A DNA stretch of 64,000 nt from Streptomyces griseus. Its GTDB lineage: Bacteria > Bdellovibrionota > Bdellovibrionia > Bdellovibrionales > Bdellovibrionaceae. Made by a program: the position numbers and the translations under genes. Position 1 is the first letter of the stretch. Each line of letters starts with the position of its first letter. Shown here one piece after another: positions 1-64,000 of this stretch. The notes below the pieces were generated by a model, which saw only the letters and a program-made list of their open reading frames with translations, was not told the origin of the DNA and did not search any database. The stretch covers positions 1 through 64,000 of the forward strand of contig CALQIT020000003.1 in the NCBI GenBank assembly GCA_943330705.2, given 5' to 3'.

Positions 1-39
1 GTATACTTCGCATCCAACGGCAACTCAGACCTCGACTAA
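1..39 (+). CDS. 3' end of a gene cut by the window edge
   Basis: The first twelve codons read VYFASNGNSDLD and end in TAA at 37-39. They could be the C-terminus of a gene that begins before the window. Nothing about function can be said from so short a piece, and the reading frame itself is only a guess supported by an acceptable codon composition and by the absence of another gene until position 181. Confidence 0.3.
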   Translation, partial: VYFASNGNSDLD

Positions 40-180
40 GGGGTCAATTTGGACTTTAAAATTCCTGGCTTCTCAGGTAAGTCGAATGTCTAGAAAGCAT
101 TTATAAATTTTCCAAAAACTTTATTTAGTTCTAAGCTAATCGAAATAGACAATTTTTAATTCGATGAAGGGGCTCAGAAG

Positions 181-1155
181 ATGCAAATCAAACCTAGTCA
201 CATTATGTTATTGGCGATCGTCGCAGTCGTGAGTACAAGCTGCAGTAAAAAAAAGGATTCTACAGCAAGTTCAACAAATCCGATCCCTAGTGCCGTGGCA
301 ATTCTGCAGGCCGCATTGCCTGCAACGCTGGAGTCTTCTGCCGTCGCTTCGTCATCACTTCAAGAACTAGAAATTTCTCCAATGGCAGTGGATACTGCAT
401 TAACAGAGGTAAAAACACGTCTGTTCTCTCCTGGGCCAACGGATTTCATGTATAGCATGAAGTCCGTCGATGATCGGCTGACGAGCTTGGCCGACGCCAT
501 CACGCAATGCAAGGATACCGCCGTCCAGGCCTACAATCCTCCAGCCGTCGTCGCGGGAATGCCAACTTTCTACTTTGCTTGCAAGCAAGAAATCGATGCG
601 ACATCGCTAGGTGTAAGTGATTTCAAAGTCTACTTTGGAAAAAATGGCGGTTTTTGGTACATTGGAGTTTTCCAGACAAATTCTACATATACAAGCGGGG
701 GCAGTCAGCCGCCAACACTGGGCACTTTAGCAAAAATTGATGAGGCAGGAAACACATTAGATATTTACCAAGTGTTTGTGCAGTTAATTTCTTCGACCGC
801 ACACGCATCGGTTCTTCATATTGTTGCGGATAAATCGACCGGTATTTTTGAAGTAAGTACCGCTGCGACTGTAGATGCTTCGCAAGTTAGTACCGGAGGA
901 CTTTACACCGGGCTAGGTTGCGGAGTTTCTATGAAGACGAATAGTACCCTTGTCTATGCAGTTGGAATGTTTTCACAAATGTCCAGCTGTGGTTCTAGCG
1001 CCACAGTTTGTGCTAGTGGAACGGATTTGTCGACGACAACAGGCTGTACCGGAGCGATCACGACATTCAGTCTAACGAATCTGGCCAGAGCGGACATCAG
1101 CGCTACCAATGCCAAGGCCATGGTGGTTGATCGAACAGGTATGCCGACTTTTTAA
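181..1155 (+). CDS. putative outer-membrane lipoprotein, function unknown
   Basis: The 324-residue product starts with a type II signal peptide: a short positive N-terminus, a hydrophobic core (residues 10-17) and a lipobox VSTSC with the lipidated Cys at about residue 21, followed by SKKKDS, a typical lipoprotein linker. The mature part is rich in Ser, Thr and Ala with scattered Cys pairs (for example near 133, 246, 268 and 276-288) that could form disulphides in the periplasm or at the cell surface. An AAGGGG sequence lies before the ATG. I do not recognise a family; proteins of this style are common in Bdellovibrio-like genomes. The next small gene starts just after its end on the same strand. 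Confidence 0.75.
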   Translation: MQIKPSHIMLLAIVAVVSTSCSKKKDSTASSTNPIPSAVAILQAALPATLESSAVASSSLQELEISPMAVDTALTEVKTRLFSPGPTDFMYSMKSVDDRLTSLADAITQCKDTAVQAYNPPAVVAGMPTFYFACKQEIDATSLGVSDFKVYFGKNGGFWYIGVFQTNSTYTSGGSQPPTLGTLAKIDEAGNTLDIYQVFVQLISSTAHASVLHIVADKSTGIFEVSTAATVDASQVSTGGLYTGLGCGVSMKTNSTLVYAVGMFSQMSSCGSSATVCASGTDLSTTTGCTGAITTFSLTNLARADISATNAKAMVVDRTGMPTF

Positions 1156-1180
1156 TGAGAGTCCAAGTGATTTTACTTAT

Positions 1181-1516
1181 ATGAATACCGAATACAGTTC
1201 TCGTGAACGATTTTTACTTTGGTATATGGCCACGATAAGTTTTTTTGGACTAAACATTGCTTTTATTTTCGGCTTATTTTTCCAACCAGGCGCCTTGCTA
1301 AGTGCTTTAACGAATCCCATATCGGCGGCTTTTATATTTGAGGCCTTTCTATTGATGGCAGCTTTTGCATATTTGCTAGCGAAGTGGGGTAAAAGTAGCC
1401 TGCACTGGGGTTGGTTTGTTTTTCTGTCTCTCATGGGAGGGATGGCCTTTGCCGTGCCGGTTGTATTACTATGGCCCTTTAAAAAGTCATTACGCGAAAA
1501 TTTTATCAGAAAATAA
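1181..1516 (+). CDS. small integral membrane protein, DUF2834-like
   Basis: A protein of 111 residues with three predicted membrane helices (about 12-35, 43-65 and 74-97) and a basic C-terminus (KKSLRENFIRK). The motif TNPISAAF between helices 1 and 2 and the spacing of helices resemble the DUF2834 family of small bacterial membrane proteins, but this is a by-eye match. The frame is open further upstream to 1109, which would overlap the lipoprotein gene by 47 bp; the internal ATG at 1181 gives an ordinary gene order and a normal N-terminus, so it is preferred. Function is unknown. Confidence 0.6.
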   Translation: MNTEYSSRERFLLWYMATISFFGLNIAFIFGLFFQPGALLSALTNPISAAFIFEAFLLMAAFAYLLAKWGKSSLHWGWFVFLSLMGGMAFAVPVVLLWPFKKSLRENFIRK

Positions 1517-1587
1517 ACTTATAGCCACGACAGTGAATTGATCGCTTCCCTGATCTTGAAGGACATCGAATTACATTTACACTAAGT

Positions 1588-1878
1588 ATGGATAATTCAC
1601 AATTCAAGCCAGGTCCCGATCTTTTCAAAGTGAAGCTTGTGATAGCTGGGAAAAAGTACGGTGGCGTGATTTTAGAAAAATCTTCAGTTAGTTTATATAC
1701 GGCATTAGGGGATGTTTACGAACGCACTCTAGAGCGTCTCAATCGCTTCGGAGACCGTCAGCGAGTGAAGAACAGAACTCTAGCGCGAAAAATTCTCCAG
1801 CAGAATGAGAATGACCAAGTTGATAGAAAATATGAAGAGCATAGTCAGCGATCGATTGAAACGGAGTGCTTTAAGTGA
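1588..1878 (+). CDS. hypothetical protein, weak HPF-like C-terminal helix
   Basis: A charged 96-residue protein with no signal peptide or membrane segment. The stretch SLYTALGDVYERTLERLNRFGDR (residues 32-54) followed by a basic patch recalls the helix of ribosome hibernation factors (HPF/YfiA), where an aliphatic strand is followed by a Leu-rich amphipathic helix and Lys/Arg residues. The rest of that fold is not evident, so this is only a hint. The C-terminal third is polar and probably disordered. It is followed at once by a long inverted repeat that may end its transcript. Confidence 0.5.
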   Translation: MDNSQFKPGPDLFKVKLVIAGKKYGGVILEKSSVSLYTALGDVYERTLERLNRFGDRQRVKNRTLARKILQQNENDQVDRKYEEHSQRSIETECFK

Positions 1879-1879
1879 T

Positions 1880-1922
1880 AGCATTTCAATTGATATGCTA
1901 TAACACGTTCAATTGAAATGCT
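1880..1922. repeat. perfect 14-bp inverted repeat, possible hairpin or operator before sbtA
   Basis: AGCATTTCAATTGA (1880-1893) is repeated as its exact reverse complement TCAATTGAAATGCT (1909-1922) with a 15-nt spacer. It begins 2 nt after the stop of the preceding gene and ends 55 nt before the sbtA-like start. A short ATGCT in the spacer can pair with the left arm as an alternative, smaller hairpin. There is only a weak T run (TTTGG) after it, so it may be a poor terminator, an mRNA-stabilising stem or an operator. Confidence 0.6.
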
Positions 1923-1976
1923 TTGGTAGCTGATATAGCGAACCGGATGCAATAGTTAGGATTTGGCTTAATCTGC

Positions 1977-2924
1977 ATGATTCATCTTTCAAACATTGAT
2001 TTGATTGTTCTATTTTTCTTTTTAGGGGGACTTGCGGGTTGGATTAAATCTGACTTGCAAATCCCGGATCAGATCGCCAAATTCCTATCTATTTTTCTGC
2101 TATTAAGCTTAGGCCTAAAAGGCGGGCACGAAGTCCGCATTGCATCGGACTATTCAGGCTTTGGGCCAATTCTCGTTATTGGATTCGCTTCTTGTCTGCT
2201 TATTCCAGCGTATATGTTCTTTCTTTATAGAAAAAACTTGGGCTCAGCAGATTCCGCTGCCTTAGCTAGTTGCTTTGGATCCGTAAGCGCCGTGACGTTT
2301 ATTGCGGCACAAGGTTTTCTTGAAAATGAACAGATTCCTACAAGTGGATTTATGGTTGCTGTCATGGCCCTTATGGAAATTCCTGCCATCGTGGTAGGTC
2401 TATTTTTATTTAACATGAGTAAAAGACAAGCTGGAGAGGCAACAGCGATTGCAAGGGAATCTTCAATATTTTCCGCAAAATCAGTCGTGCTTCTTTTGGG
2501 CGGCTTCATCATAGGTGCATTAATGAATGAACCGTCGTGGTCTTCAATCAAACCCGTGGTAAAGGATTCTTTCAAAGGTGTGCTTGCTTTCTTCCTATTG
2601 GACTTAGGTATCCATGCACAAAAACAACTGCAAGAGGCCTGGATTCACAAGTGGAAGGCACTTTTGATCGCGATCTTTCAGCCGCTTTTGCACGGATCAA
2701 TCGCAGTGGTCGTTGCTCATTATTTTGGAATTGAAAAAGGAAATCAGATTCTACTAGCTGTGCTGGTTGGCAGCGCCTCTTATATTGCAGCCCCTGCCGC
2801 TATTCGAGCAGGCATTCCAGGGGCAAATCCAAGTTTGTATGTCGCTCTTCCTTTAGCCCTAACATTTCCAATGAATCTTATTTTTGGAATTCCATTCTAT
2901 ATTGAGCTAAGCAGCTATTTCTGA
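1977..2924 (+). CDS. sbtA: sodium-dependent bicarbonate transporter family permease (SbtA-like)
   Basis: This 315-residue polytopic membrane protein has about ten hydrophobic segments in two halves, as in the SbtA family (PF05982, formerly DUF897). Recognisable family features are the opening DLIVLFFFLGGLAGWIKSDL, the FLSIFLLLSLGLKGG stretch in the first half and the LDLGIHA and AAPAAIRAGIP stretches in the second. Cyanobacterial SbtA imports bicarbonate with sodium; many heterotrophs carry homologues whose substrate is not established, and no SbtB regulator lies next to it. It converges with the old yellow enzyme gene, 18 bp apart. Function is inferred from family likeness only. Confidence 0.82.
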   Translation: MIHLSNIDLIVLFFFLGGLAGWIKSDLQIPDQIAKFLSIFLLLSLGLKGGHEVRIASDYSGFGPILVIGFASCLLIPAYMFFLYRKNLGSADSAALASCFGSVSAVTFIAAQGFLENEQIPTSGFMVAVMALMEIPAIVVGLFLFNMSKRQAGEATAIARESSIFSAKSVVLLLGGFIIGALMNEPSWSSIKPVVKDSFKGVLAFFLLDLGIHAQKQLQEAWIHKWKALLIAIFQPLLHGSIAVVVAHYFGIEKGNQILLAVLVGSASYIAAPAAIRAGIPGANPSLYVALPLALTFPMNLIFGIPFYIELSSYF

Positions 2925-2942
2925 ATAATAAAGCCGACTGCG

Positions 2943-4013
2943 CTAAGCCCTTTTCGGATAGTCTATATATCCCTTCGGACCTGGAGAATAAAATGTCGAG
3001 GCATCGGGCTCGACAAAAGGAATCTTTTTTTCGATACAGGCAACAAGATCTGGATTACTTACATAGTGATGACCAAAAGAAATTGCATCCATCAATCCTG
3101 TGCCAATCGCTGCATTGGCCTCATCTGGTGAGTAACCCATGTTTCCAATCAATACTCCTGGAAAACCTTCACGTGCGACAGTTACGACATCGCCGGTCTG
3201 AAGAGCAAAAAAATCGCCACGCATAAGATGTAAATAGGCAATTTTCCGCTGGCTTAATTGCTGAGCGACATAGAAAGTCAGCTCCTGGGGGTCCGAGTCT
3301 TTCATGCTGTTGTAACTATTTAATGGAGACAAGCGAACACCTACGCGATCAGCCCCCCACACACCTACTACAGCATCAGTGACTTCCAAAAGAAGTCTGG
3401 CGCGATTCTGAAGTGATCCACCATATGGACCCGATCTTTTGTTAGCTGAGTCTCGTAAGAACTGGTCCAATAGATACCCATTGGCACCGTGGACTTCAAC
3501 TCCATCAAATCCGGCCTGCTTTGCATTTTTTGCTGCGGTCGTAAAACCAGAAATAATTCCGGGGATTTCTTCGTCTTTCAATGCGCATGGAACAACATGT
3601 GCTACCTTGCCCTGCGGAGTATGGATTTCTCCGTCAATTGCAATTGCGGAAGGTGCTACGGTTTCTTGGCTAGCGTTCAAATTCGGATGACAGGCTCGTC
3701 CCCCGTGCCACAGTTGTAAGAATATTTTTCCGCCAACTTTGTGAATTGCATCAGTCACTTTTTTCCAACCGACAATTTGTTCCTGAGAATAGATACCAGG
3801 TTCTGCGATAAAGGCAGAGTTGCCTTTCATTACCATCGTTGCTTCCGCAATAATTAGCCCGGCACTTGCCCGCTGGGCGTAATAGTCAGCCATCATTTCA
3901 TTTGGAACATGATTTTGATCTGCTCGGCTACGCGTAAGAGGAGCCATAATTACGCGATTCGCAAGATGCAGTGAACCAAGTTTCAATGGCGAAAGAAGAT
4001 TGTTTCTTTCCAT
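2943..4013 (-). CDS. nemA: old yellow enzyme family NADH:flavin oxidoreductase (NemA-like)
   Basis: A 356-residue FMN-dependent TIM-barrel ene-reductase. It shows the family's N-terminal NRVIMAPLTRSRA, the FLQLWHGGRA segment with His103, the substrate-binding pair His175 and Asn178 in VEVHGANGYLLDQFL, and the following SGPYGGS corresponding to the usual D-x-YGGS. Such enzymes reduce activated C=C bonds, nitroesters, N-ethylmaleimide and similar electrophiles with NAD(P)H in the cytoplasm. AAAGGA lies 7 nt before the ATG. It stands alone on the minus strand; the AT-rich inverted repeats just upstream may control it, since many nemA genes are repressed by electrophile-sensing regulators, but no regulator gene is adjacent. 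Confidence 0.9.
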   Translation of the reverse strand: MERNNLLSPLKLGSLHLANRVIMAPLTRSRADQNHVPNEMMADYYAQRASAGLIIAEATMVMKGNSAFIAEPGIYSQEQIVGWKKVTDAIHKVGGKIFLQLWHGGRACHPNLNASQETVAPSAIAIDGEIHTPQGKVAHVVPCALKDEEIPGIISGFTTAAKNAKQAGFDGVEVHGANGYLLDQFLRDSANKRSGPYGGSLQNRARLLLEVTDAVVGVWGADRVGVRLSPLNSYNSMKDSDPQELTFYVAQQLSQRKIAYLHLMRGDFFALQTGDVVTVAREGFPGVLIGNMGYSPDEANAAIGTGLMDAISFGHHYVSNPDLVACIEKKIPFVEPDASTFYSPGPKGYIDYPKRA

Positions 4014-4056
4014 AGAGAATCCTTTATTTGAAGTAAATAGCGAATGCCGAAAATCT

Positions 4057-4096
4057 CAATAAATTATTTTATTGATAAAGAATTGTTATTCAACAA
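4057..4096. repeat. two AT-rich inverted repeats upstream of the old yellow enzyme gene
   Basis: An imperfect palindrome CAATAAATT/ATTTTATTG (4057-4074, 7 of 9 pairs) is followed by TTGTT-ATTC-AACAA (4083-4096). Both lie 44 to 83 bp upstream of the old yellow enzyme start, where a promoter and operator are expected. In such AT-rich DNA chance palindromes are common, so the assignment is tentative. Confidence 0.3.
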
Positions 4097-4141
4097 TAAA
4101 TCCTGATCAAGTCTTTAGTCTGCTCTTTTATCTGGCCCATT

Positions 4142-4771
4142 TTATATAGAAATGTTTTTGGAATAGTTTTGTAGTGGCGGTATTCTGGTACTGTACTCAC
4201 TTAGCACCTTGACGAATTCGTCTGATGTCGCAATTACCTCGTGGCCCAAAATTTTTGCCAAATGAGTATGTACGACTTCACGCATTGGGGATATTGGTCG
4301 ATGAAAAAACAGGACGGGCGGAGCTTTAACTTGCCAATCGCTTATTGTTAAATTCTGCATTCTAATCGCTTCATCAAGAGTATCTAAGAATTCATCTTCA
4401 CTTAAATCGGGCATCATAGAACGGATCATTATCAAATCGTAGGGCTCAGCACTCATTAACTTTTCAACGGCCCTGTTCGAGCTGACAAGTATATCAACTT
4501 TAAATTTATTAGGATTTAATTTTTGTAATACCGTTGACTCAAACTCCAAGTCATTGTCGACAACCAGCACCTTCAAAGATGCAGACAACGAACTAGCAAA
4601 ATAGAATATAATAAAGTAGCTAAATAGAATAATCGCTGGCGCGAGAATAAAAAAACCGAAGTGAAGTCCCAGGACAAGAACAAAAAACCCAGGTATTACA
4701 ATACCACTTAAAGTCACCAAGACTACGAGAGCAAAAGAATATTCGACAAGTGCAATCATTATCTTTTTCAT
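4142..4771 (-). CDS. membrane-anchored degenerate receiver-domain protein
   Basis: The 209-residue product begins with two hydrophobic helices (about 10-35 and 37-60) and continues with a receiver-like domain from about residue 66: KVLVVDND (acidic Asp72/Asp74), then YDLIMIRSMMPDLSEDEF. In an ordinary receiver the last motif reads DLILLDxxMP; here the phospho-acceptor Asp is Arg117, and no conserved Lys follows the VLFFHRP strand. The domain should therefore not be phosphorylated and may act as a constitutive or ligand-binding pseudo-receiver at the inner membrane. The start is secured by GGAGG 6 nt before the ATG. About 250 bp without a convincing gene separate it from the SDR gene upstream. 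Confidence 0.75.
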   Translation of the reverse strand: MKKIMIALVEYSFALVVLVTLSGIVIPGFFVLVLGLHFGFFILAPAIILFSYFIIFYFASSLSASLKVLVVDNDLEFESTVLQKLNPNKFKVDILVSSNRAVEKLMSAEPYDLIMIRSMMPDLSEDEFLDTLDEAIRMQNLTISDWQVKAPPVLFFHRPISPMREVVHTHLAKILGHEVIATSDEFVKVLSEYSTRIPPLQNYSKNISI

Positions 4772-5023
4772 AGGCCCCCTCCGTGGCTAGATAATACTTA
4801 TGCATTCTTTGTACCAACGCCCCCTCGACATCCAAGACACTGTTCCAAACTGATTTTATTTTCGAGTCCGCCAGCTGTTTCAACTCTGTGGAATAGCAAA
4901 AAAGAATAGTACTTCTTAGAAAGAGAATAATTAACCCATTGATGTGAAATTTTTCCTCAAAGTAAGTGTTCTTTTTTTCCCACATTTTTGAAGTTTTCAT
5001 TAGTTTTTGCGCCCTTGAGGCGC

Positions 5024-6412
5024 CTAAAATGAATTTTTTGATAAGGCAATTCTGGCCAAGTGCCTTGAAAAGGCATTCATAACAAATAGATGTAGCTTTG
5101 CCTGGGTATACTTGTAAATAAACCATGGAAGTGCTGGCTTAAATTCATGAATGGCCGCAAGGACGTATCTTCGATTTAAAACAACTCTAAATTCCAAGCG
5201 GCCTCGATTGCTAGCGGAAACCAAAAGACCTTTAAGTACATAGAGCAGCTGCCGATCTTCGCTACTTCGCTCATTACTGAAGCTCATTTCTAACAAGCAA
5301 ATTCCATTTTTGAACAAGGAAAATAAAATCGAATCTCCATTTTTTGTTACGACTATAAAGGGTGCCAAAAATCTTGGCAGCCAATTTAAATACTGATCCT
5401 TTACCCATTTCGCATCTTTCCCATCAGGCAACTGCAGGCGCTGCACAGAGCGCACTGTCTTTCTTTGCGCTCGGAAACCGAATAGAGATCCATTTGATTT
5501 CGGCTTTAAGCAGATCGTCTTCAAAAGATCAGAGTAGGTTCTGCCTTCGGGATTACCTAAGTAGCCATTCGACTCTCGCGCGAGCATCGGATGCTGTAAA
5601 GACTCAATCAGCGGATAAACTAAATCTTTAGAAGAGTTGGTTATTAGACTAACCCATAGCCTTGAAAGCGTCGGCGTAAACAACGGAACGCTCAAAAATA
5701 TTCGCTTCAGACCCATTCCTTTAGCCGTTAAGTTCATCATTTCCATATAGGTCAAAGGTGGACATCCAGCTAAATCAAAAACTTTGCTAATCGATGTAGT
5801 GTCTGAAGCTGCAGAGGTCATAGCTGAAATCACTGTTGCTAAATCCACTGGCGTCGTCAACGTTTGTGTCCAATGTGGACAAACCATGATCGGCAAACGC
5901 TTTACCAGTTTAAGAAGGATCTGAAACGAAGAGCCTGCTTCCCCTAAAATTAGACCTGCGCGAAAAATCGTGGTTGGTAAACTGTGTTGTAAGAATGTCT
6001 TTTCAACTTCGAGTCGGCTTTGAAGATGCAATGATATTTTTACGTCATCAGGTATGAGTCCACCAAGATAGATCAGCTGCTTCAAGCCAGTGCTTTTGAT
6101 GATCCTAGAAAAGTTGTCAGCAAGAATTAAATCATAATCAGCAAATGACCCCTGATCCAACTGGGCCGTCGGTCCCATGGAATGTACCAGATAGAATCCA
6201 TAGTCGACTTTTTTTGGAAATGCAGATTCTAAAGATTTTAGAGAAAATAGGTCGCAAGCCCTCCACTTAACTCGAGGATCATTAGTTTTCTGTTCAGATC
6301 GTGAAAGTGCAATAATTTCCGCATTTGGAAACTTTCCAAGAAGAGCCGAGATCATTTCTTTGCCAATGTACCCACTTGCACCAGCAATAACTATAACAGG
6401 CTTGTCGATCAA
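5024..6412 (-). CDS. NAD(P)-binding SDR family protein (atypical, epimerase-like) with C-terminal extension
   Basis: The N-terminal half is a Rossmann-fold atypical short-chain dehydrogenase: VIVIAGASGYIGKEM is the nucleotide-binding GxxGxxG motif, and DYGFYLVHSMGP, IYLGGLIPD and TIFRAGLILGEAGSSFQ follow in the order seen in YbjT/NmrA-like proteins. The C-terminal 170 residues have no family I can name; such two-part proteins of about 460 residues often occur beside photolyase genes. The best start is TTG at 6412, with TAGAGG 7 nt upstream and a one-base overlap with the TGA stop of the SOUL gene; a longer TTG start at 6430 lacks a ribosome site. Translational coupling with SOUL and DCC genes suggests one operon. 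Confidence 0.75.
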   Translation of the reverse strand: MIDKPVIVIAGASGYIGKEMISALLGKFPNAEIIALSRSEQKTNDPRVKWRACDLFSLKSLESAFPKKVDYGFYLVHSMGPTAQLDQGSFADYDLILADNFSRIIKSTGLKQLIYLGGLIPDDVKISLHLQSRLEVEKTFLQHSLPTTIFRAGLILGEAGSSFQILLKLVKRLPIMVCPHWTQTLTTPVDLATVISAMTSAASDTTSISKVFDLAGCPPLTYMEMMNLTAKGMGLKRIFLSVPLFTPTLSRLWVSLITNSSKDLVYPLIESLQHPMLARESNGYLGNPEGRTYSDLLKTICLKPKSNGSLFGFRAQRKTVRSVQRLQLPDGKDAKWVKDQYLNWLPRFLAPFIVVTKNGDSILFSLFKNGICLLEMSFSNERSSEDRQLLYVLKGLLVSASNRGRLEFRVVLNRRYVLAAIHEFKPALPWFIYKYTQAKLHLFVMNAFSRHLARIALSKNSF

Positions 6413-7038
6413 TGAGCAACCTCTAGCCAAATTTCGTTGCGCCTAAGAAACCAAAGTTGAAATGGCGAGTTGAATCTTGCAAAAATGGGTTCGCCGACGG
6501 TCGAAACGTTGTCATTGGATAAAATTGTTCTGAACTCTTCAAGTTTATTTTTATACCTGTTCTCTGACCAACTGCCAGAATAACTAAAGACAACAATTTT
6601 TCTGCCGAGAATCTCTACCAGCTGCACTCGTGAGTCATTGGGCTCAGGAAGGGTAGCCATTGTGTATTCCTCAGGCATTGTGAACTGAACCAAGTATCCG
6701 CCTAAATTTTTAATTTGACTGACCGGCGCGGTCATTTCTATTTTTTCGGAAACGGCTTGCTGTGCGACCGGAGCCGTCATAGAAATCTTGGTTTTAGATT
6801 TGTTATTACCAAAAATGTAGTCCGCCAACACTCGAAAAGCTTTGTTACCGGCATCATCAAATTTTTCGTCAACCTGAGTCTGTGCGACAATTGTGGACGA
6901 ATACAGGCGTATTTCATAATAGTCAGTTTTTCTTTCTACACTATATTTTGGTTCGCTGACAGCCATGGCAACTCCGGCTTGAACTGAAAAAATTGAGATT
7001 AAACAGATATACTTTAATGAAGCAGTTATTTTAGTCAA
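6409..7038 (-). CDS. exported SOUL-family haem-binding protein
   Basis: A protein of 209 residues with a signal peptide (hydrophobic core about 10-25, AMA cleavage site) followed by a SOUL domain. Typical SOUL features are the opening EPKYSVERKTDYYEIRLY, the ADYIFGNNKSKTKISMTAPV stretch, a second EKIEMTAPVSQ and FTMPEEYTMATLPEPND. SOUL proteins bind haem or other tetrapyrroles; bacterial members are often found with photolyase and SDR genes. The start is TTG at 7038 with GGCGG 6 nt upstream. It lies between the DCC protein and the SDR gene on the minus strand. A role in handling photosensitising tetrapyrroles in the periplasm is an inference. Confidence 0.85.
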   Translation of the reverse strand: MTKITASLKYICLISIFSVQAGVAMAVSEPKYSVERKTDYYEIRLYSSTIVAQTQVDEKFDDAGNKAFRVLADYIFGNNKSKTKISMTAPVAQQAVSEKIEMTAPVSQIKNLGGYLVQFTMPEEYTMATLPEPNDSRVQLVEILGRKIVVFSYSGSWSENRYKNKLEEFRTILSNDNVSTVGEPIFARFNSPFQLWFLRRNEIWLEVAH

Positions 7039-7064
7039 TTTTCACCGCCATAGGTATTTGATGG

Positions 7065-7466
7065 TTAGTCATGTTTGACTTCGCAGTAAGGACTTGCCGA
7101 GCAGTCTAATTTTCGTCGCGGCAAATAGGGCCTCACTATTACAAAAGCTCTGTAGCCAAGCTCGAGTATGCCACGCACTCCTTTTCTTTGCGAGAGGTGA
7201 TATAGAAATTGATACCTTGGCAGTTCACACCAAATTGCGCGGAAAGCATCGACACCCTGATGAAGCTCTCCGTCGGATCCGCGCACGTGCATCACCTTGT
7301 GTGCTAATTGTGGGTCAATACCATGGTCCTCAGCCTTAAAACCAGGGGATGTGATATCGATAAATGAAAAACTCTCTGAGCCCTTTTGCTTTTTATAGTG
7401 AGTGATCTCACTTGAGCAAGCCAAGCAAAGGCCATCGAAATAAACTGTCGCAAATTGTTTATTCAT
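7065..7466 (-). CDS. DCC-family thiol-disulphide oxidoreductase-like protein (DUF393)
   Basis: A 133-residue protein with the DCC motif D-G-L-C-x2-C near its N-terminus (Asp11, Cys14, Cys17) followed by a His/Lys-rich helix, as in the DUF393 family of thioredoxin-fold proteins. The C-terminus contains a second Cys pair (CSASPYC) just before the end. The family is thought to act in thiol redox chemistry but has little direct biochemistry. It is the first gene of the minus-strand group DCC-SOUL-SDR and is transcribed away from the GbsR/MarR gene; the two start regions are almost abutting, so both promoters must sit within or very near the 30-bp inverted repeat. Confidence 0.8.
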   Translation of the reverse strand: MNKQFATVYFDGLCLACSSEITHYKKQKGSESFSFIDITSPGFKAEDHGIDPQLAHKVMHVRGSDGELHQGVDAFRAIWCELPRYQFLYHLSQRKGVRGILELGYRAFVIVRPYLPRRKLDCSASPYCEVKHD

Positions 7467-7476
7467 ATTGCAACTC

Positions 7477-7506
7477 CATATGGTTCACATTAATATGAAC
7501 CATATG
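7477..7506. promoter_or_regulatory. perfect 11-bp inverted repeat, likely autoregulatory operator
   Basis: CATATGGTTCA (7477-7487) and TGAACCATATG (7496-7506) are exact reverse complements around an 8-nt AT-rich spacer that is itself partly symmetric. The element starts 11 bp beyond the first codon of the DCC gene and covers three of the four in-frame start codons of the regulator (7480, 7495, 7504). Its symmetry and position fit a dimeric MarR/GbsR repressor that controls its own gene and the divergent DCC-SOUL-SDR genes. Confidence 0.65.
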
Positions 7507-7980
7507 ACAAAGCAAGAACTTTTACGCCTGCAGAAGCTTTCAACGGGTATTGGGCAATTTATTCGCTATTGGGGCTTTCGCAATATTCATGGTGAGATCT
7601 GGTCGTTGGTCTATTTATCCGCAAAATCACTGTCTGGAATTGAGATTGCTCAAATCCTAAATGTCTCCAAGGCGCTAATTAGTCCGGCGCTGAAAGAGCT
7701 TGAGGCGGAGGGCTTAATTGCACAAACCAAAAGTGAAAACTCAAAGACTAAACGATATTTGGCTGTGGATAATGTTGCTGACATTATTCACGGAGTTTTA
7801 AGACGACGGGAGCTGCCGATGATCGAAAAGATTCAAAAGCTTCACAAAGAGCTCAGTGATCAAGTCGTGGGCGCTGATAGCTTAAACCTTGAGAGATTGC
7901 AGAAGATGGAAATGATGATTCAAATGGCCCATTTAGGCCTGGGAACCTTGCTTCACTCTGACCAAATGTGGCCTGAGTAA
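7495..7980 (+). CDS. GbsR/MarR-family winged-helix transcriptional regulator
   Basis: About 160 residues with a winged helix-turn-helix: residues IHGEIWSLVYLSAKSLSGIEIAQIL, then VSKALISPALKELEAEGLI as recognition helix, then a charged wing SKTKRY. This matches the GbsR-like branch of MarR regulators. The C-terminal part is helical and likely dimerises. Possible starts are TTG 7468 and ATG 7480, 7495 and 7504; none has a ribosome site, and the operator-like repeat covers them, so the true start may be the last one or the message may be leaderless. The photolyase gene follows 9 bp later in the same direction and is probably co-transcribed. Confidence 0.82.
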   Translation: MNHMTKQELLRLQKLSTGIGQFIRYWGFRNIHGEIWSLVYLSAKSLSGIEIAQILNVSKALISPALKELEAEGLIAQTKSENSKTKRYLAVDNVADIIHGVLRRRELPMIEKIQKLHKELSDQVVGADSLNLERLQKMEMMIQMAHLGLGTLLHSDQMWPE

Positions 7981-7989
7981 GGGACAATA

Positions 7990-9429
7990 ATGACTAACGA
8001 CCTAAGTTTAGTTTGGTTAAGACGTGATTTGCGGCTTGAAGACAATACTGCAATATCCAAAGCCTGTGCCGAATCAAGACGGGTTGTTGTTGCTTTCGTA
8101 TTTGATGTAAAAATATTGCAGAAACTCAATTCAAAGTCAGATCGAAGGGTTGATTTTATTTACGACTCGATCATTGAATTGGATCAACAGCTCAGAAATT
8201 TGGGATCGCGCTTGATAGTCCTCATAGGCGATCCAGCTGTTGAAATTCCTAATTTAGCAAACGAAATGAATGCCACAGCCGTATATTTTAATGAAGACTA
8301 CGAGCCTTATGCAAAACTGAGGGACAAAAAGGTTTGTGAGCGTTTAAAAATAGACAAAACCGAAAGCTTTGCTTCAAAGGACCACGTTATTTTTGCGCCT
8401 AGTGAAATCTGTAAATCGGATGGCAATCCATATAAGATGTTTACTCCCTATAAAAATTTTTGGCTAAAGAAATTAACTTCCACTGATTATAAATTATACG
8501 ATTTTGATGCCAAAAAATTGTCTCTTGCTTTGGATATTGGGCCACCTTCAGCAATGCCCTCGCTAAAGCAATTGCAGTTTCAGCCATCAACACTAGCGTT
8601 TACCCCTAAGCCGGGAAGAAGGGCTGCGCTAGCAAGTTTAAAAAAGTGGTCAAAGCATTTGAGCACATATCATACGACACGAAATTTTCCAGCAGATGCT
8701 AGTGGGACTTCGGGATTATCTGTGCATCTTCGGTTTGGGACAATCTCGATACGCGAATGCATACGAATTGCAATGGCCGACCCAAGCTTAGGAGCTAAGG
8801 TTTGGCTATCGGAATTAATCTGGAGGGATTTCTACCATATGATCCTTTTCCGATTCCCTCATGTTGTTAATGGAGCATTTAAGGAAGATTACGATAATAT
8901 CAAATGGCCAGGAAAGGATTCGGATTTTGCAGCTTGGCGCGAGGGACGCACGGGGTATCCAATTATAGACGCTGGAATGCGGCAACTAAATCAGACAGGC
9001 TGGATGCACAACCGTTTACGAATGATTACCGCGTCGTTCTTGGTAAAGGATTTACTCATCGATTGGAAAAGGGGTGAATCCTATTTTGCGGAAAAGCTTT
9101 TGGATTTTGATCTAGCGGCAAATAATGGGGGCTGGCAATGGTGCGCATCAACTGGCTGTGACTCTCAACCTTACTTTCGTATTTTTAATCCGGTACTACA
9201 ATCGCAGAAATTTGATCCAGACTGTGTTTTTATAAAGAAATGGTTACCAGAGCTGAAATCACTATCAGCTAAAGAGATTCACCTGCTGCCAATTGCGAGA
9301 CCCAAGCCAACAGCTGTTGATTTTAAATTTGGTAAGACTTACCCAAAGGCTATTGTTTTGCATTCGGCTCAAAAACTAAGGGCCATACAGATATTCAAAC
9401 AAGCCATCAAGCTAGTTCCATCAATATAG
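7990..9429 (+). CDS. phrB: deoxyribodipyrimidine photolyase (CPD class I type)
   Basis: A complete 479-residue photolyase that repairs UV-made pyrimidine dimers using blue light and FADH-. The N-terminal alpha/beta antenna domain begins LSLVWLRRDLRLEDN; the C-terminal FAD domain shows SGLSVHLRFGTIS, the WLSELIWRDFY block, GYPIIDAGMRQLNQTGWMHNRLRMI and NGGWQWCASTGCDSQPYFRIFNP, all signature segments of class I CPD photolyases. The FAD-facing Asn of LAANNGG and the Trp residues for electron transfer appear intact. It lies 9 bp behind the GbsR/MarR gene, which implies regulated rather than constitutive expression. Confidence 0.95.
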   Translation: MTNDLSLVWLRRDLRLEDNTAISKACAESRRVVVAFVFDVKILQKLNSKSDRRVDFIYDSIIELDQQLRNLGSRLIVLIGDPAVEIPNLANEMNATAVYFNEDYEPYAKLRDKKVCERLKIDKTESFASKDHVIFAPSEICKSDGNPYKMFTPYKNFWLKKLTSTDYKLYDFDAKKLSLALDIGPPSAMPSLKQLQFQPSTLAFTPKPGRRAALASLKKWSKHLSTYHTTRNFPADASGTSGLSVHLRFGTISIRECIRIAMADPSLGAKVWLSELIWRDFYHMILFRFPHVVNGAFKEDYDNIKWPGKDSDFAAWREGRTGYPIIDAGMRQLNQTGWMHNRLRMITASFLVKDLLIDWKRGESYFAEKLLDFDLAANNGGWQWCASTGCDSQPYFRIFNPVLQSQKFDPDCVFIKKWLPELKSLSAKEIHLLPIARPKPTAVDFKFGKTYPKAIVLHSAQKLRAIQIFKQAIKLVPSI

Positions 9430-9678
9430 TTTAGTACGCAGGGAACTAAAAGCCCTTCCGCGCGAATGAACAACGTTTTAAAGCAAATCAGCATTGCAAA
9501 TCTCCAGCTTACTTCAAATATGGTAGTTGGCTTAATAATTATAGGTGGCCAAAACAAGATCCAAGTTGTTGCTGTTCAACTTTATGGTCTTTTGCCGATA
9601 GAAAGGCTCAAATTCTAGAATAGATTTTTTGAGAGAAAGTGCTTGAACGAATTCGCAACTTCTAGTATTTCTTTGCAA

Positions 9679-10056
9679 ATGAAAACACTATTTTTTTTAA
9701 CTCTTCTTGTTGTCTTTCAGGTGCATGCGACACCCCAAAATATTTCTGGTGAAGTGTCCCTAGCTAAAGGGGTCACTCTAAGTCCAGGTGGTATTCTATT
9801 TGTGATTGCAAAAAAACCTGGTGTTCCCATGCCTGCGGCAGTCCTTCGATTGCCAGAGCCCAAGTTTCCAATTAAATTCAGTATCGGTAGCAAGAATGCA
9901 ATGTCGCCAGGAACTCCGTTTGAAGGACCTTTCACGATCACTGCTAGATATTCACCAAGCGGGGACGCCATGGATAAAACTGGCCCACAGGGTACTCAAA
10001 GTGCGCCTCAAGCCATTGGCACCAAGAACGTAAAAATAGAGATCAAGGCCCACTGA
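9679..10056 (+). CDS. exported protein resembling the CcmI/CycH C-terminal domain
   Basis: About 125 residues with a signal peptide (MKTLFFLTLLVVFQVHA). The mature part resembles the C-terminal periplasmic domain of cytochrome c biogenesis protein CcmI: ISGEVSLAKGV, then GILFVIAKKPGVPMPAAVLRLPEPKFPIKFSIG, then MSPGTPFEGPFTITARYSPSG, in the same order as that domain's GxVxLxP, LFVxAR..GxPMPLAVxR and LP..F blocks. CcmI's TPR part is absent, and no ccm genes are nearby, so it may be a free-standing relative that binds apocytochrome or serves another purpose. The ATG at 9679 is preferred over a TTG at 9643 because it places the signal peptide at the N-terminus. Confidence 0.65.
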   Translation: MKTLFFLTLLVVFQVHATPQNISGEVSLAKGVTLSPGGILFVIAKKPGVPMPAAVLRLPEPKFPIKFSIGSKNAMSPGTPFEGPFTITARYSPSGDAMDKTGPQGTQSAPQAIGTKNVKIEIKAH

Positions 10057-10428
10057 ATCCATCGCCCCGTTGCTCGCACGGCAGTCTTTATGCAAGATTC
10101 TTCGTTTTTTACTACGGTGAATCCTGCATTTTCTTGAATTTTTTGTCGCTCGTGAAAAACTTGTTCTTTAGTGGACACGGGCACGAATGGACAGGTACCT
10201 GGCAATATTCAATAGCCATCGCAGCCTGTATTTTTTCGGCGGTCATATGCAGAAGCTCATCCGCTGCCATTTTTTTCGGATTTCCGCAACCAAACTAGAG
10301 CCGGACGAGGTCAACTCGATAACCCTCAGGGCCTCTCGTATTTCATCATAAGTCGAGGACACCCTGACTTTAGTCGCTATGCCTGAAGCTGCCAACGTAA
10401 TGCGCGACCTGCCGGCTTCGTTTCTCAA
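10008..10428 (-). pseudogene. possible decayed gene in three frames
   Basis: The stretch behind the receiver-SDR gene holds three short protein-like pieces on the minus strand, each in a different frame and following one another: residues such as STYDEIREALRVIELTSSGS (10428-10243), MAADELLHMTAEKIQAAMAI (10270-10112) and PVSTKEQVFHERQKIQ (10205-10008). Two frame changes would join them into one product of roughly 130 residues. Alternatively the middle piece, 52 residues with the Cys-rich EYCQVPVHSCPCP, is a small gene of its own. I recognise no family. Part of the region overlaps the ends of the flanking genes, so chance cannot be excluded. Confidence 0.3.
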
Positions 10429-11755
10429 TCCAAGTCTGCCTTCGGGGAGTCAAGCTCGCATGTCCTCTTTTTAAATTGAATTTAATTGTGAAAAAAATGA
10501 AGATCGACAGATTAAATATTTTTGAAGGAATAAGCCTTTTTAAGATTGATAAAATTAAGGCGTCTACTGTTACATTGTAGACCATCTGTGGGTTTTCAGT
10601 TTTTATGATTTGCTGTATTTTTTCCGCAATTGATTTTGGCGTACTGCTGGATCTGGCCATAAGATACGATATAAAACCCACCATCGATAAATAACAATCG
10701 GCGAATGGCCCGTCTACCAATGCAGCTAAGTTGCCTTTCGAAGTATGAAGTGTCCGTTTGTGTCCATCCGAGTTAATAAACCCTGGCCGCACGATCGAAA
10801 CATCTATTCCAAATGGTTTAAGCTCATGCCAGAGAGCCTCAGAAGCCCCTTCTAAGGCGTGTTTAGACGCAGAATAGGACCCCATAGTTGGCATGCCGAT
10901 CAAACCGGAAGCCGAAGAAATGTTGATAATCTTTCCTCGCCCATTCTCTCGCATAGATGGCAATACAAAGCGAATAAGTGTCATTGGCCCAAGATAATTT
11001 GTCTGCATTTGTTCAAGTTCAGCAATTGAATCCATGTGCTCGGTGACGCTCCTAAAGCAAATGCCTGCGTTGTTAATTAAAATATCAATGCCTTTCCATT
11101 TCAGAAGAACATCATCGATGACATCCTTAATTTGATTTTCTTTCGTCAGATCCATTAACACGACCATAACATTTTTATTGTCGGCGAAGCGCTGTTTTAA
11201 AAATTCTTCGCTTCGCGTACGCGTCGTCAGAACCAGCCGATATGATTTTTCTAACGAAAATAAATCCGCCAATGCAAGCCCAATACCGGAACTTGCGCCT
11301 GTAATCATCAAAACAGGGCTGTGCCCACATCGACGTAAATCGATCCTAGACGTGTCGCTAAAGTCACTGTCCAGGTTCGCCCCTAACTTGTTCAATACAG
11401 ACCGCGCGTCGCACAAACTGATTGGCTTCTCAATGTAGTGGCACGCAAGACCCTTTTCCTGCAGCAATTTTTGGCCCATTTCATTTTTTACCGCAGAAGA
11501 AAGAATAGCCCTCGCCTGCATTGCCGGCGTCAGAGAGTGTATGAAATCAACTCCCGTTTCATCGCCTGATAAAAAAATATCGCTTATAATTATATCACAG
11601 TCTTGTTGTAGGTCCTCAATAACTGGGTATTTCGCCCTCAGCGCGGAAATGCTAGGGAAATGAGAAACAATACTTTTTTTATCATTTTTCCGTAGCAGTG
11701 ATTGCCAGATTTTGACGATAAAAAAATCATCCTCAAGGATAAAATACCGTGACAT
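10370..11755 (-). CDS. response-regulator receiver fused to a short-chain dehydrogenase
   Basis: The 461-residue protein joins two domains that are rarely linked. Residues 1-125 form a complete receiver: acidic pair Asp9/Asp10, phospho-acceptor Asp59 in IIISDIF, Ser86/87 and Lys110 in IEKPIS. Residues 147-390 form a classical SDR: TGASSGIG (152-159), NNAG (about 228-231), the catalytic Ser near 280 and Tyr294/Lys298 (YSASK). The C-terminal tail has a hydrophobic helix (about 405-425) and a basic end. GAGGAG lies 6 nt before the ATG. It sits downstream of an OmpR regulator and HPt protein, which could supply phosphate. The idea that phosphorylation switches an oxidoreductase is inferred from architecture; the substrate is unknown. 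Confidence 0.85.
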   Translation of the reverse strand: MSRYFILEDDFFIVKIWQSLLRKNDKKSIVSHFPSISALRAKYPVIEDLQQDCDIIISDIFLSGDETGVDFIHSLTPAMQARAILSSAVKNEMGQKLLQEKGLACHYIEKPISLCDARSVLNKLGANLDSDFSDTSRIDLRRCGHSPVLMITGASSGIGLALADLFSLEKSYRLVLTTRTRSEEFLKQRFADNKNVMVVLMDLTKENQIKDVIDDVLLKWKGIDILINNAGICFRSVTEHMDSIAELEQMQTNYLGPMTLIRFVLPSMRENGRGKIINISSASGLIGMPTMGSYSASKHALEGASEALWHELKPFGIDVSIVRPGFINSDGHKRTLHTSKGNLAALVDGPFADCYLSMVGFISYLMARSSSTPKSIAEKIQQIIKTENPQMVYNVTVDALILSILKRLIPSKIFNLSIFIFFTIKFNLKRGHASLTPRRQTWIEKRSRQVAHYVGSFRHSD

Positions 11756-11791
11756 TTAACTCTCCTCGTTTGGCCCGCCAATGACCTTGTT

Positions 11792-12000
11792 TTATCTGGC
11801 TGCTTTAAACAGTTTCTCAACCCCAAATAAAAACCGAAGATGTTGCCTTCTGCCTCCACAATTACCCGATAGGATGATCTCTTCGGCTTCTTTATCGTCT
11901 TCAAGCTCATCATCACTGTGATTAAGCCCAGGAATAGCTACTGGCATCGGCGCTGTTGGTGGCACTATGGCAGGGGAATGAGACTGACTAATTTTTTCAT
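11792..12000 (-). pseudogene. small reading frame interrupted at an A6 run
   Basis: A strong GGAGG lies 4 nt before ATG at 12000, but the frame closes after 11 codons. Just after the ATG is a run of six A; with one more A the frame stays open for 69 codons to TAA at 11792, giving a product with a Pro-rich start, an acidic middle (SDDELEDDKEAEE) and a basic end (GGRRQHLRFLFGVEKLFKAAR). This may be a recent frameshift, a sequencing error in a homopolymer, or slippage. It lies between the OmpR regulator and the receiver-SDR gene and accounts for most of that 350-bp gap. Confidence 0.35.
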
Positions 12001-12104
12001 GCGGCCTCCGTAGACTTACTATAGCTCGCAGGAATACGTGGATTTTGAGGAAGTTGTGAAATGTTCTTGAAATAGTTGTATTTTTTTGGGATTAGCTGAT
12101 CGAA

Positions 12105-12818
12105 TTACGAAGCTATGACGTATTCCATAGGCTGGAATTGATACCCAACACCAGAAACTGTGCATATGCAGTTCGCGAAGGAACCCAATTTCTTTCTTAA
12201 GGTGTACACATGAGTATCGACTGTTCTGTCGGTAACGCTCAGGTTGTGACCCCAGACATCGTTGAGAAGTTGCGCCCTGGAAAGGATATGGTTTGTGTGA
12301 TCCAAAAAATATTTGAGCAGTCGGAATTCGACTACTGTTAATTGCACCTCAACCTGGCCATTTTGTGTTAGCATGAAGACCTTTTGTTGAAGTAGATCAA
12401 GGTTAAACCTGCCTTTTCTTACAAAGTGTTCGTCTTTCTTATCGGCCACGCGCTTTCTCAGCTTGGCAGCGATTCGCGCCTCAAACGGGTCACGAACAAT
12501 GGGCTTGGTGATGTAATCATCTGCGCCCAAAGTAAAACCTATTACAACATCTGGTGTCTGATCGTGAGACGTCAAAAATACTAATGGTAAATGAGATAAT
12601 TTTTCATCCATTTTAACTCTCGCACAAAACTGAAAACCACTTTCACCTGGTAAATCGATGTCGACCAACATGAGATCATAAGACGCTTGCCTAAGCGCAA
12701 TGAAGGCGTCCCTGGTGTTGTTAACTATTTTTAATCGATATTTAGTTCCCAAAATTGCAGCAAGGATCATCTGCATTTCCTCGGTATCTTCAAGAATAAG
12801 AATTGCTTGATCTTGCAA
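12105..12818 (-). CDS. OmpR/PhoB-family response regulator
   Basis: A 237-residue two-domain regulator. The receiver has Glu10/Asp11, phospho-acceptor Asp53 in MLVDIDLPG, the Thr of VFLTSHD and Lys of DDYITKPI. The C-terminal winged helix shows VQLTVVEFRLLKYFLDHTNHILSRAQLL, VWGHNLSVTDRTVDTHVYTLRKKLG and VSGVGYQF, typical of OmpR DNA-binding domains. The start is TTG at 12818, one base after the stop of the HPt gene, with AAGG upstream, which implies translational coupling. It likely receives phosphate from the neighbouring HPt protein and controls transcription of unknown targets. Confidence 0.92.
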   Translation of the reverse strand: MQDQAILILEDTEEMQMILAAILGTKYRLKIVNNTRDAFIALRQASYDLMLVDIDLPGESGFQFCARVKMDEKLSHLPLVFLTSHDQTPDVVIGFTLGADDYITKPIVRDPFEARIAAKLRKRVADKKDEHFVRKGRFNLDLLQQKVFMLTQNGQVEVQLTVVEFRLLKYFLDHTNHILSRAQLLNDVWGHNLSVTDRTVDTHVYTLRKKLGSFANCICTVSGVGYQFQPMEYVIAS

Positions 12819-12819
12819 G

Positions 12820-13209
12820 TTAACTTACCTTTTCCTTTCGATGAAGGCGAATATCCAGAAAATTTGTGAGTTCTTCCTCAACCTGCTGCGCAGCCGCCGA
12901 TACCTTTGAAAGTGCCAACTGGAGACATTTTTGGTCGCTACTTTGCGCAGCCCGCACTACATCTTCCAGACAATGACTTAGATTTTGAGCTCCAAGTATT
13001 TGGCAACTCAACTTAAACGAATGAACCTCTCTTTTTACGAGATCAAAGCTGCCTTGGTTGGACAAATTTCGAAGCCCCTCAAGGCGTCCGGATAAGAGTG
13101 ATAGATACTTGGTCACGAGTGCTGATATAAAATCATCGCCATCGACACTAGATAGATCTTCTAGCTCATCCAATTTTTTGTAGTCGATGGGACAATATTT
13201 AGTGACCAT
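12820..13209 (-). CDS. stand-alone histidine phosphotransfer (HPt) protein
   Basis: A helical protein of 129 residues with an HPt motif VHSFKLSCQILGA around His63, matching the consensus HxLKGxxxxLGA of phosphotransfer domains. The remaining sequence forms amphipathic helices as expected for a four-helix bundle. ATG at 13209 has GAGG 6 nt upstream; a TTG four codons earlier does not. HPt proteins pass phosphate between receivers, here plausibly from the large hybrid kinase upstream to the OmpR regulator downstream, with which this gene is coupled, and perhaps to the receiver-SDR protein. The partners are inferred from gene order. Confidence 0.85.
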   Translation of the reverse strand: MVTKYCPIDYKKLDELEDLSSVDGDDFISALVTKYLSLLSGRLEGLRNLSNQGSFDLVKREVHSFKLSCQILGAQNLSHCLEDVVRAAQSSDQKCLQLALSKVSAAAQQVEEELTNFLDIRLHRKEKVS

Positions 13210-13293
13210 AGAAAACCTCAATCCTTGGTCGGCTGATTTTACTAAGAACTGAACTACACTTAAGTCCAGTGCTCTTCAATCGAATTTAAAAAA

Positions 13294-13479
13294 CTATTTA
13301 GCAATGGATTGCGCCGCGATTTTATCTATCTCGTCCGCTCTCTGTTGATCGCAGGTGCTGTTGATACTGAGCTGAATTCGGGGGCCACACTTGGGGGATC
13401 CAATAAGATCTTGCCAGAAGGGATCGTCTTCAACCAAAAGTACCTCATATGGCTGGATTGTTAAATCTAATTGACACAA
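13294..13479 (-). pseudogene. truncated receiver-domain gene
   Basis: The 61-codon frame starts like a receiver: PYEVLLVEDDPFWQDLI contains the beta-1 strand and the acidic pair. After this the sequence changes to a stretch without the phospho-acceptor strand, lysine or later helices and ends in a stop. A full receiver needs about 115 residues, so this is most likely a remnant with an internal deletion. It lies between the hybrid kinase and the HPt gene, where an intact receiver gene would make sense. The rest of the 350-bp gap shows nothing else. Confidence 0.45.
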
Positions 13480-13570
13480 TTAAATTTAAACTTTTGATTC
13501 AGCGGGGTGCCTAAGTGGTTATGACGAAACAAGACGTTTCAAAATGATTTAACTTGCGGACGCTTAGGAA

Positions 13571-16500
13571 CTAGGAAACTTTACGTTCGGCTGCTTTGGT
13601 TCTTTGTCTTTTGATCTCACTGAACTCCGCACAAGATTCCAGATAGATCTCGTTCAGTTCTTTAAAAAGCCGTGAAATTTTCTCGAGATCGCGTGACTGA
13701 TTGAGGTCCTCTAACATCTGACAGGCAGACCCTAATTTTTTAGCCCCTAAAGTTTGCGCGCTGGACTTTAGATTATGCGCCTCTCGTGCCGCGCCAACAA
13801 CGTCATTTTTTTCTATACATTTTGCCATACCCTTGATCCGCACTTGAGAGGTGCGTATAAACAAATCAATGAAATCGACCACGGCATCTTGGCCATCTTC
13901 CTCTAGATCCTGAAGCTTCATCAAAATATTTTTTTCGACAAGAGGTTGAATTGCCGCTGAATCCTTCGCATGAAGATATTTAAGTAGCGTTGCTTTTAAC
14001 GCGGATCTATCGATCGGCTTTGTAAGGTACCCGTTCATACCAGCTTCTTGGCATTTCTCCTGATCACCTTGAACGGCATTGGCAGTTAGGGCGACGATTG
14101 GAATTTCACGATTGAGGGTTGAACTGTTGCGAATATTTTGCGTCGCCTGGTACCCATCCATCTCTGGCATTTGACAGTCCATAAGTATCAAATCAAATTT
14201 TGCATCCCTCATCGCGTCGATGACTTCATTGCCATTGGCGACCACATGGTACTTGCAGCCCCACTTGTCTAACATGCGTGTAATGACCATTTGATTTGTA
14301 GGATTGTCCTCAGCAACTAAAATTCGACCTGTAACTTTCTGGCTCTGGATCTGGCTCTCGCTCTGGATCTGGATCTGGCTCTGGTGCCTTATTACAGTCC
14401 CAGCCTTTAACTTCAATTTTACGATAAAAGTAGTTCCTATTCCAACCTTACTTTCAAAGCTAATCGAGCCTTTCATCAAATCGACAAGTCGCTTGGCAAT
14501 AGATAGCCCCAATCCCGTGCCGCCAAAATTTCGACCAGTGCTTTGCTCAGCCTGGGAGAATGCTTTGAACATTCTTTCTCTTGCAGCTTCAGGAATTCCC
14601 ACACCCGTGTCATGCACGGAAATGATTACATCGGCAAAATCGCCCTGCTCAGTTATCTCTTGCTCAATACGAACGCCGCCAGACTTAGTGAATTTAATAG
14701 CATTGCCAACGAGGTTGGTCATAATTTGTCCAAATCGCCCCTCATCAGTAATCACATGCCTTTTGAAGTCGCAGGCTTTGATATCAAATGAAATGCCCTT
14801 ACTTTCTGTGCTGAACGTAAAAGGTTTCAAGAGCTCACGAGTGTAGTGAACTATATCAAATTCTGTGGGCTCAAGTTCAAGCTGGCCCGCCTCTATTTTT
14901 GAAAAGTCTAAGACATCATTTATTATTGTTCGAAGATTTTGACCTGCACTTGCGATTGTGCGGGCCAATTCAATTTGATCATTGCTTAAATGAGTATCCA
15001 AAAGGAGATCGGCCATGCCTATCACGCCGTTTAATGGAGTCCTAATTTCATGACTCATGGTCGATAGAAAGTCTGACTTGGCTTGCGTTGCCAATTGAGC
15101 TTGTTCTAATGCAATATTTAATTTCTTTTTTTGTTCTATGGCTTCTCTTTCTGATAAATATGCGAACATGATCTCACCAATGGCTCCAATTAGGGGGGCC
15201 ATCGTTTGCTGTAGTTTTTCTTCGTACCCAGTTTTTCTATTAGCTAATCCTGCCATTCCGATAAATTCTCCGCCATGATAAATTGGAATCCCCCAAAATT
15301 GGCTTAACGGCGGATGACCTTTGGGCAGTCCACGGGCATGTTCGTGATTTGAAGCATCGTTTGTTATAAGATGTTTGCCACTTTTTATGACACTTCCGAA
15401 GAGGGTATCTAAATTCTTGAATTCAAGTCCGCCACCGTTTGTGGCGTGCTTTTCAAAAAGGGCCTTTGTTTCATCGCTCCAGGCTATATTGGTAAGCGAA
15501 AAAGTTTTTAAATACCTTTGGTTGTTAACAGGATCTATCTTAATTTCGCCGATAAAAGCATATCCGCTTTCACTTTCACGAATCAGATTTGACAAAATAA
15601 AATCAAACAATTCCTTCGAGGAATGTTTATAACGTATGTACTGCGCCCGAATGTTAGAAACAGTTTGGTCCACCTGACTTGCTTGGCGATCACTTGTTGC
15701 ATCTCTAGCAGCAGCATACAACAGACCAGTTTCCGGATCTGGCGAAGCGGCCCAAGATAACACCTTGTAAGAGCCGTCTTTGCATTTGTAACGGTTTTCA
15801 AATTGAATAGTAGGTGCTCCAACTTTTAGCTTTTCCACCTCAGCTTGGGTGCGAGGGACATCATCTGGGTGGATAAAACCAAAAAATGGCTGGGACAACA
15901 ATTCGCTTTCGGCGTAGCCCAACACTTTAGTGAAAGCGGGGTTAACCCGTTTAAACATACCGTCGGTCCCGGCAACACAAAGAAGATCGAGTGTCACTGA
16001 AAAGAAACTATCAGTTTCTTTTGTTTTAATTCTCAAGGCCTGCTCAGCTATAATTTCTGAAGTGATATCTTTTCTGATGGCAATAAAATTTTCAATTGTT
16101 CCATTTTTGTCTTTAAATGGAACAATTGTAGTATCGACCCAGTATTCTCTGCCAGACTTAGCGCGATTACATATTTTACCGCTCCATTTTTGGCCAGATG
16201 AAATCGTATCCCACATCTGCTTGAAAAAATATTGGCCCATTTTCCCAGAATTGATTATTCGATGATCTTTACCCAAAAGCTCTTCGCGAGAATATTCACT
16301 TATCTTACAAAACAATTCATTAACGTAGATTATTTTTCCTTTGATGTCTGTCATCGCAACAATCGCTGCTTCGTCTAATGCTATTTTATAAAAAGTATTA
16401 TATGCCTTAATTTCTTTGAGATGATAAGATATCGTCATGTCCTGACAGGTACCATTAATTAATACCGGTTTACCTGAAGAGTCCTTTACGACTTTGCCTA

Positions 16501-17296
16501 TGCCCTGGACGTATTTGATTCGTTGGCCACCATCCAGGTAGACACGATGATCATAGATAAAGTCCTCTCCTTGATTAACCGCACGCTCCACCAGGTGATC
16601 AAGGTGCGGCAAATCGTCAGGATGAATCCGCTGGCGGTATAGTTTATGAAGCACATCTTGCAGCTGTGGTGAATCAATTTCAAAAATTTTGTAATGCTCT
16701 TTTGACCACCACTGCTCATGGGTGCGTAGGTCGAACTGCCAACTGCCAACCTTTGCGGTAGCTTGCGCACGTTCGAGTTGATCGTTTATGAACTGCGCTT
16801 CTGCTTGAATGACCTTTAGCTCTAAGGTGCCCACCACTTGTTTTGCTAAAGCCTCTAATGTCTTTTTTTGAACCTCGTTCAGACTTTTTTCCTTGTCATC
16901 AATGACACAAAGAGTACCAATTCGAAACCCATTTTTGGTAATCAAAGGCGCTCCAGCATAAAATCGGACATGTGGCTCGCCCAAGAATAGTGGATTATCG
17001 CAGAAGTCAGGGTGAAGTTCAGCGTTCGGAACCTCGAAAACCTTATCTGTTAAAATAGCATGTCCACAAAAAGAAATATCTTTAGGTGTTTCTGTTGCTT
17101 CGAGGCCAAATCGCGACTTAAACCACTGGCGGTTTTCATCAACTAAACTGATAAGAGCTATCTTCACGTCGCAAATAGTTGCCGCAAGTCTTGTGATTTC
17201 GTCAAATTCAGCTTCTGGCTTGGTATCAAGGATTTTGAGTCGATTAAGTTCATGTAAACGTTGTTCTTCATTATTAGGTGCTGCTGGCTTTTTCAT
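13571..17296 (-). CDS. multi-sensor hybrid histidine kinase with receiver and HPt domains
   Basis: At 1241 residues this is the largest protein in the window. No membrane helix is visible, so it is probably cytoplasmic. Domains in order: GAF (about 20-160), three PAS domains (about 180-290, 300-420, 430-540; the middle one has YVNELFCKISEYSREELLGKDHR), a second GAF-like domain (about 560-720), a coiled helix, HisKA with SHEIRTPLNGVIGM (His near 748), HATPase with NLVGNAIKFT, DTGVGIP and GTGLGLSI, a receiver with ILMDCQMPEMDG (Asp near 1039), and a C-terminal HPt with AHNLKSSAQTLGA (His near 1175). It thus contains a full phosphorelay. A Gln/Ser-rich linker before the receiver is encoded by short DNA repeats. 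The downstream HPt, OmpR and receiver-SDR genes are likely partners. Confidence 0.93.
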   Translation of the reverse strand: MKKPAAPNNEEQRLHELNRLKILDTKPEAEFDEITRLAATICDVKIALISLVDENRQWFKSRFGLEATETPKDISFCGHAILTDKVFEVPNAELHPDFCDNPLFLGEPHVRFYAGAPLITKNGFRIGTLCVIDDKEKSLNEVQKKTLEALAKQVVGTLELKVIQAEAQFINDQLERAQATAKVGSWQFDLRTHEQWWSKEHYKIFEIDSPQLQDVLHKLYRQRIHPDDLPHLDHLVERAVNQGEDFIYDHRVYLDGGQRIKYVQGIGKVVKDSSGKPVLINGTCQDMTISYHLKEIKAYNTFYKIALDEAAIVAMTDIKGKIIYVNELFCKISEYSREELLGKDHRIINSGKMGQYFFKQMWDTISSGQKWSGKICNRAKSGREYWVDTTIVPFKDKNGTIENFIAIRKDITSEIIAEQALRIKTKETDSFFSVTLDLLCVAGTDGMFKRVNPAFTKVLGYAESELLSQPFFGFIHPDDVPRTQAEVEKLKVGAPTIQFENRYKCKDGSYKVLSWAASPDPETGLLYAAARDATSDRQASQVDQTVSNIRAQYIRYKHSSKELFDFILSNLIRESESGYAFIGEIKIDPVNNQRYLKTFSLTNIAWSDETKALFEKHATNGGGLEFKNLDTLFGSVIKSGKHLITNDASNHEHARGLPKGHPPLSQFWGIPIYHGGEFIGMAGLANRKTGYEEKLQQTMAPLIGAIGEIMFAYLSEREAIEQKKKLNIALEQAQLATQAKSDFLSTMSHEIRTPLNGVIGMADLLLDTHLSNDQIELARTIASAGQNLRTIINDVLDFSKIEAGQLELEPTEFDIVHYTRELLKPFTFSTESKGISFDIKACDFKRHVITDEGRFGQIMTNLVGNAIKFTKSGGVRIEQEITEQGDFADVIISVHDTGVGIPEAARERMFKAFSQAEQSTGRNFGGTGLGLSIAKRLVDLMKGSISFESKVGIGTTFIVKLKLKAGTVIRHQSQIQIQSESQIQSQKVTGRILVAEDNPTNQMVITRMLDKWGCKYHVVANGNEVIDAMRDAKFDLILMDCQMPEMDGYQATQNIRNSSTLNREIPIVALTANAVQGDQEKCQEAGMNGYLTKPIDRSALKATLLKYLHAKDSAAIQPLVEKNILMKLQDLEEDGQDAVVDFIDLFIRTSQVRIKGMAKCIEKNDVVGAAREAHNLKSSAQTLGAKKLGSACQMLEDLNQSRDLEKISRLFKELNEIYLESCAEFSEIKRQRTKAAERKVS
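14339..14384. repeat. imperfect CTGGAT/CTGGCT hexanucleotide repeats
   Basis: About seven units of a six-base repeat with small changes lie inside the hybrid kinase gene. On the coding strand they give the alternating linker QSQIQIQSESQIQSQ between the ATPase and receiver domains. Multiples of six keep the frame, so the linker length could vary between strains without destroying the protein. Confidence 0.7.
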
Positions 17297-17421
17297 ATTT
17301 ACGACATCACTCCATTAACTAAATACTCTTCAGTCACCATCGTCATAACTGCACAAAGAAATTAGGATAATTGGCATCATCTTAGGTCTAGAATATGATC
17401 GTGCTGTCGTCGGATTATTAA

Positions 17422-17670
17422 TCAGCAGTCAATTATTTTTGGCAAATTGTGACTGCGCAATTTTCGCGATGTTGTATGCAGATCTGTCATTAATTGTAAG
17501 ACTTTGGTCCCATTACCCCTAGCTTTGTGGCTGAGCGTGGTCTTTAGGTGGGTGGGGATCATTGTCTTGATGTATCGGCGCCTGCGACCGCGAGTCTCTT
17601 TTGGTCGCTTTGCCTGCTGGTAACGCTCGCTCATTTGTCGCACATAATCCCATTTGCTGGCCCCTTTCAC
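17422..17670 (-). pseudogene. probable transposase N-terminal remnant
   Basis: A GTG codon at 17670 follows AAGGAGGTGAT, an exceptionally good ribosome site, at a 7-nt distance. The first residues, KGASKWDYVRQMSERYQQAKRP, resemble the start of integrase-core transposases, which open with a similar K-x-x-K/R-W-x-Y-x-x-x-x-x-x-RY-x-x-A segment. After about 30 residues the likeness ends and the frame continues as a basic sequence of low conviction for another 50 codons. No catalytic domain, terminal repeats or target duplication are seen. It occupies the 500-bp gap between two kinase genes, which otherwise should hold their divergent promoters. Confidence 0.4.
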
Positions 17671-17860
17671 CTCATCACCTCCTTGTGACTTCAAAGACTT
17701 AGGGCTAGCACGTTCGGTAACATTTATTTATGGACAATTCGCAATCGGTCCGCACTTTTTTCTAAAGCAAATTATACATTTTGCCGATTCCTAAAAGAGG
17801 CGAATGGGCTATAGGCCAGTCACGCCGGAAAAGCATTTTGGGGATAGGAGCATCGACAGA

Positions 17861-19165
17861 ATGAGCACAAGTTCTAATAAAAATTTTGATGCAACAATGG
17901 ATGACGTACTCGCTCTGATTAGCGATTTCAAGGCCGGAAACTTTTCAAAACAATTAAGCAAAACGTCTGACCCTAAACTAAAAGATCTCGTTGACAGCCT
18001 CAATGACGTGACGAAAATTTTAGCTGCCCAAGCTGCCCAAGCTGCCCAAGCTGCCCAAGCTGCCCAAGCAGACACCGATACTTCATTTATCGTCGATTCA
18101 CTCGGGATTGGAATTTGGAAATGGGATCTCATCACAAACGGTCTTGAGTGGGATAAAAACATGTATAGGCTCTACGGTGCTGAAGAAAAACATTTCAATG
18201 GAGCCTACGATGCTTGGGAAAAGTCTTTATCTACAGAGACAAAGGCAAATGCCGTTGAAGAAATAAATGAGGCGGTAGCCGGTGGCAAACCATTTGATAC
18301 TGCGTTTCAAGTAATTCAACGAAACACGGGAAAAACACAGGAAATCCGAACCCGTGCATTTGTCATCAAAGATCAGAGTGGAAAACCGTTAAAAATGTGG
18401 GGCATTAATTTAGATAGAACTCGCGAGGCGGAGCTTGAAATTGAAGTCAAGAGGGAACAAGAAAAGGTTCTCAGAAGCTACAGACTAGCTTCTCTTGGTG
18501 AAATGTCAGCAGGTATCGCTCACGAAATCAATAATCCACTTGCCATTATCCAAGGCTCGGTCAACTTGCTGCCAAACTTTGTAAATAACCCAGAAAAACT
18601 TGGCTCCAAAATTGATGTAATCAAAAAATCTTGCATGCGTATTTCGAGAATCGTTCAAGGACTTAAAAAGTTCTCCCGGTCTGATGATAAAGTAGAGTTT
18701 TCTATGCGATCACTCAGCGCCATTACTGCAGAAGTCTTGATTCTAACGGATTCAAAATCTAGGCAGCATTCTACTCCGGTTACAGTAGATTTTCAATCGG
18801 AGGGTTCTATTTCATGTAGTGAGATTGAAATCGAGCAAGTTCTCATCAATTTGATAAACAACGCCATTGATGCGGCAAAAAACGAGACTGAAAAATGGGT
18901 CAAGGTTTCAGTGCTTGAGGATCATGGTTCTGTTGTCCTGCGGGTAATGGATTCGGGTAACGGCATATCTGAGAAAGTTCGAAGCAAACTCTTTGAACCT
19001 TTCTTTACCACGAAGAAAGTAGGAGAGGGGACGGGGCTAGGGCTATCTATTTCTAAAAGTATTTTGGATGAGCATAGGGCTACAATAACTGTAGTCGCTG
19101 AATCTCCTAATACTTGTTTTGAGATTAGGTTTCCCAGAGCGGAGGCGTTGAAAAATGCCGATTAA
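17861..19165 (+). CDS. PAS-domain sensor histidine kinase
   Basis: About 434 residues. An N-terminal helical segment resembling a HAMP-type linker (VLALISDFKAGNFSKQL) leads into five copies of AAQ, then a PAS domain (about 75-185, including IGIWKWDLITNGLEWDKNM and a PAC-like TRAFVIKDQSGKPLKMWG), HisKA with LGEMSAGIAHEINNPLAIIQ (His near 221) and HATPase with NLINNAIDAA, DSGNGIS, FEPFFTTK and GEGTGLGLSISKSI. No membrane segment is present. ATG 17804 is an alternative start with AGAGG only 3 nt upstream; 17861 has TAGGAG 10 nt upstream. The last 11 bp overlap the next gene, a single-domain receiver, its likely partner. Confidence 0.88.
   Translation: MSTSSNKNFDATMDDVLALISDFKAGNFSKQLSKTSDPKLKDLVDSLNDVTKILAAQAAQAAQAAQAAQADTDTSFIVDSLGIGIWKWDLITNGLEWDKNMYRLYGAEEKHFNGAYDAWEKSLSTETKANAVEEINEAVAGGKPFDTAFQVIQRNTGKTQEIRTRAFVIKDQSGKPLKMWGINLDRTREAELEIEVKREQEKVLRSYRLASLGEMSAGIAHEINNPLAIIQGSVNLLPNFVNNPEKLGSKIDVIKKSCMRISRIVQGLKKFSRSDDKVEFSMRSLSAITAEVLILTDSKSRQHSTPVTVDFQSEGSISCSEIEIEQVLINLINNAIDAAKNETEKWVKVSVLEDHGSVVLRVMDSGNGISEKVRSKLFEPFFTTKKVGEGTGLGLSISKSILDEHRATITVVAESPNTCFEIRFPRAEALKNAD
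18023..18067. repeat. five exact tandem copies of a 9-bp unit
   Basis: GCTGCCCAA is repeated five times without a change, in frame, and encodes (Ala-Ala-Gln)5 between the N-terminal helix and the PAS domain of the kinase. Exact repeats at the DNA level imply recent expansion and possible copy-number change; each copy adds three residues to what is probably a helical linker. Confidence 0.9.
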
Positions 19166-19502
19166 AGTTTACTATCTCGATGACGAAGAAGCGCTATGTG
19201 AGAACTTCGCGGACTGTTTTGCCTCGAAAGACGTGAATGTGACTACTTTTGGCGATCCAAAGTTGGCTATTGAAGCCACTTTAAAGAGCTCACCCAATCT
19301 GTTTTTTATTGATTACCGCTTGCCAGGCACTACCGGTGATGAATTTGCAAAAGCGCTTGATCCAAAGCTCCCTAAGTTTCTAATCACGGGGGATATTTCA
19401 GTTAAGACAGAATACCAATTCGTGAGAGTATTTCCGAAACCATATTCCGAGCAAGACATTGCTGAGGTCATTAAGTCATTCGTCGGCAAAGTGGCCGCAT
19501 AA
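19155..19502 (+). CDS. single-domain response regulator
   Basis: A 115-residue protein made of one receiver domain: YYLDDEE (acidic residues 9-11), phospho-acceptor Asp near 54 in NLFFIDYRLPG, the Thr of FLITGDIS and Lys of VFPKPYS. There is no output domain. It overlaps the kinase gene by 11 bp and is therefore its natural partner; it could signal by binding another protein or pass phosphate to an HPt protein such as the one near 13 kb. The latter idea is inference. Confidence 0.9.
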   Translation: MPIKVYYLDDEEALCENFADCFASKDVNVTTFGDPKLAIEATLKSSPNLFFIDYRLPGTTGDEFAKALDPKLPKFLITGDISVKTEYQFVRVFPKPYSEQDIAEVIKSFVGKVAA

Positions 19503-19580
19503 ACCTACCCACAATTTTGAATCCGCGCTCGACCCAAAATCTGTCGGAAATAACTCCGCGAACCGACTTAAATTTCTCTA

Positions 19581-20072
19581 TTAAATAATGGGTACCGAAC
19601 TCACTTTCCACTCACCAGTTTGCTTTTGCAATAAAGCAGTCCAGTTCGAACGCATGGCGCGAGTGTCTCCGTCTGAAAATTGGTATTCGTCATCTGAAGT
19701 TCCATAGCTAATTCCAAAATCACCCATAATTTCCGTTAGCCCTGTTGCTGCTGGCTTAAAAATAATTTTCTTAACGGGCACGCCCTGCTTCTTAGTTAAA
19801 GAATCAAAATAGGATTTCATAGATTCAAAATCATGAAAAACATTTTGATCTACTGTTGTGAACAAAAATTTATCCGCAAAAACAGATTTCAGGGTGCCAA
19901 AATCTTCTTGGTTAAGGGCCTCTGTGCCCTTTTTTAAAAGAGATCGCAGTTGCTCATGATCCTTTTCATTTTGCTGCGCATTGGCCTTAATTTCAGGAGC
20001 AAGGGTTTGCTGAGCAAGAGCCGAATAACTATGGTTAAAAATAAGAACCGAAAATAAAACTTTTACTAACAC
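19581..20072 (-). CDS. exported SnoaL/NTF2-like protein (DUF4440-like)
   Basis: A 163-residue protein starting at GTG, with a signal peptide (MLVKVLFSVLIFNHSYSALAQ). The mature part has the cone-shaped NTF2-like pattern: a helix EQLRSLLKKGTEALNQEDFGTLKSVFADKFLFTT, then strands with ISYGTSDDEYQFSDGDTRAMRSNWTALLQKQTGEWKV. This order fits DUF4440/SnoaL-like proteins, which bind small ligands or act as isomerases. The RxxxxWTxxLxKxxGxWKV end is characteristic. It is transcribed away from the oxygenase cluster, with a perfect palindrome between the two starts. Function is unknown. Confidence 0.75.
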   Translation of the reverse strand: MLVKVLFSVLIFNHSYSALAQQTLAPEIKANAQQNEKDHEQLRSLLKKGTEALNQEDFGTLKSVFADKFLFTTVDQNVFHDFESMKSYFDSLTKKQGVPVKKIIFKPAATGLTEIMGDFGISYGTSDDEYQFSDGDTRAMRSNWTALLQKQTGEWKVSSVPII

Positions 20073-20111
20073 GCGCAGAATTATTCCCCTGACACTATTG
20101 ATAATTTTACT

Positions 20112-20139
20112 ACAGATTTAAATTGCAATTTAAATCTGT
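20112..20139. promoter_or_regulatory. perfect 28-bp palindrome before the oxygenase cluster
   Basis: ACAGATTTAAATTG (20112-20125) is followed without a gap by its exact reverse complement CAATTTAAATCTGT (20126-20139). It lies 40 bp upstream of the SnoaL-like gene and 19 bp upstream of the AurF-like gene, just before its AGGAG. A spacer-free palindrome of this length suits an operator for a dimeric regulator acting on both genes. As RNA it would make a tight hairpin next to the ribosome site; there is no proper T run for a terminator. Confidence 0.7.
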
Positions 20140-20158
20140 TTAGGAGTCAAATCAATAA

Positions 20159-21373
20159 ATGGACTTGATAAAAGAAAGCTTTCAATCTTCTGCAAAAAAA
20201 ATTGATTCTACTTCAATGAAAAGGATTGAATTGAATCATACGCGAAACCGTATTCAAGATAACTCTCCAGAGCTTGATCGATTGGCTCTTAACTTTAATT
20301 ATAGCGACTGTCGTCATCAGTATTGGAATCCTGAACAGTTTTCATTTTTCTGGGGTACTCCTTTATGGGATCAATCCTCGCAGCACCAAAGAACAATTCT
20401 CAATCAACTCTATTGGGTAGCGTATTACTCACAAATTATATCTGCTGAAATAGCGACTATTTTCTTCAATCAGACCTCGGCAGCTGGTTTGTATGGTATC
20501 GAAGACTTTAGGAGTGTCTGCGATACTTTAGATTTAGAAAGTGCTCAAGAACGAGCGCATATACATGCCTTTAAAACAGTTAATGAGGCTTTCGAGGAAG
20601 AAGTCTTCGGAAAGAGAATCTTTAGCTATCCTATGCGCGGGCCTTATGTCGACACAATGATCAATGCAAATACGAGCCGCTCTAAAGAATTTTGGCGAGG
20701 GCTGCAACTCAAAGGTTTTGCGGTTATGTCTTCGAGCCGCGCATTTTTAGGCTGTCAATATTTTACCGTGCGGGGTTTACGTACTTTAAATGGAAAAATT
20801 GTTCAGCACAAACTGAGTCAATTTCATAGCAATAACCCACAAAAAGACAATTCTTCTATCCCTTCACTTATCAGCTATCATCACTTTTTGGATGAATCGT
20901 TTCACTTTAATAGTTCGTTACTGATCTCAGTTGAAGTTTTAAAAATGCTTGCACCACCGACGCCTTTTGAATCTTGGATTGCCAATCGAGGCATTGAAGG
21001 CTCGCAAAAAGATCATTTTAACTTTTCATCTGTTATGACAGGTTTATTTTGGTATGACCCTGCTCTTTTTCAAAAGTCGTATGACATCTTGAGGTCACCA
21101 GTATTTGCTATGAATCATCAAGAAGCTGTGACAATGCTCGAAGCTTGTTTTACGACCGAACATGAGGGTTTGCACCAAAGCGCGCTTAGCCGACAAGTCG
21201 CTATGGAGTCTTATTTAGACTATCTAAATAAAATACCTTATCTCAATAAAACAAACTTAGGGCTAAGTATAATGTCAAAAAACTCAATCCAAAAACACTT
21301 AGAGCAAAATCGTAAATGCTTTAGAGAATTTAAAAATAAAATTAATAAGTCACAACTATTGTATGCGAATTAA
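20159..21373 (+). CDS. AurF-like di-iron oxygenase
   Basis: A 404-residue helical protein with the metal-ligand pattern of the p-aminobenzoate N-oxygenase (AurF) family: Glu97 in IISAEIATIFF, Glu131 and His134 in QERAH, and His242, Glu246 and His249 in HHFLDESFH, which is the H-x3-E-x2-H arrangement of the AurF second-shell site. A fourth Glu ligand is not obvious. AurF-type enzymes use a non-haem di-iron centre and O2 to oxidise amines to nitro groups or to hydroxylate substrates. First gene of the plus-strand cluster; the ferredoxin gene overlaps it by 11 bp and is a likely electron donor. The substrate is unknown. Confidence 0.7.
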   Translation: MDLIKESFQSSAKKIDSTSMKRIELNHTRNRIQDNSPELDRLALNFNYSDCRHQYWNPEQFSFFWGTPLWDQSSQHQRTILNQLYWVAYYSQIISAEIATIFFNQTSAAGLYGIEDFRSVCDTLDLESAQERAHIHAFKTVNEAFEEEVFGKRIFSYPMRGPYVDTMINANTSRSKEFWRGLQLKGFAVMSSSRAFLGCQYFTVRGLRTLNGKIVQHKLSQFHSNNPQKDNSSIPSLISYHHFLDESFHFNSSLLISVEVLKMLAPPTPFESWIANRGIEGSQKDHFNFSSVMTGLFWYDPALFQKSYDILRSPVFAMNHQEAVTMLEACFTTEHEGLHQSALSRQVAMESYLDYLNKIPYLNKTNLGLSIMSKNSIQKHLEQNRKCFREFKNKINKSQLLYAN

Positions 21374-21647
21374 ATTTAATGAATCTAATTTTAAGCCAAT
21401 TGAAATTCCGGATAATGCCAATCTTTCCGAATATCTGGACAAATTAAATTCTCCTGTCTTGTTTGGTTGTCGTACCGGAATTTGTGGAACCTGCCTGATC
21501 GAAATCATCGAATCTGAAAACAGCACCCCACCTTCTGCAAATGAACTTGAGACGCTTGAACTTTTGGCGCCAAATAATTCAAAAGCTCGTCTTGCTTGCC
21601 AACTCGTTTGCTCAGGTGAAATTCAGCTTGAGTACTTGGGTTTATGA
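21363..21647 (+). CDS. plant-type 2Fe-2S ferredoxin
   Basis: A 94-residue ferredoxin with the cluster ligands Cys36, Cys41, Cys44 (GCRTGICGTC) and Cys79 (RLACQL), the spacing of plant-type and oxygenase-linked ferredoxins. Its length and the conserved ARLACQ motif indicate a stand-alone electron carrier. It overlaps the di-iron oxygenase gene upstream by 11 bp and the Rieske oxygenase gene downstream by 4 bp (ATGA), so it probably delivers electrons to one or both. No ferredoxin reductase is encoded in the cluster, so a reductase from elsewhere must serve. Confidence 0.93.
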   Translation: MRIKFNESNFKPIEIPDNANLSEYLDKLNSPVLFGCRTGICGTCLIEIIESENSTPPSANELETLELLAPNNSKARLACQLVCSGEIQLEYLGL

Positions 21648-22660
21648 GCCACAAAAACTATTGGTACATAGCCTGTGAAACAAAAGAACTTACTAAAAAT
21701 AGATTTATTAAATTTGAATTATTTAATGAGCCTTACTTGCTTTATAAAAAAGAAGACGGTTCGCTAGCATGTATTAAAGACCGCTGCTTGCATCGTGGGT
21801 TTCCTTTATCCCAAGGACTTAATAGTAAAGAATCATTTCAATGTGGTTATCATGGCTGGAAATATGATGAAAATGGAAATTTAATTAATATTCCCTCGCT
21901 CAGTTCTCAAGCTAAATTACCTCGTGTTTGTCTTCGTAGTTTACCTGTCATTACACATCAAGATTATGTTTTTGTTAGCACTTCAGAAAAAGCGGAGATA
22001 CCCAAACCATTTTCAATACCGCAATTACGCACAAAGAATTGGGGCCATATACGTCTCAAAAATTTATTTGAAAGCCCTGTAACCCAATGTCTAGAAAATT
22101 TCTTAGATGTACCGCACACCGCATGGGTGCATCCTGGAATTTTTAGAAAGAATAAGTCCGAAGCATTGCGCTTAAAAAGTAAAAAAACCGGGTCGTTTGT
22201 TACAACATCATATCATGGGGAAAAAAATAATCTTGGTTTTTTTTCGAAATTTCTAAACCCTACTAATCAGGAGTTAATACATACTGATACATTTTTTTCA
22301 CCCAACATTTCGTGTGTCTTCTACTCAGCAGGCCCGCATAGAAAATTCTATATAACTTCACAAGCTATACCGACAGGGGATGGGCGAACTTGGGTTTTTA
22401 CGGATTTGACTTACAATTATGGCATTTGGAATACAGTTTTAAAACCAATTATACGCTGGCATGCTCAAAAAATTATTAAACAAGATCAAGAATTGCTTAG
22501 GGTACTTTATGAAAACACAAAATTCGCGAACGAAACGAAACTTAATACTGAGGCAGACCTGCCGCTTTTATGGATTGCAGGGCTAAGAAGCTATCTTGAA
22601 AAAGGTATCGACTTAAAACAAACCAAAAATGTTAAAGGAGAAGTTGAAATACGTGTTTAA
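21644..22660 (+). CDS. Rieske non-haem iron oxygenase (first copy)
   Basis: A 338-residue alpha-subunit-type oxygenase. The Rieske 2Fe-2S site is Cys48-x-His50 and Cys67-x2-His70 (CLH and CGYHGW). The mononuclear iron site is visible as ENFLDVPHTAWVH with Asp155, His158 and His163; the Asp bridges the two metal sites between subunits. Length and spacing fit the single-component type of Rieske oxygenases acting on choline, sterols, porphyrins or natural products rather than dioxygenases with a beta subunit. It follows the ferredoxin gene with a 4-bp overlap. It is not a close duplicate of the second Rieske gene in the cluster. Confidence 0.9.
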   Translation: MSHKNYWYIACETKELTKNRFIKFELFNEPYLLYKKEDGSLACIKDRCLHRGFPLSQGLNSKESFQCGYHGWKYDENGNLINIPSLSSQAKLPRVCLRSLPVITHQDYVFVSTSEKAEIPKPFSIPQLRTKNWGHIRLKNLFESPVTQCLENFLDVPHTAWVHPGIFRKNKSEALRLKSKKTGSFVTTSYHGEKNNLGFFSKFLNPTNQELIHTDTFFSPNISCVFYSAGPHRKFYITSQAIPTGDGRTWVFTDLTYNYGIWNTVLKPIIRWHAQKIIKQDQELLRVLYENTKFANETKLNTEADLPLLWIAGLRSYLEKGIDLKQTKNVKGEVEIRV

Positions 22661-23357
22661 TAATCTTCCAATTTTTTTTAGTTTAAATAAAAGAACATAT
22701 TCTGATTGGTTTATTGATTTCGTTGGACTTCTTCTACAAGGCCTCGGAATTGCGCTAATACAGACTTGGTTTATTTTAAAAGTATTTCCGGCGCTGCTGC
22801 CTAACTATAAAAGCTTTATCTCCATTCACCCTATCGTTCAGTTTGTGATCAGTTTTATATTAATTGATTATATTTATTATTGGAATCATCGAATGCTTCA
22901 TAGCAGGCTTTTTTGGAGACTTCATTTTTTACATCATTCTGCAAAAAACGTAGATTGGCTTACAACTTCTAGAAATCATCTTTTTACACCTTTAGCCATA
23001 TGCTACTTGTGGCTTCACTCTTTCTTTGCATTTATTTTAACAGATTATAGATTCTATCTAGCTGGAGTTATATGCACTTACGCATTAGATATCTGGCGAC
23101 ATTCTAAATTTTCGCCGAAGCATGCACAAATATTTCAGAAAATCGAAGGCGTTTTTATAACACCACGCTTGCACCACGAGCATCATTCTAAAACGAATTG
23201 TGAAAGTTTTTTCGGTGCTAACTTTTCCTGGTGGGATACGCTGCATAGTACAAAAAAAGATATTTCTTATCCAGTCTTGGCAACTCACAACAACTTGGTG
23301 CGCCTAAAACATCTTGTAATTTTTCCAAAATATAAGAAAGCAGAATCTGAAATATGA
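22629..23357 (+). CDS. membrane fatty-acid hydroxylase / sterol desaturase family protein
   Basis: A 242-residue integral membrane protein with the eight-histidine di-iron signature: His87-x3-His91 (HRMLH), His99-x2-HisHis (HFLHH), His117 and the closing LHHEHH (182-186). Hydrophobic segments lie at about 28-55, 68-84 and 120-150. Such enzymes hydroxylate or desaturate lipids, for example the beta-carotene, sphinganine C4 or fatty-acid positions, using O2 and a ferredoxin or cytochrome. The start may also be TTG 22644 or GTG 22653; ATG 22629 overlaps the Rieske gene by 32 bp. It strongly suggests that the pathway acts on a lipid. Confidence 0.88.
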   Translation: MLKEKLKYVFNNLPIFFSLNKRTYSDWFIDFVGLLLQGLGIALIQTWFILKVFPALLPNYKSFISIHPIVQFVISFILIDYIYYWNHRMLHSRLFWRLHFLHHSAKNVDWLTTSRNHLFTPLAICYLWLHSFFAFILTDYRFYLAGVICTYALDIWRHSKFSPKHAQIFQKIEGVFITPRLHHEHHSKTNCESFFGANFSWWDTLHSTKKDISYPVLATHNNLVRLKHLVIFPKYKKAESEI

Positions 23358-24013
23358 CTGTCGCCGGAAAACTAATTTCACTTTTCTCTTTGCTATTTTT
23401 CTCTTTTGGGGTGGTGACGTCTTCACTTATTCTAAGTCGATACTCTTTTCTAAATTTTGTTTTATTCTTTTTAGGTTATGTTTATTTAATTCCGCCCTTG
23501 TTATTTCGTATACATAAAAAGATAGCTGGTTCTAGTCCAAGAACGAGCGATATGTCGGCACCAAAATACTCGCCTTGGTGGGGCGGATATCAAATTCAAG
23601 CCATTTTTATAGCCGTACCAAGTTTAGAAGGGTTTCTAAGACTGATTCCTGGTTGCTATAGCGTTTGGTTAACACTTTGGGGAAGCCAGATTGGAAAAAG
23701 TGTTTCTTGGACTCCGACAGTATTAGTTTCAGATCGCGATCAACTAATTATAGGTGACAATGTTATCATAGGGCATCAGGTACAGCTCATATGTCACTTT
23801 ATACGGCCCAAAAAAAAATCTCTGTTTCTTACCTTGGACACACTCAAGATAGGGTCTAATTGCTTTATTGGAGCTGGATCTAGAATCGCACCAGGTGCTG
23901 AAATAGCATCAGGCGATTTTTTACCAATACTAAGCGATGTTTACCCTCCTCGTTTAAAAGCCAAACGCGCTAAACAAGATATTTTACAGACGGAGCAAAA
24001 CATTGTCAGTTAA
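23354..24013 (+). CDS. left-handed beta-helix (hexapeptide) acyltransferase-like membrane protein
   Basis: A protein of 219 residues. Two N-terminal hydrophobic segments (about 5-27 and 30-50) anchor it in the membrane; the C-terminal half has hexapeptide-type repeats (LIIGDNVIIGHQVQL, LKIGSNCFIGAGSRIAPGAEI) found in LbH acyltransferases of the DapH/LacA type. Acyl-CoA or acyl-ACP would be the usual donor. The start shares an ATGA overlap with the hydroxylase gene. The number of repeats is small, so the helix may be short or trimeric contacts may complete it. The acceptor is unknown. Confidence 0.7.
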   Translation: MTVAGKLISLFSLLFFSFGVVTSSLILSRYSFLNFVLFFLGYVYLIPPLLFRIHKKIAGSSPRTSDMSAPKYSPWWGGYQIQAIFIAVPSLEGFLRLIPGCYSVWLTLWGSQIGKSVSWTPTVLVSDRDQLIIGDNVIIGHQVQLICHFIRPKKKSLFLTLDTLKIGSNCFIGAGSRIAPGAEIASGDFLPILSDVYPPRLKAKRAKQDILQTEQNIVS

Positions 24014-25430
24014 GCGACGTCAAAAACGAGTTCAAATAAAAATTCTTAAACTTTTGGAGAATTCCAAATGGGGCCAAAGATTTCAAATCAATTCGAAAAA
24101 TATTGAAACTTGGGATAATTTACCTTTGTCGAAGGCTTCTGATTTTGGTCAGCTTTACCCAGGAAAAGTAGAACTTTCATTTTCAACAGAAAAAGTCTTA
24201 CATTGGACTCCAACGACAGGAACCACTGGTATTTCAAAGTGGATTCCATTGACCCCAACGTTAAGAAAAAGTTTTACCAGAATGTTTTTAGTTTGGGCCA
24301 AAGATATTTTGAGACACTATCCATCTATTATCTTTGGAAAATGTTTCGCCTCCGTTTCGCCCTCTAGCAAAGACGATGACTTAGATTATATTCAATCTTG
24401 GACTGCTCGAATTATTTCTCTGTTCGTCATTTCAAGCCATGAAATCAAGAAAAGTATAAGCGCCGAAGAATTCCATATTTGCCTTAGCAAAGCGCTCCTT
24501 AAAAAAGACTTACGGGCCATTTCAATTTGGAGTCCTTCGTATCTTTTAAATTTTCTTAATTTTTTAAAAAAGAGTGATAATTTAGCTGAAGACGACTTCA
24601 AAAAACTTTGGCCAAATTTAAAAATAATTTCTTGTTGGGGCGATGGAGCCTCTGCAGCTGGGCTTCAAAAACTTAAGCAGCTTTTCCCAAAAACACTTGT
24701 GCAAGCAAAGGGCTTACTGGCAACAGAAGGCCCGATGACAATTCCTCTTATCGACCTAAAGGGTGGGGTACCATTGCTAGACGATGTTTATTTTGAATTT
24801 ATAGATTCAAATGGAAGATTAAAAAAACTTCATGAACTCGAAATAGATGCAATATACGAAATTTTGCCATCCTGGCTAGGTGGTTTTCCGCGCTATCAAA
24901 TAAGTGATCTTGTCAAAGTTGTTGGTTTTAATAAAGCGATTCCACTACTTCAATTCGAAAGCAGAAAAGGGCTTACCTCGGATCTTGTTGGAGAAAAAAT
25001 AACAGAAGAATTCGCAAAAAAAACTATGACGCAATTATTTTCAGATTATGTAGACAACGATGCACAGTCATTTCTAATGCCTTTGCAATCCGAAATAAAT
25101 GGTAAAGTTAGATATTCAATTGTGACTTCGGCCTCAAAAGTAATCACTGAACTTGAAGCCTTGCTATTAGAAAATCCCCATTATGCGCTAGCCAGGAAGC
25201 AAGGACAGATTTCTTTTCCGAAAGTGTTCCATGTCGAAAATCCGCAAGCTGCACTTTTAGAGGCCAGCGTAAAAGCAGGATTTGGAAGAGGTGACGTGAA
25301 GCCCTGTTTTTTAGTTACTAATAGGCAGATTATTCAACAGCTGATGATTTATTTTGAAAAAGAAATTCCAGGGCTGATGCCATTTCATCAACAGATGGCG
25401 CAACCAATAAGTCCTGAATTGAATCAATGA
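24003..25430 (+). CDS. GH3-family acyl-acid amido synthetase-like protein
   Basis: A 475-residue member of the GH3 branch of adenylating enzymes. HWTPTTGTTGISKWIPLTPT (from residue 67) is the ATP-binding P-loop-like motif, and later GGFPRYQISDLVKVVGF matches the GH3 Y-R-x-G/S-D-x-V block. Plant GH3 enzymes adenylate hormone acids and join them to amino acids; bacterial members are less known. The start is TTG at 24003 with GGAG 7 nt upstream, overlapping the acyltransferase gene by 11 bp. Its last 101 bp overlap the 3' end of the convergent di-iron gene. It likely forms an amide bond in the cluster product. Confidence 0.85.
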   Translation: MSVKRRQKRVQIKILKLLENSKWGQRFQINSKNIETWDNLPLSKASDFGQLYPGKVELSFSTEKVLHWTPTTGTTGISKWIPLTPTLRKSFTRMFLVWAKDILRHYPSIIFGKCFASVSPSSKDDDLDYIQSWTARIISLFVISSHEIKKSISAEEFHICLSKALLKKDLRAISIWSPSYLLNFLNFLKKSDNLAEDDFKKLWPNLKIISCWGDGASAAGLQKLKQLFPKTLVQAKGLLATEGPMTIPLIDLKGGVPLLDDVYFEFIDSNGRLKKLHELEIDAIYEILPSWLGGFPRYQISDLVKVVGFNKAIPLLQFESRKGLTSDLVGEKITEEFAKKTMTQLFSDYVDNDAQSFLMPLQSEINGKVRYSIVTSASKVITELEALLLENPHYALARKQGQISFPKVFHVENPQAALLEASVKAGFGRGDVKPCFLVTNRQIIQQLMIYFEKEIPGLMPFHQQMAQPISPELNQ

Positions 25431-26271
25431 AAATTTTGGGGACAGGCCCTTGTCCGATAAGTCGAGCAATGATCTCTAATTGAGAGACTACAACTTCTTT
25501 GGAGTTTAACTGTATAAGGATTCCTTTAATTTCTTCATATGATAAAGAGGGCACCTCAGAACTTAAAGCAGTAAAAACTCTAACTGGTCCAATACGAATC
25601 ATACGCAATAGATTTTTCAAATAACCCGAAATTTCTCGTTGAAGTGGCAAGTGCAAAAATTCGTTCTCATTATGCCTTCCAATCATTACACCGGCACCAT
25701 GATGACTAGCTTCATCATGAATAATTTCTTCAAATATCTTCTTTAAACATTCATTTGTCGTTGCAGCGGCTAGAGCCTTGTAATGCCAAAGACCCCAGCC
25801 TTCCAGAATAACTTGTAAAATATAAATTGCACACCGCGGCGATGCTTCTGAAGAAATTTTTGCCATCTCGCTTAAAAAACCATTCAATTCCCCAGCCTGT
25901 TCTGAATCTATATAAAATGGCTTCAAGGCTAGAAAATGCTTAGCTTCTTCTGCAGCAAATATAGAAAATAAAGCTCGTTCCTCAGCAAATTTTGCTTCAA
26001 CCGCAAATTTAGACATCATAAGCATAGCGCCCTTTTCGATAAAATAGGCTTCTTGGATGAGTGAATGGCTCAGCAAGGAAACGATTTTACTCTTTTTTTC
26101 GGCACCCAATTTTTCAAAAACTAAAACAAGATTTAAACCCCAAAAATCAGCATTCCAATGGACTTCATAAAGGGAAACATTGTTGTCGCGAGCCTCATGT
26201 TTTGCGCGCAAAATACGATTTAATGGATGCTCAAGGGTAAGTCGCGGCAAAGAAAGTACATTTGAATTCAT
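25330..26271 (-). CDS. ferritin-like di-iron protein
   Basis: A 313-residue helical protein with the classical carboxylate-bridged di-iron pattern: a Glu in LIQEAYFIEKG, E-x2-H in AAEEAKHF, a Glu in VILEGWGLWHY and E-x2-H in IIHDEASHH. This is the E...ExxH...E...ExxH ligand set of ferritin-like oxygenases, desaturases and ribonucleotide reductase R2. It has no membrane segment. Last gene of the minus-strand half of the cluster, joined by an ATGA-type 4-bp overlap to the GNAT-like gene, and its 3' end overlaps the GH3 gene by 101 bp in the opposite direction. Distinct from the AurF-like protein in length and motif spacing. Confidence 0.78.
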   Translation of the reverse strand: MNSNVLSLPRLTLEHPLNRILRAKHEARDNNVSLYEVHWNADFWGLNLVLVFEKLGAEKKSKIVSLLSHSLIQEAYFIEKGAMLMMSKFAVEAKFAEERALFSIFAAEEAKHFLALKPFYIDSEQAGELNGFLSEMAKISSEASPRCAIYILQVILEGWGLWHYKALAAATTNECLKKIFEEIIHDEASHHGAGVMIGRHNENEFLHLPLQREISGYLKNLLRMIRIGPVRVFTALSSEVPSLSYEEIKGILIQLNSKEVVVSQLEIIARLIGQGPVPKIFIDSIQDLLVAPSVDEMASALEFLFQNKSSAVE

Positions 26272-27053
26272 ATTGATTGATCACCGGAAGCGGTCTTATT
26301 TTTAATAGTTGCATAGGAATGGAAACGTTGTAAATTTTTATAAATTGGCTGAGTCGCTTTCTTAAAACAATACAAAATTGCATTCAGTATCGTAACTTCG
26401 CCGACGCAAGCAAGCTCAGTTCCATTTTCCCAATCAGGATTTAATTTTTCAAAAAAGGCTATCCTTGGATATTTTCGGTCATGCGCAGTTATCGGCGCAA
26501 CTCCAGACTTCAGTCGTGTCGACAGGTTGTCGAATCGAACGTGGCCCGTTTTAGAGTTGTAGCATGTTCCGAACAATTCCGAGTAAAATATGTCCATTCT
26601 TGTTTGATGTAATACCGAGGTTTCTTTTTCGTATCTAGGATAATGATTTAAGAAATTATTGGCGAGTAAAAGATACGTCTTGTATCCTTTTGAAATCAAA
26701 AACCAGTATACAGGCTGATTGATATTTTTTATTTTCTGAATAAAAACAAATTTAGTGAACATAATTTGAAGTGACGACTGTCCCCAGTACTTCTTTTCAA
26801 CAATAGTGTCTCCGCTAAACACGCCTATCCATCTTTTGCCGTCAGTCATAAAATAGCGGATGACTATTGTAGAAAATCCTCTGATCACTTTCTGTTGATC
26901 TTTAACTACTATAACCTTATCTTTTATCGACAAATCAGCCTCAAATTTTTTTAAAGCCACTCCATCATAGTGATCTTGCATCAATTCAAATAATCGTAGT
27001 TTTTCAATTTGGTTTAGTTTATTAACACCAATTATTTCTGATTTTAATGCCAT
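26268..27053 (-). CDS. probable GNAT-like N-acyltransferase
   Basis: A protein of 261 residues of uncertain family. The order of a first helix (LRLFELMQDHYDG), an exposed strand pair with KVIVVKDQQKVIRGFSTIVIR, WIGVFSGDTIVEKKYWGQSSLQIMFTKFVF and VYWFLISKGYKTYLLLANNF is like the GNAT N-acyltransferase fold, where the W-G-x-x-x-L/I helix binds acyl-CoA. ATG at 27053 with GGAGA 4 nt upstream is the better start; the frame is open to 27107 but that would overlap the Rieske gene more deeply. Lies between the second Rieske and the di-iron gene, overlapping both. Could add an acyl chain to an amine in the pathway; this is inference. Confidence 0.6.
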   Translation of the reverse strand: MALKSEIIGVNKLNQIEKLRLFELMQDHYDGVALKKFEADLSIKDKVIVVKDQQKVIRGFSTIVIRYFMTDGKRWIGVFSGDTIVEKKYWGQSSLQIMFTKFVFIQKIKNINQPVYWFLISKGYKTYLLLANNFLNHYPRYEKETSVLHQTRMDIFYSELFGTCYNSKTGHVRFDNLSTRLKSGVAPITAHDRKYPRIAFFEKLNPDWENGTELACVGEVTILNAILYCFKKATQPIYKNLQRFHSYATIKNKTASGDQSI

Positions 27054-28093
27054 AAATTCTCCGACTGAAAATAATTTTTTTCTTTTGGGAGAATTTTCAA
27101 ACCCCAAGGCAAGGTTGATTGTCCTTCAACGTGTTGAATGAATTTTACGATGGCCTCGTCTGCCTTTATTGGATGATTAAATTGAAATTTAATCGATTTG
27201 AATATTTTAGTGTCGCCACGGGCAAAATAATTTCCAACTACTTGGGTTACTTTTAACAAAAGAAAGTTTATAATTTTCCCTGTTAAACCAGATCTTTTTT
27301 TAGTAATTAGTATCGTTTGCCCTTCTGAAAATCCCGCCGCATTCTGACGCAGTGAAAACATGATATAAAAATGTAAGAAATCAGGCCCCAAAGTCACGCA
27401 CCCCGTATTTCCAAACCAATAGGATAAATCATAAGTAAGTCGCTTTTTGTAAAACAAACCAATGAGCCGCATGGTGAAAGATGATCTGTCGGCAACGGTT
27501 GTATTGTCGAAAACAATTTGCTGCCGAGATTTCTTTTCAGCTTTCATATAAAGTGGAATAGAAAAATGATGAACCGATTGAAAATGCTGTGCATCTATTG
27601 CGTTAATCATCATTACACCAGGTGCACATTCTTTTAGAAAAGGCTTGCCTAAAGTTGCAGAAACTTCCTTGCCTTCCAGCTCTGGTACTTCTGGGATACT
27701 GCACTTAGGCTCGTCGTCTCCGATCCATATCCAAATTAAATTATAACGTTCGTCAACATTCCAAGTTTGAATCGGTTTTATTCCGCGAGTTTCATTCTGG
27801 CAGGGAATATCAACGCAACGTCCATCACCATTAATTTGCCATCGATGAAAAAAACAACGTATTGAATCACCTTCAACTTTTCCTTCTTTTAAATGCGCAC
27901 CCATATGCGGGCAGTAAGCATCTAAAGCTCGAACCTTTCCGTTTTCACTTCTATATAAAACAAGATCACGCCCAAAAAGAGAAACTCCTTTTGTCTTTTT
28001 CTTGCTTAGATCTTTCGATGCAAAAACCCAATACCAACCTTCAGTGACAACACTTGTGTTGTTAAAGACTTCTGTCTTGTTGCCTAACGACAT
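27044..28093 (-). CDS. Rieske non-haem iron oxygenase (second copy)
   Basis: A 349-residue oxygenase with Rieske ligands Cys61-x-His63 and Cys80-x2-His83 (CPHMGAH and CFFHRW) and the catalytic iron site in MINAIDAQHFQSVH: Asn164, Asp167, His170 and His175. It resembles the KshA-type branch (steroid 9-alpha-hydroxylase oxygenase and relatives) in the opening WYWVFASKDL and the CPHMGAHL motif, but substrate cannot be read from the sequence. GGAG lies 7 nt before the ATG. It overlaps the amidohydrolase gene by 32 bp and the GNAT-like gene by 10 bp. Electron supply could come from the cluster ferredoxin. Confidence 0.9.
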   Translation of the reverse strand: MSLGNKTEVFNNTSVVTEGWYWVFASKDLSKKKTKGVSLFGRDLVLYRSENGKVRALDAYCPHMGAHLKEGKVEGDSIRCFFHRWQINGDGRCVDIPCQNETRGIKPIQTWNVDERYNLIWIWIGDDEPKCSIPEVPELEGKEVSATLGKPFLKECAPGVMMINAIDAQHFQSVHHFSIPLYMKAEKKSRQQIVFDNTTVADRSSFTMRLIGLFYKKRLTYDLSYWFGNTGCVTLGPDFLHFYIMFSLRQNAAGFSEGQTILITKKRSGLTGKIINFLLLKVTQVVGNYFARGDTKIFKSIKFQFNHPIKADEAIVKFIQHVEGQSTLPWGLKILPKEKNYFQSENLWH

Positions 28094-30245
28094 AATCTTT
28101 CTCCTGAAAATTAAATTGATTCATCGCGCACTTCGTAGCCATCATCAAAAACTTGCTCCATTCAATTCGTGAGCTGTTAGCAATCTTAAAATAGCGGCCT
28201 CTTAATAACTCGAAAAACATTCGATAAAGGCTAAACGTGGCGCGAAGACTAAACATCGCATCTCTTGAAACAATGGGACTAGGTTCAAAAAATTTATGCC
28301 CAATCAGTCCAATAGATTGCGAAAGAGGCCAAAACAGCAAAGGTATCCAGGAATGTGCCATAAAGGCCCATAAAGGCAGACCACTCATTAGAATAACGCC
28401 AGCAAAATGTAAGAAAACATTTCGCGGGTCTTGATGTTTTAAAACAAACACAGACCAGTAATTAACAAATGGATGCAACGTTCTAGCGTCATCTATTGCA
28501 AAAGATTGAGTTGGGCGTTCATAAGGATTCTTACGTAGTGGTTTTCCGCTTCCTGAATTGAGGACAAGCCAATTTAACTCACCTCTATTCACGACAGTTT
28601 TTCCAGAAATCCAAACATGCGTTAATGATTCCTCAAGCCCACGGTTAACAAATCGCGCATATCCATTCAAAAATTTATCATTAATTTCTACCATTTTTGA
28701 TTGAAGTTTTTTTAAAGCCTCTGGATCTATCAAACAGATATCAGCGGGCTTACCTAGCTCAATAGTCCCAGCCGGTAACCTCCACCAAGTAGCTAAATCC
28801 CCTGTAAATCTGGCGACTAACTCTTCTATTGATATACGTCCAATAAATTTCTGATTTTCGGTGATCAGCCAATCACGAATAGTTCTTAAGCCTACATCGT
28901 AATAAGCAAAATTTCTAACATGAGCACCCGCATCACTTAAGCCAGGTTGCACGTCAGGATCACTTATTAATTTTTGTCTAGGAATCTCTCGGCGATTGGC
29001 AAATTCAATCCACCACTGAAAGTCAGTGTCCTGCTCCGCCAGAACATCAAGAAAAAAATCCAAGCTGTCTTTTTCAAATTCTTCGGCAATCGAGTCGAAA
29101 TATCTATCGCTCCAATCAGGTTTTGAAGATTTAATGACTTTTATTTCACTAAAGCTACGAGAACAGGTTTTTATTTTTTGGTTAAACCAATCATTACGAA
29201 ATGCATTTCTAAATTCAGGATCAAGAAGTAAAGCTTTTCTTTCATCTCTTGTCTTGAGGCTATTTAGCCGCGCACCCGCTGGAAATTCATCAAAAAGGGG
29301 CGTCACCGGTCCATCTGAGTAAATCCCAAAAGGCGCAGCTAAGGTCTGTAATTTTAAATTAGCACCGCCCCAGCGATTGATAAATCTTAATAGCGGAGAC
29401 CAAATTCGCCAAGACCAAGGCATTGTATCTACGTCAAGCGCACCAATAACTGTCATTCGCAGCGGCTTCTTTCCAACTCCGAGAGCCAACGATAAAAGTT
29501 GAAATATAGAGGGCCGATGTTGTGGATTCGGCGTCATCTGCAAGATAGCATCATACTTTCTACAAACATCTGCTAAGTATTGTATTTCTGAATGAGACGC
29601 ACGATGCGATGGTAAATTTTCACCGGCAAAAGTGCCGCTCATTAGATGCCAAGGAATACGATCAACGGATAGACCATAAAATCCACTCCTAAGCGCGTCA
29701 TCTAGAATATGACCCATTTTTTGGATTTCAGCTTGGCTTGCCTCTTTGTTCAGAGCATTTTCAAGGCCCATAACAAATACGCGCAAAGCACTATGACCAA
29801 GCAGCAATGCCACGTGAGGACCTAATTTAAGCGAATTTAAAAATTTAATGTAGTCTTGAGGCGTAGTTCTTTCATTCGCGTCTTTAAGCCAATTCCTTAT
29901 TAAACTGGGTGAAATTGATTCAACACGATGAAATATATCAGCTAAGTCGCTAGGCTTTCCTAAACTAAGCGACAAGCTACAGTTACCCATAACAACGCTA
30001 GTAACTCCGTGGCGAACTGACTCTGAAAGTGCAGGTGACATTTCAACTTCAAGATCATAATGAGTATGAATATCTATCAAACCTGGAATTAACCATTTTT
30101 CGTTAGCATCAATGATAGCTTTCGAGTCGGGCTTCTCATTACCTATGTATTCTATTATCCCACCTCTCCAACCAACGTTGGTTTTGCGAGCGGGCACGCC
30201 GGTACCATCAATTAAAATAGAATTAATTACCAAAATATCTAGCAT
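28062..30245 (-). CDS. D-aminoacylase-type amidohydrolase fused to an Mpo1-like membrane domain
   Basis: A protein of 727 residues with two parts. Residues 1-560 are an amidohydrolase of the N-acyl-D-amino-acid deacylase type: GLIDIHTHYDLE (His60, His62), GVTSVVMGNCSLSLS with the metal-binding Cys, LLGHSALR, and SDAGAHVRNF with the catalytic Asp. Residues 600-700 contain FVNYWSVFVLKHQDPRNVFLHF, two hydrophobic segments and QSIGLIGHKFFEPSP, the pattern of the DUF962/Mpo1 family; yeast Mpo1 is an Fe(II) dioxygenase that alpha-oxidises 2-hydroxy fatty acids from sphingolipids. The fusion suggests amide hydrolysis coupled to acyl-chain processing at the membrane. The linked roles are inferred. 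Confidence 0.8.
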   Translation of the reverse strand: MLDILVINSILIDGTGVPARKTNVGWRGGIIEYIGNEKPDSKAIIDANEKWLIPGLIDIHTHYDLEVEMSPALSESVRHGVTSVVMGNCSLSLSLGKPSDLADIFHRVESISPSLIRNWLKDANERTTPQDYIKFLNSLKLGPHVALLLGHSALRVFVMGLENALNKEASQAEIQKMGHILDDALRSGFYGLSVDRIPWHLMSGTFAGENLPSHRASHSEIQYLADVCRKYDAILQMTPNPQHRPSIFQLLSLALGVGKKPLRMTVIGALDVDTMPWSWRIWSPLLRFINRWGGANLKLQTLAAPFGIYSDGPVTPLFDEFPAGARLNSLKTRDERKALLLDPEFRNAFRNDWFNQKIKTCSRSFSEIKVIKSSKPDWSDRYFDSIAEEFEKDSLDFFLDVLAEQDTDFQWWIEFANRREIPRQKLISDPDVQPGLSDAGAHVRNFAYYDVGLRTIRDWLITENQKFIGRISIEELVARFTGDLATWWRLPAGTIELGKPADICLIDPEALKKLQSKMVEINDKFLNGYARFVNRGLEESLTHVWISGKTVVNRGELNWLVLNSGSGKPLRKNPYERPTQSFAIDDARTLHPFVNYWSVFVLKHQDPRNVFLHFAGVILMSGLPLWAFMAHSWIPLLFWPLSQSIGLIGHKFFEPSPIVSRDAMFSLRATFSLYRMFFELLRGRYFKIANSSRIEWSKFLMMATKCAMNQFNFQEKDYVVRQQDRSL

Positions 30246-30261
30246 TCAAAAATTATAGGCA

Positions 30262-30891
30262 TCATCTTTGTTTACTTGCAAGGATCAAGGAAGTCACAAG
30301 TAACGCGCCCAACGCTAGAAGCCAGCCAAACACCACATCGATAGCGTAGTGCTGTTTTGTCAATAAAGTCGATGTCGCGATTCCTAAACTCCAAATAAGC
30401 CAAATAGATCCCATCAGCTTTCGCTTTTCACTCCAAATTGAAAAAGCACAAATTGTGCTAAGAGCGACATGAAGCGACGGGGAACAGTTTGCGGCGGGGT
30501 CCAATCGATAGAGCCACTCATATAAAATCAACCAAGGACTTCCAATAAGCAAATTCACGGTTTGATCTCTTTGTATTGTCGTCGGCCATATCGCAAAAAT
30601 TACGAATGCAGCGAGAGAGGCAAGAGCAATGGACGTATACCAAAAAAGCCATTTTTTTTTATCTTGGATCATCCAGGCTGTTACGGCCACAATTGCAAAA
30701 TGAGACACATAAATAAGTATAGCAGGTGCCCAGAAACCAATTTTGTCATCCATTGTGCTTGCGGTTAAAACAACCGCTTTATTCGAAGCGCCAAGTATTG
30801 GGTAAAAAAGGCAAAACAACAAATACCAGGCCAAAAAAAGGCGAACTCTAAGCGAATTAAATATAAAATTTATTTTAACTTTAGCCATCAT
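30262..30891 (-). CDS. PAP2-superfamily membrane phosphatase/phosphotransferase
   Basis: A 209-residue membrane protein with about six helices and the two catalytic motifs of the PAP2 family: CSPSLHVALS (C2) and TKQHYAIDVVFG (C3, His and Asp). A clear C1 K-x6-RP motif is missing, as in the AUR1/inositol-phosphorylceramide-synthase-like branch. Members remove phosphate from lipid phosphates or transfer phospho-head groups to ceramide-like acceptors. First gene of the minus-strand half of the cluster; its promoter must lie in the 62 bp shared with the broken methyltransferase gene. It supports a lipid product. Confidence 0.85.
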   Translation of the reverse strand: MMAKVKINFIFNSLRVRLFLAWYLLFCLFYPILGASNKAVVLTASTMDDKIGFWAPAILIYVSHFAIVAVTAWMIQDKKKWLFWYTSIALASLAAFVIFAIWPTTIQRDQTVNLLIGSPWLILYEWLYRLDPAANCSPSLHVALSTICAFSIWSEKRKLMGSIWLIWSLGIATSTLLTKQHYAIDVVFGWLLALGALLVTSLILASKQR

Positions 30892-30953
30892 AAATTACCT
30901 GATTTTATTGTTTTTTACTGATTTAATGTTCAAGGGTAACGGCAAAAGGAGTC

Positions 30954-31497
30954 ATGTATAGTAGCAGCAAACTCAAAACTGAACTAAATAAATTTACACC
31001 AACTCTATACGACAAGCACGGGTTAAAAAATATTTTGGGAGAGCAAAAACGCTACTTGAACATAGGCTACTGGAAGCAAAATCCTGCTACACTTGATCAG
31101 GCTTGTGATGATCTAATCAAGCTGGTCTCAAACGTTTCAAACCTTTCAAAGACAGAGGCAATTTTAGATGTTGAATGTGGTTTCGGAGAGCAAATTTTTT
31201 GCTTTGCAAGATGCTCAGGCAGAAATTAAAAATAGAAAATTAGATGGCCGTATAGACTTTGTACAAGGTCATGCCGAGATGCTGCCATTTTTAGATTTAC
31301 AATTTTATAACGTAATTTGTATTGAAGCTGCTTTTCATTTTCTAAGTAGAGAAAGTTTTTTATTCTGAGAGCATTTGGAAAGATTACTATCCACTAACGC
31401 GGATAAGATTAATTATCGAATTACGCAGTTCTTTATTGAACCTGGTTTAATAGGCAGAAATGACGACCGTCCTGAATTTTTAGTTCGTTATCTTTAA
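30954..31497 (+). pseudogene. broken SAM-dependent methyltransferase
   Basis: The first 92 codons (30954-31229) read like the N-terminus of a small-molecule methyltransferase, with RYLNIGYWKQNPATLDQAC and the SAM motif ILDVECGFGEQ, where the usual Gly of DVGCGxG is Glu. A frameshift near 31190 then moves the coding to another frame (EIKNRKLDGRIDFVQGHAEMLPF, VICIEAAFHF, motif II and III regions), which meets an in-frame TGA at 31366 and continues open to 31497. The C-terminal half of the enzyme is missing. Decay next to an intact biosynthetic cluster suggests a lost tailoring step or debris of the island edge. Confidence 0.75.
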
Positions 31498-32926
31498 AGA
31501 AATTGCACGTATCGCTAGGGACGCTACAATCTGGAAATATTTTTTCAAACTTTGCATTCAAGACGAATGTGAAGTTTTCATTCGCGGCTTGCCGATTAAT
31601 CCCAATGACCCAACAAGCTTACTACAATTAGACATCTTGGCGGCCTTTGCGGAGTATGAGAGTAATCAAATTTCCAAAAGAACGCGTGAAAGTAATTTCT
31701 CTGCCATGGTTACATCCGGAAAGTTTAATTCAACCCATCAAGTTCTTGGCCTGGACCAATTAATCGTAAATGGTGAACCCAAAGTCGGATTCTAAGTTGC
31801 AAATTCCAAAGAGCTTGAATCCGTCGGATGGATCCTGCGCACTTTTTTAAAGTATGGCTCGCAACAAAAAACTTTAGAAGAGTGCGAAAAGCGTGGAATT
31901 AAAAATAAGAATGGCAAAGCGTTCAAAAAGAATTCCCTTACAACTTTGCTGACCAATAAAAAATACATTGGAAAATGGATTGTGAATCCAGAAAATAAAG
32001 AAAAGGCCCAGCAAAAATTATTACCTTATGATAAATACACAGAAATCGAACTACCCCATGGATGTGTCATTGATATTGATTTATCGAATAGCGTTCAACA
32101 TACGCTTGCCCAAATTGCTGGAAAGAATACAAAAAACACAAGGTTAACTCGAATTTATTCGTTGTCGGGCATCTTGCGGTTAACAGATGGTTCACCGTTT
32201 CACGGTCGAAGTGCTTATAGTTCGAAAGGCGTTCGGAATAATTACTATTACAACAAAAACTTAGGCCAGCCATTCCGTGCCGAAGACCTAGAAACGGAAG
32301 CAAAAACAGTGACTGTTGGAATCATCAGAGAAAATGATCAAGTTCAAGATGCCGTTAGACGACGCTGTAAAGACATCAAAAGCCTAACGGATCTGATTCA
32401 AGGTCAAGCCGACAAGCTAAACATTGAGATTGCATCATTAGAAAAAGATAAAACTTCGTTAAGTACACAGTTGGATTTTTTGCTTTCAGACGGCAATGCC
32501 GAGGATGCGAAACTTTTTAAGGACGAATATAAAAACAGAATGGAAGACATCAATCAGCAAATCGGCCAACTAAGAGCCTCTTTGGAGTTGATGACGGTTA
32601 AAGGCAAAAATTTGAATGACGATACGTTTGATTGGAAGTCTGTGAAAAGGCGTGCAGAAGAGATTTTGGATTTGATTCAAGAGCATGACCCAGTAGCCCT
32701 TAACAGGGCGTACAGTCAGCTTTTCGAAACAATTGTGCTGGGTGAGTTAGATAAAGATGGCAAAAGGCCGTTGAAGTTTGTGTTGAGAGATAATGGCGAT
32801 GGCCCAAAAACAAAAAAGCCAGGTGTTAACCTGGCTGCAGAATCATGCGCTACACATAAAATGGCTCAGAAGGAGGGACTCGAACCCCCGACCCAGCGGT
32901 TAACAGCCGCTTGCTCTACCAACTGA
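31484..32926 (+). pseudogene. broken large serine recombinase
   Basis: The product lacks the N-terminal 60 or so residues with the catalytic Ser. What remains begins KEIARIARDATIWKYFFKLC, continues through VFIRGLPINPNDPTSLLQLDILAAFAEYESNQISKRTRE (end of the resolvase domain), and is cut by an in-frame TAA at 31793. The same frame goes on with ESVGWILRTFLKYG and LLTNKKYIGKW of the recombinase domain, a basic DNA-binding part and a long coiled coil (about 32340-32700). The 3' end reads through the terminator and into the antisense of tRNA-Asn, stopping at 32926. It is therefore an inactive phage- or island-type integrase. Confidence 0.85.
32804..32836 (-). terminator. intrinsic terminator of tRNA-Asn
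   Basis: On the minus strand the stem AGCCAGG / CCTGGCT (32836-32830 with 32823-32817) closes a 6-nt loop and is followed by TTTTTTG and more T residues. It lies 26 nt beyond the CCA end of the tRNA. The recombinase pseudogene reads through it on the other strand. Confidence 0.85.
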
Positions 32927-32937
32927 GCTACTTCTGA
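32862..32937 (-). tRNA. tRNA-Asn (GTT)
   Basis: A 76-nt tRNA with encoded CCA. The acceptor stem is TCAGAAG / CTTCTGA with discriminator G; the D arm contains AGCTCAGTTGGTAGAGC; the anticodon stem AGCGG / CCGCT encloses CTGTTAA with anticodon GTT; the T arm carries GGTTCGAGTCC. All stems pair. The 3' half overlaps the end of the recombinase pseudogene on the opposite strand, so the gene probably served as an integration site. Confidence 0.97.
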
Positions 32938-32950
32938 ACACGAATAGAAG

Positions 32951-32980
32951 AAATTACTGAATCTTTAAGGGGCTTGTCAA
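32951..32980 (-). promoter_or_regulatory. probable promoter of tRNA-Asn
   Basis: Reading the minus strand, a perfect -35 hexamer TTGACA (32980-32975) is followed after 18 nt by TAATTT (32956-32951) as a weak -10 element, with the tRNA 5' end 13 nt further. The position and strong -35 suit a stable-RNA promoter. Confidence 0.5.
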
Positions 32981-33005
32981 GATTTGGGGGAAAAGTTTGC
33001 GTTTT

Positions 33006-33260
33006 CTAATGCTTTGCTGGGTGTTCCCCTGGGCTTTTCAGGATTTTTGTTGGCCCTGGCCCACCAATGACTACCTTTGCAGCATAGGACTGGTCTTGCA
33101 GCGCAGGAGTTGATCCAAACAATGAAACCAAAGGATTTGCCGGGTCCTTGCTAAACTGGTCCGATTTCAAATACCACATTGAGTAAATAACCATCCCCAA
33201 AACCGCTGCCAAGGAAAACAGTCGGAACACCAGGAATGAGGGTTTGGGATTTGGCTTCAT
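33006..33260 (-). CDS. small membrane-anchored protein, function unknown
   Basis: About 84 residues: a basic N-terminus (KPNPKPS), one membrane helix (about 9-30) and a polar periplasmic tail rich in Gly, Pro and Lys. The orientation rule predicts the tail outside the cytoplasm. No family is recognised. It lies between tRNA-Asn and an exported protein and is transcribed towards the tRNA. There is no strong ribosome site; the ATG at 33260 gives a normal N-terminus, whereas the upstream TTG adds only three residues. Confidence 0.55.
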   Translation of the reverse strand: MKPNPKPSFLVFRLFSLAAVLGMVIYSMWYLKSDQFSKDPANPLVSLFGSTPALQDQSYAAKVVIGGPGPTKILKSPGEHPAKH

Positions 33261-33374
33261 AAGCTGCAAATATGCCCAAGTTGTGCTTCGCCATCAAGTG
33301 CTTGCGCAATTTTGTTGCATAATGGTCACAATCGAAGTCTAAAAAATAGAGAACATTTTCAAAGGAGATTTTAA

Positions 33375-33791
33375 GTGAGAGCTATTGTCGTTATGCTAAT
33401 GTTTCCCATTGTGTCATTCGCTGCTTCAGCCCCTTCTATTTTAGACGGCTCGTGGAAGCTGAGTGCACGGATTTGTTCAGATGGTCGCAGTCCAATGGAC
33501 AATTTGAATCTAAAAGAAACTGACTACCAGACAGATTTTTCTGAATCGAACTTTAAATTTCATGGGCACATCAACCTATGTGATTTTAGCGCCGATGGAT
33601 TCTTTAAATTAGAAGGTAAGGTTCTGACAGTTTATTATACCAATAACAGCAATTGTCGGGGCCCAGGACCCAAGGGTGCCTTTAAGGGTGCGATTTTCAT
33701 TAACGAAACTGAGTTCTCGACAATTGCAAACGCCGGAACTGCTTGTCGACCAGGGGAATCCCTGATCGCAACATTTACAAAACAAAAATAG
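33375..33791 (+). CDS. exported small protein, lipocalin-like
   Basis: A 138-residue protein starting at GTG with AAAGGAG 7 nt upstream. It has a signal peptide (hydrophobic core 4-15, SFAAS cleavage area). The mature part is mostly beta strand, begins ILDGSWKLSARIC and has four Cys (near 33, 71, 96 and 125) that could form disulphides; the G-x-W start and alternating strands recall lipocalin-like domains, but this is a structural guess. It stands alone and converges with the following membrane protein gene. Confidence 0.65.
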   Translation: MRAIVVMLMFPIVSFAASAPSILDGSWKLSARICSDGRSPMDNLNLKETDYQTDFSESNFKFHGHINLCDFSADGFFKLEGKVLTVYYTNNSNCRGPGPKGAFKGAIFINETEFSTIANAGTACRPGESLIATFTKQK

Positions 33792-33816
33792 TCGTCGTTT
33801 AAATTAATACTCAAAA

Positions 33817-35064
33817 TTAATACTGTGCAAAGACGAATTCACAGCGCAAGCCTCCTGCAGTGGGGGCTGGCGAATACCACTCATAGGCGTTGTTTTTCTG
33901 ATATTCTTCAAATAATCCGTTTGCCAATCTTGGGATTTCAGTTCTGATTTTTTCTAAAAATTTCACAGTCAAATCAGTCTTTACCCAACTTGCAAGTCCT
34001 ATGACTCCACTTATGCCAATCCAAAGAATCGGTCGCAGATGCAGGCTCATCAATTCAATATTCGGAGTAAAATAACCAACCGCTGAGTCGCGCATCCGAT
34101 CTGTCATATTAAAGAAATCCTTTAATTTCTGATGGCCAACCAAGCCATTGATTTTTTTGGACAATTGCCCCCAGCCAAAACCAGCAAAACTATATGCAAC
34201 GGAAAGCCCAAAAATAATTGGTAGTGTTGCGACAACGGCCTCTGACAATTTAAAATGATTGGGATCCTTTACTAAAGTTGCCGCCGAGCCTCCGGCGATG
34301 ACAATTCCCATGCGAACGGCTTGAACGGTGATATTGTAACAAAAATCAACAAAAGCATTGGTCATCCGCTCAGCCACATCAGTTTTTAGACTTTCTAATC
34401 CCGTCGATTTTATCAATTTTTTTCTGATTCGATCACCCACCACTGAGACCATCTTTCCCCAAACCCCTTGGCGAAGACCAAACGCCAAAATCATGGCCAC
34501 GGTAAGTGCGGTTTCGCCGATTCGGACCATCGAAGTGTATTGGGAAGCATTCACCCAAACAAAAACTGATTTTGCGGTGACCACTGTTAAAAGCGTAAAA
34601 TTAATGATTTTCGGAAGTGATATTCGACGCGAAATAGGACTTTTCTTTTCCGGAACTGCTTGTTTGTCTTCATTCGAAAATAGAAGATTAACCGGATCCT
34701 TTGCTATCGATGATTGTCCGAGGGATTCGGTTGCATTCCCATTTTTTGATTTTTCGAGGATAACATTTGCGCTATCATAGACATTTTCTACATCACTTGA
34801 AATGACCAGGTCGTGATTGCGGTTGCTCGCGACCAAATTTTCCAGCACTTCGGGGACGCCTTCAATAGGAATAGAAAAGGTTCCAGTTTGAATTTTTTTA
34901 ACCTCAGATTCTGGATCTGATGGCGCCTCTGTAGGCTCAATTACAAAAGTTTCAACCGACGGATTTGCCAAACCTGCATTTTGAGCGGGATCTTTTGCAA
35001 GGCCTGGGCTACTTACTGTCAGCCAAAGAATTAGACTTAGCAGAACACGAACAATTCTTCTCAT
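33817..35064 (-). CDS. exported protein with C-terminal membrane segments, function unknown
   Basis: A 415-residue protein with a signal peptide (residues 1-23, ending PGLA), a polar acidic region of about 120 residues and then several hydrophobic helices (about 152-170, 182-200, 245-262, 272-295 and 345-362). The layout suggests a periplasmic domain followed by an inner-membrane part. GAGGAG precedes the ATG by 10 nt. No motif that I know is present. It is separated from the secA operon by 270 bp of AT-rich sequence with no gene and with only a simple A/T palindrome near 35173-35193. Confidence 0.65.
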   Translation of the reverse strand: MRRIVRVLLSLILWLTVSSPGLAKDPAQNAGLANPSVETFVIEPTEAPSDPESEVKKIQTGTFSIPIEGVPEVLENLVASNRNHDLVISSDVENVYDSANVILEKSKNGNATESLGQSSIAKDPVNLLFSNEDKQAVPEKKSPISRRISLPKIINFTLLTVVTAKSVFVWVNASQYTSMVRIGETALTVAMILAFGLRQGVWGKMVSVVGDRIRKKLIKSTGLESLKTDVAERMTNAFVDFCYNITVQAVRMGIVIAGGSAATLVKDPNHFKLSEAVVATLPIIFGLSVAYSFAGFGWGQLSKKINGLVGHQKLKDFFNMTDRMRDSAVGYFTPNIELMSLHLRPILWIGISGVIGLASWVKTDLTVKFLEKIRTEIPRLANGLFEEYQKNNAYEWYSPAPTAGGLRCEFVFAQY

Positions 35065-35334
35065 AAGCGCCAGCTCCTCAAATTAAAGCTGTCTAACTAG
35101 GTGACAGCCGCAGATCCCTATTCTTTGGGGTTCTTAAAGATCAGAGAGGTGCATCTTTCATTCCAAAGCCGTTTTAAAAAATTATTTTTTAAGCCATTGA
35201 AATCATTGATTTTTTTTACGCCTAATGAGTAGTATCAAAACCAGCTACGGCGAAGTTCTAATCATCCTATTTACAAATTACAAAAAATTTCAAAAATCCA
35301 AAAAGTAGCAAAGTAGAAGTAATTATCCGAGATC

Positions 35335-35943
35335 TTACTTTCGTAGAATAACCGAGCCGCTATTTTCAATCGAGCCATTGTCCTGCTTTGGCGTGGCATT
35401 GGGTAGGCTGTGATCGACAGCAGGATCAGGATTTGAAGAACCATACTGAGAACGCATCCGATGCAAATTTCGGTTCAGTTTGCCGTCTACTCCGACTGCG
35501 GCCTCAACGTCCGCAAGGGATTTGGCCTCGATTTTTTTATAGATACGTTCAATTTTTAAGCCGCGCTCAGGATAGCGGTAGCGCAGTGTGGATCTTTTTT
35601 TGTCGTAGTCCTCAATCATTTTCTGCATTTCTTTGTGCTCTTTAACTATTTCTTGAATCAAGGGCTTTACGTTGGGTGAATCGTTCGCCATTTCTTTTTT
35701 TTCATGCAAAAGTCTTTCAATGATCGCTTGTTTCATTTTTATTTTTGCGGAAAGTTCGGTAATTTTACCTTCTAGTTCCACCCAGGCAGGCAAGGGTGCC
35801 ATATCCTTTGCAGTACTACCGCCGCCTTTCTTAGCCTCGTCGCCAGCAGCCGGTGGTGGAGGTTCATTAGCTTTAACTAGCGGTATAAACGAAATCATCA
35901 ATACCCCAATGACGGCAGCAATTTTCAAGTGTTTAGTAAACAT
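35335..35943 (-). CDS. exported coiled-coil protein, last gene of the secA operon
   Basis: A 202-residue protein with a signal peptide (core 8-24, VKANE), a Pro- and Gly-rich spacer, then a long charged helical stretch (about 52-115: WVELEGKITELSAKIKMKQAI and following heptads) that should form a coiled coil, and a polar tail ending NSGSVILRK. It overlaps the upstream zinc-ribbon gene by 11 bp, so the two are translated together. I recognise no family. Its position suggests a periplasmic partner of the zinc-ribbon protein. Confidence 0.65.
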   Translation of the reverse strand: MFTKHLKIAAVIGVLMISFIPLVKANEPPPPAAGDEAKKGGGSTAKDMAPLPAWVELEGKITELSAKIKMKQAIIERLLHEKKEMANDSPNVKPLIQEIVKEHKEMQKMIEDYDKKRSTLRYRYPERGLKIERIYKKIEAKSLADVEAAVGVDGKLNRNLHRMRSQYGSSNPDPAVDHSLPNATPKQDNGSIENSGSVILRK

Positions 35944-36580
35944 TTTGCCTCCAGCGTACCGTCAATGGTAAATCGCGCAAACGATGCACCAGCACACTAG
36001 CTTTTGCGGGATTTAGGTCTTTCAATTCGATTCGACCGTCTTCAAGTTTGTTCATTATCTCACGCAGATCCCACTGAAATTTAGGGTCTAAAAGGGCATC
36101 TTTTAAGTTTTCACGCACATCTTTTGTATCAATTCCCTCAATCACAATGGTGTAACTGAGCGGACCTTGGCTGGTGCGCTCTGAGTTTGCAAACTCTAGA
36201 ACATCGGCAAATCCCGAAGTCTCAGGCATCGCAGGCAAAGGATCCATTGGTAAGGCAGGGTCTGGCGGTACGGGATCCAAGGCTAAATCTTCTGGTTGAA
36301 ATTGACCCGAAGGCAAAGTGTTTGTTGGTAAAGTGTCCGCTGGTAATGGATCCAAACCCTGAGAGTTTTCAAAATAATTTTCAATGGCTGCAGAACTAAC
36401 TTTAGTGGATGCTATTTGAGAATCTGTCTGGGTATCTGTCTGGGTACCTGGGGGGGATGCTGAAGTCTCGCTGACTTGGACCCCGCCTTCCATATCGATA
36501 AAAAGCAAGGATTGACACTGAGAGCACGCAACCACTCCAAAATCTTGATCAAGAGTGGCTGCGCAGACTGGGCAATTCAC
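35933..36580 (-). CDS. zinc-ribbon protein with acidic Pro-rich linker
   Basis: A 215-residue protein starting at GTG right after the secA stop, so it is coupled to secA. Residues 3-24 form a small zinc ribbon CPVC...CSQC. A long linker rich in Pro, Asp, Thr and Ser follows, with repeats of DPLPADTLP type, and the C-terminal 80 residues form a compact domain (YTIVIEGIDTKDVRENLKDA, then WDLREIMNKLEDGRIELKDL and KASVLVHRLRDLPLTVRW). No membrane segment is present. It is unlike SecC or SecA tails, and a link with secretion is only suggested by gene order. Confidence 0.65.
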   Translation of the reverse strand: MNCPVCAATLDQDFGVVACSQCQSLLFIDMEGGVQVSETSASPPGTQTDTQTDSQIASTKVSSAAIENYFENSQGLDPLPADTLPTNTLPSGQFQPEDLALDPVPPDPALPMDPLPAMPETSGFADVLEFANSERTSQGPLSYTIVIEGIDTKDVRENLKDALLDPKFQWDLREIMNKLEDGRIELKDLNPAKASVLVHRLRDLPLTVRWRQNVY

Positions 36581-39313
36581 CTAACGGCGACTCCGAGTTT
36601 CTTTTTCTGCTTTTTCCATTCGTCGGCGTTGTTCACGATTCATTTGTCGGTCCGGTGATGACGCGGGACCAGCGGTCATTCGCATCCGCTGCCGAGCAGG
36701 AGCCTCGCCGCTTTCAGACGGCTCTTGACCGCCGTTGGAGCGCGCTGCTTTAGCCGCGGCCTGAGGAATTTGGATAGCCCCGATATTTTCAGAAGCACCT
36801 TGGTAGTCCAGTTCATCTAAATCTGGATTCTTCAACATTCCCGAAATGGCCGAATCCGCCTGATCAGAATTTGCAAACTGAATTTTCATTAGCTTTTCAA
36901 TGGTGTCAGCTTTGATCATCTTATTCAAAGCCTCGAAAGCACTAAAGGCCTCTTTTTTATACTCAATGATTGGATCTTTTTGTGCATATCCGCGAAGATT
37001 GATGCCTTCTTTAATCCGGTCAACACGAGCTAAATGCTCTTTCCAAAGAAAATCAATTGCCTGCAGTAAGAATGTTTTTTGTAGCTGCTGCCAGTAAGGT
37101 CCAAAGCTTTTTTGCTGACGATCATAGGTTTCCTTTACAACTTTCCCAACCGCCGTTGTTATGACCTCAGAGTCAATATTAGGGAAAGTAGTAAAATCAA
37201 TACGCACGCCGAATTGAGCACTTAATATTGTGTTCAGATTTTCTAGATTCAAATCCTGTGGCTTCAATCCTTCGGGTACGTGGGTATCCAAAATATCAGA
37301 GGTCAAGTCCGCAAGCATGTCCAAAACAGTTCGTTCAATTTCAAGACCTTCCATGATTTTTTTGCGCATGCCGTAGATAATCGACCGTTGTTGGTTCATG
37401 ACATTGTCATAATCCAGCAAGTGCTTGCGGATATCAAAATTATGTCCTTCGACTTTTTTCTGTGCGCCCTCAATCGACCGACTAACCATGCCGGCAACAA
37501 TTGGCTCATCATCTGGAACATTCAGACGATTCATAACTTTTTGAATCATTTCTCCGTTGAAAATTCGCATTAAATTATCTTCCAACGAAAGATAAAATCG
37601 AGAAGCCCCTGGGTCACCTTGACGACCCGACCGACCACGCAGCTGATTATCGATCCGGCGGGACTCATGCCGTTCAGTTCCGACAATATACAAACCGCCT
37701 GCGGAGATAACATCTTTCTTTTCTTGCTCGCACAGAATTTTGTATTTTGCGAAAATAGTTTCATACTCAGGTCCTGTTTCTTCTTTTGCTTCCCGGCGGG
37801 CCATGTTTTCAGGATTGCCACCCAGTAAAATATCAGTTCCACGTCCTGCCATATTAGTGGCAATAGTGATGGCTGCTTTACGTCCGGCTTGGGCGATAAT
37901 CTCGGCTTCCCGTTCATGGGCTTTTGCATTTAAAACGTCATGGCGAACACCAGCTTTTTTCAAATAACTGCTTAATAGCTCAGATTTTTCAATACTTGCT
38001 GTTCCAATTAAAACTGGTTGGCCTTGTTCATGGCGCAGATTTACATCTTTGATGATGGCTTCGAATTTGGCCTTTTCTGTTTTGTAAACTAAGTCGTCTT
38101 CGTCCTTACGGCTAATTGGTTTGTTGGGCGGGATGACTGAAACATTTAGACTATATATTTTTTTGAACTCAACAGCCTCGGTGTCTGCCGTCCCTGTCAT
38201 TCCAGCTAGTTTATTGTACATACGGAAATAGTTTTGGAATGTTATCGTTGCCAATGTTTGATTTTCATTTTTAACATCGACGCCTTCTTTGGCCTCGATA
38301 GCTTGGTGCAGACCATCACTCCAGCGACGGCCCGGCATCAATCGTCCAGTGAATTCATCAACAATGATGACCTCGCCGGCAGTAACCATATATTCAACGT
38401 CACGGCGGTACAGATAATGTGCCTTAAGCCCTTGGTAAACAAGGTGCAGAAGTTCGATATTTTGCGGATCATAAATATTTTCGACTTCTAGAAGTTTTTC
38501 AACACTAGTGTTCCCCACTTCAGTAAGGGACGCTGTCTTAGATTTTTCTTCCATCGTGTAATCCACATCTTTTTTCAAATGCGGAATAATTTTGTTCACC
38601 AGGACATATTTATCTGTCGACGCTTCAGCTGGTCCCGAGATAATCAGCGGCGTTCTTGCCTCATCAATTAAAATTGAATCGCATTCATCAACAATCGCAA
38701 AATTAAGCGGACGTTGAACCATGTCTTTGAGGTCGAATTTCATGTTGTCGCGAAGATAGTCAAAGCCAAATTCGTTATTGGTTCCGTAGGTAATATCAGA
38801 GCCATAACCTTGCTGGCGTTGTTGATCACTTAGATCATGGACAATAACTCCGACTGACAAACCTAACCAGGTATACAGGCGGCCCATCCACTCGGCGTCG
38901 CGCTTTGCGAGGTAATCATTTACCGTAACTACGTGCACACCTTTGCCACTTAATGCGTTTAGATAAACGGGTAAGGTGGCGACCAATGTTTTACCCTCAC
39001 CGGTTCGCATCTCTGCAATATTACCCTTGTGAAGAATGTAGCCGCCAATCAATTGCACGTCATAGTGGCGCATACCTAAAACCCGCTTCGAGGCTTCGCG
39101 GCAAACAGCAAAGGCATCAGGCAAAATTTGGTCCAAAGATTCGCCTTTTTGAACGCGATCTTTAAATTCAGCTGACTTCGCTTTTAAGGCGTCATCGGAC
39201 AGCAAAGCTATCGCGGGCTCAAGACTGTTAATTTTTTCCACGATAGGGCGAATAGCCTTCATTTCGCGTTCGTGCTTGGTTCCAAATATTGATCGTAAGA
39301 CTGCGTTAATCAT
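36581..39313 (-). CDS. secA: preprotein translocase motor subunit SecA
   Basis: A complete 910-residue ATPase that drives export through SecYEG. It shows the family N-terminus, Walker A MRTGEGKTL (about 100-108), the DECDSILIDEARTPLIISG Walker B region, the preprotein cross-linking segment, TNMAGRGTDILLGGNP and the GRSGRQGDPG arginine-finger motif of the second nucleotide fold, and the helical scaffold. The C-terminal zinc-binding motif (CxCxSGxxxxxCH) that contacts SecB is absent; the tail is instead basic (MNREQRRRMEKAEKETRSRR). It follows trmL by 34 bp and is coupled to the zinc-ribbon gene. Confidence 0.98.
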   Translation of the reverse strand: MINAVLRSIFGTKHEREMKAIRPIVEKINSLEPAIALLSDDALKAKSAEFKDRVQKGESLDQILPDAFAVCREASKRVLGMRHYDVQLIGGYILHKGNIAEMRTGEGKTLVATLPVYLNALSGKGVHVVTVNDYLAKRDAEWMGRLYTWLGLSVGVIVHDLSDQQRQQGYGSDITYGTNNEFGFDYLRDNMKFDLKDMVQRPLNFAIVDECDSILIDEARTPLIISGPAEASTDKYVLVNKIIPHLKKDVDYTMEEKSKTASLTEVGNTSVEKLLEVENIYDPQNIELLHLVYQGLKAHYLYRRDVEYMVTAGEVIIVDEFTGRLMPGRRWSDGLHQAIEAKEGVDVKNENQTLATITFQNYFRMYNKLAGMTGTADTEAVEFKKIYSLNVSVIPPNKPISRKDEDDLVYKTEKAKFEAIIKDVNLRHEQGQPVLIGTASIEKSELLSSYLKKAGVRHDVLNAKAHEREAEIIAQAGRKAAITIATNMAGRGTDILLGGNPENMARREAKEETGPEYETIFAKYKILCEQEKKDVISAGGLYIVGTERHESRRIDNQLRGRSGRQGDPGASRFYLSLEDNLMRIFNGEMIQKVMNRLNVPDDEPIVAGMVSRSIEGAQKKVEGHNFDIRKHLLDYDNVMNQQRSIIYGMRKKIMEGLEIERTVLDMLADLTSDILDTHVPEGLKPQDLNLENLNTILSAQFGVRIDFTTFPNIDSEVITTAVGKVVKETYDRQQKSFGPYWQQLQKTFLLQAIDFLWKEHLARVDRIKEGINLRGYAQKDPIIEYKKEAFSAFEALNKMIKADTIEKLMKIQFANSDQADSAISGMLKNPDLDELDYQGASENIGAIQIPQAAAKAARSNGGQEPSESGEAPARQRMRMTAGPASSPDRQMNREQRRRMEKAEKETRSRR

Positions 39314-39347
39314 AGGTGATTTAGTCTAAAGATCACGACCTAAATGA

Positions 39348-39926
39348 TCAAGGCTGATTGAGTCGGGACTGGTTCTGGCGGACAGCTTCGTAAAGAACAA
39401 TAGCCACCGCAGTGGCAAGGTTCAGTCCGCGAATAGGACCTAAGATGGGAATCTGAAGCAAGCGATCCGAATTTCGACGCATAAGGTCTTCGGGTAAGCC
39501 TTTGGTCTCTTTTCCAAAGACGAACCAATCACCAGGCTGATATTGCACATCAAAGTAGCTTTTATTGGACCTGGCAGAAAAAACAAATACCCGTGAGGGG
39601 TCAGTAACTTGTTTTTCCCAATCGGCAACAGTGTCATGGCTGTCCCAATGCAAATGTTGCCAATAATCTAGACCCGCGCGCTTTAGATTGCGGTCAGTAA
39701 TTTTAAAGCCCAGGTTGCCGATCAAATGAAGTTCAGACCGAGTGCCGACGCAGGTTCGTCCGATATTTCCGGTATTTTGTGGAATTTCGGGCTCGACCAA
39801 AGCCACCTTAAATAGTGGCTCAAATAATGGCTTTGCCAAACCAGATAGACCGGCTAAATCAGGTGCGCCATCCCTAGGACGGCCACCGCGTAGAATTTTA
39901 TCAATTGAGGTATCGGAAGACTTCAT
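39348..39926 (-). CDS. trmL: tRNA (cytidine/uridine-34 2'-O)-methyltransferase TrmL
   Basis: A 192-residue SPOUT-class methyltransferase with the family motifs PEIPQNTGNIGRTC (1), FGKETKGLPEDL (2) and IPILGPIRGLNLATAVAIVLYE (3), the last forming the knot that holds SAM. It modifies the wobble base of tRNA-Leu isoacceptors. The N-terminal 35 residues (KILRGGRPRDG and following) are an extension compared with the usual 155-residue enzyme and may reflect a start further in, for example near VALVEPEIP; no better start codon with a ribosome site is seen. It overlaps the preceding gene by 26 bp. Confidence 0.93.
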   Translation of the reverse strand: MKSSDTSIDKILRGGRPRDGAPDLAGLSGLAKPLFEPLFKVALVEPEIPQNTGNIGRTCVGTRSELHLIGNLGFKITDRNLKRAGLDYWQHLHWDSHDTVADWEKQVTDPSRVFVFSARSNKSYFDVQYQPGDWFVFGKETKGLPEDLMRRNSDRLLQIPILGPIRGLNLATAVAIVLYEAVRQNQSRLNQP

Positions 39927-40503
39927 GGCCTAACTTTGATAGGGCAAGACGTCTGCCTTTGTCTACAATCATTTCCAATTTCATGAGTTCGCGATAAAGA
40001 CCCAAATCTATGGGAATTATCTCTCGACCCAAAATGGCTCCAAGGCGCTGAATATACGCTTTTTGTCGGTCCGTTAGCTGATCGGCCAGCACGGGATGGG
40101 CTGCTAAAGCCGCTTTCCAGTCCCCACCCTCAATTTTTGCGGCGTTTTTTGGCAATTTGCTTGGATTCATAAAATAAACCCAGACATCTTCAGCGATCGT
40201 TCCGTCTCGCAACTCAACCTTGCAGGTTTTGCGAAAATAAAGGCTTTTTGCACAGTCCAACTGATTGAAACCATGAAATTGGTCCAACAAATTGATTAGC
40301 AAATCCGAAGCATTGAGAGTCACCAATTGCCCGGATACGATATCGTCTCCCTCTTCCAAAAGAACTGGATATCCAACCGTTAATTTAAACGCTGTACCTT
40401 GAACAACGCCGGGCACAGAACTCGAAACAAAATCGCTAATTTTGTTAAAGTGAACCAAACCCTCTGACATAGAACCATAAACAAAGAATTTCACCCCAGT
40501 CAT
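39901..40503 (-). CDS. gamma-glutamylcyclotransferase-like (AIG2/GGCT fold) protein
   Basis: A 200-residue protein opening with KFFVYGSMSEG, the YGS(L/M) loop of the GGCT-like fold, and continuing with VVQGTAFKLTVGYPVLLEEGDDIVSGQLVTL and LLDQFHGF, the usual G-x-L-x-x-x-x-YP...V-x-G-x-x and LDxxEG-like positions. The last 60 residues form helices not seen in minimal members. Such proteins cleave gamma-glutamyl amines or act on small conjugates, but some family members have lost activity. GGAGG stands 8 nt before the ATG. First gene of the trmL-secA operon. Confidence 0.7.
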   Translation of the reverse strand: MTGVKFFVYGSMSEGLVHFNKISDFVSSSVPGVVQGTAFKLTVGYPVLLEEGDDIVSGQLVTLNASDLLINLLDQFHGFNQLDCAKSLYFRKTCKVELRDGTIAEDVWVYFMNPSKLPKNAAKIEGGDWKAALAAHPVLADQLTDRQKAYIQRLGAILGREIIPIDLGLYRELMKLEMIVDKGRRLALSKLGHEVFRYLN

Positions 40504-41179
<676 letters not shown>

Positions 41180-41218
41180 AAATTTATTAGAATATAAACA
41201 ACTGGGGAGGACTCGAAG

Positions 41219-42634
41219 ATGACAGTACAAGAGGCTATAAAGTACTCAAAAGACAAAGGTGCCCGAATGGTGGACCTTAAGTTCTGTGATCTCATGGGAA
41301 TGTGGCAGCACTTTACCATCCCGATTTCAGGATTGGTTCCCGATCTTTTCGAAGAGGGCCTAGGCTTTGACGGCAGCTCGATTCGGGGCTGGAGGGGTAT
41401 CGAGGAATCAGACATGGTTGTACGACCTGATCCCGCAACCGCAAAAATGGATCCGTTTATGGAAGTACCTACGGTTTCGTTTATTTGCGACGTTGTTCTT
41501 CCTGAAACACTTCAACCTTACAATCGCGATCCGCGGCAGATTTTACGAAAAGCAGTGGCTTACTTAAAATCCACAGGCATCGCTGATGTGGCTTACTTTG
41601 GGCCCGAAGCCGAGTTTTTTATTTTCGACGATGTTCGTTATGATCAGACTAACAATGCTGCTTTCTATCAAATTGATTCAGACGAGGGCACTTGGAATAC
41701 CGGCCGCGATGAAGGCGGAAAGAACTTAGGTTACAAACCCCGCCATAAAGAAGGCTACTTCCCAGTTCTTCCAATAGATTCCCTGCATGACCTAAGAACT
41801 GAAATGTGCCTAGAGCTTGAGCGTTGCGGAATGGAAGTCGAGCGTCAGCATCATGAAGTTGCCAGTGCCGGACAGGCTGAAATCAACATTAAGTTTGATG
41901 AAGCTTTGCCCATGGCTGATAAAATGATGTGGTTCAAATATGTCATTAAGAATGTTGCCCGTCGCCACCAAAAAACCGTTACCTTCATGCCAAAACCCCT
42001 CTTTGGCGATAATGGCTCTGGAATGCATATTCACATTTCATTGTGGAAAGACGGAAAGAATCTTTTTGCCGGAAATAAGTATGCGGGCCTATCTGATACA
42101 GCCCTTTATTGTATTGGTGGAATTTTAAAACACGCCCCTGCATTGTGTGGAATTATCAATCCGACAACGAATTCATATAAACGCTTGGTTCCGGGCTTTG
42201 AAGCGCCGATTAAATTGGCCTATAGTTTTAAAAATCGTTCGGCGGCAGTGCGAATCCCTAATTCGGGACCCAATCCAAATGCTAAACGGATCGAATTTCG
42301 AACTCCTGATCCAACAGCAAATATCTATCTTGCCCAGGCTGCTTTGATTATGGCGGCTGTCGACGGTATTATTAATAAAACCCATCCAGGGGATCCCTTG
42401 GACAAGGACATCTATGGATTGCCACCCGAAGAGGCTGCAAAAGTCCCGTCGATTCCTGGTTCTTTAGAGGAATCATTGCAAAACATGAAATTGCATGGCG
42501 ACTTCTTGAAAAAAGGAGATGTTTTTTCAACCGAGTTAATCGAGACCTGGATCAATTGGAAGATAGAAAAAGAAATTCGTCCAATCCAACAACGCCCAGT
42601 CCCTTACGAATTTTACCTTTACTACGATCTGTAA
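41219..42634 (+). CDS. glnA: glutamine synthetase type I
   Basis: The 471-residue enzyme joins ammonia to glutamate with ATP. Typical segments are [10 protein letters not shown], the metal site [30 protein letters not shown], the flap [28 protein letters not shown] and [20 protein letters not shown]. Tyr399 in DIYGLPPEE corresponds to the adenylylated Tyr of the beta subtype, consistent with control by GlnE and PII. GGGGAGGA precedes the ATG. A strong intrinsic terminator lies about 70 bp after the stop. The enzyme forms dodecamers in the cytoplasm. Confidence 0.98.
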
Positions 42635-42701
42635 ATAACTATTGCTTAAAAGCATCGGATTCCTAACCAGGGTCTGATTGCAGCGTGTAAAATCTAAGTT
42701 G

Positions 42702-42740
42702 GCGGTAAGCTAAAATATAGCTTGCCGCTTTTCTTTTTTT
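42702..42740 (+). terminator. intrinsic terminator after glnA
   Basis: GCGGTAAGCTA and TAGCTTGCCGC pair almost perfectly around a short AAAATA loop, followed by TTTTCTTTTTTT. It lies 67 bp after the glnA stop and 26 bp before the next start, so it should end the glnBA message. Confidence 0.92.
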
Positions 42741-42765
42741 AAATTTCAAGCTACCCTTAGGCAAT

Positions 42766-43164
42766 ATGAAAAACGAATCTTATCGAAATTTTATGGGATA
42801 TCTCTGGGTTCAAAAAGAGGACAACGTTTATACTATCGGAATCAACGAAGATGGCCTCGAAGACTTTGAAACTATCGAGTCCGTTGATTTGCCGCGCGAG
42901 AACGAGGAAATTGAAGCCGACGTTGTTTGCGGAGCCTTAGAGACCGATGAGGGTCCATTGGATTTGTATTCGCCTGTTTCTGGGAAAGTTATTGAACTCA
43001 ATCCCGCGGTTATCGAGGATCCATCAATCATCACCGAAGATCCCTATGATGCCTGGCTTTTGAAAGTCGAATCTGACGAGGAAATGGATGAACCAGATGA
43101 CGACGATGACGACGATGATGACGACGATCGTGATAGGGAAAAAGACGAGGACGAGGAAGACTAA
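42766..43164 (+). CDS. GcvH-like (lipoyl/biotinyl fold) protein lacking the lipoyl lysine, acidic tail
   Basis: Residues 10-105 resemble glycine cleavage H protein: MGYLWVQKEDNVYTIGINEDGLEDF, then VDLPRENEEIEADVVCGALET, then LDLYSPVSGKVIELNPAVIEDPSIITEDPYDAWLLKV. In true GcvH the hairpin reads ESVKAxSDIYSPVSG with the lipoylated Lys; here ETDEGPLDLYSPVSG has no Lys in the turn. The protein ends in a run of eleven Asp and a further acidic segment. It therefore cannot carry lipoate as GcvH does and may be a binding or regulatory relative, as known for some GcvH-like proteins. No gcvT or gcvP is near. Confidence 0.7.
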   Translation: MKNESYRNFMGYLWVQKEDNVYTIGINEDGLEDFETIESVDLPRENEEIEADVVCGALETDEGPLDLYSPVSGKVIELNPAVIEDPSIITEDPYDAWLLKVESDEEMDEPDDDDDDDDDDDRDREKDEDEED

Positions 43165-43211
43165 TTAGTTCATTGTTGGGAATAGATACTACAATGGGCG
43201 TTGAACCTGAA

Positions 43212-43253
43212 ACCTGTGATTTTCAACCTGTGATTTGCAATCTGTGATTTGTA
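43212..43253. repeat. three near-identical 14-bp tandem units
   Basis: ACCTGTGATTTTCA, ACCTGTGATTTGCA and ATCTGTGATTTGTA follow one another in the space between the convergent GcvH-like and pstB genes. They differ at one to three positions. A partial fourth unit may precede. Their role is unknown; replication slippage is the simplest origin. Confidence 0.8.
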
Positions 43254-43265
43254 AAAGAGGATCCC

Positions 43266-44054
43266 TTAACCAAAGCGGCCCGTTATATAGTTTTCGGTGC
43301 GCTGATCTGTCGGGGTTGTAAAAACCTTTTCTGTGGCTCCAAACTCAATGAGATCACCCAAATACATAAAGGCTGTATAGTCAGATGCTCGTCCTGCCTG
43401 ATGCAGATTGTGGGTTACAATCACAATGGTTACAGTTTTTTTCAGCTCAACAATAAGGTCTTCAATATGGCCGGTTGATACTGGATCCAATGCCGAAGTT
43501 GGCTCGTCAAGAAGCAGAATTTCAGGTTCAGTTACAAGGGCTCTGGCGATACAAAGTCGTTGCTGCTGACCGCCGGAAAGTGCCAATGCCGAGCTATGAA
43601 TTCGATCTTTGACTTCCTGAAACAATCCCGCCTGTTCGAGGGCCTTTTCAACTCGGTCGTCAATAAAACTTTTTTTACGTATTCCACGGACTCGCAATCC
43701 GTAAGCAACATTTTCAAAAATCGATTTCGGAAAAGGATTTGGTTTTTGAAAAACCATTCCGATTCGCATTCTGACTTCAATTGGATCGATATCCTTTGCC
43801 AAAATATTACGATCTTCAGGAAAAAGTCGAATCTCCCCCTGATAATTAGCATTTTGATACAGATCATGCATCCTATTGAAACAGCGTAAAAGCGTTGTCT
43901 TGCCGCAGCCAGAAGGACCAATTAGGGCCGTTATTTTCGAGTCATAAATTGGCATATTGATCGAGTTCAAAACCTTTTTCTCTCCGTAAGAAAAATGCAG
44001 ATCCTTGATGTTTGCTCGGATCGCCAAATTATTTGCAGAATCAGAGGTTACCAT
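43266..44054 (-). CDS. pstB: phosphate ABC transporter ATP-binding protein
   Basis: A 262-residue ABC ATPase. Walker A is GPSGCGKTT, the signature is [15 protein letters not shown] and Walker B is [13 protein letters not shown], with the H-loop His in VIVTHN. The segments [26 protein letters not shown] and [22 protein letters not shown] are diagnostic for PstB. It powers high-affinity phosphate uptake with PstA and PstC. The start overlaps the end of pstA by 7 bp. No phoU or phoBR genes follow in the window, so regulation by phosphate must involve genes elsewhere. Confidence 0.97.
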
Positions 44055-44971
44055 CTGGTCTTCTTCCTAAAACGATATCGTAGATAAATTGCCAAGCTAT
44101 TCATTGTCAGGGTCAACAGTAAAAGAATTATCCCAGTTGCCGCTGCGTTTATATGAAATTCGGATTGTGGGCGCGAAATCCAATTGAACATCTGTATCGG
44201 CAGCACCGTGAAATCGCTTTTTAGCCATGCGAAACTTAAAAAAGGAGGCTCGGAAATAATCGGCGAGTCCGGAAGAAAAGCGATAAACGTGAGGGCGCCG
44301 ACGGTGATTAAGGGTGCTGTCTCTCCGACCGCCCTAGATAAAGCCATGATAACGCCGGTCAGAATTCCGCCAGTTGAATAGGGCAGAAGATGGTGCCAAC
44401 AAATTTGCCACTTGGTGGCGCCAAGAGCTGCGGCGGCCTCGCGAATGGATCCAGGAATGGCCCGCAAGGATTCCCTTGTGGTAACAATAATAATAGGCAG
44501 AACCAAAAGACCCAAGGTCAACCCGGCGGTTAAAACACTATGTCCAAGATTGAAGCGATAGATAAAAATTCCAAGTGCCATCAGGCCAAAAATTATCGAT
44601 GGTATGGCCGCCAAATTTATGATGTTGAGCTCGATAAAGGCAGTGATAAAATTTTTCCGAGAATACTCCTCAAGATAAACACCAGCGGCAATGCCCAACG
44701 GGATCGCACTAAGGGCGGTTGTTAGCATGACATATAAAGAACCCACCCACGCCGATAAAATCCCTGCTTTATCGGCAAATCTCGAGGGAAAACTGCTTAA
44801 GAACTGCGCGTTGATTCGAGGTACACCGGTGATTGCCAAATCAGTAACTAAAATAAGCAAGGTCAGTAAAATAAAAGCAAGACTCAACCAACCAAGGATC
44901 ACAAAAATTAGATCGCTATTGCGCTTTCTTTGAATATCCTTAGGAGTCGTAACCAATTCAGCCGACCTCAA
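44048..44971 (-). CDS. pstA: phosphate ABC transporter permease PstA
   Basis: The 307-residue permease has six membrane helices and the cytoplasmic EAA loop seen as [21 protein letters not shown], which couples to Pst[34 protein letters not shown] is a conserved PstA block. A periplasmic stretch near [13 protein letters not shown] is typical in position. It overlaps pstC by 4 bp and pstB by 7 bp, so the whole transporter is translationally coupled. Confidence 0.96.
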
Positions 44972-45915
44972 TCGTAGGCCTCTCTGAATTTTCTACGCAA
45001 CCAAAAAGCTAGAATATTAAAAAGCAAAGTCATACAGAAAAGAGTCAATCCAGCGACATAGATAGTTTGGTAACCGATCGAACCATGGGGTAAGTCACCC
45101 ATGCTGACCTGAACAATGTATGCGGTTAAAGTTTCTGCCGGTTGTAAAGGATTAAGTGTCAGATTGGGTTGCATACCAGCGGCGATCGAAACAACCATAG
45201 TTTCGCCCAAGGCTCGAGAAATTGCTAAGATGTAGGCGGATGTAATTCCAGAAAACGCAGCGGGAATAACGACAAAAAATCCAGTTTCCAATCGCGAAGC
45301 CCCAAGTGCAAACGAGGCTTCCCTGAGATGCGATGGGACACCCCTCATGGCGTCTTCGGCCAAAGAGCTAACATAGGGGATAATCATGACTCCCATAACC
45401 AATCCGGCAGAAAGAACATTAAATCCCGAAGTATCCGGAAAAATTTTTTGAATTATCGGGGATACAAATAGCAAAGCAAAATACCCATAAACCACTGTCG
45501 GAACGGCAGCCAATAGCTCTAGCAATGGCTTGAGTACTTCGCGCTTTGCCATTGAAAGGTATTCGCTCAAATAGACAGCTACAATCGTTCCCAGTGGAAT
45601 TGCTAAAATAAGTGCAACCGAGGTCGCCAGTAAGGTTCCTGAAACCAATGGCAAAATGCCGTATTTTGCATCCGAAAATAAAGGTGTCCACTGGGTGGAA
45701 GTTAAAAATTCCTTCAGCGAAACTTTAGCAAAAAAAGGTAGGGATTCGGATACCAAAACGTAAAGAATGCCGACGGTAACTAAAACAGAGGATGCGGCCG
45801 CCAAAAAAAGAAGGGCCTCAATGATAAACTCCTGTAAACGGCGAATCCGGCGAACCGGGTGGTTGGCGGACGTAAAAAGGGCAATTTTGCTGACTTTAGC
45901 TGCTTTTACACCCAA
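44968..45915 (-). CDS. pstC: phosphate ABC transporter permease PstC
   Basis: The 315-residue permease has six membrane helices, the block VAVYLSEYLSMAKREVLKPLLELLAAVPTVVYGYFAL and the EAA loop LREASFALGASRLETGFFVVIPAAFSGI. The periplasmic loop FLTSTQWTPLFSDAKYGILPLVSGTL is characteristic of PstC. The start is TTG at 45915, directly after the pstS stop. With PstA it forms the membrane channel of the high-affinity phosphate system. Confidence 0.96.
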   Translation of the reverse strand: MGVKAAKVSKIALFTSANHPVRRIRRLQEFIIEALLFLAAASSVLVTVGILYVLVSESLPFFAKVSLKEFLTSTQWTPLFSDAKYGILPLVSGTLLATSVALILAIPLGTIVAVYLSEYLSMAKREVLKPLLELLAAVPTVVYGYFALLFVSPIIQKIFPDTSGFNVLSAGLVMGVMIIPYVSSLAEDAMRGVPSHLREASFALGASRLETGFFVVIPAAFSGITSAYILAISRALGETMVVSIAAGMQPNLTLNPLQPAETLTAYIVQVSMGDLPHGSIGYQTIYVAGLTLFCMTLLFNILAFWLRRKFREAYD

Positions 45916-46971
45916 CTAAAATTTGCCTTCTCTTTTCATTAGGTCCTCAATTTTCATTCCCACTTCAGAGTGCCCCTGGAATACGGTACCATTTTTCCCT
46001 TTTTTGAAATGCTCTATAGCCATGCTATAAACTTTTTCAGGAAGAGCTACATATTTGACTTGCTCTACCAGCTTGGCAGCATTGCTAAGATAGAACTCAG
46101 TAAACTTTTTAACTTCAGGGCGCTTTGCAGAGGTCTCAGAAATATAGATAAACAGCGGACGAGAAAATGGCTGATATGTTCCATTTTCAACCACCTCTTT
46201 GCTTGGTAGAACTCCAATTTTTGTTGTTGGATTAACCACTAAAAGGGCTCTAATTTTTGCTTTGTTTTCGCCATAATAGGACATCGGGATATATCCCAAA
46301 GAATTTTTCTCAGAAGAAATTCCTTGGATCAAAGTGTTGTCATCTTCGCTGGCCGTGTAGTCACCTCGGCTTGATTTCGCTTTGCCGACAACAGCTTCTG
46401 TAAAGTAATCAAAGGTTCCGGAATCAGATCCAGCGCCAAAAAGTTTAATTGGGGCATCTGGCCACTTTGGATTCACTTGATTCCATTTAGTAATTTTCCC
46501 TTGGGCCTCTGGTTCCCAGATCTTTTTCAGTTCAGCAATTGTTATTTCCTTCAACCATGTATTACTTCGGTGCACTGCCAAGACAATAGCATCGAAGCCG
46601 ACGGGCAATTCAAAAAACTTTATACCGGCTGCTTTGCAGGCATCAATTTCAGATTGTTGAATCGGACGTGAAGCATTCTGAAGATCGGTTTCGCCACGGC
46701 AGAATTTCTTAAAGCCGCCACCGGTTCCAGAAATTCCAACAATTACTTTTGTCTTTTCAGAATCAACTTTTTGAAACTCTTCGGCCACGGCCTCGGTAAT
46801 TGGATAAACCGTGCTACTGCCGTCAATCCGAATCAATTTACTATCAACAGCAAAAGCCTTTGAGCACAGTAAAAGGGCAATCAAAGCGAAGATTGAGGTC
46901 AGAAGCATATTGAAGTCAAAATATCGTGAAATTTCGCTATGTTGTCGATAGGAAGTCTTAGACTTAGGCAT
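45916..46971 (-). CDS. pstS: phosphate-binding periplasmic protein PstS
   Basis: A 351-residue binding protein. ATG at 46971 has GGAG 6 nt upstream, giving an unusually long n-region (about 21 residues) before the hydrophobic core [13 protein letters not shown] and the cleavage site SKAFA. The mature part shows [19 protein letters not shown], the phosphate loop [24 protein letters not shown] and [10 protein letters not shown]. First gene of the pstSCAB operon. A Pho box could not be found with confidence in the 180 bp upstream. The alternative internal ATG at 46908 would give a standard signal peptide but no ribosome site. Confidence 0.95.
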
Positions 46972-47162
46972 AACGGGCTCCTTTTATTAAAATTGCTAGT
47001 GCTTTGGTGTTAGCGCAGCCACTGATTTCGGTCATGTCAGGGTTTCTTCAGGAATCTTCAGACTGCTGCTAGGAGCGTTGTAGGCCACAGGGCCAAGACT
47101 ATGAATTATTTCCAGGTATTACATAGGAACCTGGACTGATCTAGGCGGGGTTTTTGGGCTAT

Positions 47163-47180
47163 GCTCTTACATGTAGGAGC
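47163..47180 (+). repeat. near-palindrome covering the ribosome site of the following gene
   Basis: GCTCTTACA and TGTAGGAGC pair along all nine positions with one G-T wobble. The AGGAG ribosome site of the methyltransferase-like gene (47175-47179) is the right arm, and CTTTTTG follows. In RNA the fold would hide the ribosome site, or act as a weak terminator for a leader transcript. Confidence 0.45.
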
Positions 47181-47189
47181 CTTTTTGTT

Positions 47190-47984
47190 ATGATCCGGGA
47201 ATGGATTGAGTACCTGTCGACCGACGCATCACCCCTGGCCCGCCAGTTTAAGCTGGTCCAGCAAAGTATTGCTATTAAAGAGCGCTATTTACGCTGCGAA
47301 ACGAGCTGGTCTGCACACCTAAACCACTGTCATAATTTTATTCAAGCCGAGATCTACGCAACTAAAGCAAAATCCGTAGCTATTTTAGGCAGTGGGCATT
47401 TATTAGAGACCCCAATAAGTCTATTTGAATCCTTTGAGAGAATAGACCTCTATGACTTTGTATTTCCAAACTCGATACGCAAGATCGCCCGCTTAGACCC
47501 ACGGATTCGGCTCTTTGAAGCAGATTTATCAGGGGTGTTACAAGAACTTAAAACAAGTTTGCGGCTCTCGTTATCCGGCTTGTCTGGGTTGCCCGGCTTG
47601 CCGATCCCACAACCTTTTAAACTTTCATTTCAGCCAGATTTGCTGGTTTCCGCCAACATTTTGTCGCAATTGCCAATTCATCCAGTTAGTTATTTGATGA
47701 AAAAATATCCGCTTCGCTACACTGAACAGGAGCTTGTGGATTTTATCACAAATCTGTTGAAATCACATTTGGCGACAGTCCATCAGCACGGACAGGGATT
47801 TCTGATCTCTGACTTTAAAAAAATCACCACCGACTATAATACACAAACTAGTGAGTCCGATCCAACCCTGATGGGTCTTGAGCCCCTAGCCCATGCCAAG
47901 ATCTGGGATTGGCAAATTATCCCACGCGGGGAAATTGAAAACCGAACTAGCACTTGTTTAAAAGTTCTAGCCACAAGACTCTAG
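47190..47984 (+). CDS. possible SAM-binding (methyltransferase-fold) protein
   Basis: About 264 residues. The segment AKSVAILGSGHLLETPISLF, followed by RIDLYDFVFPNSIRKIARLDPRIRLFEADLSG, is the pattern of a Rossmann-type methyltransferase (motif I glycine loop, then an acidic residue at the end of strand 2 and a D-x-S strand). QPDLLVSANILSQLPIHP resembles motif IV. A short Gly-Leu-Pro repeat (GLSGLPGLPIP) sits in a loop. The family is not recognised and the substrate is unknown. ATG 47190 has AGGAG 10 nt upstream; the gene stands alone between pstS (divergent) and the transglutaminase operon (convergent). Confidence 0.6.
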   Translation: MIREWIEYLSTDASPLARQFKLVQQSIAIKERYLRCETSWSAHLNHCHNFIQAEIYATKAKSVAILGSGHLLETPISLFESFERIDLYDFVFPNSIRKIARLDPRIRLFEADLSGVLQELKTSLRLSLSGLSGLPGLPIPQPFKLSFQPDLLVSANILSQLPIHPVSYLMKKYPLRYTEQELVDFITNLLKSHLATVHQHGQGFLISDFKKITTDYNTQTSESDPTLMGLEPLAHAKIWDWQIIPRGEIENRTSTCLKVLATRL

Positions 47985-47994
47985 CGACAACATT

Positions 47995-49971
47995 CTAGAT
48001 AGGTCCCGCTTCAAGGGAACGAATTGCCTTTTTTGCTTCGCTAAGGCCAAATTTGTGTCGATGACTTTGGTCTAGTTCAGTGGTACTCTTACCAAACCGA
48101 TCTGCCAGATAGAAGTTAACAATTTGATCTGTCCTAATTTCGCAGTTGGGATATTTATCAACAATCTTTTTTCTAAAGATCAGCGGCGAATCCCATGGAT
48201 TCTTAGAAATCCCATTTTTTTGCGACCAGGAAATTAATCTTAAATAAATCTTCTGAGACTCAGTCAATTTGCCCCTTGAATTTGATAGTCGAAAAAAAAC
48301 CAAACTAAATAAAGTTGCAAATAGAATAGCGACGATAAAAAGAACGCTTTTTGGAAATTTCAGGCTTAGAAATATTTCTCGCTGTTTATTCAGATCAAAA
48401 TCAAGCAGAAATTGCGTCCACATAAAGTTCAAGGATTCAGCAAATAGGGTGACTTTATCCCAGTATATTTCAAGCCGAGATACAAGACTCTTGCGAAGGG
48501 CATTGATATCTTTTGCGCCAGCAAGGTCTGCAGGTAGCGAGAAAAAAATGTCGGCGCCCAACTCGATCCGCAAAGGTGAAACCTCATTGACCAGATCAAG
48601 AGTTTCCCAAAACCCATTATCGTTAACGTATTCAATCCAAGCATGTGCATCTTTCTGCGTGACCTTCCAAAAACCACCATACTCATTCCAGACACCACCT
48701 TGATAACCAATTACCAGTCGGGTTGGAACTCCCATATTCCGTAATAGAACCCCGCCACTGGCTGCAAAATGTTCACAAAAACCTTTCTTCCCCTTAAAGA
48801 GAAATTCGTCCAGTGTTTTCGAATCAGTCCCGGGCTTTAAGGTGTAGTGAAAACTATTTTCTGCAAAAAAGAGTTTCAAATTTTTTACTTTTTCCTGAGT
48901 GGTCAAATTTCTTCCAGATAGCCGATTGACCAAGACTTGGAATTTATTGCTTACTGCGGTGGAGGATAGAAATGGCGCAATATCTAAAGGTAAATATTTT
49001 TTGCCACTGCTGACTGTGCCGGTGTAACTCAGGCGCTCGCGAATAACTCCCTCCCGAGTCCGAAAAAGTCCATCAGGTCTTTGATAGACTTCCATGCTTT
49101 CGCTGAGGACGCGGGTGGTTCTTCGCTGAGTAGGCACTTGAGTGCTTTGGTTTGGCTCGAGTGTGATACGATAATTGAATTCTGATCCAGATGGGCTGCC
49201 CCGATCTGCGTGTGTTTTTAATAGACTCCAATTCAAACCATCAGATTGATCCAATATGAGGGTTGCCCAGTAAAGTTCGTCTGGTCGTAAAAGTTCTTTA
49301 GCGACCTCGACCCGCATCACAAGTTCGTTAGAAAGGGCAAGTTCAGTTACAGATCCGGGGTTGACGACATCGGAAAGGCCAGAGGAAGCTGAACCTGCCC
49401 CTGTATTAAAAGAGAACGAAGTTGCTTGGCGCGGGAAAAAAATAAAAAGAATTGCTGCAAATGGTAAAGATAAAAGAGTGGTCTGTAGTGTGACTCGGTA
49501 TTGCCAATTGCGACGCCACGGTTTTTCGTCCCAACCAAGAAGTCCACACATCAATAGAAAAAAGGAAACAAAGCCTGGAATAACGATGTAAATTTCGAAA
49601 TAGAATACAAAGTTCACTCCAATGATCGCCAATCCCAACAGAATAAGGAAGGCCATATCGCTTTCCTCCCGAAGTTCTAAAATTTTCAAGGCCGTTAGAA
49701 CAACCAAAATGGCAGTTATCGGGTCTTCTGAAACCAACAATCCGTAATAAAGTCTTACAATAACCACCAACAAAATTGCGGCAACGTTTATCAGCCAACG
49801 CTTCGGCTGAGCCAACTGAAATCGGTCAATTGCAAATCGCCATGCAATCAGTATAGCAACTGCAAACTGGGCAAAAAATGGAAGCTTTACTAAAACGGCA
49901 GCTAGTGAAAAAAAAAAGCCAGTGTATAAAAAAGAATTATTAAAAAATCCAACTCGGTCTTTCGCAATCAT
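47995..49971 (-). CDS. tgpA: TgpA-type transglutaminase-like membrane protein
   Basis: A protein of 658 residues. The N-terminal 190 residues hold about six membrane helices (DUF3488-like), then a periplasmic transglutaminase-like domain with the catalytic triad Cys (KGFCEHFAASGGVLLRNMGVPTRLVIGY), His (TQKDAHAWIEY) and Asp (ETLD), then another membrane helix near 540-560 and a C-terminal DUF4129-like cytoplasmic tail. This is the full TgpA layout. The gene overlaps DUF58 by 4 bp. Members are found with MoxR and DUF58 proteins and may be proteases or cross-linking enzymes acting in the envelope. Confidence 0.92.
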   Translation of the reverse strand: MIAKDRVGFFNNSFLYTGFFFSLAAVLVKLPFFAQFAVAILIAWRFAIDRFQLAQPKRWLINVAAILLVVIVRLYYGLLVSEDPITAILVVLTALKILELREESDMAFLILLGLAIIGVNFVFYFEIYIVIPGFVSFFLLMCGLLGWDEKPWRRNWQYRVTLQTTLLSLPFAAILFIFFPRQATSFSFNTGAGSASSGLSDVVNPGSVTELALSNELVMRVEVAKELLRPDELYWATLILDQSDGLNWSLLKTHADRGSPSGSEFNYRITLEPNQSTQVPTQRRTTRVLSESMEVYQRPDGLFRTREGVIRERLSYTGTVSSGKKYLPLDIAPFLSSTAVSNKFQVLVNRLSGRNLTTQEKVKNLKLFFAENSFHYTLKPGTDSKTLDEFLFKGKKGFCEHFAASGGVLLRNMGVPTRLVIGYQGGVWNEYGGFWKVTQKDAHAWIEYVNDNGFWETLDLVNEVSPLRIELGADIFFSLPADLAGAKDINALRKSLVSRLEIYWDKVTLFAESLNFMWTQFLLDFDLNKQREIFLSLKFPKSVLFIVAILFATLFSLVFFRLSNSRGKLTESQKIYLRLISWSQKNGISKNPWDSPLIFRKKIVDKYPNCEIRTDQIVNFYLADRFGKSTTELDQSHRHKFGLSEAKKAIRSLEAGPI

Positions 49972-50918
49972 ACTTCATCCGATTGGAAAGCCGCTAGTTT
50001 TGTCCAGCAAAGATCTCCGTGGGCTGAGCCCTGGCCCCATCCTGACTGCCATAAGCCAATTTCAAGGCGAAATTCACGGTTGGATTGGGTTGCGCGATCA
50101 ACCCATAGACTCATTTGAGATATTCGCTCTTCAACATCATGAATGAATTCGGTTTGCTGCCATCGCAAGTCGATTGGACCATGGTCCCCGCCATCAAACT
50201 GCTGAACCATCAACTGACCCGTTCGCGCTTTTACCTTCCAATCAATGCGGCGAAATGAAATAGAAGAATTCCAAGGTTGGTGTCCGATAAAGTCTTCTAC
50301 GGGACCCTTTCCTTTTTCTTTGCCATCCTCAATAGTGCCCAAATTTCCAAGAGGCAGATCAGGCAGTCCTTTTTTTGCTGGGTAAACGACAAATTTTCCA
50401 TCGGAGGTTGCGAACTTCCAGCAATTGAAAAATCCAAACGGATAACGACTGCGAATAAAAACATTTGGAATTGGGTAAATCCCACGCTTAAAATCCGGAA
50501 GTAAGATCTGGACGTTAGCTGTCGATGTTGGTTCGATCTCGTCAATTCCCGACCTCCGATTAGAATGGATAAACGCTTCAAGACCTCGGGTCGATATTCT
50601 ATTTCTACTTTGAATATGCAAATTTAAAAAGCCTGGTCGGTCCGCAAAATACGAAAGAACAGAAGTACTTTGTATCGACAACTGATGGATATTTCGGTTG
50701 CTCAGTGCCATTGCTGTTACGAAAAAACTGAAAGCAATAAATACGTAAAGATAGACAAGATTATTCTGATAGACGTAGGCCATCCCTAAAAATACAAAAC
50801 AGAAAATGCCAACATACATTCCTAAACGGGTCGGAATTATATATGTCCGCTGGGCGCGTCCGAATTTATAAAGTCGGTCAGAGCGGAACCGGTACCATTT
50901 TAATAAGCTTTTCAGCAA
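49968..50918 (-). CDS. DUF58 domain protein
   Basis: A 316-residue protein with two N-terminal hydrophobic segments (about 32-66) and the DUF58 core, recognised by FPFGFFNCWKF, VYPAKKGLPDLP and FIGHQPWNSSISFRRIDWKVKARTGQLMVQQFDGG, which corresponds to the family's R-x-Y-x-x-GD-x-x-R-x-I-x-W-x-x-xAR block. The start TTG at 50918 overlaps moxR by 41 bp; a shorter start cannot be excluded. DUF58 proteins are vWA-like partners of MoxR ATPases. Confidence 0.88.
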   Translation of the reverse strand: MLKSLLKWYRFRSDRLYKFGRAQRTYIIPTRLGMYVGIFCFVFLGMAYVYQNNLVYLYVFIAFSFFVTAMALSNRNIHQLSIQSTSVLSYFADRPGFLNLHIQSRNRISTRGLEAFIHSNRRSGIDEIEPTSTANVQILLPDFKRGIYPIPNVFIRSRYPFGFFNCWKFATSDGKFVVYPAKKGLPDLPLGNLGTIEDGKEKGKGPVEDFIGHQPWNSSISFRRIDWKVKARTGQLMVQQFDGGDHGPIDLRWQQTEFIHDVEERISQMSLWVDRATQSNREFRLEIGLWQSGWGQGSAHGDLCWTKLAAFQSDEV

Positions 50919-51792
50919 CGGATTTGCCTTTCCTTATTCCTTGAAGGCCACAAAGTCGATGGCCCATTACCGCAACCCCAACAGCCTGAACATCATCTGG
51001 AGTTGCAAAACTTCTATTGTTTAAAAAGGCATAGGCCTTCGCGGCCCTGCCAATGGAAATGCCAGCGCGGGTCGATAGCGGATGAAACTCAGCCGAGTGT
51101 TTTCGGCTCACTTCCATCAGATCGCTGATATACCTAGCTAAAACTTTTGAAACCTCGACCTTTTCAGATTCCCTTTGTAGCAAAATAAACTCGTTGACCG
51201 TCAGTGACGGTTTCAACGCATCTATTTCTTTTCGCGGGTTGAATCCTTGAATCAAACTCATTTCGGATTCCTTGCTGGCAAAGTTCAACTCTAAGCTCAT
51301 CATAAAACGGTCCAATTGACTTTCCGGCAATGGAAACGTCCCTACCTGCTGCGACGGGTTTTGCGTCGCAATCACGAAAAAAGGAACGGGTAGCTTTTTA
51401 CTTTTTCCGTCGACAGCAACCTCCCCTTCTTCCATCGCTTGCAAAAGTGCGCTTTGAGTTCTTGGGTTTGCGCGGTTTAGCTCATCTGCCAACACGAGCT
51501 GTGCAAATAATGGCCCCTGGTGAAACTGAAAGCTTCGATTTTGCTCGTCATAAATTGTATTACCAATAATATCCGCTGGTAGCAGATCGCTGGTAAATTG
51601 CAGCCGGGAAAATTCAAGGCCCAATAGCTTTCCCATAACCTGCACCATGGTCGTCTTGCCAACCCCTGGAAGATCCTCAATCAGCAGGTGCCCTTGTGCC
51701 AGCAGACAAGTTAGCCCAAGCTTTACCTCTTGTTGTTTATCCAGAATAAGTCTATTTGCCGTCTCTAGAACATGTTCAAGTTGGTTTGCCAT
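50878..51792 (-). CDS. MoxR-family AAA+ ATPase
   Basis: A 304-residue chaperone-like ATPase with Walker A LIEDLPGVGKTTM (about 36-48), FSRLQFTSDLLPADIIG, Walker B LVLADELNRANPRTQSALLQAMEE, sensor 1 FFVIATQNPSQQVGTFPLPESQLDRFM and the lid with LSTRAGISIGRAAKAYAFL. MoxR proteins act with DUF58/vWA partners on assembly or activation of envelope complexes. It is the first gene of moxR-DUF58-tgpA. The substrate is unknown. Confidence 0.95.
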   Translation of the reverse strand: MANQLEHVLETANRLILDKQQEVKLGLTCLLAQGHLLIEDLPGVGKTTMVQVMGKLLGLEFSRLQFTSDLLPADIIGNTIYDEQNRSFQFHQGPLFAQLVLADELNRANPRTQSALLQAMEEGEVAVDGKSKKLPVPFFVIATQNPSQQVGTFPLPESQLDRFMMSLELNFASKESEMSLIQGFNPRKEIDALKPSLTVNEFILLQRESEKVEVSKVLARYISDLMEVSRKHSAEFHPLSTRAGISIGRAAKAYAFLNNRSFATPDDVQAVGVAVMGHRLCGLQGIRKGKSVAEKLIKMVPVPL

Positions 51793-51995
51793 ATTCTTAA
51801 TAGAATTTAGTTTGGTCGTTTTCCAGTCAAACCTTGCTTTCGCCTACTTTAAATCCTGGATGTAGGTCTGTCGCAAATTAAGACTCAGTACAAGCTTGTT
51901 GCAAGCTTGCCCAAGCCATTCATGTTATTGAAAATACTGCCGATGGGTTATGGCTACAAGTTCTCGAATTCACCATTTCAAATGGAGTGACTTTT

Positions 51996-53192
51996 ATGAA
52001 AACGTTTCAATTTCAGTATCAAGCAAAAAAAGGTTGGATCAATCGCCCTGACCCTAAGACGACAGACTCAGAAAAAACATTAATTCTTGCCTTCTGCGCG
52101 CCTGTATTTAGGGACAATCCGGAAGTTCTCTCTGAATTGAAATCGGCATTTCCAAAATCTAAGGTCGTCGGTTGTTCAACCTCCGGAGAAATTTTTGGCA
52201 GTGAAGTCTTTGACTTTTCCATCTCTTGCACGGCAATTTGTTTCGAGGACGCCCATTTAAAAATTGCCTTTACAAGTTTGCAAAGTTCTTCTCAGTCGTT
52301 TGAGGTCGGAAAAAATTTAGCGCAAAGTCTTAAAGCGCCGGATTTAAAGGGCATTATTATACTCTCAGACGGACTTGCCGCCAATGGCAGCGCTTTAGCC
52401 GAAGGGGTCAATTCGCAAATTGATACTTCACAAACCTCGGTTTCGGGTGGACTTGCTGGGGATGGTAGCAAATTTGAAAGCACCTGGATTTTCAATGACG
52501 AAAAAATCTGCAGCCAAAGTGCTTTAGCTATTGGACTTTATGGGGCAAATTTATTCATTTCCAGTGCTTCAAAAGGTGGCTGGGATATCTTTGGACCCGA
52601 GCGTCTGGTCACACGAAGTACCGATAACGTCGTTTATGAAATTGACGGGCGCCCTGCTCTTGATCTTTACAAAGAATATTTAGGAGACAAAGCAAAGGAT
52701 CTTCCAGCTTCGGGACTACTATTTCCAATTCAAATTCGTGCTAACTCGAATGTTGAAAAAAGATTGGTTCGGACGATTCTTTCAGTAAACGAGGAGTCCA
52801 AGGCACTTAATTTTGCAGGCAATGTTCCCCAGGGCTACCTGGTCCAGCTGATGCGCGCAAACTTTGACCGGGTTATCGATGGCGCCTCTGACGCTGCAGA
52901 CGTGGTTAAGAAAAGACTTACAACAGAATTTGGCGCCGAAGCCTTAGAAACCAATTCTGTCTGCCTTGCCATTAGCTGCGTCGGCCGTAGACTTGTCCTT
53001 GGTGCTCGATCTGAAGAAGAGATCGAAGCGCTAGCAATTGGACTTGGCAAAAACACAGCAGTCATCGGATTTTATTCATACGGTGAGCTTGCCCCGTCAA
53101 TTCAAGGTTCACCATGTGATCTTCACAATCAATCAATGACCCTGATGAATATTTACGAAGCAAGCGCAAGTAAAAGAGTGCGAGTTGCTTAG
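51996..53192 (+). CDS. FIST-domain sensory protein (FIST_N plus FIST_C)
   Basis: About 398 residues without membrane segments. The N-terminal FIST domain shows TLILAFCAPVFRDNPEVLSELKSAFPKSKVVGCSTSGEIFG and VSGGLAGDGSKFESTWIF; the C-terminal domain shows YEIDGRPALDLYKEYLGD and a final segment VIGFYSYGELAPS with the typical GFYSYGE(I/L)xP. FIST proteins are thought to bind small ligands such as amino acids and to feed signal transduction. ATG 51996 has GGAG 8 nt upstream. The stop is immediately followed by the ATG of a histidine kinase, so the two form a sensor unit. Confidence 0.93.
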   Translation: MKTFQFQYQAKKGWINRPDPKTTDSEKTLILAFCAPVFRDNPEVLSELKSAFPKSKVVGCSTSGEIFGSEVFDFSISCTAICFEDAHLKIAFTSLQSSSQSFEVGKNLAQSLKAPDLKGIIILSDGLAANGSALAEGVNSQIDTSQTSVSGGLAGDGSKFESTWIFNDEKICSQSALAIGLYGANLFISSASKGGWDIFGPERLVTRSTDNVVYEIDGRPALDLYKEYLGDKAKDLPASGLLFPIQIRANSNVEKRLVRTILSVNEESKALNFAGNVPQGYLVQLMRANFDRVIDGASDAADVVKKRLTTEFGAEALETNSVCLAISCVGRRLVLGARSEEEIEALAIGLGKNTAVIGFYSYGELAPSIQGSPCDLHNQSMTLMNIYEASASKRVRVA

Positions 53193-54542
53193 ATGATCAA
53201 TCGAATAGTGGCTCGCCAGCTCCGGAGGTTGAATCTTGATTCTGAGCAAGTTCCAAAAGAACTTGAGCAGTGGCAGGACTTTCTGAAAGTCATCGGCGAA
53301 ACCTACCATCAAAATCTCGAAGACCGCTATCTTTTGGAAAGGTCCCTCGAGATTTCAAGCCGTGAAATGTCAGAGCGATTGCAAAAAAACAAAGAACTTA
53401 GTTTGCAACTGATGCAAGCATCAAAGCTTGCATCGATCGGCACCCTAGCTTCAGGAATCGCACATGAATTAAATAATCCCCTTCAAGCAATTGGAGGTTT
53501 TTTAGAGATCATGGCAAGAAGGGAACTAGATCGAGAAACGACGATGAAATATTTTGACAGGATTACTCGGCTAACAGTTCGAATGGCAGGTACGATCAAG
53601 CATTTGCTTAAGTTATCGAGGGGTTCCCAAGACCAAGAGAAAGTTCGTATTTCAATTATGGATCCCATCGAAGAGGCCCACGAACTTTTAGGCAAGCAAT
53701 TAAGCTACGATCAAATTGAATTTGAAATTAATAATAAATCCATTAACCCCTATGTTCGGGGTGACCTCAATCAACTTTTTGGCGTTTTTCAAAACTTGAT
53801 GGCGAATAGCAGAGACGCCTTTTGTTCTCAGGTAAATCGCAAGAATTCAAGAATTATAATCGATATCGAAAACTCAGAAAATAGCGTTGTTGTTCACTTT
53901 CAAGATAATGCTGGCGGAATTCCTGACAATGTCATCGGTAGGATCTTTGATCCATTTTTCACAACCAAAGAGGTTGGTAGTGGCACGGGCCTAGGGCTTG
54001 CTTTGGCCCGACAGGCTATCGAAGAAACAAATGGGACGATGACTGTTCAGGTCAAAGGCATTGAAACAACTTTTATAATTAAAATTCCTAACGCTGCAGG
54101 GAATTCCGAAGAGGCCAGATCAGGTTCAATAGATTCCGTCGGGGAGATTACCCATCCGGGTTGGAAGATCAAGCAGTTTTCAATTCTTATCGTCGACGAC
54201 GAAGAGGATATCTGCGATCAATTGGAAAGCGAATTTCAACAAGAATTTTTTGTAAAGAAAGCAAATTCAGGGGACGAGGCAATTAAGTATTTAACAACAG
54301 ACAAATTCGACGCCGTTTTGACCGACTTGCGTATGCCTGGGAAGTCCGGACTTGAAGTTGCAAGTTTTGCCAGAAAGATGAATCCAGATGTGAAATTGGT
54401 CATCATGAGTGGACATATCGGCAGCTCGTTTCCGCCAGAATTGGAAGCTTTGCAACCATTTGAATATTTTGAGAAGCCGTTTAAATCTTTAAAAATCATG
54501 ACAGAAACTGTAATTGACTTTGTTACCAAGTTTTCCATTTGA
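53193..54542 (+). CDS. histidine kinase with C-terminal receiver, partner of FIST
   Basis: A protein of 449 residues. A coiled N-terminal helix (about 20-75) leads to HisKA with His91 in [18 protein letters not shown], HATPase with [25 protein letters not shown] and [17 protein letters not shown], and a receiver (about 325-445) with IVDDEED, phospho-acceptor Asp378 in [16 protein letters not shown] and EYFEKPFKS. No sensor domain or membrane segment is present; the adjacent FIST protein, whose gene abuts it without a gap, presumably supplies sensing. The receiver on the same chain may pass phosphate to an HPt protein or feed back on the kinase. Confidence 0.92.
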
Positions 54543-54551
54543 GAGTGAATG

Positions 54552-54908
54552 TTAGATCTTTCGCACAAACTCTGATTTTAAATTGATGGTTCCCATTCCA
54601 TCAATTTTACAAATAATATTGTGCCCATCATTGCCATCCGTCAGGCGAATATTTTTGACCTTTGTGCCGCTTTTTAAAACCCCTGAAGACCCTTTAATTT
54701 TAAGATCCTTCATTACGGTCACGGCGTCACCACTGGTCAGAGTATTCCCATTTGCATCTTTAATCGTTGCGTTAGCTGTTTCGGGTGCACTGGCGGTTGT
54801 ATCTAAGTGTTCGCTCCACTCATTGGCACACTCAGGGCAAATCCAAATATTTCCGTCGGAATAGACATTTTCAGAATTACATTTTGGGCACTTTGGTTCC
54901 GTTTTCAA
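54552..54908 (-). CDS. phnA: PhnA/YjdM-family zinc-ribbon protein
   Basis: About 118 residues. [26 protein letters not shown] is the N-terminal zinc ribbon with two CxxC pairs, and [41 protein letters not shown], then [21 protein letters not shown], is the PhnA core. Despite the old name it is not needed for phosphonate use, and its function is unsettled. The frame is open for 34 more codons, but TTG at 54908 has AGGAG about 7 nt upstream and gives the family start, so the shorter version is chosen. It converges with the kinase gene. Confidence 0.9.
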
Positions 54909-55066
54909 AGAGGTCTCCTGGTTAGGTATACAGTACCTGCGATTGCGCGAACTTGGAAGCTCTCGAACAAGCAGATTTAAGTTTTGTAAATTCTGGACTT
55001 TATTTTCCAATAGCTTAGTAGATGATAGACCTGAATTAAAAATAACTGCTCAAAAAGGTAGCCCAC

Positions 55067-56110
55067 GTGTTCAAAGCAAAAGCATATGCTGCTCAATCTA
55101 CAACCTCAAAAATTCTTCCCCATCAGATCGAAAGAAGATCGCCTCGTCCCGATGATGTTGTCATCGAAATTGCTTACTGCGGAGTTTGCCATTCCGATAT
55201 TCACACTGCCCGCGGAGAATGGGGACCAACTGCCTACCCTTGCGTACCAGGCCACGAAATCGTTGGGAAGGTGACTGAAGCAGGAAAGAAGGTAAAACGT
55301 TTCAAGGTAGGTGACCTTGTCGGCGTTGGTTGTTTTGTCGATTCTTGCGGAAAATGTGCAAGTTGCAAATCAAATGAACAGCAATTTTGCGAAGGCCATA
55401 CTGTCTTTACCTATAACAGCACAGAGCTTGATGGAAAGACCCCGACCTACGGTGGATACTCATCGCATATAACTGTTAAGGACAAATATGTCCTTAAAAT
55501 TAAAAAGGGCCTCGCTTTAGACCGAGTCGCCCCGCTTCTGTGCGCAGGGATTACGACTTATTCGCCGCTAAAGCGTTATGGGACAAAAAAGGGCTCTAAA
55601 GTTGGTGTCGTTGGCCTGGGCGGCCTGGGTCACATGGCAGTTAAGATTGCAAAAGCAATGGGTGCCGAGGTCACGGTTTTCAGTACTTCCCCGAATAAGG
55701 AGCAGGACGCAAAGAAATTAGGGGCAAAGAATTTTATTATCACTTCAGATCTGAAAAATTTTGCAGCTGTTAGTGGAAAGCTTGATTTAATAATTGATAC
55801 AGTTTCGGCCAAACATGATTTTTCACCCTACATGGGAACTTTAAAGATCGGTGGCACCCATGTTTTGGTTGGTGCAGCGCCTGAGCCCAATCAAGTGGCC
55901 GCCATGGCGCTGATTTATGGCCGCAAAAGACTTGCTGGTTCATTGATTGGTGGCATAAAGGAAACTCAAGAGATGTTGGACTTTTGTGCAAAGAAAAAGG
56001 TTTTAGCTGACATCGAGCTTATCACCGCCCCACAAATTAATGATGCTTATGAAAGAACCGTCAAAGGGCAGGTTAAATACCGCTTCGTAATTGACGCAAA
56101 ATCGTTCTAG
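55067..56110 (+). CDS. zinc-dependent NADP alcohol dehydrogenase (YahK/cinnamyl type)
   Basis: A 347-residue medium-chain dehydrogenase. The catalytic zinc ligands are Cys38, His63 with Glu64, and a Cys near 158; the structural zinc is held by Cys94, Cys97, Cys100 and Cys108. GLGGLGHMAVKIAKAMGAEVTVFSTS is the nucleotide-binding motif, and the Ser-Thr-Ser end of strand 2 favours NADP. CGVCHSDIHTARGEWGPTAYPCVPGHEIVG is diagnostic for the aldehyde-reductase group of YahK and plant CAD enzymes. The start is GTG with AAGG 8 nt upstream. It probably reduces various aldehydes. Confidence 0.94.
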   Translation: MFKAKAYAAQSTTSKILPHQIERRSPRPDDVVIEIAYCGVCHSDIHTARGEWGPTAYPCVPGHEIVGKVTEAGKKVKRFKVGDLVGVGCFVDSCGKCASCKSNEQQFCEGHTVFTYNSTELDGKTPTYGGYSSHITVKDKYVLKIKKGLALDRVAPLLCAGITTYSPLKRYGTKKGSKVGVVGLGGLGHMAVKIAKAMGAEVTVFSTSPNKEQDAKKLGAKNFIITSDLKNFAAVSGKLDLIIDTVSAKHDFSPYMGTLKIGGTHVLVGAAPEPNQVAAMALIYGRKRLAGSLIGGIKETQEMLDFCAKKKVLADIELITAPQINDAYERTVKGQVKYRFVIDAKSF

Positions 56111-56279
56111 CCTTTGGGGTTGCCGACTCATACCTTAGCCGCGGTCTCGGTTTCGTGTTCTTATTTCATGGTCAACAATGTATTAATTGCCGATCTAAGG
56201 GGTAATCCATTGAGACTCTTGCCACAGGGGATATGAAAACTATATTGTCCCGGGTCTGTACTTTTAAAGGACGACCATC

Positions 56280-57434
56280 ATGGAATTATTTTCTGGCTTC
56301 AATTTTTTACCGACAATCCAAGCAACTTTGGTCGAAAAAGGTCTTTTTCGACCAACTGAAATTCAATGCCGATCTTTACCGTTGTTGCTGACCGGAAAGT
56401 CCGTGGTTGGGGTTTCTGAAACTGGAAGTGGTAAAACACTTTCCTATGCTTTACCCTTGTTGCATCTGTTAAAAGTGCTAGAAAATAACGGACAACCTGT
56501 TACCGCCGATGCGCAACCTCGGGCCGCCATAATTGTGCCAACCCGCGAGTTGGGCGAGCAAGTTTCTCGGGTTCTGAAGCCGTTTACCCACACCACCCGA
56601 TTACGTGTTCGAACAGTCCTTGGTGGAACAACCCTAGAAGTCGCAAAAAGAAATATCAGTGGTCCATTTGAAATTTTGGTAGCGACCCCAGGCAGACTTG
56701 TGAAGTTAATGAATCGTAGGTTGATTAATCTAAGTGATGTTCGATCACTTATTTTTGATGAAGCGGATCAAATGTTAGATCAGGGTTTTTTGAACGATGC
56801 CATGACGATTGCCGAGGCCTGTCGTCCAGATCGACAGCTGGGTCTATTTTCAGCGACAGTGTCTGCGACAATGCAGGAACTGATGGCAAAACTTTTTTCC
56901 GGTGCTGAAATTGTCCGTAGTGAAGGCAGCCACCGAGTCGTTGCGACATTAACTACGGTGAACCGCAATGTTATTGATGGTAAACGGATGCCTTTACTTG
57001 AAAAGCTTTTAGCAGAGCCTGTTAAGGGCGGTACTCTAATATTTACCAATACCAGAGACCAATGCGACACGTTGGCAAAGTTGCTAAAAGATAAGGGTCA
57101 TAATTGTTTAATCTACCGGGGCGAGATGGATAAAGTCGAACGTCGCGCCAATTTAAAATCTTTTCGCGAGGGAAAGACAGGTCTACTGATATCGACAGAT
57201 CTGGCTTCGCGTGGTCTTGATGTTGAAAATGTCGAGCGAGTTATAAATTACCATTTGCCTCAGGACATAAATAACTATCTTCATCGGGTCGGTCGCACGG
57301 CGCGGGCAGGTCGTCAGGGTGTTGTGGTTAACCTCGTGACGGCTAGGGATGGCGCTTTGATTGCCAATTTAGAAAATATAAAAGCTGGACCTAGAAAAAA
57401 AGCCACGCCCGCAAAACAAAACTTCAAACGCTAG
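56280..57434 (+). CDS. rhlE: DEAD-box ATP-dependent RNA helicase (RhlE-like)
   Basis: A 384-residue helicase core. Motifs in order: Q motif FRPTEIQCRSLPLLL, I SETGSGKT, Ia PTRELGEQV, GG, Ib TPGRL, II DEAD in LIFDEADQMLDQGF, III SAT, IV LIFTNTRDQC, V STDLASRGLDVENVERVINYHLP and VI HRVGRTARAG. The tail is short and basic (KKATPAKQNFKR). Such proteins unwind RNA in ribosome assembly and RNA decay, often in the cold. AAAGGA precedes the ATG. It converges with the UPF0178 gene 5 bp away. Confidence 0.95.
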   Translation: MELFSGFNFLPTIQATLVEKGLFRPTEIQCRSLPLLLTGKSVVGVSETGSGKTLSYALPLLHLLKVLENNGQPVTADAQPRAAIIVPTRELGEQVSRVLKPFTHTTRLRVRTVLGGTTLEVAKRNISGPFEILVATPGRLVKLMNRRLINLSDVRSLIFDEADQMLDQGFLNDAMTIAEACRPDRQLGLFSATVSATMQELMAKLFSGAEIVRSEGSHRVVATLTTVNRNVIDGKRMPLLEKLLAEPVKGGTLIFTNTRDQCDTLAKLLKDKGHNCLIYRGEMDKVERRANLKSFREGKTGLLISTDLASRGLDVENVERVINYHLPQDINNYLHRVGRTARAGRQGVVVNLVTARDGALIANLENIKAGPRKKATPAKQNFKR

Positions 57435-57439
57435 TCCCC

Positions 57440-57889
57440 TTATCGCTTTAGGGACTGTATTATTTGATCAAGTTTTGCTAGAAATCGCGAACGCGATTTT
57501 TTGTCCATCGGCGCAGGTCCACCGCGAATTTCACCCATTTGTCGAAGATTCTGCATCAGCTCCCGAGTCGCCACCGCTGAGCCAATATTGTCTTCAGTGA
57601 ACTCTTCGCCCTTAGAGCCCAGCACACGCAATGATTTTTTTACGCAGCGATCCGCCAGTAAAATATCAGAGGTAATTACGATATCTCTAGCGTTTGAGTT
57701 TTCGACGATCCAGTCATCAGCCGCATCAAAATCAGCAGCGACAACAACCATTTTAAACAATGGATTCAATGGAATATTCAATCGTTTGTTAGCTACCAAG
57801 ACAACCGAAAGCTGGTATCGTTCAGCGACTTTATAGACCTCATCTTTGACAGCGCAGCCATCGGCGTCGATATATATTTTAATCGTCAT
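57440..57889 (-). CDS. yaiI: UPF0178 family protein (YaiI/YqxD)
   Basis: A 149-residue protein matching UPF0178 along its length: [20 protein letters not shown] at the start, then [35 protein letters not shown], and the C-terminal [36 protein letters not shown]. The Asp-rich N-terminus and the TSDILLA motif recall PIN/NYN-type nuclease folds. The function is not established. It stands alone on the minus strand. Confidence 0.92.
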
Positions 57890-57931
57890 AGGTAAGTCCT
57901 AAATGAATGCGGCTGGGTCGTCATGTTTCTA

Positions 57932-58234
57932 TTATTCAAGTTCTAAAATGCTTTTGCAAGATTCCATACGCGAGTTAATTTCACCAATCAGTTTTTGCAA
58001 TTTATGGATTTCAGTGGCGTCCAACTCGCGCTCTAAGGCCGCGATCACTATGGGATGCTTTTTTAACCAGGCTCCTTGTCGCGCGGCATAGGTCTCTGGA
58101 ATTCCAGAGCGTAAAGCCGCTTGCCGAGCATTGCCATCGACAAGATATTCTGAAATAAACTTTAAGGTTTCTAAAGTCACGATATGTCTGTGGGCCTTTA
58201 AGCGCGAAGAAAAACCCATTTGCCGTATTCGCAT
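57932..58234 (-). CDS. terminase-small-subunit-like protein
   Basis: A 100-residue protein with the helix-turn-helix pattern of phage terminase small subunits: KFISEYLVDGNARQAALRSGIPETYAARQGAWLKKHPIVIAALE, in which family members have F-x-x-x-Y-x-x-x-x-NA-x-x-A-x-x-A-G...A-x-x-x-G-x-x-x-L-x-x-P-x-V. The C-terminal helix is charged. No other phage gene is nearby, so it may be a domesticated DNA-binding protein rather than a packaging factor. It faces the pirin gene across an 80-bp gap. Confidence 0.65.
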   Translation of the reverse strand: MRIRQMGFSSRLKAHRHIVTLETLKFISEYLVDGNARQAALRSGIPETYAARQGAWLKKHPIVIAALERELDATEIHKLQKLIGEINSRMESCKSILELE

Positions 58235-58343
58235 TTATGTCCTTTCATATGCCCTAGCCCATAATTAAATTAGAACTGGCATATTGAAACAATTGCATTT
58301 TAAATATGAATAGATGGCGAAGTCATCTTCCGCAGGAGAATCT

Positions 58344-59042
58344 ATGTTACAAATTCGAAAATCAGACGAAAGAGGCTTCGCAGATCATGGCTGGCTGGTT
58401 GCTCGGCATACATTTTCCTTTGCTGGGTACTATGATCCAAAGCATATCCAATTTCGAAGTTTAATGGTTATTAATGAAGATCGCATTCAGGGTAAAGCTG
58501 GATTCGGCAAGCATCCGCACAAAAATATGGAAATCATTTCTTATGTTGTTAAAGGTGGCCTTCTGCATGAAGACACAATGGGCAATAAAACAACCATTCG
58601 CCCAGGGGAAGTCCAAAGTTTAAGTGCGGGATCTGGAATCCAGCATTCTGAGTTTAACGAATTCACAGATCAAGAAACGCATTTGTTTCAGATTTGGATC
58701 TTACCAAATAGCCTAGATCAAGCCCCCAGCTATGGGCAAAAGTCATTTGAGTCAGCACTCAGCTCAGAAAAAATCGTGCTGGTTGCATCAGAAGGCGGTC
58801 GCAATGGCTCAATTTCAATTCGCCAAGACGCCGACATGTATGTTTCAAGATTAAAAAATGGCGAAAGCTTAGAATTTCTAGTTCGCTCTGGTAGGGGTGT
58901 TTGGTTGCAAATGGTTTCAGGTCAAATTCAGGTTAATGGGTTGAAATTATCTGCTGGAGATGGCCTAGCTGTTGAAATCACCAATCAGCTGACAATAGTC
59001 GCCGAAAGCCATAGTGAAATAATCATTTTTGATTTGGCCTGA
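58344..59042 (+). CDS. pirin family protein (YhhW-like quercetinase type)
   Basis: A 232-residue bicupin. FGKHPHKNMEIISYVVKGGLLHEDTMGN contains the His-x-His-x..Glu type metal ligands of pirins, and RPGEVQSLSAGSGIQHSEFNEF adds the last His; the second cupin lacks a metal site as usual. The N-terminal DERGFADHGWLVARHTFSFAGYYDP is a pirin signature. ATG at 58344 has AGGAG 6 nt upstream; the frame opens ten codons earlier without a ribosome site. Related enzymes open the quercetin ring in vitro, but the physiological role is unclear. Confidence 0.93.
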   Translation: MLQIRKSDERGFADHGWLVARHTFSFAGYYDPKHIQFRSLMVINEDRIQGKAGFGKHPHKNMEIISYVVKGGLLHEDTMGNKTTIRPGEVQSLSAGSGIQHSEFNEFTDQETHLFQIWILPNSLDQAPSYGQKSFESALSSEKIVLVASEGGRNGSISIRQDADMYVSRLKNGESLEFLVRSGRGVWLQMVSGQIQVNGLKLSAGDGLAVEITNQLTIVAESHSEIIIFDLA

Positions 59043-59091
59043 ATTCATCTGCCTCCACAGGCCTGACTTAAGGATACAATAAAAGGTACAA

Positions 59092-59457
59092 ATGCTAGCC
59101 ACCAGTGATTTTTCAAGAAAAGTAATGGAACTGATAAATAAAATTCCCAAGGGAAAGGTTGCCACCTACGGTCAGATAGCGAAACTTGCTGGGAAGCCCC
59201 ATGGTTCCCGCGGAGTTTCGTGGATACTGCACTCCTGTTCGGTGACCTACCGTCTGCCATGGCATCGTGTCGTAAACTCTAAAGGAAAAATTTCGTTTCT
59301 TCCATTGAGTCATAATTATCGGCAGCAAAAGCGGTATTTGGAAAATGAGAAAGTCATCTTTTTACATGGTGATCGGATAGATCTATTGAGGTTCCAGTGG
59401 AAGAAGACGGCCCCTAAGCCGCGGTCCATCAAGGGAAAGCCACAGATCTTTGGGTAA
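59092..59457 (+). CDS. atl: alkyltransferase-like DNA-damage recognition protein (ATL)
   Basis: A 121-residue protein of the O6-alkylguanine-DNA alkyltransferase fold: KIPKGKVATYGQIAKLAGKPHGSRGVSWIL holds the helix-turn-helix, and LPWHRVVNSKGKIS has Trp57 in place of the reactive Cys of PCHRV. It therefore cannot dealkylate DNA but should bind O6-alkylguanine and direct nucleotide excision repair, as shown for ATL proteins of other organisms. AAAAGG stands 5 nt before the ATG. It is transcribed in the same direction as the pirin gene. Confidence 0.93.
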   Translation: MLATSDFSRKVMELINKIPKGKVATYGQIAKLAGKPHGSRGVSWILHSCSVTYRLPWHRVVNSKGKISFLPLSHNYRQQKRYLENEKVIFLHGDRIDLLRFQWKKTAPKPRSIKGKPQIFG

Positions 59458-59527
59458 GGACTAGGCAATATTTTCAGAATTTTGCATTCCGCTTCGATTG
59501 CCGCTGCAACTATGCTATCTCAGACCT

Positions 59528-60046
59528 ATGAATGCTTCTATTTGTGTCTCTTGTTTGAAGCCAAAGGCTGCACTTACCTGTGGATTGTGCGAAAGTACGA
59601 TCTGTAAATACTGTGCCCACATTATTGAAGATGACACGTTTTCCTATTTGCCTGTTGTTCCTCAGCATCTTTTGCATACGACCTACTGCCATCAGTGTTT
59701 CGATAACACAGTAGCAGCGGATTTAGAGTCCTATAATCAGATGATGGAGCAGGCAAAAGATGTCGCGATCTTCGGCAAAAATCAGGGTAAAGAAACACGC
59801 TTGATCGAACGTCTACAGGATCCAACTCGTGTGACTGACTGTGCTGATGAAAAGGAAGTTATCATGCGCCTAGCTTTTTTGGCGGTGAAGGCTGGATGTA
59901 ACACTGTCGTTGACGTTGATACCAAATATGAAAAAGTAAAAAATGGATCCTATACAACAATGAAATGGCAAGGATCCGGCGTCGCTGCCCATTTTTCGCA
60001 AAATAATGCCGTTCGCGATCGTTCAATTTGGCACCAACCGAATTAA
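59528..60046 (+). CDS. zinc-finger-like protein with YbjQ-like C-terminal part
   Basis: A protein of 172 residues. The N-terminal 60 residues contain several Cys pairs (CVSC, CGLC, CKYC, CHQC) with a His, enough for two zinc sites of a B-box or RING-like type. After a charged helix, the C-terminal part EKEVIMRLAFLAVKAGCNTVVDVDTKYEKVKNGSYTTMKWQGSGVA resembles the YbjQ-type fold, in which a helix with A..GANAVV is followed by two strands. The two parts together are not a family I can name. ATG 59528 is used because the longer version adds only ten unconvincing residues. Confidence 0.6.
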   Translation: MNASICVSCLKPKAALTCGLCESTICKYCAHIIEDDTFSYLPVVPQHLLHTTYCHQCFDNTVAADLESYNQMMEQAKDVAIFGKNQGKETRLIERLQDPTRVTDCADEKEVIMRLAFLAVKAGCNTVVDVDTKYEKVKNGSYTTMKWQGSGVAAHFSQNNAVRDRSIWHQPN

Positions 60047-60059
60047 TCTAAAGTCTAGA

Positions 60060-60093
60060 GCGAATCAATCCACTATCAAGCGCGAATCAATCC
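60060..60093. repeat. direct repeat of 12 bp upstream of the permease gene
   Basis: GCGAATCAATCC occurs at 60060-60071 and again at 60082-60093. The 22-bp distance is about two helical turns, so a regulator bound to both would sit on one face of the DNA. It lies 64 bp before the next start. Confidence 0.4.
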
Positions 60094-60156
60094 GCGGTCT
60101 ATTGCTGCCGACAGTAGAAGTTGTTTTTTCAATGTTCTTGGATATATATTGTGAGC

Positions 60157-61197
60157 ATGCTTGAAAAACATCAAAATTGGTCACGAATAATTCTATTTTT
60201 AATATTTGTGATTCCGTTTCTTCTCATATTTTCTCCATTCTTTATTCCCATTCTTCTGGCCATCTTTGTGGCGCTAGGACTTGAGCCCATTCTATACAAA
60301 GTTAAGTTGCAGGCAAAAAATAGAAAACTTTTTACCTTCGGATTATTGGCCGTCAGTCTATTTTTAATTTGGGGACCCTTGATCTTTTTTTCATTGCGAA
60401 TTGTAAAGGGTCTTAAATCAGTTTCTCTTCAATCGATTCAAAATTCTCAGTTTATACAGTCTCTGTTTTCATTATTTGGAAAAATACAAACCTACCTTAG
60501 CCAATGGGCCGACATGATCGGAACCGAACAAGATATCATACCTGGAAAGGATGAAATTCTTGCGAAATTAGGACCATTTATTGTTGCAAAAGCGACTTCT
60601 TTTTTAACTTCACTTCCAACTTTATCTTTGTCTTTTTTTGTTTTTTTTAGTTTTTTGTTTATTTTAACTAGCAAAGCAAAAGCAATACGCGCCGGAATTT
60701 TTAGATTTAGTCCTTTGCCCGATGCGGAAATGCAAGAAATTCTTCAGTCACTGCAGGCCAGCTGCAAGTTAATTTTGGTTTCAACCTTAATGGTGGGTGT
60801 CCTGCAGGCCTTGATTGTTTCAATTGGCTCGTTAATTTTTGGCTACCATGAGTTCTATTTAGTATTTTCGGCAACGCTTTTTCTTTCCTTTATTCCGGTG
60901 ATTGGTGCCGCCCCGGTAGCCTTGGCATTGGCGTTGATTTCATTTTTAGGAGGAAACTCTGCCGATGGTATTGGCCTACTTGTTGTGGCGGCAATCGCTG
61001 GCAGCATTGATAATATTATTAAACCATTTATACTTTCCAGTAATGAAAAAAGCCTGCCTCCACTGCTATCTTTGCTGGGAATATTGGGCTCAATTTTGGT
61101 CTTTGGGCTACCGGGCCTATTGTTGGGACCGCTACTGTTGCAGGTCACCGTCCAATTGGCGCCACGGTTGGCTGAAAAGATATTAAAAACCAATTAG
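60157..61197 (+). CDS. AI-2E family transporter (PerM/YdiK-type permease)
   Basis: About 346 residues with two N-terminal membrane helices (6-45), a third near 50-80, a polar periplasmic part, and four to five more helices towards the end. The blocks ILVSTLMVGVLQALIVSIGSLIFG, FLSFIPVIGAAPVALALALISFLGG and DNIIKPFILSSNEKSLPPLLSLLGILGSILVFGLPGLLLGPLLL are characteristic of the UPF0118/AI-2E exporter family. Substrates differ among members (TqsA exports AI-2, others are Na+/H+ antiporters). GTG 60151 or ATG 60157 are plausible starts. Confidence 0.9.
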   Translation: MLEKHQNWSRIILFLIFVIPFLLIFSPFFIPILLAIFVALGLEPILYKVKLQAKNRKLFTFGLLAVSLFLIWGPLIFFSLRIVKGLKSVSLQSIQNSQFIQSLFSLFGKIQTYLSQWADMIGTEQDIIPGKDEILAKLGPFIVAKATSFLTSLPTLSLSFFVFFSFLFILTSKAKAIRAGIFRFSPLPDAEMQEILQSLQASCKLILVSTLMVGVLQALIVSIGSLIFGYHEFYLVFSATLFLSFIPVIGAAPVALALALISFLGGNSADGIGLLVVAAIAGSIDNIIKPFILSSNEKSLPPLLSLLGILGSILVFGLPGLLLGPLLLQVTVQLAPRLAEKILKTN

Positions 61198-61232
61198 GAT
61201 TTCAAGAACAGGCAGCCAAGTTTTCCAGTTTA

Positions 61233-62045
61233 CTACTTTAGGTTATGCTGCTTTAAATCGCCGTGAAACTTGAAATTATTATTTCTTCCCAAAGCGATCA
61301 ATTCATCGATTCTGTTTTCAGGAATAGGGTGAGTCGATACGTACTGTAGAACTTTAAGATTCGTCAGGCCTTCTGCTTGTGCTGCCTTTTTAAAGAACGT
61401 ATCAAATTCCTGGATATGTCCATACTTTGAGTTCAAACAACTTAAGGCAAAACGATCGGCCTCGCTTTCTTGCTCACGACTGTAGGTAAGTTCACCCAGT
61501 TCTATGCCTAAATTCAAAGCTCCGTTGTCAGAGCCCAGTCCTAGCAAAGCCGAAATTAAACCAAGAACCAGTGATCGACTGAGTCTGGTTAACGCGTGTC
61601 TATGAAAGTAGTGACCCAATTCGTGGCACACAACGAAACTGAGTTCGTTTTCACTTTTGGATTGATTAACCAGAGTTGTGGTCACTTGCAAGATACCACC
61701 AGGTGCCATAAAAGCATTGGCGTATGCTTCTTCGATAACTAAGCCATGTGGTGCCGGCGAGTCTTGATTTTTGAAAGGCAGCCACAAGGCGTCTACTAAT
61801 GATTGCATCGGAGCATTTTTGTTGCCGTCCTTAAGCTCATTTTTTTTAAGGATATAGGTGCCCATTTGGACTTCTTGCTTCAGTGAAATGAAGCTAAATG
61901 CCCAACGTGTTCCCCAATCTAACAAAAAATAGACGATCAGAACCATTGGAATGAGCTGGGCAATTAATTTTAGAAAATCAACCAAAGGGTTTTCTGGTGT
62001 TGAATTGATACCTTCGGGAATAATTTTTGGGTTAAACTTTGTCAC
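61233..62045 (-). CDS. M48-family membrane metalloprotease
   Basis: A 270-residue protein with a membrane helix at about 28-55 and a metalloprotease domain: VVCHELGHYFHRHALTRL gives zinc ligands His141 and His145 with Glu142, and SREQESEADRFALSCL supplies the third ligand and helper residues. FMAPGGILQVTTTLV is also typical for M48. The start is GTG at 62045, overlapping the YbjQ-type gene by 4 bp, so they form one unit. The active site probably faces the periplasm, which would suit envelope-protein quality control (as for BepA or HtpX). Confidence 0.9.
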   Translation of the reverse strand: MTKFNPKIIPEGINSTPENPLVDFLKLIAQLIPMVLIVYFLLDWGTRWAFSFISLKQEVQMGTYILKKNELKDGNKNAPMQSLVDALWLPFKNQDSPAPHGLVIEEAYANAFMAPGGILQVTTTLVNQSKSENELSFVVCHELGHYFHRHALTRLSRSLVLGLISALLGLGSDNGALNLGIELGELTYSREQESEADRFALSCLNSKYGHIQEFDTFFKKAAQAEGLTNLKVLQYVSTHPIPENRIDELIALGRNNNFKFHGDLKQHNLK

Positions 62046-62497
62046 GGTCTTTTCTTAACAGCCGTTCCATAAGCAAAGATTTCGACACTGGGTAGGCCAG
62101 AATTTCCCCCTCTGGACATGCCCATCGACGAACTTTCAAGGCGCAAATTGAGTATTTTCTCTGCACCCCATTTTGCAGCTTTGCTTTGTAATCTTAAAGT
62201 GGCCTCGCGACGACCGCGATCCAATAGGGATTCATAATTCTTTAGTCGCCCACCGAATAGGCTTCGCACTCCACTCACGGTTGTTTTAAAGTAATCTGAA
62301 CCCACCACAATGCCGGCTGAAAGCAAAGTCCCTTCATAGGTTTCGTCATATTGGTCTTTCCAATCCCCGGCAATAACGGGTAAATGCAAATATTCTTTTT
62401 CCCTTTCAAGAATGCTTTTGTAGTGTACTTTTTCAAAATAGCGACCTGAAAAATAGGCAATCGCAAAGAGAGAAAGAAATATAATCAATTGGATCAT
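62042..62497 (-). CDS. membrane-anchored YbjQ-type protein
   Basis: A 151-residue protein with one N-terminal membrane helix (about 2-20) followed by a YbjQ/UPF0145-like domain: GTLLSAGIVVGSDYFKTTVSGVRSLFGGRLKNYESLLDRGRREATLRLQSKAAKWGAEKILNLRLESSSM and SVEIFAYGTAVKKR. It repeats the fold of the preceding gene but is anchored to the membrane and is more distant in sequence. It sits between the soluble YbjQ gene (3 bp upstream) and the M48 protease gene (4-bp overlap). Confidence 0.85.
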   Translation of the reverse strand: MIQLIIFLSLFAIAYFSGRYFEKVHYKSILEREKEYLHLPVIAGDWKDQYDETYEGTLLSAGIVVGSDYFKTTVSGVRSLFGGRLKNYESLLDRGRREATLRLQSKAAKWGAEKILNLRLESSSMGMSRGGNSGLPSVEIFAYGTAVKKRP

Positions 62498-62500
62498 ATT

Positions 62501-62818
62501 CTATAGCTCCAAACGAACAGCTGTGCCGTAGACCAAAATTTCGGCAGCACCAGCCGTGATACTCGTCGTTGCAAAACGAACATTTACGATGGCATTGGCG
62601 CCGACGGCTTTAGCCTGTTCTTCCATTCTTTCCAGCGCCTCTTGGCGACTCTCTTTCAGAAGTTCAGTATAGCCCTTTAATTCACCACCAAAGATGTTTT
62701 TTAGTCCTGCAGCGAAATCGCGGCCGGCGTGTTTGGCACGAACCGTACTTCCGCTGACTAAGCCAAAATGTTCAACGATCTTTTTGCCAGGAACGGATTC
62801 AATATTAGTTAAAATCAT
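62501..62818 (-). CDS. ybjQ: YbjQ family (UPF0145) protein
   Basis: A 105-residue protein that matches the UPF0145/YbjQ family throughout: VLTNIESVPGKKIVEHFGLVSGSTVRAKHAGRDFAAGLKNIFGGELKGYTELLKESRQEALERMEEQAKAVGANAIVNVRFATTSI and AEILVYGTAVRL. The fold forms pentamers; a heavy-metal-binding role has been proposed but not proved. First gene of the YbjQ-YbjQ-M48 group. Confidence 0.95.
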   Translation of the reverse strand: MILTNIESVPGKKIVEHFGLVSGSTVRAKHAGRDFAAGLKNIFGGELKGYTELLKESRQEALERMEEQAKAVGANAIVNVRFATTSITAGAAEILVYGTAVRLEL

Positions 62819-63075
62819 ACGCGTCCTCAGTTGTTAGTATCATATTTATTAAGAGTATGAACGGTCTTGCATAACCCATCTCGGAATTTTAATTCCCAAA
62901 CGCAAGCTTTTCAGAGTCCTGTTTTTACGCCAAAGTTCTAAAATTTTTGAGTGTACAGAAGATTGACAGGACGTGGCCTATCTTTGGCACCAGCAAAAAC
63001 ATGGATTCCTTCCTAGCGGTTTATTGCGTTTAGGGCAATCGAAGGTAGGCATTTTAGTTGCTAATATAAGCTTGT

Positions 63076-64000
63076 ATGAAAACTTCTCGAATTGCAGTTG
63101 CTGCCATATTATTTGCCAACTTAACCTATATCCCAGGGCTTGCCCGCGCCCAGGTCCCTACGTTGGGAACCGCAGCCGCCAATGTCATCGAGAAGTGTTT
63201 CAGCGTCAATGTGCCATCCCTGATGTCTAATATTTCCAAATGGCAATTTGATCCGGTAAAACTTGAGAAAAATGCAAATGCTGTAGTGGTTTCGGCAATT
63301 GATAAAAGTGGAAAGCTTTTCTATCGCTTCATTACACCGCTTTCAGATACTGCCTTCTTGGCAAAAATGAAAATTGGCGATTTAGCAATGGCAATTAAAT
63401 CTGCTGATGCTCCCGCAGCAGTGGGCAAGCTGCTAAAAAATGATTTCGCGCAAACTGTTAAAGAAACCAAAGCACTAATTGTTGGGACTGGACCAAAATC
63501 AGCTATTAATATTGGCGGTGGTGAAACTACCCTAAAGCAAGTCGCTGGAAACCCCGGCCTATTGGGCCACGCAAAGGTGGTTTCAAAGGTGATGCTGCAT
63601 AAGCTGACTGAGTTCCCTAGCGAAGCAACCTATTTCTTTATTGCATTGGGTGCCCTGCAAATGAAGGATCTTATGCTGCGCTCACAGCGTGAGGCGTGGG
63701 CAACTAATCCATTGGGTCTTGCTCAATTTCTTGAAAGCCAGAAAGATCCAATTGGGCAAATTGGCTTTTTGGCATTCATGGAAGCGAATGGCATATCTGC
63801 GCACTATTTGCAGCAAGTACTAACGACTCCAAACCTTCAAAGATTTATTCCCTATCTGGGTATGTCCATAGGCTCGACGGCATCTAATATTACTCATGAA
63901 GTTGGACATTCAATGAAAGAGTGTTTGGCTAACGATAAGGATCCTGCTGAAAAGATGAATTGCTATGAAGAGGCGTGGAAAGTCTTTAAAAGCTTTGCAA
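63076..64000 (+). CDS. exported protein, 3' end beyond the window
   Basis: The frame opens at ATG 63076 and has no stop before the window end, giving at least 308 residues. It starts with a signal peptide (KTSRIAVAAILFANLTYIPGLARAQ). The mature part has several Gly- and Ala-rich hydrophobic stretches (EATYFFIALGALQM, IGQIGFLAFMEANG, YLGMSIGSTASNITHEVGHS) and no motif that I recognise; HEVGHS looks like a HExxH-related string but with Val-Gly and without other protease features. Long exported proteins of unknown role are common in Bdellovibrio-like genomes. The 257 bp before it hold no gene. Confidence 0.75.
   Translation, partial: MKTSRIAVAAILFANLTYIPGLARAQVPTLGTAAANVIEKCFSVNVPSLMSNISKWQFDPVKLEKNANAVVVSAIDKSGKLFYRFITPLSDTAFLAKMKIGDLAMAIKSADAPAAVGKLLKNDFAQTVKETKALIVGTGPKSAINIGGGETTLKQVAGNPGLLGHAKVVSKVMLHKLTEFPSEATYFFIALGALQMKDLMLRSQREAWATNPLGLAQFLESQKDPIGQIGFLAFMEANGISAHYLQQVLTTPNLQRFIPYLGMSIGSTASNITHEVGHSMKECLANDKDPAEKMNCYEEAWKVFKSFA

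Follow-up and report, generated by a model that had tools for sequence, protein, structure and literature searches.

What kind of biosynthetic system is encoded by a compact, oxygenase-rich block of genes in a member of the Bdellovibrionota, and what might it make? The block lies in a contiguous 64,000-nucleotide stretch of Bdellovibrionaceae DNA (here, the window), in which a preliminary description had recognized eleven genes in two convergent, overlapping operons. An open reading frame check recovered all eleven within positions 20159-30891 (Table 1), with the left operon on the plus strand and the right operon on the minus strand. Successive genes of the left operon overlap by 11, 4, 32, 4, and 11 bp and those of the right operon by 4, 64, and 32 bp, with the 64-bp value hinging on a TTG start; the single gap in the right operon, of 16 bp, precedes the PAP2 gene. 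The two operons themselves meet tail to tail with a 101-bp overlap between the GH3 gene and the ferritin-like gene, and such an overlap is also found in five Bdellovibrionota relatives (59 to 131 bp) and, at 9 bp, in one further contig of uncertain taxonomy. The GC content of individual cluster genes is 34 to 41%, compared to 43% in the remainder of the window.

The left boundary of this arrangement did not hold, as a twelfth gene of the DUF4440/SnoaL-like family belongs with the cluster and moves its edge to 19581. Its product is 45% identical to that of a gene divergent from cylC in the Acidobacteria loci L036 and L037, and a gene of this family also lies near the amidohydrolase gene in five cyanobacterial loci (L040, L053, L066, L073, and L100). 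The divergent promoter region contains the longest perfect palindrome in the window, which is a candidate operator; none of its length arose in 30 simulations, and the next-longest in the window has an arm of 8. The palindrome occurs once in the genome and is absent from relatives, so we rejected it as a conserved element. A tRNA-Asn was likewise rejected as an integration site because no direct repeat was found at the other end.

Table 1. Features of the gene cluster, with window coordinates, strand, and basis of assignment
Feature	Coordinates	Strand	Basis or remark
DUF4440/SnoaL-like protein (NTF2-fold family), N-terminal signal-like segment	19581..20072	-	PF14534 E=3.8e-7
Perfect palindrome ACAGATTTAAATTGCAATTTAAATCTGT, 28 bp	20112..20139	.	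in 86-bp divergent promoter region
CylC-family dimetal-carboxylate halogenase-like di-iron enzyme, Rieske-cluster clade	20159..21373	+	motifs and homology
Plant-type 2Fe-2S ferredoxin	21363..21647	+	PF00111 E=1.2e-9
Rieske oxygenase A (VanA_C type)	21644..22660	+	PF00355, PF19112
Membrane fatty-acid hydroxylase/sterol-desaturase family	22629..23357	+	PF04116 E=1e-20
Hexapeptide (LbH) acyltransferase-like, membrane-anchored	23354..24013	+	PF00132 E=4e-8
GH3-type acyl-adenylating amide synthetase	24003..25430	+	PF03321, PF23571 (both above cut-off)
Ferritin-like di-iron oxidase/oxygenase	25330..26271	-	invariant ligands; model
GNAT-fold acyltransferase with C-terminal helix (279 aa)	26268..27107	-	structure model
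Rieske oxygenase B (KshA/SxtT-like)	27044..28093	-	PF00355 E=2e-25
D-aminoacylase-like amidohydrolase fused to Mpo1-like domain	28062..30245	-	PF07969 (Amidohydro_3), PF06127
PAP2 family membrane phosphatase	30262..30891	-	PF14378 E=3e-10

The same gene families recur around a CylC-like gene in about 85 loci of several phyla, namely, Cyanobacteria, Bdellovibrionota, Acidobacteriota, Myxococcota, Gammaproteobacteria, and Planctomycetota, and their grouping is thus beyond chance. Across 85 loci, CylC-like proteins are found in 84, Rieske proteins in 83 (211 genes), ferredoxins in 72, ferritin-like proteins in 71, GNAT proteins in 61, hydroxylases in 60, hexapeptide proteins in 56, GH3 in 55, Mpo1-like proteins in 29, and amidohydrolases in 19. 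The co-occurrence of the set proposed in the preliminary description is thereby supported, as is its picture of an oxygen-dependent cluster lacking PKS and NRPS genes, but its statement that no pathway with such a set had been described is not: Rieske-containing CylC clusters were reported in cyanobacteria by Eusebio et al. in 2021 (PMC8406957). That class is defined by one CylC, two to four Rieske proteins, in most cases a sterol-desaturase family protein, and no carrier protein (PMC8406957). The window encodes a single CylC homolog that falls in the Rieske-associated clade, two Rieske proteins, and a sterol-desaturase family protein (PF04116), and Pfam and NCBIfam models detected no ACP, FAAL, or PKS among the cluster proteins. 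Judged by its gene content, the locus is a Bdellovibrionota member of this class and not a new kind of system. A few deltaproteobacterial CylC homologs already appear in the published similarity network (PMC8406957), and our literature search found neither a product nor a characterized enzyme of the class.

The first gene of the left operon had been labeled AurF-like. We rejected an AurF N-oxygenase identity because the protein scores 13 bits against a Pfam cut-off of 29.6 and differs in its motif: both belong to the ferritin-like di-iron family according to the literature, but the Gln of QExxH stands where AurF has D135. A PDB profile search with the protein returned no match, and motifs and homology instead place it with CylC. 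It shares with the CylC/NocO halogenases (PMC12101540) the di-iron ligand set and the motifs ExxQExxH (E127-H134) and HxxDExxH (H242-H249), together with a conserved E97. These two motifs characterize the halogenases, to which the Gln of ExxQExxH is specific (PMC12871659). Dimetal-carboxylate halogenases are further recognized by a second-sphere Glu, although a small subset of homologs carries Gln. In NocO, this residue (E252) is essential, and an E252A variant retains iron but no longer chlorinates (PMC12101540). The window protein has Gln216 at this position, as do all Rieske-cluster homologs examined (85/85), in contrast to the Glu of the four PKS/P450-type members. Halogenation by the enzyme is therefore unsure, and we call it halogenase-like rather than a halogenase. 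The Glu-to-Gln change in the Rieske clade is a new observation that poses a one-residue question of halogenase versus oxygenase. The other eight active-site residues, including the halogenase-specific Gln, are all kept. Identity to the four PKS/P450-type homologs is 25 to 29% (also given as 27 to 29%), and these homologs are approximately 54 residues longer, a difference consistent with a carrier-free substrate for the Rieske clade; unlike CylC and NocO, the window enzyme has no ACP or FAAL partner.

Pfam backs the earlier family assignments of the ferredoxin, both Rieske proteins, the fatty-acid hydroxylase, the hexapeptide transferase, GH3, the amidohydrolase with its Mpo1-like domain, and PAP2. 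The Rieske and mononuclear-iron motifs are intact in both window Rieske proteins, and the CxH-CxxH and DxxHxxxxH motifs are present in all 72 homologs of Rieske oxygenase A. Rieske oxygenase B has KshA (2.5e-28) and SxtDIOX/SxtT as its nearest PDB entries and is 48 to 53% identical to the first Rieske protein of the relatives' clusters. The His boxes of the fatty-acid hydroxylase are conserved in 64/64 homologs; its nearest NCBIfam model is OlsE (NF052566, E=4e-10), well under the cut-off. In the ferritin-like protein, E74, E109xxH112, E157, and E187xxH190 are invariant among 34 homologs, and a model with a pLDDT of 90 weakly matches R2lox and aldehyde-deformylating oxygenase as the nearest solved folds. 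Both of these enzymes bind long chains.

In their 2021 survey, Eusebio et al. found that Rieske-containing clusters lack an acid-activating enzyme, and the main text does not mention GH3 (PMC8406957). The window GH3 matches JAR1 and plant GH3 structures by profile (E=3e-23) and has the N-terminal and central domains and invariant motif residues of the family, with Thr in its TSG motif where relatives carry Ser. Cluster GH3s form their own clade (SH-aLRT 99), separate from other Bdellovibrionales GH3s. A GH3 gene is present in 24/24 cluster genomes checked, 23 by Pfam and the last in its cluster by direct search, compared to 1 of 14 control genomes (Pfam). On the other side, 13 of the 51 loci with full flanks have no GH3 within 10 kb, though each searched genome of this group has one elsewhere. 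This association with Rieske-containing CylC clusters, in every genome checked and as a distinct clade, is a new observation. Among the remaining genes, the GNAT-fold protein has no match in Pfam or in a PDB profile search, but its model (pLDDT 90) resembles AAC(2')-Ia (Foldseek E=7e-7) and many other GNATs. The amidohydrolase part of the fusion protein matches D-aminoacylase (E=4e-17), and the three Mpo1 histidines of the other part are present in 34/34 homologs; the fusion recurs in cyanobacterial L053, while two separate adjacent genes are found elsewhere. Among the cluster loci compared, a PAP2 homolog adjoins the Mpo1-like gene only in acidobacterial L036, so we regard PAP2 as a peripheral member.

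The window differs from the published cyanobacterial clusters in its Bdellovibrionota host, its two convergent operons with two Rieske genes, the amidohydrolase-Mpo1 fusion, and PAP2. Most relatives have three Rieske genes. The window has neither the third Rieske gene nor the SDR gene of Bdellovibrionaceae relatives, and its product may thus differ from theirs; no third Rieske gene was found elsewhere in its own genome. A predicted RND-like exporter gene, judged from sequence without Pfam support, flanks the relatives' clusters. Horizontal acquisition of the entire cluster from an acidobacterial source is suggested by the CylC-like tree (99/89, with long branches flagged) and agrees with the PAP2-Mpo1-amidohydrolase block of L036. 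However, the amidohydrolase is slightly nearer to cyanobacteria, and the window GH3 groups with Bdellovibrionota (support of 86, in a tree without acidobacterial GH3).

Family membership, the catalytic motifs, the conservation of the gene set, and its spread across phyla are established, and on them we build a proposal for substrate, step order, halogenation, and product. Our best guess is an N-acyl amide lipid because GH3 and the fatty-acid hydroxylase occur together; in full, we lean slightly toward an N-acyl amine or amino-acid lipid that is multiply oxidized and possibly also chlorinated, in keeping with the amide half of the preliminary description. The substrate would be a fatty acid, or a hydrophobic acid resembling one, that is free rather than tethered to an acyl carrier protein, and several of its unactivated carbons would be oxidized. 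The CylC-like enzyme may chlorinate or hydroxylate the chain, and the ferritin-like enzyme, the two Rieske oxygenases, and the membrane hydroxylase may oxidize it further, with the dedicated ferredoxin possibly supplying the Rieske oxygenases. Alpha-oxidation by the Mpo1-like domain may shorten chains that carry a 2-hydroxyl group. GH3 would then adenylate the carboxylate and join an amine or amino acid to it, on the model of OlsH of Singulisphaera acidiphila, a bacterial GH3 that converts free fatty acid and ornithine to N-acyl-ornithine (PMC12493201). We propose carrier-free acid activation because an OlsH-type GH3 uses free fatty acid; the two are likened here through their shared enzyme family, and the window cluster lacks the OlsI-type alpha/beta-hydrolase O-acyltransferase that shares an operon with GH3 in the OlsH/OlsI pathway. 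The GNAT and hexapeptide proteins may add further acyl groups, and the amidohydrolase may trim or recycle the N-acyl group.

A serious alternative, to which we give somewhat less than an even chance, is that the product is oxidized but not halogenated, the CylC-like enzyme having turned into a desaturase or C-H oxygenase that lost halogenation, a loss marked by the Glu-to-Gln change. The strict split between Gln (85/85) and Glu (4/4), the loss of chlorination but not iron in NocO E252A (PMC12101540), and the mostly oxygenase neighbors all fit this idea. Yet eight other active-site residues are kept, among them the halogenase-specific Gln (PMC12871659), and AurF itself has Glu at the position, so Gln is no return to an oxygenase state. 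This alternative is compatible with a lipid amide and differs solely in the chemistry of one enzyme.

The remaining alternatives concern the product or direction of the whole pathway. That the genes form a catabolic island degrading an acyl amide or aromatic compound is improbable: a D-aminoacylase-like amidohydrolase is present and Rieske enzymes are frequent in catabolism, but known CylC homologs and acyltransferases are biosynthetic, ring-cleavage genes are absent from the set, and the exporter gene beside relatives' clusters, a sequence-based prediction without Pfam support, also speaks against degradation. The sphingolipid-like product suggested in the preliminary description now appears very improbable. 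PAP2, Mpo1-like, and hydroxylase families are known from sphingolipid metabolism, and PAP2 weakly matches a phosphoinositol-dihydroceramide synthase model; against this, no serine-palmitoyltransferase-like gene was found in the window's own genome (G000, 94% complete; best E=4e-4) or in G084 or G153, and PAP2 is in the cluster only in the window and L036. We consider it just as improbable that KshA/SdmA-like Rieske and sterol-desaturase-like enzymes tailor hopanoids or sterols. Although models of KshA and of sterol monooxygenase are matched by the Rieske proteins and the genome encodes a squalene-hopene-type cyclase, no such cyclase was detected in 14 of 20 cluster genomes (several of these assemblies may be incomplete), and an acid-activating GH3 would be unexpected.

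The N-acyl amide lipid thus remains our preferred product. More speculatively, and with considerable doubt, the Rieske-clade CylC enzymes, which have no carrier protein and in which the Glu-to-Gln change is invariant, could be radical C-H functionalizing enzymes that form a carrier-free class of their own. They would act in an ancient pathway, spread across phyla and common to cyanobacteria and relatives of bacterial predators, that leads to halogenated or polyoxidized aminoacyl lipids. The cluster class occurs in many cyanobacteria, the culturable Calothrix sp. PCC 7103 (L069) among them, and in several unrelated phyla, and the GH3 link provides a candidate acid-activating, amide-forming step, the first for the class as far as the literature we found shows, for which the characterized bacterial lipid enzyme OlsH is a recent precedent. 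A carrier-free CylC-type enzyme, if this is indeed what the clade represents, would be useful for C-H functionalization.

The window cluster is a member of a known orphan class, the Rieske-containing CylC clusters, because its gene set matches the description by Eusebio et al. 2021 (PMC8406957). In that work, these clusters are the commonest CylC cluster type in cyanobacteria and have no known product, and a network group with non-cyanobacterial CylC homologs has Rieske and fatty-acid-hydroxylase genes as neighbors (PMC8406957). A search of the open-licence literature for a product assigned to the class since then gave none. The first gene had been called AurF-like in the preliminary description, a label that we replace: its Pfam AurF score falls far under the cut-off, and homologs and motifs identify the protein as CylC-like.

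A plasmid search with the CylC-like protein returned four homologs (25 to 29% identity). Two have acyl-AMP ligase, ACP, and PKS/NRPS genes as neighbors, and a third is next to sulfotransferase and P450 genes; these are neighborhoods reported for CylC homologs (PMC8406957). The fourth is in a record without annotation around the gene. The window protein carries both ExxQExxH and HxxDExxH, the recognition motifs of dimetal-carboxylate halogenases (PMC12101540, PMC12871659). It keeps eight of the nine active-site residues probed by mutation in NocO, its equivalence to CylC/NocO being drawn through the four plasmid homologs and published motif spacing. The ninth, NocO E252, corresponds by spacing and alignment to Gln216; this position is Gln in 85/85 CylC-like proteins of Rieske clusters and Glu in 4/4 plasmid homologs, and PMC12101540 reports Gln there in a small subset of homologs.

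All eleven cluster genes of the preliminary description were found at the coordinates given there, six on the forward and five on the reverse strand. Inside the operons, adjacent genes share 4 to 64 bp, apart from a single 16-bp gap, and the two operons meet tail to tail where the GH3 and ferritin-like genes share 101 bp. A convergent overlap of this kind is also present in the Bdellovibrionota loci L022 to L025 and L115 (59 to 131 bp) and, at 9 bp, in L070, a contig of uncertain taxonomy. GC content per cluster gene is 34 to 41%, versus 43% in the remaining window. A twelfth gene, encoding a DUF4440/SnoaL-like protein, diverges from the first; in two acidobacterial loci its homologs diverge from the CylC-like gene, and in cyanobacterial loci they lie close to the amidohydrolase. 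A perfect 28-bp palindrome, single copy in the genome and 19 bp upstream of the CylC-like start, lies within the 86-bp divergent promoter region and is a candidate operator. At the right cluster end, a methyltransferase remnant split over two overlapping reading frames matches CMAS (cyclopropane synthase family) weakly and may be a former cluster member. Beyond it, an apparent serine-recombinase remnant, read from sequence without Pfam support, extends into a tRNA-Asn gene. A search of the left cluster boundary for a direct repeat of this tRNA end gave none. To the left of the cluster, a sensor kinase has an Ala-Ala-Gln repeat tract, opposite which an ORF encodes Trp-Ala-Ala repeats.

Coordinates of features in the window and in compared loci
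Feature	Sequence	Coordinates	Strand
Sensor kinase	window	17804-19165	
Opposite-strand ORF	window	17809-18162	
DUF4440/SnoaL-like gene	window	19581-20072	
Palindrome	window	20112-20139	
CylC-like gene	window	20159-21373	+
Operon junction	window	25330-25430	
Methyltransferase remnant	window	30954-31368	
Apparent serine-recombinase remnant	window	31589-32926	
tRNA-Asn gene	window	32862-32937	
CylC-free arrangement	L028	4175-11547	
CylC-free arrangement	L030	6537-16418	
CylC-free arrangement	L027	7276-13826	
CylC-free arrangement	L032	8322-16046	
Family 2 glycosyltransferase	L053	13688-15001	

In four Bdellovibrionales genomes, the same genes surround the same CylC-like gene, and some relatives add a further Rieske gene, an SDR gene, and an RND-like exporter gene, the last recognized without a Pfam match. 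A GTDB genome scan yielded 80 loci in Cyanobacteria, Bdellovibrionota, Acidobacteriota, Myxococcota, Gammaproteobacteria, and Planctomycetota. Unsupervised clustering of the neighboring ORFs of 85 loci recovered mainly the window's gene set. The counts express co-occurrence with the CylC-like gene rather than independent sampling, as loci were selected by it and many are close Nostocales kin. The CylC-like gene occurs in only 5/141 genomes of the window's own order, and in its tree the window sequence groups with two from Acidobacteriota (99/89), not with its own family. Transfer of the whole cluster is only suggested, because of long branches, the GH3 tree, and mixed amidohydrolase affinities. 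Two further GH3 arrangements lack a CylC-like gene. Two loci of other Bdellovibrionales (L028 and L030) combine GH3, Rieske, and GNAT genes with a large FG-GAP/UnbV protein containing an NQR2/RnfD-like region, and L027 and L032 hold GH3, Rieske, GNAT, fatty-acid desaturase, cytochrome P450, and Mpo1-like genes. A gene for a family 2 glycosyltransferase, present in cyanobacterial L053 and at five further loci, sits between the DUF4440-like and amidohydrolase genes and hints at a glycosylated product there.

Among the other proteins, the 279-residue one is a GNAT-fold acyltransferase, and of the two Rieske proteins one resembles KshA and SxtT and the other VanA. The di-iron ligands of the ferritin-like protein are conserved in 34/34 aligned homologs, and its closest solved folds, as weak matches, are R2lox, aldehyde-deformylating oxygenase, and R2. 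The Mpo1-like domain, with three histidines conserved in 34/34 homologs, is fused to the D-aminoacylase-similar amidohydrolase in the window and L053 and separate elsewhere. The direct evidence is at the level of family, motif, fold, and gene context; halogenation, the amine partner, and the proposed order of steps are inferred.

Two lipid alternatives were considered through marker genes, whose absence weighs less in draft than in closed genomes. For sphingolipids, searches of the window's own genome (94% complete) and of two other genomes, G084 and G153, gave no gene resembling serine palmitoyltransferase; for hopanoids or sterols, no squalene-hopene/sterol cyclase was found in 14 of the 20 cluster genomes. 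Of 51 loci with complete flanks, 38 have a GH3 gene inside them. Pfam detects GH3 in 23/24 cluster-bearing genomes and a direct search located it in the 24th, versus 1/14 control genomes, and cluster GH3s form their own clade apart from other Bdellovibrionales GH3s (SH-aLRT 99). OlsH, a GH3 enzyme from a planctomycete, uses ATP to couple free fatty acids with ornithine and needs no carrier protein (PMC12493201), and this precedent, with the GH3 link, lends indirect support to the N-acyl-amide guess of the preliminary description. Eusebio et al. 2021 found no substrate-activating or carrier proteins in Rieske-containing clusters (PMC8406957); by analogy with OlsH, GH3 would provide the activation step missing from their account.
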